From positions 1 through 34,937 of the IMG/VR virus record IMGVR_UViG_3300006921_000061: a stretch of 34,937 nucleotides of DNA; one strand, 5' to 3'. A model generated the notes under the pieces. It had not been told where the DNA came from and ran no database searches. It saw only the letters and a list, made by a program, of their open reading frames with translations. This DNA is from a virus. The translations under genes were made by a program, and so were the position numbers. Below, piece by piece: positions 1-34,937 of this stretch. The number at the start of each line of letters is the position of its first letter. Position 1 is the stretch's first letter.

Positions 1-1620
1 ATCATGAAAAAGGATCTGTCCAATAAAGTCACTGTTACTGCATCAGGAACGTCATGGGCATCTACAGGACCATTTGTTTCAGGAGATGTTGGAAGATTAA
101 TTCGTGTCAATCCTTTGGCAGGAACAACCAAAGATAGTAGAGGAGGAATTCGATGGGGTTACATCAAAATTACCGATGTTGATAACAACAAAGTTGTCAG
201 GGGTTATGCTCAAAACGATATCGTACTTGATGCTGCTACTATTGAGCATCGTTTGTCTGTTTTTTCTTCTACTAACGGGTATCCAGAAACTGTTCAAATC
301 TATCAGCAAAGACTTTGTTTCGGTGGTACAACAAAATATCCCTCCACAGTCTGGTTAAGCAAATCTGGAGACTTTTATAACTTTGCAGAAAGTGAACTGG
401 TAGGGGCATCGACAGGAAACTTTGATCCTACGGGTGCATTGATTCTGGGAGAACAAATCCTGGATGACAATGCAATGACATTTACCATTGATTCCGACAC
501 AGTAGACAAAGTGACATGGATGGCAGAGGGAAAGAAACTTGCCATAGGTACTTCTGGAGGTGTCTTCAACCTCTATGGATCTGAAAACGATCTAACGGTA
601 ACTCCATTTAATTTTACTATCCTTAAAGACTCTGCATATCCGTCAACATCGGCAGAACCCGTTCAGATTGGTGAAATCCTTTGTTATGTCCAACAAAACA
701 AACGAAAGATACGAGAGTTTAAGTTTGAAGGAGAATCAGAAGAATTCTCAGCACTTGATCTTACTTTAAGGGCTGAGAATATTACCTATCCAGGAATTGA
801 ACAGATTGTTTATCAGGAACAACCAAACTCGCTTATTTGGGGAAGATTAACCAATGGAAAACTGGTTTGTCTTACCTACAATTCATCTCTTCAAATTTAT
901 GCATGGTCTACTCACACAATAGGAGGAACCCATACAGATGCTACCTATGGAAACCATGCCAAAGTAGAATCTTTTGCAGTGATTCCACACAACAATAGGA
1001 CTCAGTTATGGATGATTGTCAAAAGAACAATTGGAGGTGCAACTAAACGGCATATCGAATTCATGGAGAAGTTTTATGACAGTCAGGAAACAGTCCAAGA
1101 TAATGCTCATTTTGTGGACTCAGGATTAAAGAAATACCATGCAACACCTTTTACAAGTGTCAGTGGATTAGGACATTTAGAAGGACAATCTCTTTTAGTC
1201 TATGGAGATGGTGCAATTCAGGACAATAAAACAGTAGCTAGTGGTGCAGTGACATTAGCGTCGTCTGCCAATACTGCAACCCTTGGACTTCCTTATGAAT
1301 CAGAAGTTTTAACTTTACCTATGATGGCAGGACCAGGAGGTGGAGTTTTTGCTATTGGTAAGAAACGTATGATCCGTGTAACAGCAAGGCTTTTTGAGTC
1401 AATTGGGATGAAATTTGCGATGGAAAACGGAACCTATGAAGACGTTGTATTCCGTGCTCCTGATGATGAAATGGGAAATGCAGTTCCTTTATATACAGGA
1501 GATAAAGAAATGGCTCCTATATCAAGATCCTTTGAATCTCAAGGGGTTAGTCTTAAATGCGATCAACCTTTTCCGTTGACGCTTCTTCTCTTAGCAATGG
1601 AATACGAGGTTAATATCTAA
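1..1620 (+). CDS. Tail nozzle / tail tubular protein B (T7 gp12-like), 5' truncated
   Basis: Podovirus tail-nozzle protein, the distal part of the short tail through which DNA leaves the virion. The recognisable signature is at about residues 92-128: a GYPETVQIYQQRLCFGGT motif followed by a WLSKSGDFYNF motif, typical of this family. An SG-DVGRLIR element and a WGYIKI element come before it. The first ATG is at position 4, but the frame is open to the left edge, and in the family this signature normally lies a few hundred residues from the start. I therefore infer that the gene begins outside the window and only the C-terminal 538 residues are seen. The stop overlaps the next start as TAATG. 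Family assignment is fairly sure; exact length is unknown. Confidence 0.75.
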   Translation: MMKKDLSNKVTVTASGTSWASTGPFVSGDVGRLIRVNPLAGTTKDSRGGIRWGYIKITDVDNNKVVRGYAQNDIVLDAATIEHRLSVFSSTNGYPETVQIYQQRLCFGGTTKYPSTVWLSKSGDFYNFAESELVGASTGNFDPTGALILGEQILDDNAMTFTIDSDTVDKVTWMAEGKKLAIGTSGGVFNLYGSENDLTVTPFNFTILKDSAYPSTSAEPVQIGEILCYVQQNKRKIREFKFEGESEEFSALDLTLRAENITYPGIEQIVYQEQPNSLIWGRLTNGKLVCLTYNSSLQIYAWSTHTIGGTHTDATYGNHAKVESFAVIPHNNRTQLWMIVKRTIGGATKRHIEFMEKFYDSQETVQDNAHFVDSGLKKYHATPFTSVSGLGHLEGQSLLVYGDGAIQDNKTVASGAVTLASSANTATLGLPYESEVLTLPMMAGPGGGVFAIGKKRMIRVTARLFESIGMKFAMENGTYEDVVFRAPDDEMGNAVPLYTGDKEMAPISRSFESQGVSLKCDQPFPLTLLLLAMEYEVNI

Positions 1621-2189
1621 TGCCTATACCTTGGCTACCAATAGGAATGGGATTACTCAGTTTTGGACTGGGTATGGCAAAAGCAAATATCAATCGTCAA
1701 ATGGGTTATGCCAAAGCAGACGAGATTGATAAAACAATTTCAGACACTTTATTAACTCATAAATTTAATGTCGGGCAACAAAGAAAAAGACTAATAGGAA
1801 ATGCTGGAAAAATAAGAAAACGAGGTGCTTATGTCTATGCACAAACCGTTGCAAACAATGAACGAAAGCAAGCATCTAGGACTTCTAAAGCATCATCATC
1901 AGGGGCAGCAATCGGTGAATTTACTCCAATGAATGTCAGAGTAAACATGGCAGGAAAAGAGTTTATGCAAGCACAAATGGTTAAAAGCAATACCAAAGCA
2001 TCTATAGATACATTAGAGCAGGATTTTATTGATTGGAAACAATCTGCAGACTTCCAAACAAGTATGTCTGTTTCACAAATGAAACGTCAATCAGCATTAA
2101 CACGTAAAGGTGCAGATATGGGGTATGTATCAGATTCATTAGGTGCAGTTGGTAGCGGAGTTAACAGCTATGGAATGTGGAAAACATGA
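1620..2189 (+). CDS. Internal virion protein, T7 gp14-like
   Basis: Protein of 189 residues directly after the tail nozzle, close to the size (about 196 aa) and in the map position of T7 gp14, the ejection protein that forms a channel in the outer membrane. It has a hydrophobic N-terminus (residues 3-20, rich in Pro, Gly and Leu) followed by a helical, Ala/Lys/Gln-rich body. The assignment rests on synteny, size and this hydrophobic start, because no strong sequence motif is visible. The start ATG overlaps the previous stop (TAATG), and its own stop overlaps the next start (ATGA), so translation is probably coupled through the whole ejection-protein set. Confidence 0.6.
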   Translation: MPIPWLPIGMGLLSFGLGMAKANINRQMGYAKADEIDKTISDTLLTHKFNVGQQRKRLIGNAGKIRKRGAYVYAQTVANNERKQASRTSKASSSGAAIGEFTPMNVRVNMAGKEFMQAQMVKSNTKASIDTLEQDFIDWKQSADFQTSMSVSQMKRQSALTRKGADMGYVSDSLGAVGSGVNSYGMWKT

Positions 2190-5134
2190 GATTACCATTT
2201 GAACAACCAGATATAACTCCATCGACACAACAATATTCAGGAGGAGGTCAAGTTCAGGCACCTGGACCCGTTGATGTTAGTGCTCCTTTTGAAGCACAAA
2301 CCCGTGGCATTGATAACATCATGTCTGCAATAGATGGTGGAGCAAAAATCTATCAAAAATGGAAAGAAGCAGATCGAACAAAGCAATGGCAGTCTGCTTT
2401 TACTCAAGGAACTAATATCTATAAAAAGAAACAATTAGATATTAATCAACACATTATTAAACAATCAGACGCTAATCTAAGCCCTGATAATGCTGAATCA
2501 ATGGTTAGTACCTATATGGATACTAAAATTGAAGATAAAGATGGAAAGGAAGTCAATCTTCAATCAATAGAAGACGGAATCAAAGATCCTCAAGTTAAAG
2601 AAAGATTTAAAGCCTGGAAAACTTTAAAAGATACAGAATTTCTATCTAAGAATCTTGGTGCAATTAATAAGGAATTATACATTAGATTGGCTGACAGTTA
2701 TGGAGCACAAGGAAAAGTAGCTGCTGCACAAATGCATCAAGCTTATTCAGACGGAGATACAAAAAAAATAAATACAATATGGGATGGTTTTATTTCATCA
2801 ATGTCTAATGCTGAAGGAATAGAAGTTTTATCTCCTACTCAAATCAAGATTCTTAAAAGAGAATCAGCAATGAGATATGTTGATTTAAAATTTCTTTCTG
2901 ATGATAAAGAATTTTCAGAAACCAATCCTCAAGAAATACTTAAACGCATCAATAAAGGTCATTACGATTACAAGTATGGAGATCAGACCGTTTCACTAGA
3001 TATACAACGTCATCAAGGTACTATCAGATCATTGTTGAGTCGTCAAAGATACATTGACCAAACTCTTCATTTAAACACAGTATCAAATCTTACTTCCAGA
3101 TTTGCTCAACAACATCCTGAAGCCTTTTTAGAGCATTTTACCGAAGTTAAAAAAATGGGTGGAAAAGATGTCAATGTAGCAATTCAGGATATGGATAGAT
3201 TCAGGAAAGAAATAAATCAAAAATATGGTTTTGTACCAAATGATATTCAAGTAAAAGAATATCAAAATGTTATAAATAAACTCATTAATGGTGCTCAAAA
3301 TGAGATTGAAAGAAATAAAGGAACAGGAATTATCAAACCTGAAAAATGGCCTAGTGCATTAACATCTTATTCTCAGAACATAATCAAAGACATTTTTTTC
3401 CCTGATACAGTCAGGGCTGACCCGTTATCCGAATTGGAACTTAGTCATTCTCAACAAAAAGACAAACAAGCAATAGATGGATATGCATCAAAAATTATAT
3501 CTGCATATAGCGATCTTCCAAATAATTCGAAACTTCAAATAGAAAATACAATTAGAACACTAAAAGAAGAAGCTGCAGATGATCTTAATAAAAAAATGAT
3601 TTTTGACGCATTTTTTAAAGAAGCTAATGCACGAAATACAGAATTAGAAAGGCCAAACGACCAGTCTATTATTGAGACTCAAGATGATGATGCTCTTATA
3701 GATTTATCTAAGCCCTTAGATATGCAAGCACGGAAAAAATGGGCAGAAGATCACAAAACTACATTCCGTCCAATACCAGAATTAGACATGGAGAAGTATG
3801 AAGCAAATATTTTTACAAGAGGCAAATTAAGTGTTGGTGGAATTAGAGGTATAGAAGCAAGTTTTAAAGCAAGGTATGGCGACGATTGGTATAAACCAGC
3901 TTATGCACAGTTATCAATGCATTTACGGGAAAATGGTAAAGGTGCTTATGCAGCATTGTTAGGCATTAGTAAAGGAATGTCAGAAAGCAATCTTCAAGCA
4001 ATTGTAACAGTTTTGAACTCTGATGATGCAAACTTTGTAGGACTGCCAACAGCAGAAGCAACAGTAAGAAGATATTCAGATAAAAGAAGTACCTTTCTTC
4101 GTAACTTTACAAACCCATCTCAAAAAGGTGAATTTGTCCAGTTGGTTGCAGATTATGCCAGATCCAGGATGGGAACCAATGCAGATACAGACGAAACCGA
4201 TGATGCAGTAAAAAATGCATTAGGAACTATATTTTCTCATTGGACAAATGCAAGCGACAACGGTGACTTTGTTTCATTGCCTAATCGAGTTATACAAAAA
4301 TATGTCGATTCAGGTTCAAACGGTGCTCCAGATATTGAACAAGGATTAAAAGCAGCTAGGTATGCAATTCCTTATGGTTCCTATTATATGGGTATTCCTA
4401 ATGAAGAAAATATGGACGAAGATCTTCTTCTAGAAATGAAAAGATCAGCAAAATCAGGATCAGGTAATATTAAAGAAGCATGGGATTGGGCAAAGGATGG
4501 AAGTGAATCATTGCAAATGTTTATTAAATCACAGGATGGTTTGGCATTTTACACTCCTACATGGGTTGGAGGTCCAAATCATGGCAAACCTATAACTCTG
4601 TCTTTTGAATCTTTTTCAGAAGAATGGTTGGTTGCACGAAGAGGAAAGGAATATTTGGAAGACTGGGAACCTGTTTTTTCAAAACGTGGAATAGGAGGAG
4701 GTTTTGATGAGCCAAAACTTTTTGAAGCAAATCTATTCTTAACTCCTGAAGTTGCTAAAGGAACTGATATGTATGAAGAGTTGTACGATCTTCTGCACAA
4801 CGGAGAAAAACCCAAAGACAAATCTCGGTGGTATTTTGCAGGACAAACATGGGGTAGCAACGGAGCATTAGAACTTAATGTTTTAGAAAAACTTAAAAAT
4901 GAAGCATTAAAATTAGCTGGTCCTTTACCTCCAGGTGAAAAACCAACAAATCTAAATGTAAAACAAGCTGTTGAAAATTTAAAAAAGAGATTTACTGGAG
5001 TTGATTCTACAGACGATATATTTGGTTCTGTAACAAGAGGCAAAGGTTTATATACATCAAATTCTGGGACACAGTTTGTTGAAAAACCCAAAGGTTTCTG
5101 GGACTTCATCCTATGGTTCAATAGTGGTCTATGA
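2186..5134 (+). CDS. Large internal virion (ejection) protein, T7 gp15-like by position
   Basis: Long helical, Lys/Glu/Gln-rich protein with no signal peptide. It lies between the gp14-like and gp16-like genes, where T7-like phages encode gp15, a core protein ejected into the cell that lines the DNA channel. At 982 aa it is longer than T7 gp15 (747 aa). I chose ATG 2186 because it overlaps the previous TGA (ATGA); a GTG at 2177 in the same frame is the alternative. The C-terminus is rich in Trp and Gly (a GFWDFILWFNSGL ending). No enzymatic motif was recognised, so function is inferred from order and composition. Confidence 0.55.
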   Translation: MRLPFEQPDITPSTQQYSGGGQVQAPGPVDVSAPFEAQTRGIDNIMSAIDGGAKIYQKWKEADRTKQWQSAFTQGTNIYKKKQLDINQHIIKQSDANLSPDNAESMVSTYMDTKIEDKDGKEVNLQSIEDGIKDPQVKERFKAWKTLKDTEFLSKNLGAINKELYIRLADSYGAQGKVAAAQMHQAYSDGDTKKINTIWDGFISSMSNAEGIEVLSPTQIKILKRESAMRYVDLKFLSDDKEFSETNPQEILKRINKGHYDYKYGDQTVSLDIQRHQGTIRSLLSRQRYIDQTLHLNTVSNLTSRFAQQHPEAFLEHFTEVKKMGGKDVNVAIQDMDRFRKEINQKYGFVPNDIQVKEYQNVINKLINGAQNEIERNKGTGIIKPEKWPSALTSYSQNIIKDIFFPDTVRADPLSELELSHSQQKDKQAIDGYASKIISAYSDLPNNSKLQIENTIRTLKEEAADDLNKKMIFDAFFKEANARNTELERPNDQSIIETQDDDALIDLSKPLDMQARKKWAEDHKTTFRPIPELDMEKYEANIFTRGKLSVGGIRGIEASFKARYGDDWYKPAYAQLSMHLRENGKGAYAALLGISKGMSESNLQAIVTVLNSDDANFVGLPTAEATVRRYSDKRSTFLRNFTNPSQKGEFVQLVADYARSRMGTNADTDETDDAVKNALGTIFSHWTNASDNGDFVSLPNRVIQKYVDSGSNGAPDIEQGLKAARYAIPYGSYYMGIPNEENMDEDLLLEMKRSAKSGSGNIKEAWDWAKDGSESLQMFIKSQDGLAFYTPTWVGGPNHGKPITLSFESFSEEWLVARRGKEYLEDWEPVFSKRGIGGGFDEPKLFEANLFLTPEVAKGTDMYEELYDLLHNGEKPKDKSRWYFAGQTWGSNGALELNVLEKLKNEALKLAGPLPPGEKPTNLNVKQAVENLKKRFTGVDSTDDIFGSVTRGKGLYTSNSGTQFVEKPKGFWDFILWFNSGL

Positions 5135-6279
5135 TTCCAATTAAAGATTATCCTTTTTTAAGAGAAGATTCTCTTATCAGCAACGAAAAATGGGCAGCAT
5201 TCCGTCCTAGCAATTGGGATGTATTTAGAGAATCCATGAATTTTGCGTTTGCTCAAACACCAGTAGTGCAATTTGCAGAATGGATGTCTTATCAGTTTGA
5301 ACCCTTGAATGCTGAATTTGAGACAATGGGTGATCCTGAATATGCAAAATCTTCGTTAGGAATGTCTTTTTCCCATGAAATCATTGATAGGAATGACCCA
5401 TACAACTATAAAGAATTTAGAAAACAGGAAATATCAAAAGATGAATGGAATCCTGGTCCTGAAGGTTCTGCTTATTATGACGAAAGAATTCAGTGGAGAG
5501 AAGGACTTACAGGAGGTCGTGTTGAAATACTTACAGATAGTTTAGATCGGGATCAGTTTTATGCAGATTTTTTAAAGAATGTAGGAAGTTGGGATGGATA
5601 TCGTTTAGGTGGGTTTTTTGTTGGAGGAATACCAGATCCTTTGGCATTGCTTCCTACAGGAGGAGCATTAGTTCGTTTAGGACAAACAGTTAAAGGACTT
5701 AAAACAGGAGCAAAAGCAACTGCACTTCAAATAGGATCTATGGGTGGTGAAGCAGCACTTTATGCTGCAGGAGCCAATGCACTTATATACCAAAAAAGAG
5801 AATTATTTGACCAGGATTGGACTTATACAGAAGCAGGAAGAGATATGCTTTTTGCTTTTGGTTTTGGTGCAGGGTTAGGAACCTTTGCCACAGTTGCAAA
5901 GCAAGTGTCAAAATTGTCACTAACAGATAAAGCAGGAAATGTCTTTAATTCCATCAGACAAATCGGACAAGGGAAAAAGGTTGATGTATCTCCTGATGCT
6001 CCACGGAATTCTGGAGAAGCAGGAGCAGGAGAAACTCCATCCCCAAAAGCTAAAAAAACTTCTGCTGAACAGACTAAAGAAAATGAGAATGTTTTTCAGA
6101 ATGCTGCAAACAAAATTCTTACAGGATTAAAAGAAGAAGGTAAGAAAGTAACCACTGATCCTACCGTTGGTCCTGTCGTTGAACACGTCCAGGATGCCAT
6201 TGTTAATTTAACAGAAAATCTCCAAGACAATGGCAGGAAATTCTTTCAGCTAATTAAAAATTGTGCGACTAGACAATAA
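5131..6279 (+). CDS. Internal virion protein, gp16-like N-terminal portion (candidate)
   Basis: Protein of 382 residues. The first 150 are rich in Trp, Tyr and Phe. Then comes a Gly/Ala-rich, moderately hydrophobic stretch (about 155-260) with likely membrane-active helices, including GGFFVGGIPDPLALLPTGGA and an FAFGFGAGLGTFATV segment. The tail (about 275-382) is charged and disordered. This GGIPDP-type hydrophobic block is common in podovirus gp16-like or DNA-transfer proteins. No lytic transglycosylase catalytic motif is visible, unlike the N-terminus of T7 gp16. It overlaps the preceding gene as ATGA and the following gene as TAATG, which suggests that this gene and the next do the job of one long gp16. 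Confidence 0.5.
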   Translation: MIPIKDYPFLREDSLISNEKWAAFRPSNWDVFRESMNFAFAQTPVVQFAEWMSYQFEPLNAEFETMGDPEYAKSSLGMSFSHEIIDRNDPYNYKEFRKQEISKDEWNPGPEGSAYYDERIQWREGLTGGRVEILTDSLDRDQFYADFLKNVGSWDGYRLGGFFVGGIPDPLALLPTGGALVRLGQTVKGLKTGAKATALQIGSMGGEAALYAAGANALIYQKRELFDQDWTYTEAGRDMLFAFGFGAGLGTFATVAKQVSKLSLTDKAGNVFNSIRQIGQGKKVDVSPDAPRNSGEAGAGETPSPKAKKTSAEQTKENENVFQNAANKILTGLKEEGKKVTTDPTVGPVVEHVQDAIVNLTENLQDNGRKFFQLIKNCATRQ

Positions 6280-8750
6280 TGGCTAATCCCTGTGCTTTTG
6301 ATATAGCTCAAGATTTTGATGTTGATGAAAAAGTAGTCGATCAATTGATTGATTATTTTAAAGACATGCCAGTAGAAATGCTGAAACAGGAAACAGATGA
6401 TCTGATTCAGTGGCTATCATTTCACCGCAAGTCTAATGTTGTTAATGCACAACACACCAAAGACGCTTCATTACAAAACAGAAGAAGAATATATGAAGGT
6501 AATGAGGCCATTAACAGGAAAACTCAAGAGGCTGACACAAAAGGCATAAAAGCCATCTACGACAACTTTTTAGCTTTATTGGTAGGTAACAGTTGGAAGA
6601 AGTCAAAGGCTCATACGTGGGATTCTGTTTGGGCTACAGGACAGTCTTTAAAACAAGACAGAATGGGTAGGGTCATTGCAGATTTTGAAGAAAAATATGG
6701 TATTGGAACTTTTTCTAGAATGCGTAATGACAAACAATTTCGTGATGACTTTATAACAGAATTAGATTCCTGGACAACTAAACCCAAAACCAAAAATACA
6801 GAAGCACATCATTTAGCAGGAATTGTATTTAATGAAAAGCATCGGCAAGTCAGCAGTCTGAATATTTTTGGGGCAGGAATGCGATGGAGAGATGACCACG
6901 TTACTGTTCATTGGCACAATCCAGTTAAAATTGCAGAAGCAACCTTTGAAGAATGGTCTAAGTTTATTGTTCCATTGTTAGATCTCAATCAATCATTTGG
7001 AGGAAAACAACCAAATAAATGGATTAGAGATGTATATGACAGTCTTACTAAAGGAACAGATGAAGCTCATGATGTTATTCAGTTCAAATCTGTTAAAGAA
7101 CAACTTAATTACAAACGTGAGTTAATTTTTACAGATGTTGAAGCCTGGAAGAAATACAACACTCGTTTTGGATATGAAGATCCTTTTGATGCAGTTTTCC
7201 AAAACATGGATGTCATTGATGAAAGAATTGCATTGTATGAAAGGTTTGGAGCAAACCCAAGACAGGCTTTTGGTAAGTTGCTACAAAGATTAGAAAAAGA
7301 TGGAATTTTTGATGACCACAGTAAGATAGACAAATTAACTAAAGGAGGTTGGAGAAGGAAAAATAGAATTATATCAGCATGGAACCAGTTATCAGGTGAA
7401 AGCTATATTGTTGGCAATCCTAATATAACCAAATTTACCAATGGAATGATGGCATTTCAGATCATTACCAAACTTGGTAAAGCAACTTTATCAGCATTCA
7501 ACGATATTGGTATTTCATCTTCAATACTTCATTCCCAAGGAAGAGGACCATTTACAGCTTATAAAGATGTCCTTAGCCAAGTCTATAGAAGATCCACACA
7601 ATCAGACAAAGTTAGGCAAGCAGAATTAAACATGGTCCTTCGCCAGTTGGGTGTTGGATTTGATGGAATTATAAGCAGTGCTATGTCTAGGTGGGTTGAT
7701 CTATCTTCAGTAGCAGGAAGATCAGCAAAAATGGCACAGAACTTTTTTAATTTGAATGGATTAAATCAATGGACTGATTTCTGGAGAGAAGGTTTTGCTA
7801 GGGCATCTTCAGTACATTTTGCAAATCAGGTTAAAAAATCCTGGAAGGATCTTCCTGAAAACTTTAAAGCACGGATGGATGAGTATGGAATTACTCAATC
7901 CGATTGGAAAGATATCCAAAAAATGGATTCTTTTTCTCTTAAAGAACGCTTTGCAGGAGATGCAGAATTTGCAGATGTATTAAATGATTTTGGTGATGAA
8001 CGTTTTTTTACACCAGATTGGATTACAGAAAATGGAGGAAGTGAAAAACTAAGGCAGAAGATATCTCGGTTCTTTGTAAATGAATCCAAGATAGGAGTCC
8101 CAGAAGCTGATGCAGCACAACGTGCCACATACATGAGAACCTTTGATAGAGGAAGTGTTTTGGGGGCTACAGCACTGATGCTTGCACAGTTTAGAACCTA
8201 TCCTTTGGCAATGGCACAAAAGGTTTATCCAAGGATGTTTGAGATGGGATTACCAGCATTATTGCATGTTACTCCATTGCTTGGATTAGGTTATGGATCT
8301 CTTGCTGTTAAAGACATGGTAAGAGGAAAAGAACCAAGAGATATAACAAATCCGCAGACACTACTTGACGCTGGTGTCCAAAGCGGTATGTTGGGATTAT
8401 TTGGAGATCTATTTGTAGAAGAAGTTGGAAGATACCACTCTTCATTTGATGAAACCCTTTTAGGAGTACATTACGAGACTTTCAAAGATATAGGTCAATT
8501 AACTGCAGGGTTAGTGTCAGGGAATTCGGGAGCCAAAGAAGCACTTGAAACACTGCGTAACAACACTCCGTACATGAATCTTTTCTATACGGAGATGGCT
8601 TACAATTACCTGATTCATTACCAGTTGATGGAGACATTTAATCCAGGGTACATCCAGCGTATGGAAGGCTGGACCAAAGGGGTCGATCAGCAACAGTACA
8701 TAGACGCTCTTAAACCTTCTAATTTTGTTAGATACGGAGGTCTAAGATGA
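6279..8750 (+). CDS. Internal virion protein, gp16-like C-terminal portion
   Basis: Protein of 823 residues, mostly helical with aromatic residues. It resembles the C-terminal part of podovirus gp16-like ejection proteins. The clearest family hallmark is near the end, about residues 765-800, where NTPYMNLFYT is followed by an NPGYIQRME motif shortly before the C-terminus. A hydrophobic region (about 640-685, with LGATALMLAQF and LPALLHVTPLLGLGYGSL) could insert in the cell envelope. The encoded protein would be packaged in the head core and ejected with the DNA. The start overlaps the previous stop (TAATG) and the end overlaps the fibre gene (ATGA). Similarity is from remembered motifs, not a search. 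Confidence 0.6.
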   Translation: MANPCAFDIAQDFDVDEKVVDQLIDYFKDMPVEMLKQETDDLIQWLSFHRKSNVVNAQHTKDASLQNRRRIYEGNEAINRKTQEADTKGIKAIYDNFLALLVGNSWKKSKAHTWDSVWATGQSLKQDRMGRVIADFEEKYGIGTFSRMRNDKQFRDDFITELDSWTTKPKTKNTEAHHLAGIVFNEKHRQVSSLNIFGAGMRWRDDHVTVHWHNPVKIAEATFEEWSKFIVPLLDLNQSFGGKQPNKWIRDVYDSLTKGTDEAHDVIQFKSVKEQLNYKRELIFTDVEAWKKYNTRFGYEDPFDAVFQNMDVIDERIALYERFGANPRQAFGKLLQRLEKDGIFDDHSKIDKLTKGGWRRKNRIISAWNQLSGESYIVGNPNITKFTNGMMAFQIITKLGKATLSAFNDIGISSSILHSQGRGPFTAYKDVLSQVYRRSTQSDKVRQAELNMVLRQLGVGFDGIISSAMSRWVDLSSVAGRSAKMAQNFFNLNGLNQWTDFWREGFARASSVHFANQVKKSWKDLPENFKARMDEYGITQSDWKDIQKMDSFSLKERFAGDAEFADVLNDFGDERFFTPDWITENGGSEKLRQKISRFFVNESKIGVPEADAAQRATYMRTFDRGSVLGATALMLAQFRTYPLAMAQKVYPRMFEMGLPALLHVTPLLGLGYGSLAVKDMVRGKEPRDITNPQTLLDAGVQSGMLGLFGDLFVEEVGRYHSSFDETLLGVHYETFKDIGQLTAGLVSGNSGAKEALETLRNNTPYMNLFYTEMAYNYLIHYQLMETFNPGYIQRMEGWTKGVDQQQYIDALKPSNFVRYGGLR

Positions 8751-9640
8751 CAGTTTCGACCACGACCAACCGTACAGAACTTCAAGGCAATGGTACTTTA
8801 ACAGGGTACAATGCTGGCTTTACCATTCTTGCTGATGCAGACATTGAAGTTTATGTTGCAGGAGTCAAAAAGAATTTAACTTCAGACTTCACAGTTTCTA
8901 ATGCAGGAACATCAACTCCTGCAACCGTAGCATTTACTTCAGGATCATATCCTTCTCCAGGTGCATCACTAGCAAGTTCAGTTTCAGTTTTATTAGTTAG
9001 AACACTGACACTGACTCAACCATCCAATTATCAGAACAACGACATATTTGACGCTGAGACTCTGGAACAGTCTTTAGATAGGGCTGCACAACAGATTCAG
9101 CAAGTATCTACCAATATTGATAGGTCAATCCACTTTGGAGATATAGTCACAGGAATTACAACGTCTACTACAGAAATAAGTGCTGATGCATCTACTAGAT
9201 CAAACAAAGCATTAAAGTTCAGTTCAGATGGAACAAGCATTGGAGTTTCCACCTACGATCCTGACACTTATGCAACTTCAGCTTCTTCGTTTGCAGATGC
9301 TTCGGCATCGTCAGCAACTACGGCACAAGGTCATGCTAATACTGCATCAACTCATAAAGATACTGCTCAAGAATGGGCAACAAAAATTGATGGTCAAGTA
9401 GCAAGCACAGAATATTCAGCAAAAGCATGGGCACAATCTACAGATGTGAGTGCTCCTGCATTAGGTTCAGCCAAAGAATGGACTTTGGGTGGAAGTGGCA
9501 ATGTAGCAAACACCGTTATAGATGGTGAATACAGTGCCAAATATCATGCAGAACAAGCCAAGTCTAAGGCAGACTCTGCATCATTATCCGCAGCACAGGC
9601 ATCAGCAACCTCGATTGCTATGGCAATTGCTTTAGGATAG
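8747..9640 (+). CDS. Tail fibre protein with T7 gp17-like N-terminal domain
   Basis: The N-terminal about 130 residues match the phage T7 tail-fibre N-terminal domain that fixes the fibre to the tail. Visible elements are a GNGTLTGYNAGFTI segment, a VLLVRTLTLTQPSNY motif and a DAETLEQSLDRAAQQIQQ helix. The rest (about 165-297) is an Ala/Ser-rich repetitive shaft with AKEW and YHAEQA-type repeats and a coiled-coil-like end. It has no receptor-binding head. At 297 aa it is much shorter than T7 gp17 (553 aa), so tip functions probably reside in the separate small proteins that follow. It overlaps the previous gene as ATGA. Confidence 0.8.
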   Translation: MTVSTTTNRTELQGNGTLTGYNAGFTILADADIEVYVAGVKKNLTSDFTVSNAGTSTPATVAFTSGSYPSPGASLASSVSVLLVRTLTLTQPSNYQNNDIFDAETLEQSLDRAAQQIQQVSTNIDRSIHFGDIVTGITTSTTEISADASTRSNKALKFSSDGTSIGVSTYDPDTYATSASSFADASASSATTAQGHANTASTHKDTAQEWATKIDGQVASTEYSAKAWAQSTDVSAPALGSAKEWTLGGSGNVANTVIDGEYSAKYHAEQAKSKADSASLSAAQASATSIAMAIALG

Positions 9641-9663
9641 TCAATTTAAATAAAGGATGAATT

Positions 9664-10152
9664 ATGGCAGATGCAGCATCGGTCACGGTTAGTGCAACCG
9701 TATTACCAGATGAAATAGCTAAAACCATCAGTGGGTCGATGACTGTTACTCCTGCTGATGCTTCAGAAAAATGGTATGTCAAAGTCACCAATGTGACTAC
9801 AAGTTATGGTGATTTGATTCAAGGAAATTTTCTTAATGAAGAAGCCGTAGGACAGGCACATGATGCAGTTGATGTAGCTGATGAAGTCAAGTTTCTGTTT
9901 GTAAAAAACACAGGAACTACTGACGGATCAACTTCAACTACAGATGGAATCTGTATAGCACTAAATGATGCAACACCAGCACATAGTTTAAGTCAAATTA
10001 TTGTTGTTGGTGCAGGAGAGTCCTGGTACGCAAGGCTTCCAAAAGAAACAGTAGCTCATATTCATGCAGTTGGATGCAATCAGGCAGTTGGTGGAACAGC
10101 AGGAGGAAACGTCCAATGCATTGTGGCTGCATTAATTCATGATGTAGCGTAA
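9664..10152 (+). CDS. Small virion/appendage protein, unknown
   Basis: Protein of 162 residues with beta-rich, Thr/Ala/Val-rich sequence and no charged repeats. It has a good ribosome-binding site (AAAGGATG) 5-6 bases before ATG. It lies in the run of small structural genes between the fibre stem and the lysis genes. Its composition and place suggest a decoration or tail-appendage protein. I recognise no named domain; the nearest guess is the beta-sandwich accessory proteins common in marine phages. Confidence 0.55.
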   Translation: MADAASVTVSATVLPDEIAKTISGSMTVTPADASEKWYVKVTNVTTSYGDLIQGNFLNEEAVGQAHDAVDVADEVKFLFVKNTGTTDGSTSTTDGICIALNDATPAHSLSQIIVVGAGESWYARLPKETVAHIHAVGCNQAVGGTAGGNVQCIVAALIHDVA

Positions 10153-10160
10153 GGAGAATT

Positions 10161-10502
10161 ATGGCTTCTTTTGAACGGCATACAGCAAAAGAGATAACGA
10201 ACGTTCCTGTCACAGTTCATGCCTCTAATGCTTCTGGTGGTTCTATAGCAGATATTGTTATAGGACTGGTTATTGCCAATTCTGGCAGCACAAATGCCAC
10301 AGCATCTGCTTATGTCAAAAAAGGCACTGCAGATACTGCAGATAAGGTTTATCTCGCTAAAGGATTTGCTTTGCCGATTGGAGGTTCAGTGGAAGTCATC
10401 CAGGGAAAAGTTGTTTTAAACAATGAAGACGAGTTGACAGTCATTGCTGAAACAGGACAAGTAGACGCATGGCTGTCAATGCTCGATAACGCATCGGCTT
10501 AA
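10161..10502 (+). CDS. Small virion accessory protein (beta-sandwich type)
   Basis: Protein of 113 residues preceded by GGAG 5 bases from the ATG. The middle, IADIVIGLVIANSGSTNATAS, followed by YLAKGFALPIGGSVEVIQGKVVL and an ELTVIAETGQVDAWLSMLD end, follows the pattern of small phage structural proteins found beside tail genes in many marine phages (hydrophobic strand, adduct-like YVKKG, then LPxGGxxxxxxGK). Probably part of the virion surface or tail. Exact role is unknown. Confidence 0.55.
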   Translation: MASFERHTAKEITNVPVTVHASNASGGSIADIVIGLVIANSGSTNATASAYVKKGTADTADKVYLAKGFALPIGGSVEVIQGKVVLNNEDELTVIAETGQVDAWLSMLDNASA

Positions 10503-10503
10503 T

Positions 10504-10749
10504 ATGAAACCAATAGGTGATGTATCTACGGGAGTAGAAGAAAGAGAACAATCCAAACTAGATGTAAGAGCAAACAGCAGTACAGTTGCTCAAGCAGATT
10601 CTAATGGAGTTAAAACAGATTTTGCTTTTAGACATCCTAATACCATTACTGGAAACGTCACAATTGCCAGTACAGAAAATTGCGTTATGGCAGGGCCAAT
10701 CCAAATTGATGGATCTATTATAGTAAATGGAACTTTGGTGATCGTATGA
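10504..10749 (+). CDS. Short tail-fibre tip-like protein
   Basis: Protein of 81 residues. Its C-terminal half, with NCVMAGPIQIDGSIIVNGTLVIV, matches the ending of many fibre-tip proteins (asparagine-x-MAGP followed by alternating beta strands and a terminal VIV). The N-terminal half looks unstructured. The ATG lies one base after the previous stop (TAATATG) and the gene overlaps the next as ATGA. I infer a trimeric fibre or spike component. It could also be a fragment of a formerly longer fibre gene. Confidence 0.5.
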   Translation: MKPIGDVSTGVEEREQSKLDVRANSSTVAQADSNGVKTDFAFRHPNTITGNVTIASTENCVMAGPIQIDGSIIVNGTLVIV

Positions 10750-11366
10750 CAGGAATTTATGCTAATTCTATAAAAGACAAAACTGGCACTAGACAGTTAG
10801 CTAGTGACTCTGGAAGTGCTTGGAGTTGGGGTGCAAACGTACCAAAAGGATCAGTGATCGAGCAGTTTATGTCACCTTGCGATGGGAGTTCTATTACTGT
10901 CCAAAGTGGAACATATACTGTTCAGAATGTAACAGGTGTTCAAAACCTTGATTCTCCTGATTATGCTGATTTAACAGGTTCAAGTATTTCTTATAAGCCA
11001 CCAACAGGGACACAAACTGTAGTTTACTCTTTAAAAGTATTTCATGATTTTGATGATGCCAATAATTTAGCTCACTATAAACTGTTTTTAGACTCTGATG
11101 AAGTTACTTATGCTAGAGCAACAATAGGAGCGAATACTCATTTGCATAGTTTGGTACACTTTACTTGGGCTTTCCGTATTGGAGATGGGAATGTGACTAA
11201 TACGGGTAAAGTAGCATCGTGGTCATCGAATAAAACTATTAAAATGCAAGTAAGAGAATATGGTGCAGCTAACGAGGCTATTTTGCATCAAATTAAATAT
11301 TGGGATGGAGACTCATCTGCTTTACCTTTATCTATGCCAGTAATTGGGATAACCGCATTAGCATAA
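10746..11366 (+). CDS. Putative receptor-binding / spike paralogue A
   Basis: Protein of 206 residues with two parts. The N-terminal about 45 residues (IYANSIKDKTGTRQLASDSGSAWSWGANVPKGS) look like an attachment tag. The remaining 160 form a beta-rich domain with no recognised fold. The tag resembles that of the gene at 12251, including the SAWSW motif and a following VPxG. At the DNA level 15 identical bases are shared (10815-10829 and 12329-12343). This indicates a shared docking domain with swapped heads. The start overlaps the previous stop (ATGA). Confidence 0.5.
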   Translation: MTGIYANSIKDKTGTRQLASDSGSAWSWGANVPKGSVIEQFMSPCDGSSITVQSGTYTVQNVTGVQNLDSPDYADLTGSSISYKPPTGTQTVVYSLKVFHDFDDANNLAHYKLFLDSDEVTYARATIGANTHLHSLVHFTWAFRIGDGNVTNTGKVASWSSNKTIKMQVREYGAANEAILHQIKYWDGDSSALPLSMPVIGITALA

Positions 11367-11385
11367 CAAAACCAGAATAGGCATC

Positions 11386-12003
11386 ATGAGTTCTGAAATA
11401 AAAGCAAATGTAATATCTGAAGTAACGTCTGCTAATGGGGTTAGTATTGATGGTGTTACTATTAAAGATTCTCAGGTTCCTGCATCTGCTGGTAGTTCTT
11501 TAGTTTTTATAAGCAAAGGAGTCGCATCAACATCATCACAGATTGAATTCACAGGACTTAACACACTCACACAGTATGATAATCTGCATTTCATTTTAAC
11601 CAAGTTAGTACCTAGTTCAAATAATGTTGAAATTGAAGCTCAAATAGCAACTTCTGGTACGACATATTTGACCAGTAACTATCATTGTTCAGGAACGAGA
11701 TCAACAAATTCAGCTACAGATCGGTCAGGGTCCACTATTAGAATATTACGAGCACCTTTTATTGGTGATGACGGATTTGTCTCAGGTACAGTCGATTTAC
11801 TTGGTCATTCAGAGACATCTAAAATCACTTGTTGCAATTACCACCTTGGAGGGCCAACACACGATGATGACGTTCAAACTATTTCAGGTTCAGGCATTTA
11901 TGACGGCAGTAATTTAGCAGTAACAGCTATCCGTTTCAAATTTGAAGGTACTACCACAATCGTCACAGGAACAATTGCTATGTATGGAGTTAAAAATGCC
12001 TAG
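11386..12003 (+). CDS. Putative receptor-binding / spike paralogue B
   Basis: Protein of 205 residues starting with MSSEIKANVIS, the short lead-in common in marine phage fibre proteins (S-x-IKxNxI). Then comes a Ser/Thr-rich beta domain that ends AIRFKFEGTTTIVTGTIAMYGVKNA. The IRFxFxxxxxIxxGTIxMYGxK ending is a familiar C-terminus of such proteins. The weak ribosome-binding site is AATAGG. It probably decorates the tail fibre and contacts the host surface. The 8-base overlap with the next small gene suggests that the two are made together. Confidence 0.55.
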   Translation: MSSEIKANVISEVTSANGVSIDGVTIKDSQVPASAGSSLVFISKGVASTSSQIEFTGLNTLTQYDNLHFILTKLVPSSNNVEIEAQIATSGTTYLTSNYHCSGTRSTNSATDRSGSTIRILRAPFIGDDGFVSGTVDLLGHSETSKITCCNYHLGGPTHDDDVQTISGSGIYDGSNLAVTAIRFKFEGTTTIVTGTIAMYGVKNA

Positions 12004-12247
12004 TAAAATATCTAATGGTGTTGAAGTTCTGCTTACTTCTGAAGAAGAAAAAGAACTAGAGTTAGAACAGATACAAGTAAATAAGGAAAAAGAAGAATAT
12101 GAAAAAGTAGCGTACAAAGATAAACGTAAATTTGCATATCCAAAAATCGGAGATCAGCTAGATGACTTATTTAAAAAAGGTGCTTTTTCAGATGAAATGA
12201 GTGGAATATTAAACAAGGTAAAAAATGATTTTCCAAAACCAAAGTAA
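11996..12247 (+). CDS. Small fibre-associated protein (chaperone-like), copy 1
   Basis: Protein of 83 residues, very acidic/basic helical in the middle (EEEKELELEQIQVNKEKEEYEKV). It ends in YPKIGDQLDDLFKKGAFSDEM and KVKNDFPKPK. The YPxxxDQLDxLF element followed by a VKxxFPKP end is a recurring small protein next to tail fibres in marine phages; an assembly-chaperone role is my inference. The start overlaps the previous gene by 8 bases. A second protein with the same ending is encoded at 12793-13083. Confidence 0.55.
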   Translation: MPSKISNGVEVLLTSEEEKELELEQIQVNKEKEEYEKVAYKDKRKFAYPKIGDQLDDLFKKGAFSDEMSGILNKVKNDFPKPK

Positions 12248-12250
12248 AAA

Positions 12251-12796
12251 ATGCCCAGTTCATTACAAGTAGATAAAATAATCGATAGTTCAGCAACGAC
12301 TAATAAGGAACTAGCAGAATATTCTTCTAGTGCTTGGAGTTGGAAAAAAGGTGTTCCTACTGGAACTTGTATTCAGATGGTCACACATAACGCTGATTCT
12401 GGAACAAGCACAAACAATACTACTGATTTTGTCACAACTGGTTTAGCTGTTACCATCACTCCAAAATTTGATAACTCTAAAATGGTTATTTTATGGCAAA
12501 CAGGAACAACCCATTTCAATGTTTCGGGTGGAAATAGCCAAGGATATTTAGCTGTTAGCAGAGATGCTTCCACAACAATTTTAACTAGATCACAAGCAAA
12601 TGTGATTATCTATAATGCTGGTAATACTACTGGTTATTTAAATTTTTCAGGGGTTGCGACCGACACTGTTACAAGCACTACCGCCATTGCTTATACGTTA
12701 ATGCAAAAATCAAAATCAGGGACATTTTACTCAATTTCCGCAGATACTGGTTCAACTACAGGTTGTTCTATAACAGTTATGGAGTTTAAGGTATGA
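12251..12796 (+). CDS. Putative receptor-binding / spike paralogue C
   Basis: Protein of 181 residues. The N-terminal tag, SSLQVDKIIDSSATTNKELA followed by SAWSWKKGVPTGTCIQM, is related to that of the gene at 10746. The C-terminal about 130 residues are a Thr/Ser/Asn-rich beta domain ending in a TVMEFKV strand. No strong ribosome-binding site is visible; the ATG lies three bases after the previous stop, so reinitiation is likely. It overlaps the next gene as ATGA. Probably a fibre-tip or spike protein. Confidence 0.5.
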   Translation: MPSSLQVDKIIDSSATTNKELAEYSSSAWSWKKGVPTGTCIQMVTHNADSGTSTNNTTDFVTTGLAVTITPKFDNSKMVILWQTGTTHFNVSGGNSQGYLAVSRDASTTILTRSQANVIIYNAGNTTGYLNFSGVATDTVTSTTAIAYTLMQKSKSGTFYSISADTGSTTGCSITVMEFKV

Positions 12797-13083
12797 AACC
12801 AAATTTATTTGATGCGGTTTTAGCTTTAGTTGGTGGTCAAATTACTGGAGGTAATGATCTCAGTAAATACATATTTCACGACAAACAAAAACCACCATCA
12901 CAAACACAAGTAAATACAAAACTAAAAGAACTTACTGATGCATATGATTTACAAAATTATGCAAGGTTACGACAAGCAGAATATCCCGATTTAGAATCTT
13001 GTATTCATGCAATTTTGGATGATGATTTAGACGCATTACAAGCAAAACGAAAAGCAGTAAAAGATAAATTCCCTAAGCCATGA
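12793..13083 (+). CDS. Small fibre-associated protein (chaperone-like), copy 2
   Basis: Protein of 96 residues. The C-terminal half, YARLRQAEYPDLESCIHAILDDDLDALQAKRKAVKDKFPKP, parallels the protein at 11996-12247 (YP-D-L core and VKxxFPKP end). The N-terminal half contains DAVLALVGGQITGGNDLSKYIFHDKQ. Like copy 1 it directly follows a spike paralogue and overlaps it, so each spike appears to have its own small partner. Function is unproven. Confidence 0.5.
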   Translation: MKPNLFDAVLALVGGQITGGNDLSKYIFHDKQKPPSQTQVNTKLKELTDAYDLQNYARLRQAEYPDLESCIHAILDDDLDALQAKRKAVKDKFPKP

Positions 13084-13388
13084 ACCCTGCTGACCATGCT
13101 TATACTTATGGAACAACTCATCCCGATCTCATGGAAGTAAATACTGTATTAGACTTGCTGAATCAGGTTGGCATTCCAGTAGCTATATCAGTGATATTGA
13201 TGTGGTTTATTAAGTACCAGTTTGATGAATCACGGAAAGAACGCGAAGAAGCAAGAGAAGATAGATCTGAAAATGAAAGACAAGTTTTAGAGCTTCAAAG
13301 AGATTTTAACAAATCAATGATTGATTCAATTAGTAAACTATCAGCAGTAATTGAAAACAACACAAGAGTTGTTGAATCACTGAAATAA
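13080..13388 (+). CDS. Holin-like protein with one membrane segment (BhlA/UviB type)
   Basis: Protein of 102 residues with one membrane helix at about residues 31-48 (GIPVAISVILMWFIKYQF). A long charged coiled coil follows (about 50-100, RKEREEAREDRSENERQVLELQ). This layout matches BhlA/UviB-family putative holins. It sits immediately before a second membrane protein and the endolysin, as expected in a lysis cassette. The start overlaps the previous gene as ATGA. Confidence 0.6.
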   Translation: MNPADHAYTYGTTHPDLMEVNTVLDLLNQVGIPVAISVILMWFIKYQFDESRKEREEAREDRSENERQVLELQRDFNKSMIDSISKLSAVIENNTRVVESLK

Positions 13389-13392
13389 GATA

Positions 13393-13746
13393 ATGGCTAA
13401 AGAAACAACAACAACTGTTAAAGAAACTCCTGATCCTCCTAAACCAGCGAAACCTACTACATCTGTAAATGAGAAAATACAGGTTCTTAGGTTTGCAGCA
13501 AGGTTTGCAATTGCATTAAGTGCATTAGGAATCTTTGCGTATGTAGTACATATAATGTTAGGTGCTTCTGCAGAACTACCTTCCTCAAGTAAAGATTTAC
13601 TTAATATACTTATAGGTGCTTTTATTCCAATTATTGCTGGAATAGCTAAATTTTATTTTGAATCGGGTGGTGATCTAGCACAAGAGCCAGAGAAACACGA
13701 AATACCACCTCATAATGACAAGGAAGAAATTGCAACAGCTAATTAA
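13393..13746 (+). CDS. Second holin candidate, two membrane segments
   Basis: Protein of 117 residues with a Pro/Thr/Lys-rich N-terminus (1-30). It has two hydrophobic helices (about 37-56, FAIALSALGIFAYVVHIML, and about 67-86, LLNILIGAFIPIIAGIAKF) and a charged C-terminus. Size, topology and position in the lysis region suggest a holin or antiholin partner of the 13080 gene. I cannot assign it to a named family. Confidence 0.5.
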   Translation: MAKETTTTVKETPDPPKPAKPTTSVNEKIQVLRFAARFAIALSALGIFAYVVHIMLGASAELPSSSKDLLNILIGAFIPIIAGIAKFYFESGGDLAQEPEKHEIPPHNDKEEIATAN

Positions 13747-13792
13747 CTGGTATCATGCTTTATTTAATCGCAACTCCCAAGAAAGGAAAGAA

Positions 13793-13990
13793 ATGCTTAA
13801 CCTCGTACTGCCATTCGTGGCAAACATGTTACGTGATTTAGTAGTCGATAAGGCTCAAAATCTCGCTAAAGAACATTTAGAAGAACACCTTGATAAGCTT
13901 CCTAAAGAAGTTAAAGAAGCACTTGACGGTGCTGTGGATGGTGACAATAGTCATGGTCACAAATCCCTTAAAGACCTTATCAAAGGATAA
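13793..13990 (+). CDS. Small helical protein in the lysis cassette, unknown
   Basis: Protein of 65 residues, amphipathic helical, starting MLNLVLPFVANMLRDLV and ending in a charged GHKSLKDLIKG. I chose ATG 13793 because AAAGGAAAG precedes it; an in-frame ATG at 13715, inside the previous gene, would give 91 aa. It lies between holin candidates and endolysin, so a lysis role (for example a spanin-like or regulatory protein) is possible but unsupported. Confidence 0.45.
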   Translation: MLNLVLPFVANMLRDLVVDKAQNLAKEHLEEHLDKLPKEVKEALDGAVDGDNSHGHKSLKDLIKG

Positions 13991-14003
13991 CTGGGTAGCA
14001 GCA

Positions 14004-14519
14004 ATGAGGATAAGCCAGAACTTCAGCTTACAGGAGTTGGTTTATTCTCCTTCTGCAATACATGCAGGAATAGATCAAGAAGAACATCTAGACAACAATG
14101 CAATAGCCAGAATAACTGCGCTTACCTTAAAAGTGCTCCAAAAAGTCAGAGACAAATTTGGACCTACCAAAATTAACTCCTGTTTTAGATCCAAACCGTT
14201 GAATGATCTTGTTAACGGATCTCCTAAATCTCAGCATTGTTGTTCTGGAACATCTGCAGCAGCAGATATAGAAATCATTAGTGAAAAAATATCTAACTTA
14301 GAATTGGCAACTTGGATTCGGGATAATTTGGAATTCGACCAGTTGATTCTAGAAAATTACCAACCTGACAGAGTATCTAGGATCACTGGAGAAAAGGAAG
14401 GCCCAAACAGTGGATGGGTTCATGTGAGTTATTCTTCGGTGGGAGATAACAGAAAGGAGGTGTTAAGGATGGTAAAGATTAAAGGAAAAGCTAAGTATTA
14501 TCAGGGGTTGACCGAGTAG
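14004..14519 (+). CDS. Endolysin, peptidase M15 (D-Ala-D-Ala carboxypeptidase-like)
   Basis: Cuts peptide cross-bridges of peptidoglycan to release progeny. From ATG 14004 the protein has 171 residues. Zinc ligands fit the M15_3 pattern: H78 in SQH, D88 in AADIE and H140 in GWVHVS, with E118 in the QLILE position as candidate catalytic acid. An oddity is that the usual SxHxxGxAxD run is disturbed here by CCSGTSAAAD, an unusual Cys pair and a longer link. The start has only a poor ribosome-binding site; the same frame is open to 13890. The 3' end overlaps the convergent gene at 14491-14934 by 29 bases. Confidence 0.75.
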   Translation: MRISQNFSLQELVYSPSAIHAGIDQEEHLDNNAIARITALTLKVLQKVRDKFGPTKINSCFRSKPLNDLVNGSPKSQHCCSGTSAAADIEIISEKISNLELATWIRDNLEFDQLILENYQPDRVSRITGEKEGPNSGWVHVSYSSVGDNRKEVLRMVKIKGKAKYYQGLTE

Positions 14520-14934
14520 GTTTAACATACCAAGGATGGTTAGAACCAATAGGTTCATCAGAGACTTTAACCCATGCATGAGATCCATTTGGATAAGTAA
14601 ATTTAACACAACCTCTTCTCCAGTTGGGTTTACCTTTACAAGCAGTGCTGTATCCTCTTTTACCTTTGTTCCAGGGTGCAACACCTTTTCGATCAAAACG
14701 ATGGATTTCTCCAAACTCTTTATGGCGAATCTTTTGTAAATGTCCACAAGACTTGGTTTTTCCTCTTGGATTATTGTTGGTTACGTTACTTGCAAGAATG
14801 CTTTTTTCCTTACCACATCTGCATTTAAAGATGTAATAGGCTTTACCATTAACAATCTTATCATATCTAATTGGAGTTAATTGAGTGTCTTCACATTCAA
14901 CTCCTATTTTAAGTTTTCTAAAGTTTCTTGGCAT
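14491..14934 (-). CDS. Zinc-ribbon / homing-endonuclease-like small protein
   Basis: Protein of 147 residues. Residues 34-66 form a likely zinc site (FKCRCGKEKSILASNV, then KTKSCGHL), the arrangement often seen at the N-terminus of phage HNH homing endonucleases. A later WNKGKRG resembles the NUMOD3-type DNA-binding tag. No HNH catalytic core (paired His and Asn) is visible, so it may be a DNA-binding fragment of a former homing enzyme. It is the last gene of the leftward early operon, and its end overlaps the endolysin gene tail to tail. Confidence 0.5.
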   Translation of the reverse strand: MPRNFRKLKIGVECEDTQLTPIRYDKIVNGKAYYIFKCRCGKEKSILASNVTNNNPRGKTKSCGHLQKIRHKEFGEIHRFDRKGVAPWNKGKRGYSTACKGKPNWRRGCVKFTYPNGSHAWVKVSDEPIGSNHPWYVKPTRSTPDNT

Positions 14935-15005
14935 GGATGATTATGATATAGACGATAACTGGCCCATCTTGAGATATGATGACCCAGTAGATATAAGAGA
15001 ATTAG

Positions 15006-15188
15006 TTAAAGATCCTTCTCAGCTTCCAGTTTCCGAATAGTTTTTATTGCTTCTTGAATGTGGGGAGGACAGATAATTTCTTTATGTATTACTTTAAATT
15101 CTTGTGCTCTTTCTCTTCTGATTCTTTCTTTATGATTATAGGTTTTAGATTTATATCCACTTTGTGTGCAATAATTATATGATGTCAT
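15006..15188 (-). CDS. Small basic protein, unknown
   Basis: Protein of 60 residues, strongly basic (KERIRRERAQEFKVIHKE), ending in a short predicted helix (HIQEAIKTIRKLEAEKDL). It overlaps the end of the upstream gene by 14 bases, in keeping with the tight packing of this operon. It may bind nucleic acid, but no motif is recognised. Confidence 0.4.
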   Translation of the reverse strand: MTSYNYCTQSGYKSKTYNHKERIRRERAQEFKVIHKEIICPPHIQEAIKTIRKLEAEKDL

Positions 15189-15432
15189 CTTTATTGATTG
15201 TTACAGGGTGTTTGCCTTTAGAAACTGCCAGTGCCAGTTCTTTTTTAGAGTGAGATTTTAAAAATTTGATGTATTCAATAAAAGAAGGAAAACCAGCTTT
15301 TTGAAAATTACGACCTTCTTTTTGGAGTTCTCTTTTTTCAAGATCAAAAGGAATAGAAAATTTCATTCTGTAACTAAGTTTCTTAAATTTGTTATTTAAT
15401 CTTTGTTTTTTCATTTTAAGTGCAGTTCCCAT
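15175..15432 (-). CDS. Small basic protein, unknown
   Basis: Protein of 85 residues from ATG 15432 (MGTALKMKKQRLNNKFKK). I preferred this start because AAAGGAT precedes it by a few bases and its A overlaps the stop of the small gene upstream (TAATG); the frame itself extends back to 15450. Basic and helical, with many Lys. Function is unknown. Confidence 0.5.
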   Translation of the reverse strand: MGTALKMKKQRLNNKFKKLSYRMKFSIPFDLEKRELQKEGRNFQKAGFPSFIEYIKFLKSHSKKELALAVSKGKHPVTINKDDII

Positions 15433-15560
15433 TAATATCCTTTCAGCCAAGCATCTACTTTTTCTTCTAGTTCACTAGCTTTATTAGATACTCCGCTATC
15501 ACGTAGTTTTTGAGCTTCTCGCATTAATCTAACGAGAAGAATGAATTCTTTTTTTCTCAA
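15432..15560 (-). CDS. Very small TTG-started gene, unknown
   Basis: Encodes 42 residues: RKKEFILLVRLMREAQKLRD, then a short linker and a second acidic helix ending in DAWLKGY. The TTG start overlaps the stop of the upstream gene (TTGA) and has a GAGG about 8 bases upstream. Its stop overlaps the next start (TAATG). Perfect fit between two neighbours and a helical, non-repetitive protein support a real gene despite the length and the non-ATG start. Confidence 0.5.
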   Translation of the reverse strand: MRKKEFILLVRLMREAQKLRDSGVSNKASELEEKVDAWLKGY

Positions 15561-15832
15561 TTTAGCCCTCTTTTGTGCATCAAATCAAAAAGAAGATCTT
15601 TGGCAAGGTCTTCAAATTCTTTAATATGATCTGCAGTAAAATGAGGAGGCCAATTTTGTCGTTTAGGAAGACCACTGATATAACCAGACAAAGCCTTAAT
15701 AGGGTCTAAGTAGTGTCCCATTTTTAACTTGGGATCAGGCTCCACCAATGAGCGTATAAAATGACGCTCATCAGCAGGAAGCCATCTACTTGATTCACCC
15801 CGTGGTTTTTCTACATCGGAGTAAAACTTCAT
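15557..15832 (-). CDS. Hypothetical protein
   Basis: Protein of 91 residues with mixed composition (RGESSRWLPADERHFIRSLVEPD near the N-terminus, then a helical end, EFEDLAKDLLFDLMHKRGLN). It lies just after the SSB gene with a 6-base gap. No family recognised. Its position in the replication and recombination operon suggests an accessory role, by inference only. Confidence 0.5.
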   Translation of the reverse strand: MKFYSDVEKPRGESSRWLPADERHFIRSLVEPDPKLKMGHYLDPIKALSGYISGLPKRQNWPPHFTADHIKEFEDLAKDLLFDLMHKRGLN

Positions 15833-15838
15833 AACTAT

Positions 15839-16186
15839 TTAGAATATAGGTTGCTCATCAACAATATCTGATTCCTGGAGTGGTTTATCTGATGATTTCC
15901 AGTGTACAGACACGTCTTTTACATAAATCCAGTTGTAAGATCCTTTAGGAGTTTTGGTGTACATAATCGATCCGTGAATCGTTACGTTTTCTCCAGGTTT
16001 ACAATTGTTGTGAATAAACTCACCATTTCTGCTTTCTGCATAACATTGAACCCAGATAGGTTTGTTTTTGTACTTACCATGCTGTGTGATAGCCAAAGAG
16101 AACTTGGTTATGGTTTTACCTTCATCTGTGACTTCATGATCTATTTTATTACCAAGATTACCTTCTGCGACGAATGTGTTAATCAT
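15839..16186 (-). CDS. ssb: Single-stranded DNA-binding protein
   Basis: Protein of 115 residues with an OB-fold SSB pattern: N-terminal NTFVAEGNLGNKIDHEV, ITKFSLAITQHGKYKNKPIWVQCYA in the middle and GENVTIHGSIMYTKTPKG later. The acidic C-terminal tip (DIVDEQPIF) is like the DxxF peptide of bacterial SSBs that recruits partner proteins. It would coat ssDNA during replication and annealase-driven recombination and fits the exonuclease, Bet and RusA genes in the same operon. The ATG overlaps the preceding stop (ATGA). Confidence 0.75.
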   Translation of the reverse strand: MINTFVAEGNLGNKIDHEVTDEGKTITKFSLAITQHGKYKNKPIWVQCYAESRNGEFIHNNCKPGENVTIHGSIMYTKTPKGSYNWIYVKDVSVHWKSSDKPLQESDIVDEQPIF

Positions 16187-16428
16187 GCGTATATTTCCTT
16201 ATTTATGTTTATGAATTTTTTGATTGAGTTCATACTTTCAAAGCTTTCCACAAATGCGTATGTTTCATCTTTGCAGATGCTGTATAAATTCCATTTATGG
16301 GGTTTGTGAGTGTATGAAGAGTTTGATTTGTACTCTGACTCTCTAACGACTTTCCATTCCTTGTCGTCCGATATATAGACGTTGTTTCGGAAAGCACGTT
16401 TAAAGTAATTTGTTTTACTTCCAGCCAT
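16183..16428 (-). CDS. Hypothetical protein
   Basis: Protein of 81 residues, rich in Lys, Ser, Tyr and Asn (KTNYFKRAFRNNVYISDDKEW, then HKPHKWNLYSICKDETYAFVES). The strand-like alternation suggests a small beta-rich domain. It overlaps the RusA gene by 14 bases and the SSB gene by 4 bases, so it is probably co-translated with both. No family recognised. Confidence 0.5.
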   Translation of the reverse strand: MAGSKTNYFKRAFRNNVYISDDKEWKVVRESEYKSNSSYTHKPHKWNLYSICKDETYAFVESFESMNSIKKFININKEIYA

Positions 16429-16792
16429 AATCCTCCTTGATAAAGATGGAACCTTTTGATTTCCAGAATTTGGATGCCTGAATCTGGTAGATCTGTTTGT
16501 CTTCTATGAAGAATGCGTCCAAAACTGCTTTGACAAGATTGTCAATGTCAGGTTTGTTCTGATGAGGTTTTCCTTCCATGGCTAACTTCTTCTTTTTTGA
16601 CCAACTTGGAGGCATCGGTATTTCGAATATCAGAGATAGAGCTTCTGCATTCTGAAATGGGCCTGAAAAGTTCCTCAAAGTGTCGCAAAAAGCATGGTAT
16701 CTCAGGACAACGGGACGTTTCTTCCAACGGTCCCTTTGCGTCATCCTGGGTTTCCCAATCGGATCTACTGGAATCCAGACATTTTTTATCAT
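16415..16792 (-). CDS. rusA: RusA-family Holliday junction resolvase
   Basis: Protein of 125 residues, the usual RusA size. The key run is PPSWSKKKK followed by a GKPHQNKPDIDNLVKAVLDAF segment and IEDKQI. Asp82, Asp84 and Asp98 correspond to the metal-binding acids of RusA enzymes. It resolves branched DNA, here probably recombination or replication intermediates before packaging. The start overlaps the ParB-like gene as ATGA. Confidence 0.85.
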   Translation of the reverse strand: MIKNVWIPVDPIGKPRMTQRDRWKKRPVVLRYHAFCDTLRNFSGPFQNAEALSLIFEIPMPPSWSKKKKLAMEGKPHQNKPDIDNLVKAVLDAFFIEDKQIYQIQASKFWKSKGSIFIKEDYGWK

Positions 16793-17544
16793 AAGAAATA
16801 AATCTTCCTGGAACGTGAACCGTGGTTATAAACACGTTGCAGTTGTTCCATATAACCTTTGATGGATGAAGATCCGTGCATATCTCCACCTTTTTGTTCA
16901 AGTTTAGTCAGCATTACAGTTTCTCTATATGAGTGATGTCTCATTAAAGTCGCTATTGCTGAAATTATTTTGTAATCACAGAAAATCATTAATGCCAAAC
17001 AGTCTTTGATGTGTTGGAGTTTAGATTTCAATACCTCAATATCCTTGATGACAAGAGTGTCGTTTTGAAGCATTTCAATGGTGTCATGACGTTTAACATG
17101 CTCTCCATATTCAACAAGAATTATGATGTTTGCTTTTAAATCGTACTTTTCCATAAAGTGCTCAATGATCTTTGCGTTTTGACTGCCTCTATTAACTGCA
17201 GCTTTTACAAAATCATTGATATTCCATTTGTTTGCAGAAGCTGTTATTTGAGCGTAATCCTCAACTCTTGCTTCAGGATCTACCAACACCCAAGCATCTA
17301 TTTTCATGTCGATACATGCCTGTACACGATGATGTCCATCGCATATAACGAATTCCTCATTACAAATGATTGGAAAACCACGTTTATAACCAAATTTAGT
17401 TAAGTTGTGTTTGATGTTGTTTAGTCTTGATCGATGCTGTTCTTTGCGAACACCGTCAATTCTGTTGTTGGGATTAGGAGTAATGTCTGTTTCCAATTCT
17501 CTTGGAGATAATTGAAACAAAATCCCTTTTCTTTTTGATCTCAT
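16789..17544 (-). CDS. ParB/sulfiredoxin-like domain protein
   Basis: Protein of 251 residues. The N-terminal about 120 residues fit a ParB-type N domain: an LSPRELETDITPNPNNR lead, then GFPIICNEEFVICDGHHRVQACIDM with the GHHR box that binds nucleotide/phosphate in this fold. The remainder is helical. Phage members of this family act as nucleases or DNA-binding regulators and are seldom true partition proteins. No ParA is encoded in the window. The start has AAGGA six bases upstream. Confidence 0.7.
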   Translation of the reverse strand: MRSKRKGILFQLSPRELETDITPNPNNRIDGVRKEQHRSRLNNIKHNLTKFGYKRGFPIICNEEFVICDGHHRVQACIDMKIDAWVLVDPEARVEDYAQITASANKWNINDFVKAAVNRGSQNAKIIEHFMEKYDLKANIIILVEYGEHVKRHDTIEMLQNDTLVIKDIEVLKSKLQHIKDCLALMIFCDYKIISAIATLMRHHSYRETVMLTKLEQKGGDMHGSSSIKGYMEQLQRVYNHGSRSRKIYFL

Positions 17545-17556
17545 ATATGTCCTTGA

Positions 17557-17727
17557 TTAATTTTGTGCTGCAAAACACCGTTGCCTGAATTCCTGGAAAA
17601 TTATTAAAAACAGGTCAATGCTCAACTGCGAATGTAGATCGGCATTGAAGACGTATTGGTTAAGCCTCATGTTTGGGTTTGAATAGCGAGGAAACCCTAG
17701 GAGTAGACTCATGATTTTACAGCACAT
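17557..17727 (-). CDS. Small hypothetical protein
   Basis: Encodes 56 residues, starting MCCKIMSLLLGFPRYSNPNM and ending LSIDLFLIIFQEFRQRCFAAQN; hydrophobic with several aromatic residues. It fills the gap before the ParB-like gene almost exactly, starting 4 bases after the previous stop. There is no clear ribosome-binding site, so it would depend on reinitiation. It might be a small membrane or hydrophobic peptide. Confidence 0.35.
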   Translation of the reverse strand: MCCKIMSLLLGFPRYSNPNMRLNQYVFNADLHSQLSIDLFLIIFQEFRQRCFAAQN

Positions 17728-17731
17728 TGTT

Positions 17732-17875
17732 TTATTTAGGCATAAACACAGTAGTAACGTGTGTTATGACTTTTTGTTCTGTTAAAGGTTCGTATTGAAG
17801 ATATTCCTGATTGACGAGATACCCATTACCCATATCCCGTTTGGTTATCCTGATTTTGTCTGTTTCATGGACCAC
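17732..17875 (-). CDS. Small hypothetical protein, start uncertain
   Basis: A frame open from 18139 shows low-complexity Ser/Arg sequence where it shadows the loader gene. Near its end it has a plausible beta-rich segment (IRITKRDMGNGYLVNQEYLQ and EQKVITHVTTVFMPK). I take the real gene to start near the end of the loader gene, at GTG 17875 (47 aa) or ATG 17833 (33 aa). The overlap is typical of this operon. Function is unknown. Confidence 0.35.
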   Translation of the reverse strand: MVHETDKIRITKRDMGNGYLVNQEYLQYEPLTEQKVITHVTTVFMPK

Positions 17876-18237
17876 TTCGATGTCAATTGTCCCAACATCT
17901 CCTTGAACTCTGGAGGCATCGGAACTCTGTTCCGTTCTGGTTCTGGAAGTTGAGGTACTTTCGTCATTTCGATTTTCCTCCTGGTTTCCCTCTCCAACTT
18001 GTAAGCGTTGAAGAATTCTTCTGGGGTCGGCATCCAGCCTACTTTCTTCTCTGGACGTGTTACTTCGTTTCTTAGAAACTGAAGCATTACTGCGTGAGCC
18101 ATTTGAAGGTCGTCGACTGTCTCTAGTGCTTCTAGCCATACTTTAAGTAGAACTTCCGTTACTGGTGTTTGGTAAGCTGTTGCGAGGCGGTTGATCATTG
18201 CTGTTTCCACTGCCTTGCTCTTTGCGGAATTGCTCAT
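17845..18237 (-). CDS. Replicative helicase loader-like protein (lambda P-like role)
   Basis: Protein of about 130 residues from ATG 18237 (MSNSAKSKAVETAMINRLAT); ATG 18198 is a second possible start. The helical N-terminus TPVTEVLLKVWLEALETVDD followed by a WMPTPEEFFNAYK box resembles small phage helicase-loader or replication proteins in which a KFMPSPAEF-like box ends the helical domain. It directly follows and overlaps the initiator-like gene, mirroring the lambda O-P pair. Presumed job: deliver host DnaB helicase to the phage origin. The family link is by pattern only. Confidence 0.5.
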   Translation of the reverse strand: MSNSAKSKAVETAMINRLATAYQTPVTEVLLKVWLEALETVDDLQMAHAVMLQFLRNEVTRPEKKVGWMPTPEEFFNAYKLERETRRKIEMTKVPQLPEPERNRVPMPPEFKEMLGQLTSKWSMKQTKSG

Positions 18238-18988
18238 AGGCATCTTCTTCGATGATGTCTGGATTAAGTCCTTGTCTGATGTATTTAGGACGTTGTTGAG
18301 ACTTAGCCTGGAACTGCTGACGCTGTTGAGGCTCATAAACTGTCTTCCAACCATGTTCAATAGCTGTGTTGACCATTGATTCAGGGTCATGCCCGTCTGC
18401 TTGAAACTTCTGCAGTTTGTTAATCAACATCTTTTTGGAAAGTGGTGTCATCTTGCTACCACGATCCTTTCGATCTTTAGCAAAAACGTCTACAAGTGCA
18501 TTAAGATCAATTGAAGCGACATGGGGGGATATAGGGGGGTTATTATTAATAATATTAATATCTGTTTGTTTATTATTATTAATATCTAAAGAAGAATTAA
18601 TATTAATAGGGACAACATTTTCTTTGGGTTTCGGTGACACTTTTGTCACTACTGGGGCAATCCCATTTGACATTTCTGTCACATGAAGCTTTTTCAAGGC
18701 TTCAATGGGCATTCCCCACCAGGAAGTTCGATTCCTATGTTTCTTTTTCAACTGCAGGATGATGCCCTCTTTCATCATGTTCGCCATCGCATAACGGATT
18801 TGACGTTCTGTGTAAAAAGGCATCACTGCACTCAGTGCAGTGTAGGAAGCAACGGTCCAGAATGTACCGTCTTCATGATTAACATCGTCAACCATGTTCT
18901 TCACTAATATCCTGCTGAAGAATTCATAAAGAATCGCTTCAGTGACCCCGTATTTTTGTGCAACTTGGGAGTCGAAACTAAAGATCAT
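18143..18988 (-). CDS. Replication initiator-like protein (lambda O-like role)
   Basis: Protein of 281 residues. The N-terminal about 90 residues look like a winged helix: YGVTEAILYEFFSRILVKN, then FWTVASYTALSAVMPFYTERQIRYAMANMMKEGII. This is the kind that opens phage replication proteins and binds origin repeats. A low-complexity Asn/Ile linker (about 128-150) follows and is encoded by a very AT-rich stretch. A helical part and a Gln/Asn/Ser-rich tail end the protein. The start overlaps the bet gene (ATGA). A candidate origin lies inside this gene. Confidence 0.6.
   Translation of the reverse strand: MIFSFDSQVAQKYGVTEAILYEFFSRILVKNMVDDVNHEDGTFWTVASYTALSAVMPFYTERQIRYAMANMMKEGIILQLKKKHRNRTSWWGMPIEALKKLHVTEMSNGIAPVVTKVSPKPKENVVPININSSLDINNNKQTDINIINNNPPISPHVASIDLNALVDVFAKDRKDRGSKMTPLSKKMLINKLQKFQADGHDPESMVNTAIEHGWKTVYEPQQRQQFQAKSQQRPKYIRQGLNPDIIEEDAYEQFRKEQGSGNSNDQPPRNSLPNTSNGSST
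18538..18704. other. Candidate phage replication origin inside the initiator gene
   Basis: An AT tract of about 70 bp (18541-18608) contains the 11-mer TATTAATATCT twice (18553-18563 and 18577-18587). Next to it are two palindromes of the same kind: GTGACA-CTTT-TGTCAC (18634-18649) and TGACA-TTTC-TGTCA (18668-18681). Their centres are 33 bp apart, about three helical turns. A third inverted repeat, TGAAGC-N9-GCTTCA, lies at 18684-18704. An AT-rich unwinding region beside repeated initiator sites within the initiator gene is the layout of lambda ori in gene O. Function is inferred. Confidence 0.45.
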
Positions 18989-20052
18989 TGTGGTTGCTTC
19001 TCCTCAACTACTTCAGGTGGAAATTGACCACGAATATCTTTGATTGTCGCTTGCACAACTTTGAACTCTTCATCGTTCAGATTCTGTTTCCAGGAACTGA
19101 AGTTTTGTTCAATGTAACCCTTGACCCTTGCATAGGATTCATCATCAAAAACTGGTTCTGAATTAGGGTTATTATCAGGAGCCAAAAGAAGATCTATGTC
19201 ATTGGCAATCTGAACAATAAGCTCTTTCCCAGTAGTTTCATTTTCAGGATCTAATTCAATAGTAGGTTTTGGTTTTTGATTAACCGTTTTTGCATGGACT
19301 TTATTGGACAGATCTTTGATTTGTTCTTCCATTTCTTCGATATAAGGATTTTCTTCACCAACATCAATAATGGTCTTATCTGCTCCAACAACAGCATCAG
19401 GATGATGTTTGTAGAGTGTTTCAAGATCACTTTCAGAAAATTGTGGTATCTTATTTTTGGGCTTTGGGGCAGGTTTTGGTGGAGTGACATTTTTGGCAGT
19501 ACCTTCTTTAGCCTGATCCATCTCCGACCATTCATAGATTCCCTTGAAAGCTGTTGGATAAGCTTTGCGATGGGCAGCAGCAATAGCACACTTTTGAATC
19601 ATTCCCCAAGGGTCGATCTTCCAGCGTGATTTGCCTGTATCAAAGGCATCGAATCTAACTGTGGCAACTACGTCATATTTCTTTTCCTTACGACCTACTT
19701 TGCACCATGCACCAAGTAACTTGCCAAAAGGTGCATGGCAGTCTTTAGGATCTGACTCTGTTCCAACAGTCCATCCTGCAGTGTATCCGTCATAATCTGG
19801 ATATTGGTTAGCTCGACTGACAAATGTGTCTACATTGATGACTACGGCAGCAGGGTTGCTACCATACTTGATAAAGTAGACTTCTTTGATAAGTGGATTG
19901 AAGTTTTGAGCCTTACATAACTCAAAGAAATACTTGTGTTCAGAAGGTGATCCGTTTCCTTGTGGATCAACGTGTTTGATGACTTCTTTCATATCGAAAT
20001 TCCATTCTTCTTTATTTTGAAATGGAACTACTTGTGCTGTTTGTGCATTCAT
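18985..20052 (-). CDS. bet: Phage recombination protein Bet (RecT/Redbeta-type annealase)
   Basis: Single-strand annealing protein that pairs complementary ssDNA. The core of about residues 35-185 fits the Bet family: FFELCKAQNFNPLIKEVYFIKYG, then VVINVDTFVSRANQYPDYDGY, GAWCKVGRKEKKYDVVATVRF and a WGMIQKCAIAAAHRKAYPT segment. At 355 aa it is longer than Redbeta (261 aa); the extra C-terminal part is acidic and probably flexible. It overlaps the exonuclease gene upstream and the initiator gene downstream by 4 bases each, forming a recombination-replication unit with the nearby SSB and RusA. Confidence 0.85.
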   Translation of the reverse strand: MNAQTAQVVPFQNKEEWNFDMKEVIKHVDPQGNGSPSEHKYFFELCKAQNFNPLIKEVYFIKYGSNPAAVVINVDTFVSRANQYPDYDGYTAGWTVGTESDPKDCHAPFGKLLGAWCKVGRKEKKYDVVATVRFDAFDTGKSRWKIDPWGMIQKCAIAAAHRKAYPTAFKGIYEWSEMDQAKEGTAKNVTPPKPAPKPKNKIPQFSESDLETLYKHHPDAVVGADKTIIDVGEENPYIEEMEEQIKDLSNKVHAKTVNQKPKPTIELDPENETTGKELIVQIANDIDLLLAPDNNPNSEPVFDDESYARVKGYIEQNFSSWKQNLNDEEFKVVQATIKDIRGQFPPEVVEEKQPQ

Positions 20053-20990
20053 GCTGCTTCCTTAATTTCTTGTTTGATTAATGTTTGGTAATGAGGGCAA
20101 AACTTGTTTACATTGCAGTATTTCATGCAACGTGTGTCTTCACCTGGACGGTATTCAATCTCATAAGTTCTTTCACCCATAGGCTTGCCACCTATGAAGT
20201 TGTCAGCATCCTTTTCTTTATCAAATAGTTTGGTAGCCGATTTGTTACCAATCTTTTTGACTGCATATTTATCAGGTTTACTCCAACGCTCCTCTGGAGT
20301 GCATAGAAGATGTTTGCTAAGTCGTTTACCACCTACTTGAGCATCTGCTTCTATGTGTTCTTGGATTTTTGTGAGTAAAAACTCCTCTGCTTCTAATGGA
20401 GTCCAGATACTGAAAACAAATTCTCCATAGGGACGTTTTGGATAACTAAGAGGATTGTTGAGGTAGTTTCGTTCACTCCAGTCTTTATAAAATGCAATGA
20501 CTTTGAGATCCGTAACTTGATGCTCAAGACTTTCCTGGTTGCTGTATAAAAGATTGAGAAGGTTGAGTTGTTCTCCCCATTCTTTCTTTGGACCATCAAT
20601 GACTGCGTAACCACTGGTCATTTTCCAGTCATATATAGTCTTGCTAAAACCAGATGATGATGAACCTTTATGTACTTGGTAGTTTATGTAATCTGCCTGA
20701 CCTGAAATGACATAACCCATACGTCTGATGAAGAATCGTTTTTCTGCGACTCCAGCACCATTTGCTTGCTGGATCATTGCATGGATTGAAGACCCGATAA
20801 GACTCCAGATCCGATCATCTGCAGATTCTTCAATTTCAGTATGATGCTTACGCTTTAAGGCTCCTTGCCAAGCAGGACCAATCAGTTCAGTAACTGTAAA
20901 GTCACTGTCACCTTTGTCGTAAGATTCTTGTTGGTTTACTATTGATTTATATAGGATGTCTGGCATCCAAAGTGGTTTTGTAATTTTCAT
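20049..20990 (-). CDS. PD-(D/E)XK exonuclease, RecB/Cas4-like, partner of Bet
   Basis: Protein of 313 residues with the nuclease motifs GQAD (D100) and YDWK (D121, K123), followed by Q141 in an EWGEQLNLL helix. Four cysteines, C230, C288, C292 and C298, match the one-plus-three layout that holds an iron-sulfur cluster in Cas4/AddB-type nucleases. It would resect DNA ends to expose strands for Bet. Good ribosome-binding site AAAGG. It overlaps bet by 4 bases. The cluster is predicted from the Cys spacing only. Confidence 0.75.
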   Translation of the reverse strand: MKITKPLWMPDILYKSIVNQQESYDKGDSDFTVTELIGPAWQGALKRKHHTEIEESADDRIWSLIGSSIHAMIQQANGAGVAEKRFFIRRMGYVISGQADYINYQVHKGSSSSGFSKTIYDWKMTSGYAVIDGPKKEWGEQLNLLNLLYSNQESLEHQVTDLKVIAFYKDWSERNYLNNPLSYPKRPYGEFVFSIWTPLEAEEFLLTKIQEHIEADAQVGGKRLSKHLLCTPEERWSKPDKYAVKKIGNKSATKLFDKEKDADNFIGGKPMGERTYEIEYRPGEDTRCMKYCNVNKFCPHYQTLIKQEIKEAA

Positions 20991-21008
20991 AAAACCTTTC
21001 GTTTTAGG

Positions 21009-21206
21009 TTAAATTGAGTGGACTTGATCTTCCTCCAGTTCAACACGGGGGAAATCTTTCATCCGTTCAAAACGTTCTTGTTTTTCCTCATTGAGACGTT
21101 TGACTGTCTCGGTTTTTGACATCTCCTTCTGTAAATGAGGGAGATTGTCGTTAAAGCGTTTTAGCTCTTTGGTAAGAACCTTTATTGCTATCTCAAGAGA
21201 ATTCAT
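21009..21206 (-). CDS. Small coiled-coil protein, unknown
   Basis: Protein of 65 residues, almost wholly helical and charged (LTKELKRFNDNLPHLQKEMSKTETVKRLNEEKQERFERM), with an acidic C-terminus. The ATG overlaps the end of the Cro-like gene by 14 bases, and the exonuclease gene follows 18 bases later. Possibly a regulator or nuclease cofactor, but nothing specific is recognisable. Confidence 0.5.
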   Translation of the reverse strand: MNSLEIAIKVLTKELKRFNDNLPHLQKEMSKTETVKRLNEEKQERFERMKDFPRVELEEDQVHSI

Positions 21207-21396
21207 CTAGTAACCTCCTCTTTAAATCTTGTTTGCGTTTATTGAGTGCTTGCATGACTGCAGAACTCACTTTGGGGTTTTGTCTCTTCCCTGAGACGAC
21301 CATATATGTGTAGGTAGGGGTCACACCTATGTCCTTGGCGATTTGTTGAAGATTCACTCCTCCCCAGAACTTCACTTGCTCTTGCAAATGGCTCAT
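21193..21396 (-). CDS. Cro-like HTH DNA-binding protein
   Basis: Protein of 67 residues from ATG 21396. The sequence VNLQQIAKDIGVTPTYTYMVVSGKRQNPKVSSAVMQAL is a helix-turn-helix of XRE/Cro type, with QIAKDIGVT as first helix and turn and YTYMVVSGKR as the recognition part. The frame is open to 21483, but that start lies upstream of the mapped promoter -10, so the shorter start is preferred. It is the first gene of the leftward early operon, divergent from the repressor side, as Cro is in lambdoid phages. Confidence 0.65.
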   Translation of the reverse strand: MSHLQEQVKFWGGVNLQQIAKDIGVTPTYTYMVVSGKRQNPKVSSAVMQALNKRKQDLKRRLLDEFS

Positions 21397-21454
21397 GTCG
21401 TTTTTTCTTGCTTTAGTCTGAAGGTCTGTTAGGTTAAAGAACAGAAACAGGGAC

Positions 21455-21483
21455 ACTATATGTGTACTTTCACATAAAGTCAA
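21455..21483 (-). promoter_or_regulatory. Leftward early promoter with operator O1 in its spacer
   Basis: On the minus strand TTGACT (21478-21483), a 17-bp spacer and TATAGT (21455-21460) form a good sigma-70 promoter. Transcription should start near 21448, giving a leader of about 50 bases before the Cro-like gene. A perfect palindrome TATGTG-N6-CACATA (21459-21476) fills the spacer, so a bound repressor would block RNA polymerase. The same unit recurs at 28859-28887. Confidence 0.7.
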
Positions 21484-21489
21484 ATATTT

Positions 21490-21506
21490 TATGCATTAAG
21501 CACATA
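21490..21506. promoter_or_regulatory. Operator O2, degenerate copy
   Basis: TATGCA-N5-CACATA, centre about 30.5 bp from the centre of O1. It overlaps a possible rightward -10 (CATAAT, 21503-21508) whose -35 is poor. It lies just before the small gene at 21522, so repressor bound here could tune rightward transcription toward its own gene. Confidence 0.5.
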
Positions 21507-21521
21507 ATCAGAAAGGTTGTT

Positions 21522-21680
21522 ATGTCACGAAGAAATCAAATCTTTGACCAAGGGAAATTGGAATTGGAATTGCTAGGACAAACCTGGTGGACAAAAAAGT
21601 TCCTAGGTTTTGATTGGTGTTTACAGCGTAACAAATCCCTTTTTGGGGTTTTGCATCGTGGAGGAGGTCCTATTGAGTAA
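21522..21680 (+). CDS. Small protein in the lysogeny operon, unknown
   Basis: Protein of 52 residues (MSRRNQIFDQGKLELELLGQ, then TWWTKKFLGFDWCLQRNKS and a Gly-rich end). AAAGG lies 5 bases before the ATG. It is the first rightward gene after the divergent control region and overlaps the next gene by 8 bases. Basic and Trp-rich; a small DNA- or protein-binding regulator (excisionase or antirepressor) is conceivable, but there is no recognisable family. Confidence 0.45.
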   Translation: MSRRNQIFDQGKLELELLGQTWWTKKFLGFDWCLQRNKSLFGVLHRGGGPIE

Positions 21681-22092
21681 TATATGGAAACCTAAAACTT
21701 CAGGACTTGGGGAGCATGATTTTCAATTTAATGTTCCACCACCTCAAATAAACAGCGGTGACGTATTGGCTATCCACCACCGCTCTACCAACTCAGAGAT
21801 AGGCCATGTGGCACATAGTGGACGGGCCACGTTAAAAAATAACACCAGTAGAATTAGCACCTCTGCCACTAGGAAATTTATTAGCTCATCCTTTGCAGGA
21901 GGGCGTTGGGATCGAGGGGTATTGACCAAAAAATCCGAATATGGCAATCCGCATACCTCAGAGCTTCGAGGTATTTGGAAAGGGTGGGATTTAACGATCA
22001 GGACCATAACTCATACAACAAAAAATCCGATGCTGAATTTTGAACGAGATTACTCGTCAAGATCGCTAATCGGACTACCACCACCAATCTAA
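21673..22092 (+). CDS. Hypothetical protein with TTG start
   Basis: Encodes 139 residues from TTG 21673, which follows a strong GAGGAGG (21661-21667) at 5 bases and overlaps the previous stop region. The protein is Ser/Thr/Arg/Asn-rich with an SSSFAGGRWDRGVLTKKSEYGNPH segment. Coding status is not certain: an 87-residue frame is also open on the other strand, and the DNA carries inverted repeats (7-bp arms at 21754-21784 and at 21953-21974). It lies upstream of the repressor gene in the same direction. Confidence 0.4.
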   Translation: MSNIWKPKTSGLGEHDFQFNVPPPQINSGDVLAIHHRSTNSEIGHVAHSGRATLKNNTSRISTSATRKFISSSFAGGRWDRGVLTKKSEYGNPHTSELRGIWKGWDLTIRTITHTTKNPMLNFERDYSSRSLIGLPPPI

Positions 22093-22178
22093 CTCAAGTA
22101 AAGGCGAAGTCCCGATAGACAGGCCAAGTATGCATGAGTCGGAGTTGTTGTGGTGAAATCCAACTTAAAAAAAGCACT

Positions 22179-22613
22179 ATGGAAGACTTATCTACACGTT
22201 TGAAACAGGTAAGAACAGAATTGAATCTGTCTCAAACCGAACTTGCTGAGAAACTTGATGTTCAGCAAGCAGACATATCACGTTGGGAATCTGGTAAAAC
22301 AACACCAAATTTCCAGACGTTACAGAAGTATTCATCATTAAACGTCAATGTATCCTGGTTATTTACAGGCATTGGTAAAATATTTGATGAAGTCGTTGAT
22401 GGAACTACTTATGCGGAAAAGCGTATGTTTCTGCGTAAAACCAATGGTTCAGAGTATGAAATAATAGCGGTAGAACAGCATGAAAATGGAGAGGTAGAAC
22501 GCAGAGAACCATATTCGTGGGAAAATCATTTGGCTTCAATATCCTGGTACATTGCAAGCTTGGAGAAGCACATTGCCACAGAAGCAGAAGGACTGGTTTC
22601 CAGACAAGCGTAG
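22179..22613 (+). CDS. CI-like transcriptional repressor (XRE HTH)
   Basis: Protein of 144 residues from ATG 22179. The N-terminus (MEDLSTRLKQVRTELNLSQTELAEKLDVQQADISRWESGK, about residues 1-40) is a textbook XRE helix-turn-helix, followed by WLFTGIGKIF. The rest is short and lacks the Ser/Lys peptidase domain of lambda CI and LexA, so RecA-stimulated self-cleavage is unlikely. It is the probable ligand of the TATGTG-N6-CACATA operators, but this is inference. There is no clear ribosome-binding site; an in-frame ATG at 22134 would add 15 residues. Confidence 0.7.
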   Translation: MEDLSTRLKQVRTELNLSQTELAEKLDVQQADISRWESGKTTPNFQTLQKYSSLNVNVSWLFTGIGKIFDEVVDGTTYAEKRMFLRKTNGSEYEIIAVEQHENGEVERREPYSWENHLASISWYIASLEKHIATEAEGLVSRQA

Positions 22614-22620
22614 AGACACG

Positions 22621-23739
22621 ATGGTTGGAAGATTTTCTATGTTCAAATCATCTAAAGGTTATCCACTAAATCGTGATTTATGTTCAGTCGAACAGGCAAA
22701 TTACTACGATACTAAGAAAGGCAAACGCAAAAGATCAGACGAACAGTACCATCGCTACATGAATCAGCTTTGGAATACAAAGTACAAAGCACTATTAGAG
22801 GCACGAAACGCACATAAAGAGGTAAAGTTGAGCGAAGCAGAAAAGCATAGTTTAAATGAAGCTATAACTCGGTACTTAGAATTTGAAATCAATTTGCAAA
22901 GGCCAAGATCGCAGGATGAAGCCAAACGACAGTTACGATACTGGGATAGACATCTCGGTTATCTACCATTGTCTGAAATAACACCAGCAAGATTATCAGA
23001 GCATAAAGACTCTTTATCGAGCCATGTTATTACAACCGATGGCAGAGGTAAGGGTAAGAAACGATCTCCAGCTACTGTAAACAGGTATTTTGCAGCATTG
23101 GGTGCTGTTATGACTTGTTGTGTTGAGAAATGGTACTGGCTGGATATATCTCCTACCCGTTTAGTTCCAAGTATGCCTGAATCTAAAGGCAGAACTCGGT
23201 TCTTATCTGAAGATGAACTGCAACGGTTACTTGAAACAATATCATCAAATAAGGCATTAGAACTTGCGGTAATCCTTGCTCTTTCCACAGGAGCAAGACA
23301 GGCCGAAATCTGGTCCCTCAAGTGGAACCAAGTCGATATGAAGGAAGGTAGACTCACTTTTATCGTTACCAAAAATGGCGACGAACGGAGTGTCCCTATC
23401 AGAGGTAAAGCCTTTGACCTTATGAAAGGCTTCAGGAGGAATCTCGACACACCATATGTCTTTCCATCCAAGATAAAGTCTAAGCGACTGACTACCTCCT
23501 TTGACTTTAAAAAACCGTTTAATGAAGCTCTTAAAAAGTCTGAGATACTTGATTTTTGCTGGCACGATCTCAGGCATACTGCTGCTTCGTACCTTGCGAT
23601 GAACGGAGCCACTCTCCGTGAGATTGCGGAAATTCTGGGTCATAAGTCTTTGGATATGGTAATGCGGTACTCTCACTTGACTAAGGAGCATACTGCAGAG
23701 GTTATTGAAAAAATGAATGAAAAAATGTTTGCTTCTTGA
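22621..23739 (+). CDS. int: Tyrosine-type integrase
   Basis: Site-specific recombinase inserting the phage at its attB. Counting from ATG 22621 (372 aa), all catalytic residues are present: R226 (GARQAEIW), K251, H315 and R318 (WHDLRHT), H341 (LGHKS) and the nucleophile Y350 (MRYSHL). A SAM-like core-binding domain spans about residues 75-175, and a Lys-rich N-terminus may recognise arm sites. ATG 22639 is an alternative start with a better GGAAG. It follows the repressor gene by 7 bases, so both are probably co-transcribed. attP lies directly downstream. Confidence 0.9.
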   Translation: MVGRFSMFKSSKGYPLNRDLCSVEQANYYDTKKGKRKRSDEQYHRYMNQLWNTKYKALLEARNAHKEVKLSEAEKHSLNEAITRYLEFEINLQRPRSQDEAKRQLRYWDRHLGYLPLSEITPARLSEHKDSLSSHVITTDGRGKGKKRSPATVNRYFAALGAVMTCCVEKWYWLDISPTRLVPSMPESKGRTRFLSEDELQRLLETISSNKALELAVILALSTGARQAEIWSLKWNQVDMKEGRLTFIVTKNGDERSVPIRGKAFDLMKGFRRNLDTPYVFPSKIKSKRLTTSFDFKKPFNEALKKSEILDFCWHDLRHTAASYLAMNGATLREIAEILGHKSLDMVMRYSHLTKEHTAEVIEKMNEKMFAS

Positions 23740-23747
23740 GTCACCCT

Positions 23748-23770
23748 GAAACTCAGATGATTCTCAGATA
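23748..23770 (+). repeat. attP left arm: integrase arm-type repeat pair
   Basis: Two direct copies of a 9-base unit: AACTCAGAT (23750-23758) and TTCTCAGAT (23761-23769), 11 bp apart, just after the integrase stop. The same unit occurs as two more pairs on the other side of the tRNA core. This matches arm-type sites recognised by the N-terminal domain of lambda-type integrases. Confidence 0.6.
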
Positions 23771-23813
23771 TTTAGGGGTTGCTTTGTAAACTGTTGCAAT
23801 TACTACAAGGGCT

Positions 23814-23863
23814 TTGGACTTCGGATCTGAAGGTTGGGGGTTCGAACCCCTCCGCCCGCACCA
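23814..23863 (+). other. attP core: 3' half of a tRNA-Arg(TCG)
   Basis: The sequence folds as the anticodon arm to CCA end of a tRNA. Stem TTGGA (23814-23818), loop CTTCGGA with anticodon TCG (23821-23823), stem TCTGA (23826-23830). A 5-base variable loop follows, then T stem GGGGG, loop TTCGAAC, stem CCCTC, acceptor strand CGCCCGC, discriminator A and CCA. There is no D arm or 5' acceptor strand upstream; instead the integrase gene ends there. It is therefore not a working tRNA gene but the crossover region that rebuilds the host tRNA 3' end after integration. Confidence 0.85.
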
Positions 23864-23890
23864 TTTTTCAACGGTTCACGTTAATTTACT

Positions 23891-23953
23891 GAAACTCAGA
23901 TAAACTCAGATAGGGTGTTTACTCACCTTCAAACTCAGATGAAACTCAGATGA
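23891..23953 (+). repeat. attP right arm: two integrase arm-type repeat pairs
   Basis: Four exact copies of AACTCAGAT at 23893-23901, 23903-23911, 23932-23940 and 23943-23951. They form two pairs with 10- and 11-bp spacing. Together with the left-arm pair they flank the tRNA core symmetrically. Confidence 0.65.
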
Positions 23954-23961
23954 GATTAGCA

Positions 23962-24282
23962 TTAGCATTGGGAGGCATCTGTTATTTCTTCTAGCCATCC
24001 TGAAAGTTCTGAATGTTCAGGTATTGCAAAACCATAATCGTCAAAAAGAAGACTGGCAATTTTGATTATAGCTTTAAGTTTTGCATTTGCTTCACGATTT
24101 GAAATTTCACCATCGCAATGAAGATTTTCTGGTGATAAATCAGAATCTAATTGTTCAAATATTACATAAGCAGTATGTCTGGTTTTGACGGGATACTCGT
24201 AAACTTCTCCTTCATTGTGTCGTGATGACCAAAGATTGAGATGTTCTACGTACTTTTTTAATGATTTATATCTTTCGTGCAT
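23962..24282 (-). CDS. Hypothetical protein
   Basis: Protein of 106 residues, acidic/neutral and helical (MHERYKSLKKYVEHLNLWSS, then EQLDSDLSPENLHCDGEIS). GGAG lies 5 bases before the ATG. It is the last gene of the second leftward operon, ending just beyond the attP arm sites. No family recognised. Confidence 0.55.
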   Translation of the reverse strand: MHERYKSLKKYVEHLNLWSSRHNEGEVYEYPVKTRHTAYVIFEQLDSDLSPENLHCDGEISNREANAKLKAIIKIASLLFDDYGFAIPEHSELSGWLEEITDASQC

Positions 24283-24300
24283 ATATCTCCGATATTAGCG

Positions 24301-24816
24301 TTAAGCAGCAAGAGTTAGCTTTGCTTTCTTATGGCAGAATAGCTTGGGTTGGTGATCTCCATAGTATTCAATTTCTTCGATGTAGTAAGAACCTCCATCT
24401 TCATCTCTATGGAACCAATGCATTTCTACTTCAGGATATTTATCATAAAGCATATTGCGAATAGCTATGGTAATGCTTTCAGGCGCACACCATGCAGTAT
24501 TAAATTTATAAACAATATGTTCTGTTATGTTATCTGAATCCATTCCTCTAGTATGAATTTCAGGATCACAAGAATTCCACTTGGTTCCCCAGTTGTCACA
24601 GCACCAGTCGTATTCTTCTTCAGACATTGTTTTAAATGAAAAACCATTACTTGTTTCTTTCAATTCACCACGTTTTAAGTCCTTTGGTTGAGGAAGTATC
24701 TTATAAAAGTCGAAACATTGTTCTTCGTTATCATCAGATTTAAGATGCTTTTCAATTTTAGTTATATCTTGATATGGGCCTCTGAATGAAACCCAGTTTT
24801 CAGTCCAATTTGGCAT
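24301..24816 (-). CDS. DUF1281-like (YubB, ferredoxin-like fold) protein
   Basis: Protein of 171 residues. The opening MPNWTENWVSFRG, a central WCCDNWGTKWNSCDPEI and a following FNTAWCAPESITIAIRNMLYDKYPEVEMHW are the hallmarks of DUF1281/YubB-like proteins found on plasmids and phages (MPNW start, WGTKW box, TAWxxP box). Molecular function is unknown. A structured intergenic element lies just before it. The start lacks a strong ribosome-binding site, so the upstream RNA structure may matter. Confidence 0.7.
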   Translation of the reverse strand: MPNWTENWVSFRGPYQDITKIEKHLKSDDNEEQCFDFYKILPQPKDLKRGELKETSNGFSFKTMSEEEYDWCCDNWGTKWNSCDPEIHTRGMDSDNITEHIVYKFNTAWCAPESITIAIRNMLYDKYPEVEMHWFHRDEDGGSYYIEEIEYYGDHQPKLFCHKKAKLTLAA

Positions 24817-24830
24817 GTTTTATTTATGGA

Positions 24831-24870
24831 AAAAGGCAAGAATTAGGGCCAAAAGTTGCCTTTCAGCCCT
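24831..24870 (-). promoter_or_regulatory. Intergenic RNA hairpin with alternative pairing
   Basis: In the minus-strand RNA, AGGGC and GCCCT anchor an 11-bp hairpin (two G-U pairs) closed by a GCAA tetraloop. The loop side GGCAA can instead pair with a downstream TTGCC that is followed by a U run, forming a terminator-like stem AAAGGCAA/TTGCCTTT. The two foldings exclude each other or make a pseudoknot. It fills the gap between the DUF932 and DUF1281 genes. Confidence 0.5.
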
Positions 24871-24881
24871 GTAAAAAGCAA

Positions 24882-26003
24882 TTATGCAGTTTCTGCGTAT
24901 GCTATTGATTCCCAAGTACGGTTATTCATGTTGAGTACATCCCAACCAATTGCTTCCATTTCAACAGATCTGTCTGCAGATGTGCGTTTTTGTGCAGCAT
25001 TGGTTATGGCACTACTCATGCCCCACTTGGTTTTATCTTTACCAGTAAGGAGTGCTTCGTGAATGTCTTCACGTTCTCTGTCAGTGAAGCTGAAGCGTTT
25101 GGTTATTTCTCTAACTGCAGGTTCTGCACGTTCTATAGGTGCTGAATCTTGACTTGCAATAATGCGATCCGTAATTTCTTCAAAGGTAGCTCCATTAAAC
25201 AAATTACCCATATGATCTTCAAAGGTCATAAGAAAAGCCTTGTCCTGCTGGATAATGGTCTCTTCTCTGAGGATCTCCCTGTCAACACTGTCCTCCCACT
25301 TAGAACCAACATGCTTACGCTTTATGGCATACTTACGATCTGTGACAACCATGCCGTTAAGACATGCGAGAGTTTCTATGATAGGTCCAGCTTGGAGTTG
25401 ACCCATCCCCGTTTCCGAGTTGGAGATCATAATCCCAAGTCTAACAATATCTCCGACTTGTCTTGGACTGATGTCTCTATTCATATTGGGAAACGTCGCA
25501 CGTAAATACATTTTGTCTTCAGTAATGTATGAATCACGGAAATCCATATTATACTTGGACATAATGGGCATGACTTTTTCCAGGACATCAAAGTGGTCAT
25601 AACGAGCATAGCGATCACTCAAGAATGCACGTCCTGTATCACCTAGAGTCCTTACCATCATGGTCTTTGGATTCTCGTAAAGCCAATGGTCTACGTTCTC
25701 CTTCAGGAGTAAAGGTGCTGTTTTAAGACACTTTTCCCAGTAGGATTTAGGTACACCAAGTTTGTTGGACATTTGAGTCTGCATGGTATCGTTGATGTCG
25801 TACCAGTTTGCAGTTCCAATAGCATTATTATCTAATGCAAACATTGGTTCATGAGTAACGACACGATTGTCGTCTTTATCGAATGATGTTGTAGCTTTGG
25901 TGCTAAACACTAAATTCTGTGTACTGGCTAAGAAATCATGCTTGATCTCTTCGTTGTGTTGAATACGGCCTACTAAACCGTGAGAATCAAATCCTTGTTT
26001 CAT
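24882..26003 (-). CDS. DUF932 phage/plasmid-like protein
   Basis: Protein of 373 residues with the DUF932 layout: an N-terminal helical region with DNNAIGTANWYDINDTM, then a core including KTMMVRTLGDTGRAFLSDRYARYDHFDVLE, a LRATFPN strand and a VGDIVRLGIMISNSETGMGQLQ segment. DUF932 proteins are common on phages and plasmids; their role is not settled. AAGGA lies 5 bases before the ATG. It is the largest gene in the second leftward operon. The C-terminal third is charged and helical. Confidence 0.8.
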   Translation of the reverse strand: MKQGFDSHGLVGRIQHNEEIKHDFLASTQNLVFSTKATTSFDKDDNRVVTHEPMFALDNNAIGTANWYDINDTMQTQMSNKLGVPKSYWEKCLKTAPLLLKENVDHWLYENPKTMMVRTLGDTGRAFLSDRYARYDHFDVLEKVMPIMSKYNMDFRDSYITEDKMYLRATFPNMNRDISPRQVGDIVRLGIMISNSETGMGQLQAGPIIETLACLNGMVVTDRKYAIKRKHVGSKWEDSVDREILREETIIQQDKAFLMTFEDHMGNLFNGATFEEITDRIIASQDSAPIERAEPAVREITKRFSFTDREREDIHEALLTGKDKTKWGMSSAITNAAQKRTSADRSVEMEAIGWDVLNMNNRTWESIAYAETA

Positions 26004-26018
26004 ATATTCCTTTTTCTT

Positions 26019-26279
26019 TCAATAAGGGTCGTATTGTTCTTGGTTTGTGGTTATCTGTTTGGAAGTCGGAAGCTTCCATTTCAGACGCATTTCTTCTATC
26101 CGTTGGAGTGTCTTACCGTCGAGCCAGTCTTGCGACCCTGCTTCATACCATAGATCACCCTCAAGCGAGTCTATTGCCTCTGCTATTAGCATCCTTTCTT
26201 GCTGAGTAGGCACAATGTTTAGTATTAATGCATCCTCAAACGATGCATCAGGATTTAGTTCAGAATGGTAATTCTTCAT
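26019..26279 (-). CDS. Hypothetical protein
   Basis: Protein of 86 residues from ATG 26279 (MKNYHSELNPDASFEDALIL). The frame is open further upstream, but that part overlaps the zinc-finger-like gene. The helical sequence includes TQQERMLIAEAIDSLEGDLWYEAGSQDWLDGKTLQRIEEM. It overlaps the preceding gene by 20 bases. No family recognised. Confidence 0.5.
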   Translation of the reverse strand: MKNYHSELNPDASFEDALILNIVPTQQERMLIAEAIDSLEGDLWYEAGSQDWLDGKTLQRIEEMRLKWKLPTSKQITTNQEQYDPY

Positions 26280-26496
26280 GTTCGTATTTTTCGTGTCTTG
26301 CCATGAGATCCTCGTCTGTGCGTTGTATTGAGCCACGAATTTCGTCACTACGAACTTTGCTAACGTACCCACTACCGTCGCAGCCAGGACACGGCTCAGG
26401 AGAAACATCATATAAATCCACTTCTGTTTGAGTTTTAACTAAATATGCCCCTGCACCATTGCAAACAGGGCAACTGACACGTTTGTCACTATTCAT
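26260..26496 (-). CDS. Small CxxCxGxG zinc-finger protein (DnaJ-type)
   Basis: Protein of 78 residues from ATG 26496 (MNSDKRVSCPVC). It has two CxxCxGxG units, CPVCNGAG and CPGCDGSG, about 30 residues apart, which together bind one zinc as in half of the DnaJ central domain. A charged helical tail follows. I chose this start because it overlaps the previous stop as TAATG with GGAG upstream; an in-frame ATG at 26520 would add 8 residues. Small proteins of this kind often bind other proteins or RNA; the phage role is unknown. Confidence 0.6.
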   Translation of the reverse strand: MNSDKRVSCPVCNGAGAYLVKTQTEVDLYDVSPEPCPGCDGSGYVSKVRSDEIRGSIQRTDEDLMARHEKYEHEELPF

Positions 26497-26699
26497 TAGT
26501 TCTCCATGTATGTGTTCCATTCTTCCTGGAAAGACAAAACATCATCGGAAAACTCTTTTTCAAGAGCGTCCCAGGCATAGCCTTTCCAATCTTCTGAGTC
26601 CATTTTGTTAATCATCGTTTCGACTAGCTTTTCAATGTTGTCGTTATTGTTTTCTACTGGCTCAGGTAAGTGAGAGTCATCATGTAGTGGATGGTCCAT
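26496..26699 (-). CDS. Small acidic protein, unknown
   Basis: Protein of 67 residues (MDHPLHDDSHLPEPVENNND, then KLVETMINKMDSEDWKGYAW and a helical end). Very strong ribosome-binding site AAGGAGG 4-5 bases before ATG 26699, which decides the start over the longer frame. Strongly acidic; possibly a DNA-mimic or anti-host protein, but this is only a compositional hint. Confidence 0.55.
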   Translation of the reverse strand: MDHPLHDDSHLPEPVENNNDNIEKLVETMINKMDSEDWKGYAWDALEKEFSDDVLSFQEEWNTYMEN

Positions 26700-26823
26700 C
26701 TTCCTCCTTATTATTATTATTAAAATGTCCATCTAGTATTTTAAAAACACGCTCACATTCATCAGAGTATTTATTGAATGAAACTACTCCATATATGAAT
26801 GCTAATAGTTCTTTGTCAGTCAT
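26680..26823 (-). CDS. Very small protein, unknown
   Basis: Encodes 47 residues: MTDKELLAFIYGVVSFNKYS, then DECERVFKILDGHFNNNNKE and a short tail. A normal-looking helical protein whose end overlaps the next gene by 20 bases and contains that gene's ribosome-binding site. Its own ribosome-binding site is weak. Confidence 0.4.
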   Translation of the reverse strand: MTDKELLAFIYGVVSFNKYSDECERVFKILDGHFNNNNKEEDGPSTT

Positions 26824-26877
26824 TTTATTTCTTACTTGAAGAGGTTAAAAAAGAACAAAGACTAGGAAAGAGGGGGA

Positions 26878-27057
26878 TTATGTTTGTTGCTCTTTGCATT
26901 CTTTGCAACAATAGGTTTTGCCTTTACTAAATATCCATTCTGTATCTTTTAATTCCTGTATTGCTTCTTTTCTGTCAGATAAATGAATATCTTGAAAATC
27001 ACAGCAATATTTGTTGTCACATTCTGCTTGATAATATGTATGTTTAGATAAGCTCAT
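26878..27057 (-). CDS. Small cysteine-rich (zinc-binding) protein
   Basis: Encodes 59 residues. Cys/His placement (AECDNKYCCDFQDIH near residues 12-24, and KTYCCKECKEQQT at the end) suggests a small zinc-binding fold. AAAGGAG lies 8 bases before the ATG. Function is unknown; the small zinc proteins of this operon may be regulators or anti-host factors. Confidence 0.55.
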   Translation of the reverse strand: MSLSKHTYYQAECDNKYCCDFQDIHLSDRKEAIQELKDTEWIFSKGKTYCCKECKEQQT

Positions 27058-27097
27058 GCTCTACGCTCCTTTGCAGTCGCTTGTGTTTTTATAAAGT

Positions 27098-27134
27098 ATG
27101 GGAGCACATGCATTTGCACATACTCCCGTTTTTT
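27098..27134 (+). terminator. Hairpin followed by T run
   Basis: A 7-bp stem (ATGGGAG, 27098-27104, with CTCCCGT, 27123-27129, one T-G pair) has an 18-base loop and runs directly into T6. As a rho-independent terminator it would stop rightward (antisense) transcripts, not the leftward operon it sits in. Confidence 0.35.
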
Positions 27135-27261
27135 ATACTTCCTCTAATTGTTTTGCTTTGCTTTTCCATCTACCAGCACTGACTCGTGCTCCATGTAGTT
27201 GGCTTTTAAGTATTTCTATCTCAGCAATTAACATTAACTTTGGTTTGTATAAGCGATTCAT
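27133..27261 (-). CDS. Very small helical protein, unknown
   Basis: Encodes 42 residues (MNRLYKPKLMLIAEIEILKS, then QLHGARVSAGRWKSKAKQLE). Basic, with leucine/isoleucine spacing compatible with a short coiled coil. No strong ribosome-binding site (a GAAAG element lies upstream). It fills the space between two intergenic hairpins. Confidence 0.35.
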   Translation of the reverse strand: MNRLYKPKLMLIAEIEILKSQLHGARVSAGRWKSKAKQLEEV

Positions 27262-27276
27262 ACTTACTTTCGTGAG

Positions 27277-27304
27277 CAATGGGCGACTTCCATGTCACCC
27301 AATG
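27277..27304 (-). other. Intergenic RNA hairpin
   Basis: Eleven-base arms (27277-27287 and 27294-27304) pair with one mismatch and one G-U in the minus-strand RNA around a 6-base loop. No U run follows, so it is not a terminator. It separates two small genes and may protect or be cut in the mRNA. Confidence 0.4.
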
Positions 27305-27316
27305 CCCAATGTTCGG

Positions 27317-27574
27317 TTATCTGTTTAAAAAGCTTTTACTTGGTTGCTTTTTGCGGTTTTTAAATGCCGACACAAATGGCATTACTATGATTGCAATAGG
27401 TGCATACAGGACTGCTTTGAGTAGGTTTACTACTATGCGACCCATGATGCCTAATCCATCATTTCTGATTACATCTGCAGTTTCATTTACTGCTTCTTTT
27501 GCTTGCTTAACACGCTTGTTCTTCATTGCCTTGTCAAGCATGCCGTCCATGATTACTTCTGTGTCTGTGTACAT
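27317..27574 (-). CDS. Small membrane protein, unknown
   Basis: Protein of 85 residues with a charged N-terminus (KAMKNKRVKQAKEAVNET) and a long hydrophobic stretch at about residues 45-70 (VVNLLKAVLYAPIAIIVMPF). The tail is basic (FKNRKKQPSKS), consistent with a membrane anchor whose C-terminus is cytoplasmic. It starts one base after the previous stop (TGATATG) and forms a pair with the membrane protein upstream. Confidence 0.5.
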   Translation of the reverse strand: MYTDTEVIMDGMLDKAMKNKRVKQAKEAVNETADVIRNDGLGIMGRIVVNLLKAVLYAPIAIIVMPFVSAFKNRKKQPSKSFLNR

Positions 27575-27575
27575 A

Positions 27576-27767
27576 TCATTTCTTTTTATGATTGAGTACT
27601 GCTCCTAACATGAATGCTAAGAACATGGGAATTAACGGTATCACTGCAAATGCTAATGCTACCGTTGCGAATGAAACTACCCAGTTGAAGCCCGTAGGCA
27701 TTATTGTATTTTGCTCTGTGTTGGTGTTGTTTATTTGTGTGTCATCACGTACCTGGATGTCACTCAT
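27576..27767 (-). CDS. Small membrane protein, unknown
   Basis: Protein of 63 residues. A polar N-terminus (1-26) is followed by a hydrophobic span (about 28-58, VSFATVALAFAVIPLIPMFLAFMLGAVL), long enough for one long or two short helices, and a KKK end. It overlaps the previous small gene by 8 bases. Candidates include superinfection-exclusion proteins made by prophages, but no motif supports a choice. Confidence 0.5.
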   Translation of the reverse strand: MSDIQVRDDTQINNTNTEQNTIMPTGFNWVVSFATVALAFAVIPLIPMFLAFMLGAVLNHKKK

Positions 27768-27891
27768 TCATGCCCTCACGCATGTCTGAAGTATCATAAT
27801 CATCATTTAAATGTCGGTGTGCTTGTAACTCCCAATCGTTGTCTATGATCCTAATATCTGCACTATCACTATCCATTTGGTATCTGAACAT
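27760..27891 (-). CDS. Very small acidic protein, unknown
   Basis: Encodes 43 residues (MFRYQMDSDSADIRIIDNDW, then ELQAHRHLNDDYDTSDMREG). Acidic, overlapping the next start by 8 bases. GGGG lies about 6 bases before the ATG. An AT-rich block immediately upstream may hold a promoter. Confidence 0.4.
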   Translation of the reverse strand: MFRYQMDSDSADIRIIDNDWELQAHRHLNDDYDTSDMREGMNE

Positions 27892-28063
27892 TTGTGCCCC
27901 ATTTATTTAATATTAATATTTATATATAAGGGTTTATGTTTATATAAATATATATAAAGCATTCTTACCCTTGTTCTGTTCTTACCTAATTGTTAACTGA
28001 TATGAACATGGAGATCGTAGCTAGACGCTCTTCGCTCATAGAAATCAAAATAAATCAAAAAAA
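27892..28063. promoter_or_regulatory. AT-rich intergenic block
   Basis: About 70 bases (27892-27960) are nearly pure A and T with overlapping inverted repeats around TATATA. The 8-mer TTCTTACC occurs twice beside it (27962-27969 and 27979-27986). It lies between the terminator-like hairpin of the 28097 gene and the next leftward gene, so a secondary leftward promoter is likely, though I cannot fix its -35 and -10. Confidence 0.35.
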
Positions 28064-28096
28064 GGGAAGAGGGGGATTGTGTTCCCCCCCTGCCTG
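28062..28096 (-). terminator. Rho-independent-like terminator after the 28097 gene
   Basis: On the minus strand, directly after the stop codon, GGGGG (28084-28088) pairs with CCCCC (28071-28075). A slightly longer fold pairs GGGAA with TTCCC just before a T7 run. A related 12-mer (AATCCCCCTCTT on the minus strand) recurs at the end of the gene at 26878. Confidence 0.5.
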
Positions 28097-28558
28097 TTAT
28101 GCTACTTCTTGTAGCTGTTCTGCTTGTGCTTCCTGCTTGAGTGCAATGAGCATGTTGCTGGGTGCTCCAGGTACGTGCTCTGATGCCTGTGTGAAGGTGA
28201 CGTGCAGTTTGTCCTGCTTGAGGTCTTCTGCTGTCACTTCGATGTAGAATGCCCAGACACCACGTTTCTCGGTGTTGCGGAAGTAGGACTCGTCTGGAAT
28301 GAACGACTGACCGATGATCTCTGGATGGTCGTCTCCTTGGGCAAGCTTCCGTTCACTGATCCCTGCTGGAATGAAGCTCTGCAGTTGGCTAACGTCAACC
28401 GTACTTGCGTAGGTCGGTATTCGTAGCTCGACTCTGTTCAGCCCCTGGAAGTTCATCTTCGCTTGTACTGCCTTACGTAGTTCTGGTGTAATGGCTGTCT
28501 CAAGTGTGATGCCTGTCTCAGTGATGTTACCGTTGGTCTGTGGTATTGCTATTCGCAT
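28097..28558 (-). CDS. Hypothetical protein, first gene of the second leftward operon
   Basis: Protein of 153 residues, soluble, beta/alpha mixed (MRIAIPQTNGNITETGITLE, then ELRIPTYASTVDVSQLQSFI and a Gln/Glu-rich helical end). AGGAG lies 7 bases before the ATG. Base composition is clearly more GC-rich than the genes around it, which hints at separate origin. It is followed by a terminator-like hairpin, so it may be expressed far more than the rest of the operon. No family recognised. Confidence 0.6.
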   Translation of the reverse strand: MRIAIPQTNGNITETGITLETAITPELRKAVQAKMNFQGLNRVELRIPTYASTVDVSQLQSFIPAGISERKLAQGDDHPEIIGQSFIPDESYFRNTEKRGVWAFYIEVTAEDLKQDKLHVTFTQASEHVPGAPSNMLIALKQEAQAEQLQEVA

Positions 28559-28858
28559 GGCTAACTCCTAGTTGCGATTGTTGAGCTTATTGCTCTGACT
28601 CTCTTGGTTATCCAATAGAATCAACTCTTAGGAAGGATGGGGATTACTATGTCCCTGCTGTTGTTAGCCTGTCCTTGTATGCACTCTGTTGTGCTGTTGT
28701 GTGTCGTCTGCATTGTGCGTGTCCAGTGTGAGTACCCCATGCCCCTGCCCCTGTTGTGTATGGCCACCCCCCTCCAACAAAATGCCGATGTTGTGCACCC
28801 AGGGTCGTCCCTCCCCTCTATTTTGGGGTAGATATTGTGTTCTATTGTTGAACAGAGT

Positions 28859-28887
28859 TTTGTATGTGGTATTGCACATAGAGTCAA
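28859..28887 (-). promoter_or_regulatory. Second leftward promoter with operator O3 in its spacer
   Basis: Minus strand: TTGACT (28882-28887), a 17-bp spacer and TACAAA (28859-28864). A perfect TATGTG-N6-CACATA palindrome (28863-28880) occupies the spacer. Element order, -35 sequence, spacer length and operator are the same as at 21455-21483. Start of transcription is expected near 28852, driving the operon that begins with the 28097-28558 gene. Confidence 0.65.
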
Positions 28888-28894
28888 GTGTGAT

Positions 28895-28912
28895 TATGTG
28901 TAGAAGTAAATA
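28895..28912. promoter_or_regulatory. Operator O4, degenerate copy
   Basis: TATGTG-N6-TAAATA (right half matches 4 of 6). Its centre is 32 bp from O3, parallel to the O1-O2 spacing. It lies 17 bases before the first packaging-operon ATG, so it may affect rightward late transcription. Confidence 0.4.
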
Positions 28913-28928
28913 TTTTAAGGAGACACGG

Positions 28929-29156
28929 ATGTCAGGAATGGTTAAGGGTGCAGGAGAGTTCAATGTGGGACGTAAGGGGGCAAAGAGTTTATTGACACAG
29001 AAGGCTAAAGCGAGTGTTCCGTTAGGAGGAATGAACTGGGGTAATATTTTGACGAGAGGTGGTTTGAAGATGTTGGGAGTGGTTGGGGCAGTTATGAGTC
29101 CGAGTAAGACAGTGAGTGCAGATCAGGAGAAGAAGCACATGAAGCAAGGCTATTAA
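28929..29156 (+). CDS. Small basic Gly-rich protein, first gene of the packaging operon
   Basis: Protein of 75 residues (MSGMVKGAGEFNVGRKGAKS, then ASVPLGGMNWGNILTRGGLK and a hydrophobic LGVVGAVMSPSK near the end). AAGGAG lies 7 bases before the ATG. Basic with one short hydrophobic patch; a small virion or DNA-associated protein is possible. No family recognised. Confidence 0.55.
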   Translation: MSGMVKGAGEFNVGRKGAKSLLTQKAKASVPLGGMNWGNILTRGGLKMLGVVGAVMSPSKTVSADQEKKHMKQGY

Positions 29157-29353
29157 TGGATCTTAGTGAGGTATCTAGGCAATTGGAGAGGATTGCCAAT
29201 GCTTTGGAGCATCAGAACTTTGCTGCTTATGCAATTGATGAAGAGGGGAAATTTTCACCAGAATTTTATCAGGTTTTAGTAGGGAATAGGGTTAGAGAAG
29301 AACGGGAAGCCAATGCGAGATTGGAATTAGAGAGATACGAAAATGGATCTTAG
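29156..29353 (+). CDS. Small helical protein before the small terminase, unknown
   Basis: Protein of 65 residues, helical (MDLSEVSRQLERIANALEHQ, later VREEREANARLELERYENGS). It starts as TAATG with the previous stop and overlaps the small terminase gene by 11 bases. Its first 12 coding bases (ATGGATCTTAGT) are identical to those of the small terminase gene. Confidence 0.5.
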   Translation: MDLSEVSRQLERIANALEHQNFAAYAIDEEGKFSPEFYQVLVGNRVREEREANARLELERYENGS

Positions 29354-29807
29354 TCACATACGTTCAAAGCAGAGGATTACTTTTTTGAGGGAGTATGTAG
29401 ACACAGGTGACGCAGTAAGGGCTGCACGGTTTGCAGGATACGATCATGGTGATGAGAGGAAGTTGAAGTTACATGCATCGAATTTAAAGAGTCAGTTGAG
29501 GGAAGAGATAGATGGTTTGATGAAGGAGAAGTTATCAGGAGTTGGACCCAAGGCACTGACAGTGATGGAGAATTTAATGGACCGTAGTGAGAGCGATCAG
29601 GTGAGGCTTCATGCAGCACGGGATCTGTTGGATCGTTCAGGCTGGAAATCTGTAGATGGAGAACTGGATGTTAAAAAGACGGTTGAGGAGATGGAAGCAC
29701 AACTGGTCGGATTGGTGGGACGAGATGGTGCGGAGGTTCTTCTGGCAAAGGTACGAACTAAGCGAACAGTTACGGAGACATCGCAAGCACTTCCTGTCGT
29801 TAATTAA
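29343..29807 (+). CDS. terS: Terminase small subunit
   Basis: Protein of 154 residues. The N-terminal QRITFLREYVDTGDAVRAARFAGYD is the helix-turn-helix typical of small terminases (a FxxEYxxxGNAxxAAxxAGY pattern). A middle helix that would make the oligomer follows (VRLHAARDLLDRSGWK). It recognises phage DNA and recruits the large terminase. Position upstream of TerL supports it, although an 864-residue protein separates the two. Confidence 0.8.
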   Translation: MDLSHIRSKQRITFLREYVDTGDAVRAARFAGYDHGDERKLKLHASNLKSQLREEIDGLMKEKLSGVGPKALTVMENLMDRSESDQVRLHAARDLLDRSGWKSVDGELDVKKTVEEMEAQLVGLVGRDGAEVLLAKVRTKRTVTETSQALPVVN

Positions 29808-29809
29808 AC

Positions 29810-30034
29810 GTGGCACATGAAGTTCTTCAGACATGGGAGATGGATGGTAAACACCATGTCGTTCCGTCCGTTGGACTGAAAAAGGATCAGTCGATTGCGT
29901 CATTTGGACAAAGGTGGAAAGCAGAAGCATACGCAAAAGCAAGATCAGCAACTTTTAAATACACAGAAAAAGCGAGAGACAAAGTGAAGAAGCACAAGAA
30001 AAAGCGAAGGAAAACACTTCTGACTGATTACTGA
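29810..30034 (+). CDS. Small basic protein, unknown
   Basis: Protein of 74 residues from GTG 29810, two bases after the terminase stop; ATG 29840 is a shorter alternative. The C-terminus is extremely basic (KYTEKARDKVKKHKKKRRKT). The N-terminal half has an SFGQRWKAEAYAKARSATF segment. It probably binds nucleic acid or is cleaved or packaged with DNA. It overlaps the next gene by one base (TGATG). Confidence 0.5.
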   Translation: MAHEVLQTWEMDGKHHVVPSVGLKKDQSIASFGQRWKAEAYAKARSATFKYTEKARDKVKKHKKKRRKTLLTDY

Positions 30035-32628
30035 TGGCAGAGAAGAAGAAAAAAGGGATTTTAAGCGGGATTAAGGCTGCTACGGAGAGCAAGCCTACTG
30101 CTCTAACTGCTTCTGCAGGAACAAATCCGTCACCGTCAACTGTGTCAGGAGGTCGATCTAATCAAAAGATCAGTGCATTACAGAACATTCTGCAGTCTAG
30201 AAATGCTTCATCTGGTCCTTTTACTGGAACAATTACCCGTTTTACAAGAGATACAGATCCTAATACAGGAAAGAAGGGTAAGAAAAGACTGTATAAAACA
30301 CCTATTTCTCCATTGAAGAATGCTGGAATGTCTGAAAAAGGCAACATTTTGCCAGCAAAACTGGAAGGAATTGTTGATAACGTCTTAAAGGATGCCCAAA
30401 ACTACAGCAAAGGTTATTACAAACAGCAAAAAAAGCTTGGATATAAGCAAGATCCACGAACTGGGCTTTATTCAGAGGTAAAAAAAGTATCTGGGTTCCC
30501 ATCTCCTGCAGAATATGTCTTAGAAAACCTTCAAAAACTGATGTTGAAGGATGAACATGAGTTTAAAGGGGGAACCAACCAGAAAACTGGGCAAAATTAC
30601 CCAAATATTTTGATAAAAGGGAATAAACAGATCCAGAAGGTCGGTAATTTCATTGCACAGCGTCTTTTAAGCAAAAGTGTCCGTCAAAAACACGGAATAT
30701 TCACTTCTCCAATCCATGATGCATCTTTAGAGAAGCTTGCTGGTGAAGTTGTGATGACCGAAAAGGGACAAATTTCCAGAACAAGACAAGTCGTTCATGA
30801 CACTGGTGACAAGCAAAAGATTAAACCAGTAATGCTTGATGGAGCATCATACATTGCTAGTGAAAACATTGATGGAGAGTTACCTTCAAGAATGATTGAA
30901 GATACAAATTACGGGAATATTCTTCAGGGTCAAGAAGGGGGGCGACAAGTCAATGCACAGCATTTTGAAGAAGTTAGCATTTCAGGCATGGGTGATCCTG
31001 CAAACAGGGAACGTATTCCAGGAAATCCAAAGGTTGATTCAAATAGATACTTAAAACCTAAAGAAGCCAGTAAACTCAAGTCATCGCAAGCGTCAAGTTT
31101 GTCGTCTGTCAAACCTGGAAGTGCTGAATCTGTTAAAGCTGGAATCCCAGTTGTTCACAAAGGACAAAAGAAATTTTTTAAGACACAAGTATCTCAATCT
31201 ATTCTCACTGCACCAATTAAAGAATTAGGTCGTGTTTTGGAAGCAAAAAAGATCGAGGGACAGAAACCAGTTCAATCAGGATGGCAAGCTGGAGTAGATC
31301 GGTTGTTAAGCAAAGACGTTATGAAAACAGCAATAGAAGATCCAGAAACTGGATACCTAATTGAAGCTGATACCAAGACAGAGATTGAAGAATCTAAAAT
31401 ACTTGGTATGGACCCAAAAGAAGAACTTGATTCACCTAAATCACAAATCAAATCAGAAGGTGAGATTAATTGGGAAAATCAGCAAAAACAATCTAAAGAA
31501 ATCAAACTAGAAGCTGAAAGGATTAAGCATAGTCAGGGTGCAGAAGCAGCACGACAGTTTGAAGTAGATGCCTTATCAGCACAATCCAGGCTAGATGCAG
31601 AAACCTGGAATGAAGGTAATTCAATGGGTAAAAAGTCTGCTGGTGGAGTTTACGAAGGAGATGGAGGAATGAAGCCTTTGACTTCTGAGCAAATGAAGCA
31701 ATTAAAAACTACAGAAGCAAAATTAAAAAATACTACTCCACAAAAAATTCGGGTCAATCAGGGAATGGTAAGAAATTACCAAACAGGCAAATTAGAGATG
31801 ATGTGGGGATCACGTCTTGAAACTAATGAAGAAATAAATAAACGGACTGATCCTAAGAATATTAAAAAAGAGATGAAGAAGTTGAAAAGCTCAATGCAGA
31901 CTTATGTTAAGAAAGGTGCAGAAACTAAATATAATCCTCCTTCTCCAATGGAAGGATATAACAAAACCCTTCTTACAGGAATTGCTCCTGATACCCCATT
32001 TAAAAATCTTCAGAAGATGCCACCAATGTTTCAAATTATTGGTCCAGAAGGTCCAAAAAGCATGAACTTGGTAAATATGTCAACACCAAGAAGTGGGATA
32101 GTAAAGATGCATCAAGAAGTTAAACCAGATGGGAAACTGGAAACACCCGAAAAGATTATTGTCAGAACAAATTCTGAAAAAAATGCTGATTTTGTAGAAG
32201 ATGCAAAAAACCAAGCAAAAGTAAAACAAGATTCTAAAAGCAATGTTCCTAATCAGGCAAAACTAGATGCAATCAGTAACAGGCAAAAAACTTTAATTAC
32301 AGGTAGACCACCAAATCAAAAGAAAATAGAAATTCTTGGAAGCCAAAAACCAAATGTTTCTACAGGGTTTAAAGAAGGTAAAACACCAAGCGAACTTAGA
32401 AGTTGGTCTGAGGCAGAAGGTCCAGGATCGAAAGATACCAAGGTCATTCAATGGAAAGGTCGAAAAGTCTTTTTGGGAATGCCTTATCTTGGACTTGGTT
32501 CTGATATTATTCATGGACTTTCAACATGGAAGCAATCCAAGAAATCTGGAAAAGAATTCAACTTAGGATCGTTTATTCCAGCATGGGCAAAGAAGATCGC
32601 TTATGGAGAGGGTATTCCTAAATCATGA
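30034..32628 (+). CDS. Large unknown protein between small and large terminase
   Basis: Protein of 864 residues, Lys/Gln/Ser-rich, largely predicted disordered or extended, without enzyme motifs that I can see. The first about 60 residues are basic and low complexity. Residues about 100-260 look more ordered (PAKLEGIVDNVLKDAQNYSK, then a PSPAEYVLENLQKLMLKDEH segment). Charged helices follow, then a compact end with WKGRKVFLGMPYLGLGSDII. It is coupled to both neighbours (one-base and ATGA overlaps). A structural, internal or scaffold-like virion role is plausible. Confidence 0.55.
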   Translation: MAEKKKKGILSGIKAATESKPTALTASAGTNPSPSTVSGGRSNQKISALQNILQSRNASSGPFTGTITRFTRDTDPNTGKKGKKRLYKTPISPLKNAGMSEKGNILPAKLEGIVDNVLKDAQNYSKGYYKQQKKLGYKQDPRTGLYSEVKKVSGFPSPAEYVLENLQKLMLKDEHEFKGGTNQKTGQNYPNILIKGNKQIQKVGNFIAQRLLSKSVRQKHGIFTSPIHDASLEKLAGEVVMTEKGQISRTRQVVHDTGDKQKIKPVMLDGASYIASENIDGELPSRMIEDTNYGNILQGQEGGRQVNAQHFEEVSISGMGDPANRERIPGNPKVDSNRYLKPKEASKLKSSQASSLSSVKPGSAESVKAGIPVVHKGQKKFFKTQVSQSILTAPIKELGRVLEAKKIEGQKPVQSGWQAGVDRLLSKDVMKTAIEDPETGYLIEADTKTEIEESKILGMDPKEELDSPKSQIKSEGEINWENQQKQSKEIKLEAERIKHSQGAEAARQFEVDALSAQSRLDAETWNEGNSMGKKSAGGVYEGDGGMKPLTSEQMKQLKTTEAKLKNTTPQKIRVNQGMVRNYQTGKLEMMWGSRLETNEEINKRTDPKNIKKEMKKLKSSMQTYVKKGAETKYNPPSPMEGYNKTLLTGIAPDTPFKNLQKMPPMFQIIGPEGPKSMNLVNMSTPRSGIVKMHQEVKPDGKLETPEKIIVRTNSEKNADFVEDAKNQAKVKQDSKSNVPNQAKLDAISNRQKTLITGRPPNQKKIEILGSQKPNVSTGFKEGKTPSELRSWSEAEGPGSKDTKVIQWKGRKVFLGMPYLGLGSDIIHGLSTWKQSKKSGKEFNLGSFIPAWAKKIAYGEGIPKS

Positions 32629-34058
32629 GTGAACCTCAAGTCTTAGAACAGGCATTAAAAATTGCCGAACAGATTACAGAAAAGAAAGAGACCAATAGGC
32701 TCACATATTATGATCCATACGAGTACCAGCAGAACTTTCATGATGCCAGAGACAACGATGGTAAGTTGGCACGTCAACGATTACTCATGGCAGCAAACAA
32801 GACAGGAAAGACGTTTTGTGGGGCAGCAGAAATGGGATATCACCTTACAGGAATTTATCCCAAATGGTGGAAAGGATATCGGTTTCATGGACCCATTAAG
32901 GCATGGGCTGCAGGAAATACGACAGCAAACACAAGAGACATTGTTCAGGCCGAGCTTTTGGGTGAGCCTGGAGATGAAGAAGATTTCGGCAGAGGAGCCG
33001 TGCCAAAAGACAAAATTGTCAAATGGGAAAGACAACCTGGAATACCCAACGCAATTTCGACAGTGACTGTAAAGCATGTGTCAGGAAGAAATTCCAAGTG
33101 CTATTTGAAGTCCTACGAGCAGGGGAAACAGGCATGGATGGGGAAAGCCATCGATGTGATCTGGATGGACGAGGAACCCCCTCAAGATATTTACAGTCAG
33201 GCATTACGTGCTTCCCTCAAAAGCGGTGGTCTGACATTTATGACATTTACACCCGAATCGGGAATGACCAATGTCGTTGCCCAATTCATGAACGATTTAA
33301 AACCTCATCAGCAACTTTACAATGCTACATGGGATGATGCACCACACTTGGATGATGAGATTAAAGCAGAAATTCTGGCAGCACTTCCTCCTCATGAGAG
33401 GGATATGCGTTCCAAAGGTATTCCAGTTCTGGGATCAGGTCTGGTATTTCCTATTGACGAAAATCAAATCAAACGGTCGGCATTTGCAATTCCAGAACAC
33501 TGGTCAAAGATCTGTGCTCTTGATTTTGGATACGATCATCCTACTGCTGCTGTCTGGATTGCTCATGATAGGGACAAAGATGTCGCTTACGTCTATGACG
33601 TTTACCGAAAGTCTGCAGAAACACCAATCGTTCACTCTGCAGCAATCAAAGCAAGAGGAGACTGGATTCCTGTTATCTGGCCTCATGACGGTGCTCAACA
33701 CGACAAAGGATCAGGAAAACCTTTAGCAGAGATCTATCGGAGACAAGGGGTGAATATGATGCCCAAACATTTTGAGAATCCTGAAGGAGGACAAGGAGTT
33801 GAACCAGGACTCATGGAAATGCTTCAACGGTTTCAGACACAAAGATTATTGGTATTTGACCATCTCAATGACTTCTTTGAAGAGATGAGAATGTACCATA
33901 GGAAAGACGGGAAAGTTGTAAAGGAGCGTGACGATATTATGTCTGCCTGTAGGTATGCAGTCATGTCTATGCGTTACGCAAGAGGAAGTTATGTAATGCC
34001 TAGACGTAACGAGGCAATTGGCTTCCATGACCATGAATATCCATTCTATGCATCATAA
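32625..34058 (+). CDS. terL: Terminase large subunit
   Basis: DNA-packaging motor ATPase and nuclease, 477 residues. Walker A AANKTGKT at residues 56-63, Walker B VIWMDEE at 178-184, coupling motif TFTPESG at about 207-213. The RNase H-like nuclease domain has ICALDFGYDHPTAA with D300 as metal ligand, and an acidic DD motif late in the protein (ERDDIMSACRYAVMS). It would work on a prohead whose portal gene is not in the window. The start overlaps the large unknown gene as ATGA. Confidence 0.95.
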   Translation: MSEPQVLEQALKIAEQITEKKETNRLTYYDPYEYQQNFHDARDNDGKLARQRLLMAANKTGKTFCGAAEMGYHLTGIYPKWWKGYRFHGPIKAWAAGNTTANTRDIVQAELLGEPGDEEDFGRGAVPKDKIVKWERQPGIPNAISTVTVKHVSGRNSKCYLKSYEQGKQAWMGKAIDVIWMDEEPPQDIYSQALRASLKSGGLTFMTFTPESGMTNVVAQFMNDLKPHQQLYNATWDDAPHLDDEIKAEILAALPPHERDMRSKGIPVLGSGLVFPIDENQIKRSAFAIPEHWSKICALDFGYDHPTAAVWIAHDRDKDVAYVYDVYRKSAETPIVHSAAIKARGDWIPVIWPHDGAQHDKGSGKPLAEIYRRQGVNMMPKHFENPEGGQGVEPGLMEMLQRFQTQRLLVFDHLNDFFEEMRMYHRKDGKVVKERDDIMSACRYAVMSMRYARGSYVMPRRNEAIGFHDHEYPFYAS

Positions 34059-34933
34059 TGGCATCTTCAATACTGACTAAATACCAGAACCGTAGAAAGA
34101 CTGGTCAACTTGGACAGAATTACCGTGGATCGGTTCAACGATACGGGATGGCAAAACAAAAATATGACCAAGGTGCATCTGCATTAAGAGGATTAAAAAC
34201 ACAGCATACAGGTGCTGTAAAAAATGCAGAGCAAACTCAAAAAGATATGGAAGGTTGGAGTCAAAACTTCTGGCAGAATACAGATCAAGGAAAAGGACTT
34301 CAATCTATACTAAACCGATATTCTGGCCTAGGAATCAATGTTGATCCATCTATGGGAACATCAAGTCTTCAAAGTGCAATGACTGATGCAGGAATGGGTG
34401 CTGGAATAGGAAGATACAAAGACCTTAAAGGAGAATACGATCATTCATTAACCAGAAATTATTCAGGAACAAGATGGAAAAATATGTCTCCATGGGAACG
34501 AATGAGGACAGCCCCTGCAGAGTGGTATGAATCCTATGACACAACTGCATCTGAAAGACAAAAACGTAAAGATTCTTGGATGAATTTTTCCAATACAGAT
34601 ACAGGAGCAGGATTTACATGGGGTGATGTAATGACTGATATCAGTGACTGGGGATCACACAAAAGTTCTAAAACCTATAAAGATTATCTTACAGGATCAC
34701 AAAAACGATCTCAGTTGGATGCAGATGCAGATAAAAGCGTGGCATCACTTTTTGGCAAATTAGGATCTGCAAAAGAATCACAAAAACGCTACTTATCAGA
34801 ATTAAATCTTGCCAAGTCATCTATGGCACGAATGCAGTCTATGTATCATGGAGCACAACAAAGAGATTCACGTTCCAGAACTACTAAAGGTGGAACACAA
34901 AAGAAAACAAGCATTTTACTCGGATACGCATAA
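34058..34933 (+). CDS. Virion-associated protein after TerL, unknown
   Basis: Protein of 291 residues, rich in Gln, Lys, Ser and Tyr, with helical ends (SVQRYGMAKQKYDQGASALR near the start, KESQKRYLSELNLAKSSMAR near the end) and a Trp-rich centre. The end is basic (RDSRSRTTKGGTQKK). The start overlaps terL as TAATG. Four bases after its stop the window ends in GGAG, the likely ribosome-binding site of the next gene, where a portal gene would be expected. No family recognised. Confidence 0.5.
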   Translation: MASSILTKYQNRRKTGQLGQNYRGSVQRYGMAKQKYDQGASALRGLKTQHTGAVKNAEQTQKDMEGWSQNFWQNTDQGKGLQSILNRYSGLGINVDPSMGTSSLQSAMTDAGMGAGIGRYKDLKGEYDHSLTRNYSGTRWKNMSPWERMRTAPAEWYESYDTTASERQKRKDSWMNFSNTDTGAGFTWGDVMTDISDWGSHKSSKTYKDYLTGSQKRSQLDADADKSVASLFGKLGSAKESQKRYLSELNLAKSSMARMQSMYHGAQQRDSRSRTTKGGTQKKTSILLGYA

Positions 34934-34937
34934 GGAG

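Follow-up and report, generated by a model that had tools for sequence, protein, structure and literature searches.

The region around 28.9 kb of the window (the whole stretch of DNA analysed here, a linear and incomplete virus record of 34,937 bases) carries a predicted leftward early promoter, TTGACT-17-TACAAA (28859–28887, minus strand, 9/12 consensus), between a leftward operon whose first gene (28097–28558, minus strand) has no family match and a rightward packaging or late operon that includes the small (29343–29807, plus strand; PHROG 2538, 1.3e-7) and large (32625–34058, plus strand) terminase subunits. An 864-aa protein encoded between the two subunits (30034–32628) has no PHROG matches and is 41% identical in the relative L005, compared with 85–87% for the adjoining terminase genes. 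Between the leftward operon and its promoter, and just upstream of the terminase operon, lies a conserved noncoding block (28740–28830, with CCCCCCAACAAA..., GGGTCGTCCC / GGGTAGTCCC), which is present in the relatives, partly so in G001, and may serve as a cos or packaging site, or else as a leader element.

A second leftward early promoter, TTGACT-17-TATAGT (21455–21483, minus strand, 10/12 consensus), is the top promoter-like match of the immunity region at 21.4 kb and precedes the gene for a small Cro-like helix-turn-helix protein of 67 aa (21193–21396, minus strand; PHROG 1468 transcriptional repressor, 1e-4), the first gene of its leftward operon. Both promoters were called by their match to the sigma70-type consensus alone, and at 10/12 and 9/12 they are of unequal quality. 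The 21.4-kb promoter is predicted to drive the Cro-like gene together with the recombination and replication genes, and the 28.9-kb promoter the operon beginning at 28097–28558, with the DUF932 gene included. The probable end of this upstream leftward operon is a hairpin-like element after the DUF932 gene (GGGCTGAAAGGCAACTTTTGGCCC...TTGCCTTTTT, 24824–24875, minus strand, limits approximate), which all relatives conserve strongly, whether or not they have the lysogeny module, and in which two alternative stems can be drawn (AAAGGCAA ... TTGCCTTTT and GGGC ... GCCC). We discarded the notion of a single early operon cut in two by the lysogeny module, since relatives that lack the module likewise show the hairpin-like element beyond DUF932 along with a distinct Cro promoter.

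The gene set of the window, with terminase, RecT, exonuclease, RusA, endolysin, a tyrosine integrase and an XRE repressor, is that of a temperate, marine, podovirus-like phage, and its closest isolate by terminase is Pelagibacter phage EXVC032P Baldr (54% identity). The first ORF corresponds to the C-terminal two thirds of an 846-aa tail protein, which means that the window start cuts the tail tubular gene. Several kb of structural genes, corresponding to the terminase-to-tail stretch in relatives, are absent between the two ends of the window, and further operators could therefore lie there. Two scans of genome contigs for a host, with profiles of the Cro-like protein and of the terminase, gave no relative, and an Rfam search gave no match.

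The lysogeny module is encoded on the plus strand. Its 144-aa XRE-type repressor (22179–22613; HTH_3, 1.1e-13) belongs to the 434 repressor family, and the repressor gene adjoins that of the tyrosine integrase (22552–23739, recognised by a profile match). No peptidase domain was recognised among the profile matches of the repressor, so that induction would need another route, and its structure model was of too poor a quality for any reading. The attP core (23800–23862, plus strand) is the 3' part of a tRNA gene, probably tRNA-Arg, and is common to the relatives L005 and L049. It is surrounded by AAACTCAGAT-type repeats (23740–23960) that are likely to be arm sites of the integrase, and at this position L049 carries another repeat, CATTCCAGTTTCA. 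Between the operator of the immunity region and the repressor gene there is also a 137-codon ORF of odd composition (21680–22092), which may be noncoding or a moron.

The dyad TATGTG-N6-CACATA, hereafter O1, has exactly two matches in the whole window, TATGTGTACTTTCACATA at 21459–21476 and TATGTGGTATTGCACATA at 28863–28880, and each of them fills the 17-bp spacer of one of the leftward TTGACT promoters, just as the initial annotation had described. A whole-window scan allowing one mismatch adds nothing to these two, since every other match has at least two mismatches, and the reversed control pattern occurs nowhere in the window. In an exhaustive scan of all hexamer dyads with gaps of 0–14, O1 was the sole dyad found twice. 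It is important to consider how much weight repetition as such can bear: 63% of dinucleotide shuffles of the window hold at least one repeated hexamer dyad (mean 1.13), and we accordingly rejected any claim of significance from repetition alone. What lifts the pair above chance is that both copies are intergenic (intergenic sequence being about 5% of the window), that AGTCAA stands at an equal offset beside both, and that the 28.9-kb site is conserved in relatives.

The conservation and loss of the 28.9-kb O1 can be read directly from the related genomes. It is intact in L005, whose repressor is 93% identical and whose integrase is 79% identical to those of the window, and in L049, which shares the tRNA-type attP core of the window and carries a lysogeny-flank gene of 93% identity. 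It is also intact in L006, which is set apart here from the module-bearing phages, and in L050, to all intents the phage of the window itself. In the 42-kb relatives G001 and G002, searches for the repressor, for the integrase (with the query protein and with PF00589) and for attP gave no match, and no protein passed the HTH_3 cut-off; O1 is absent from the first and broken in the second. Over 105 positions of the promoter region G002 and L049 agree at 99, and of their six differences four are packed into nine bases over the left half of O1, with three in the six-base half-site itself (hypergeometric p = 0.002). The site is thus kept in L005, L006 and L049 and lost or broken in G001 and G002, and at 28.9 kb operator presence follows repressor presence. 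This loss or breakage is expected if the site matters only when the repressor is present, and the correlation is strong in detail and small in number, with three temperate-type relatives set against two without the module. No further immunity region that includes a repressor turned up in scans with the repressor, integrase and Cro-like proteins, and the window is the sole source of the 21.4-kb O1.

With this in mind, we propose the XRE repressor (22179–22613) as the ligand of O1. The suggestion in the initial annotation that one repressor gates both leftward operons is very probable, given that the 28.9-kb site tracks the lysogeny module across relatives. When the whole collection was scanned for O1 together with the −35, eight contigs were returned. 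In the unrelated record L045 (9190–9915), a HigBA-like toxin-antitoxin pair has a promoter, TTGACA-17-TATAAT, whose spacer holds TATGTGATTTATCACATA, an operator of the same type, and the recognition helix of its regulator reads TQADISRLENG against QQADISRWESG in the window repressor. This likeness of helix and operator is a hint, independent of the relatives and amounting to one case, that the repressor may be the O1 ligand. Relatives of HigA on plasmids have other recognition helices and no O1, and therefore neither support nor contradict the link. Another promoter with an operator in its spacer is seen in L046, where TATGTGATATATCACATAATGTCAA (301–325) lies immediately upstream of a short leftward ORF (1–297) at the contig edge.

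The initial annotation had further proposed a degenerate second operator on the rightward side of each region, and here the comparison points the other way. The candidate at 28.9 kb, TATGTGTAGAAGTAAATA (28895–28912), has two mismatches to O1, and that of the immunity region, TATGCATTAAGCACATA (21490–21506), has a spacing one base shorter. One exact operator is seen per region, whereas the second sites put forward are poor matches and do not go with the repressor. At the 28895 site the left half, TTATGTG, is kept even in G002, which has no repressor, and the right half is never CACATA and is different again in L049; because of these two features we doubt the site, and it is probably not a repressor site. 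A related question is whether repressor bound at O1 also controls the rightward packaging or late operon, which would make the 28.9-kb region a full bidirectional switch. Such an arrangement would extend control of the leftward promoters and is not exclusive with it, and it gains something from the position of O1, which ends about 50 bp upstream of the first rightward ORF, and from the TATGTG stretch 32 bp from O1, which is conserved in all relatives except G001. Late operons, however, usually depend on a late activator or an antiterminator, and no sigma70-like rightward promoter was found at 28.9 kb in the window or in the relatives examined, so that control of packaging by the repressor is possible and unproven. 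On balance we regard the bidirectional switch as less likely than not.

A second dyad common to the two regions, missed in the initial annotation, lies just downstream of each leftward −10. This dyad, TGTT-N9-AACA, is found as TGTTAGGTTAAAGAACA at 21427–21443 and as TGTTCTATTGTTGAACA at 28838–28854, and beside the equivalent 28.9-kb-type promoters of L005, L006, L049, G001 and G002. Copies also stand at the Cro-like promoters of four relatives (G001, G002, L041 and L042), and the inner sequences differ among the copies in relatives. Since it was first spotted by eye, it was then tested against all tetramer dyads with gaps of 3–14 in seven early-promoter regions. It is the only gapped tetramer dyad present in all seven (the next best reaches three), and 2000 shuffles, with all dyads considered, gave a maximum of three regions; the early-promoter regions are related, so common ancestry accounts for part of this sharing. 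With three exact copies in the window, where about 1.5 are expected, the dyad is not rare genome-wide by itself, and it is the position that counts. The Cro-like protein is the likeliest ligand, because the dyad occurs whether or not a repressor is encoded, and because the protein is itself conserved throughout these phages (73–79% identical in the repressor-less relatives). TGTT-N9-AACA is thus probably the operator of the Cro-like protein, a prediction from the pattern of occurrence in which the helix-turn-helix assignment itself comes from weak profile matches and a moderately confident structure model that had no significant match when compared with known structures.

The converse assignment should also be weighed, namely that the Cro-like protein, alone or along with the repressor, is what binds O1, and that TGTT-N9-AACA is something else. 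In lambda, CI and Cro share operators, and the Cro-like gene here sits directly downstream of one of the O1 promoters. Judged by conservation, however, a shared operator of this type seems not to be used in the present phages: G001 and G002 keep the Cro-like protein and have no O1 at their Cro promoters, their 28.9-kb O1 is lost or broken, and TGTT-N9-AACA is kept at both regions, all of which makes this reading unlikely. That O1 serves a host regulator, for instance one like CRP, is more improbable still. The TGTG and CACA half-sites of O1 resemble those of CRP, but they are 6 bases apart as opposed to 8 in the CRP consensus, a spacing on which we rejected a CRP-like site, and a location inside the promoter spacer is ill suited to activation; O1 presence, moreover, follows the phage repressor. 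Least probable of all is that the repeated dyad reflects chance, or similarity of promoter sequences without a regulator, for common as repeated dyads are in shuffled genomes, the two O1 copies both lie between genes and keep one register relative to the −35, and L005, L006 and L049 retain the 28.9-kb site, whose loss where the repressor is missing is clustered.

The reading that we consider likely, and hold with good confidence, is that both O1 copies are operators of the one lysogeny repressor, in the manner of lambda OL and OR, with a separate Cro-like layer. We infer the pairing of proteins with sites, the act of repression and any consequence for the rightward genes, whereas the sites, the promoter-like sequences, the gene content and the way the sites are conserved or lost among relatives are observed directly. 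In a lysogen, repressor on each O1 would sit between the −35 and the −10 and would block RNA polymerase, and occupancy would silence the recombination and replication operon at 21.4 kb as well as the DUF932 operon at 28.9 kb. The Cro-like product of the 21.4-kb operon would bind TGTT-N9-AACA and turn both leftward promoters down later in lytic growth. The elements of this Cro-like layer are common to all members examined; the repressor, integrase and attP are carried by some only, and those that carry them have an intact 28.9-kb O1.

Two regulators with two sequence types beside the same promoters, as predicted here from the DNA, recall phages 186 (CI and Apl) and P2 (C and Cox), in which the repressor and the lytic-side regulator bind different sequences near the same promoters. 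The present phage differs from these in that the lytic-side dyad is repeated at a second, distant early promoter. It differs from Baldr, with which it shares a marine podovirus gene set with terminase, tail tubular proteins and exonuclease, in that Baldr has no O1 in its genome and no integrase or repressor among its annotated genes. Distant dual control by one repressor was regarded as unusual in the initial annotation, a view that the literature does not support, since lambda CI acts at two separated operator groups, OL and OR, with six operators in all (PMC10742460), and the Cluster A mycobacteriophage repressor (L5, D29, StarStuff) acts at about 24 dispersed asymmetric sites, or stoperators (PMC5712189). 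The paired distant operators are a new example of a well-known kind of switch. As in lambda, there is one XRE-type repressor with predicted, separated operator regions that overlap early promoters, the same dyad being found at two separate consensus promoters and overlapping their elements. Unlike in lambda, each region has a single good operator instead of three, the operators are 7.4 kb apart in promoters that both read leftward, and a separate type of operator seems to serve the Cro-like protein. Cluster A offers a likeness in its one repressor with dispersed sites and in a derivative without a complete repressor gene, the lytic phage D29, which keeps its sites (PMC5712189). Here, in contrast, there are two dyad sites in promoters in place of many dispersed copies (two in a window from which several kb of the genome are missing), and in the repressor-less G002 the site is broken.

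A broader proposal, which we entertain seriously and with slightly less than even confidence, is that lysogeny is a plug-in layer over a clade-wide circuit of the Cro-like protein and TGTT-N9-AACA, in which gain of the module would need an O1 at a second promoter 7.4 kb away and loss of the module would erase the remote operator by point mutation. The sites described here provide a testable immunity circuit for an uncultivated marine podovirus-like clade with both temperate and apparently non-lysogenic members. The clade serves as a natural experiment on the fate of a remote operator upon gain or loss of its repressor, and the operators are an immunity signature by which metagenomes can be screened with no need for culture.
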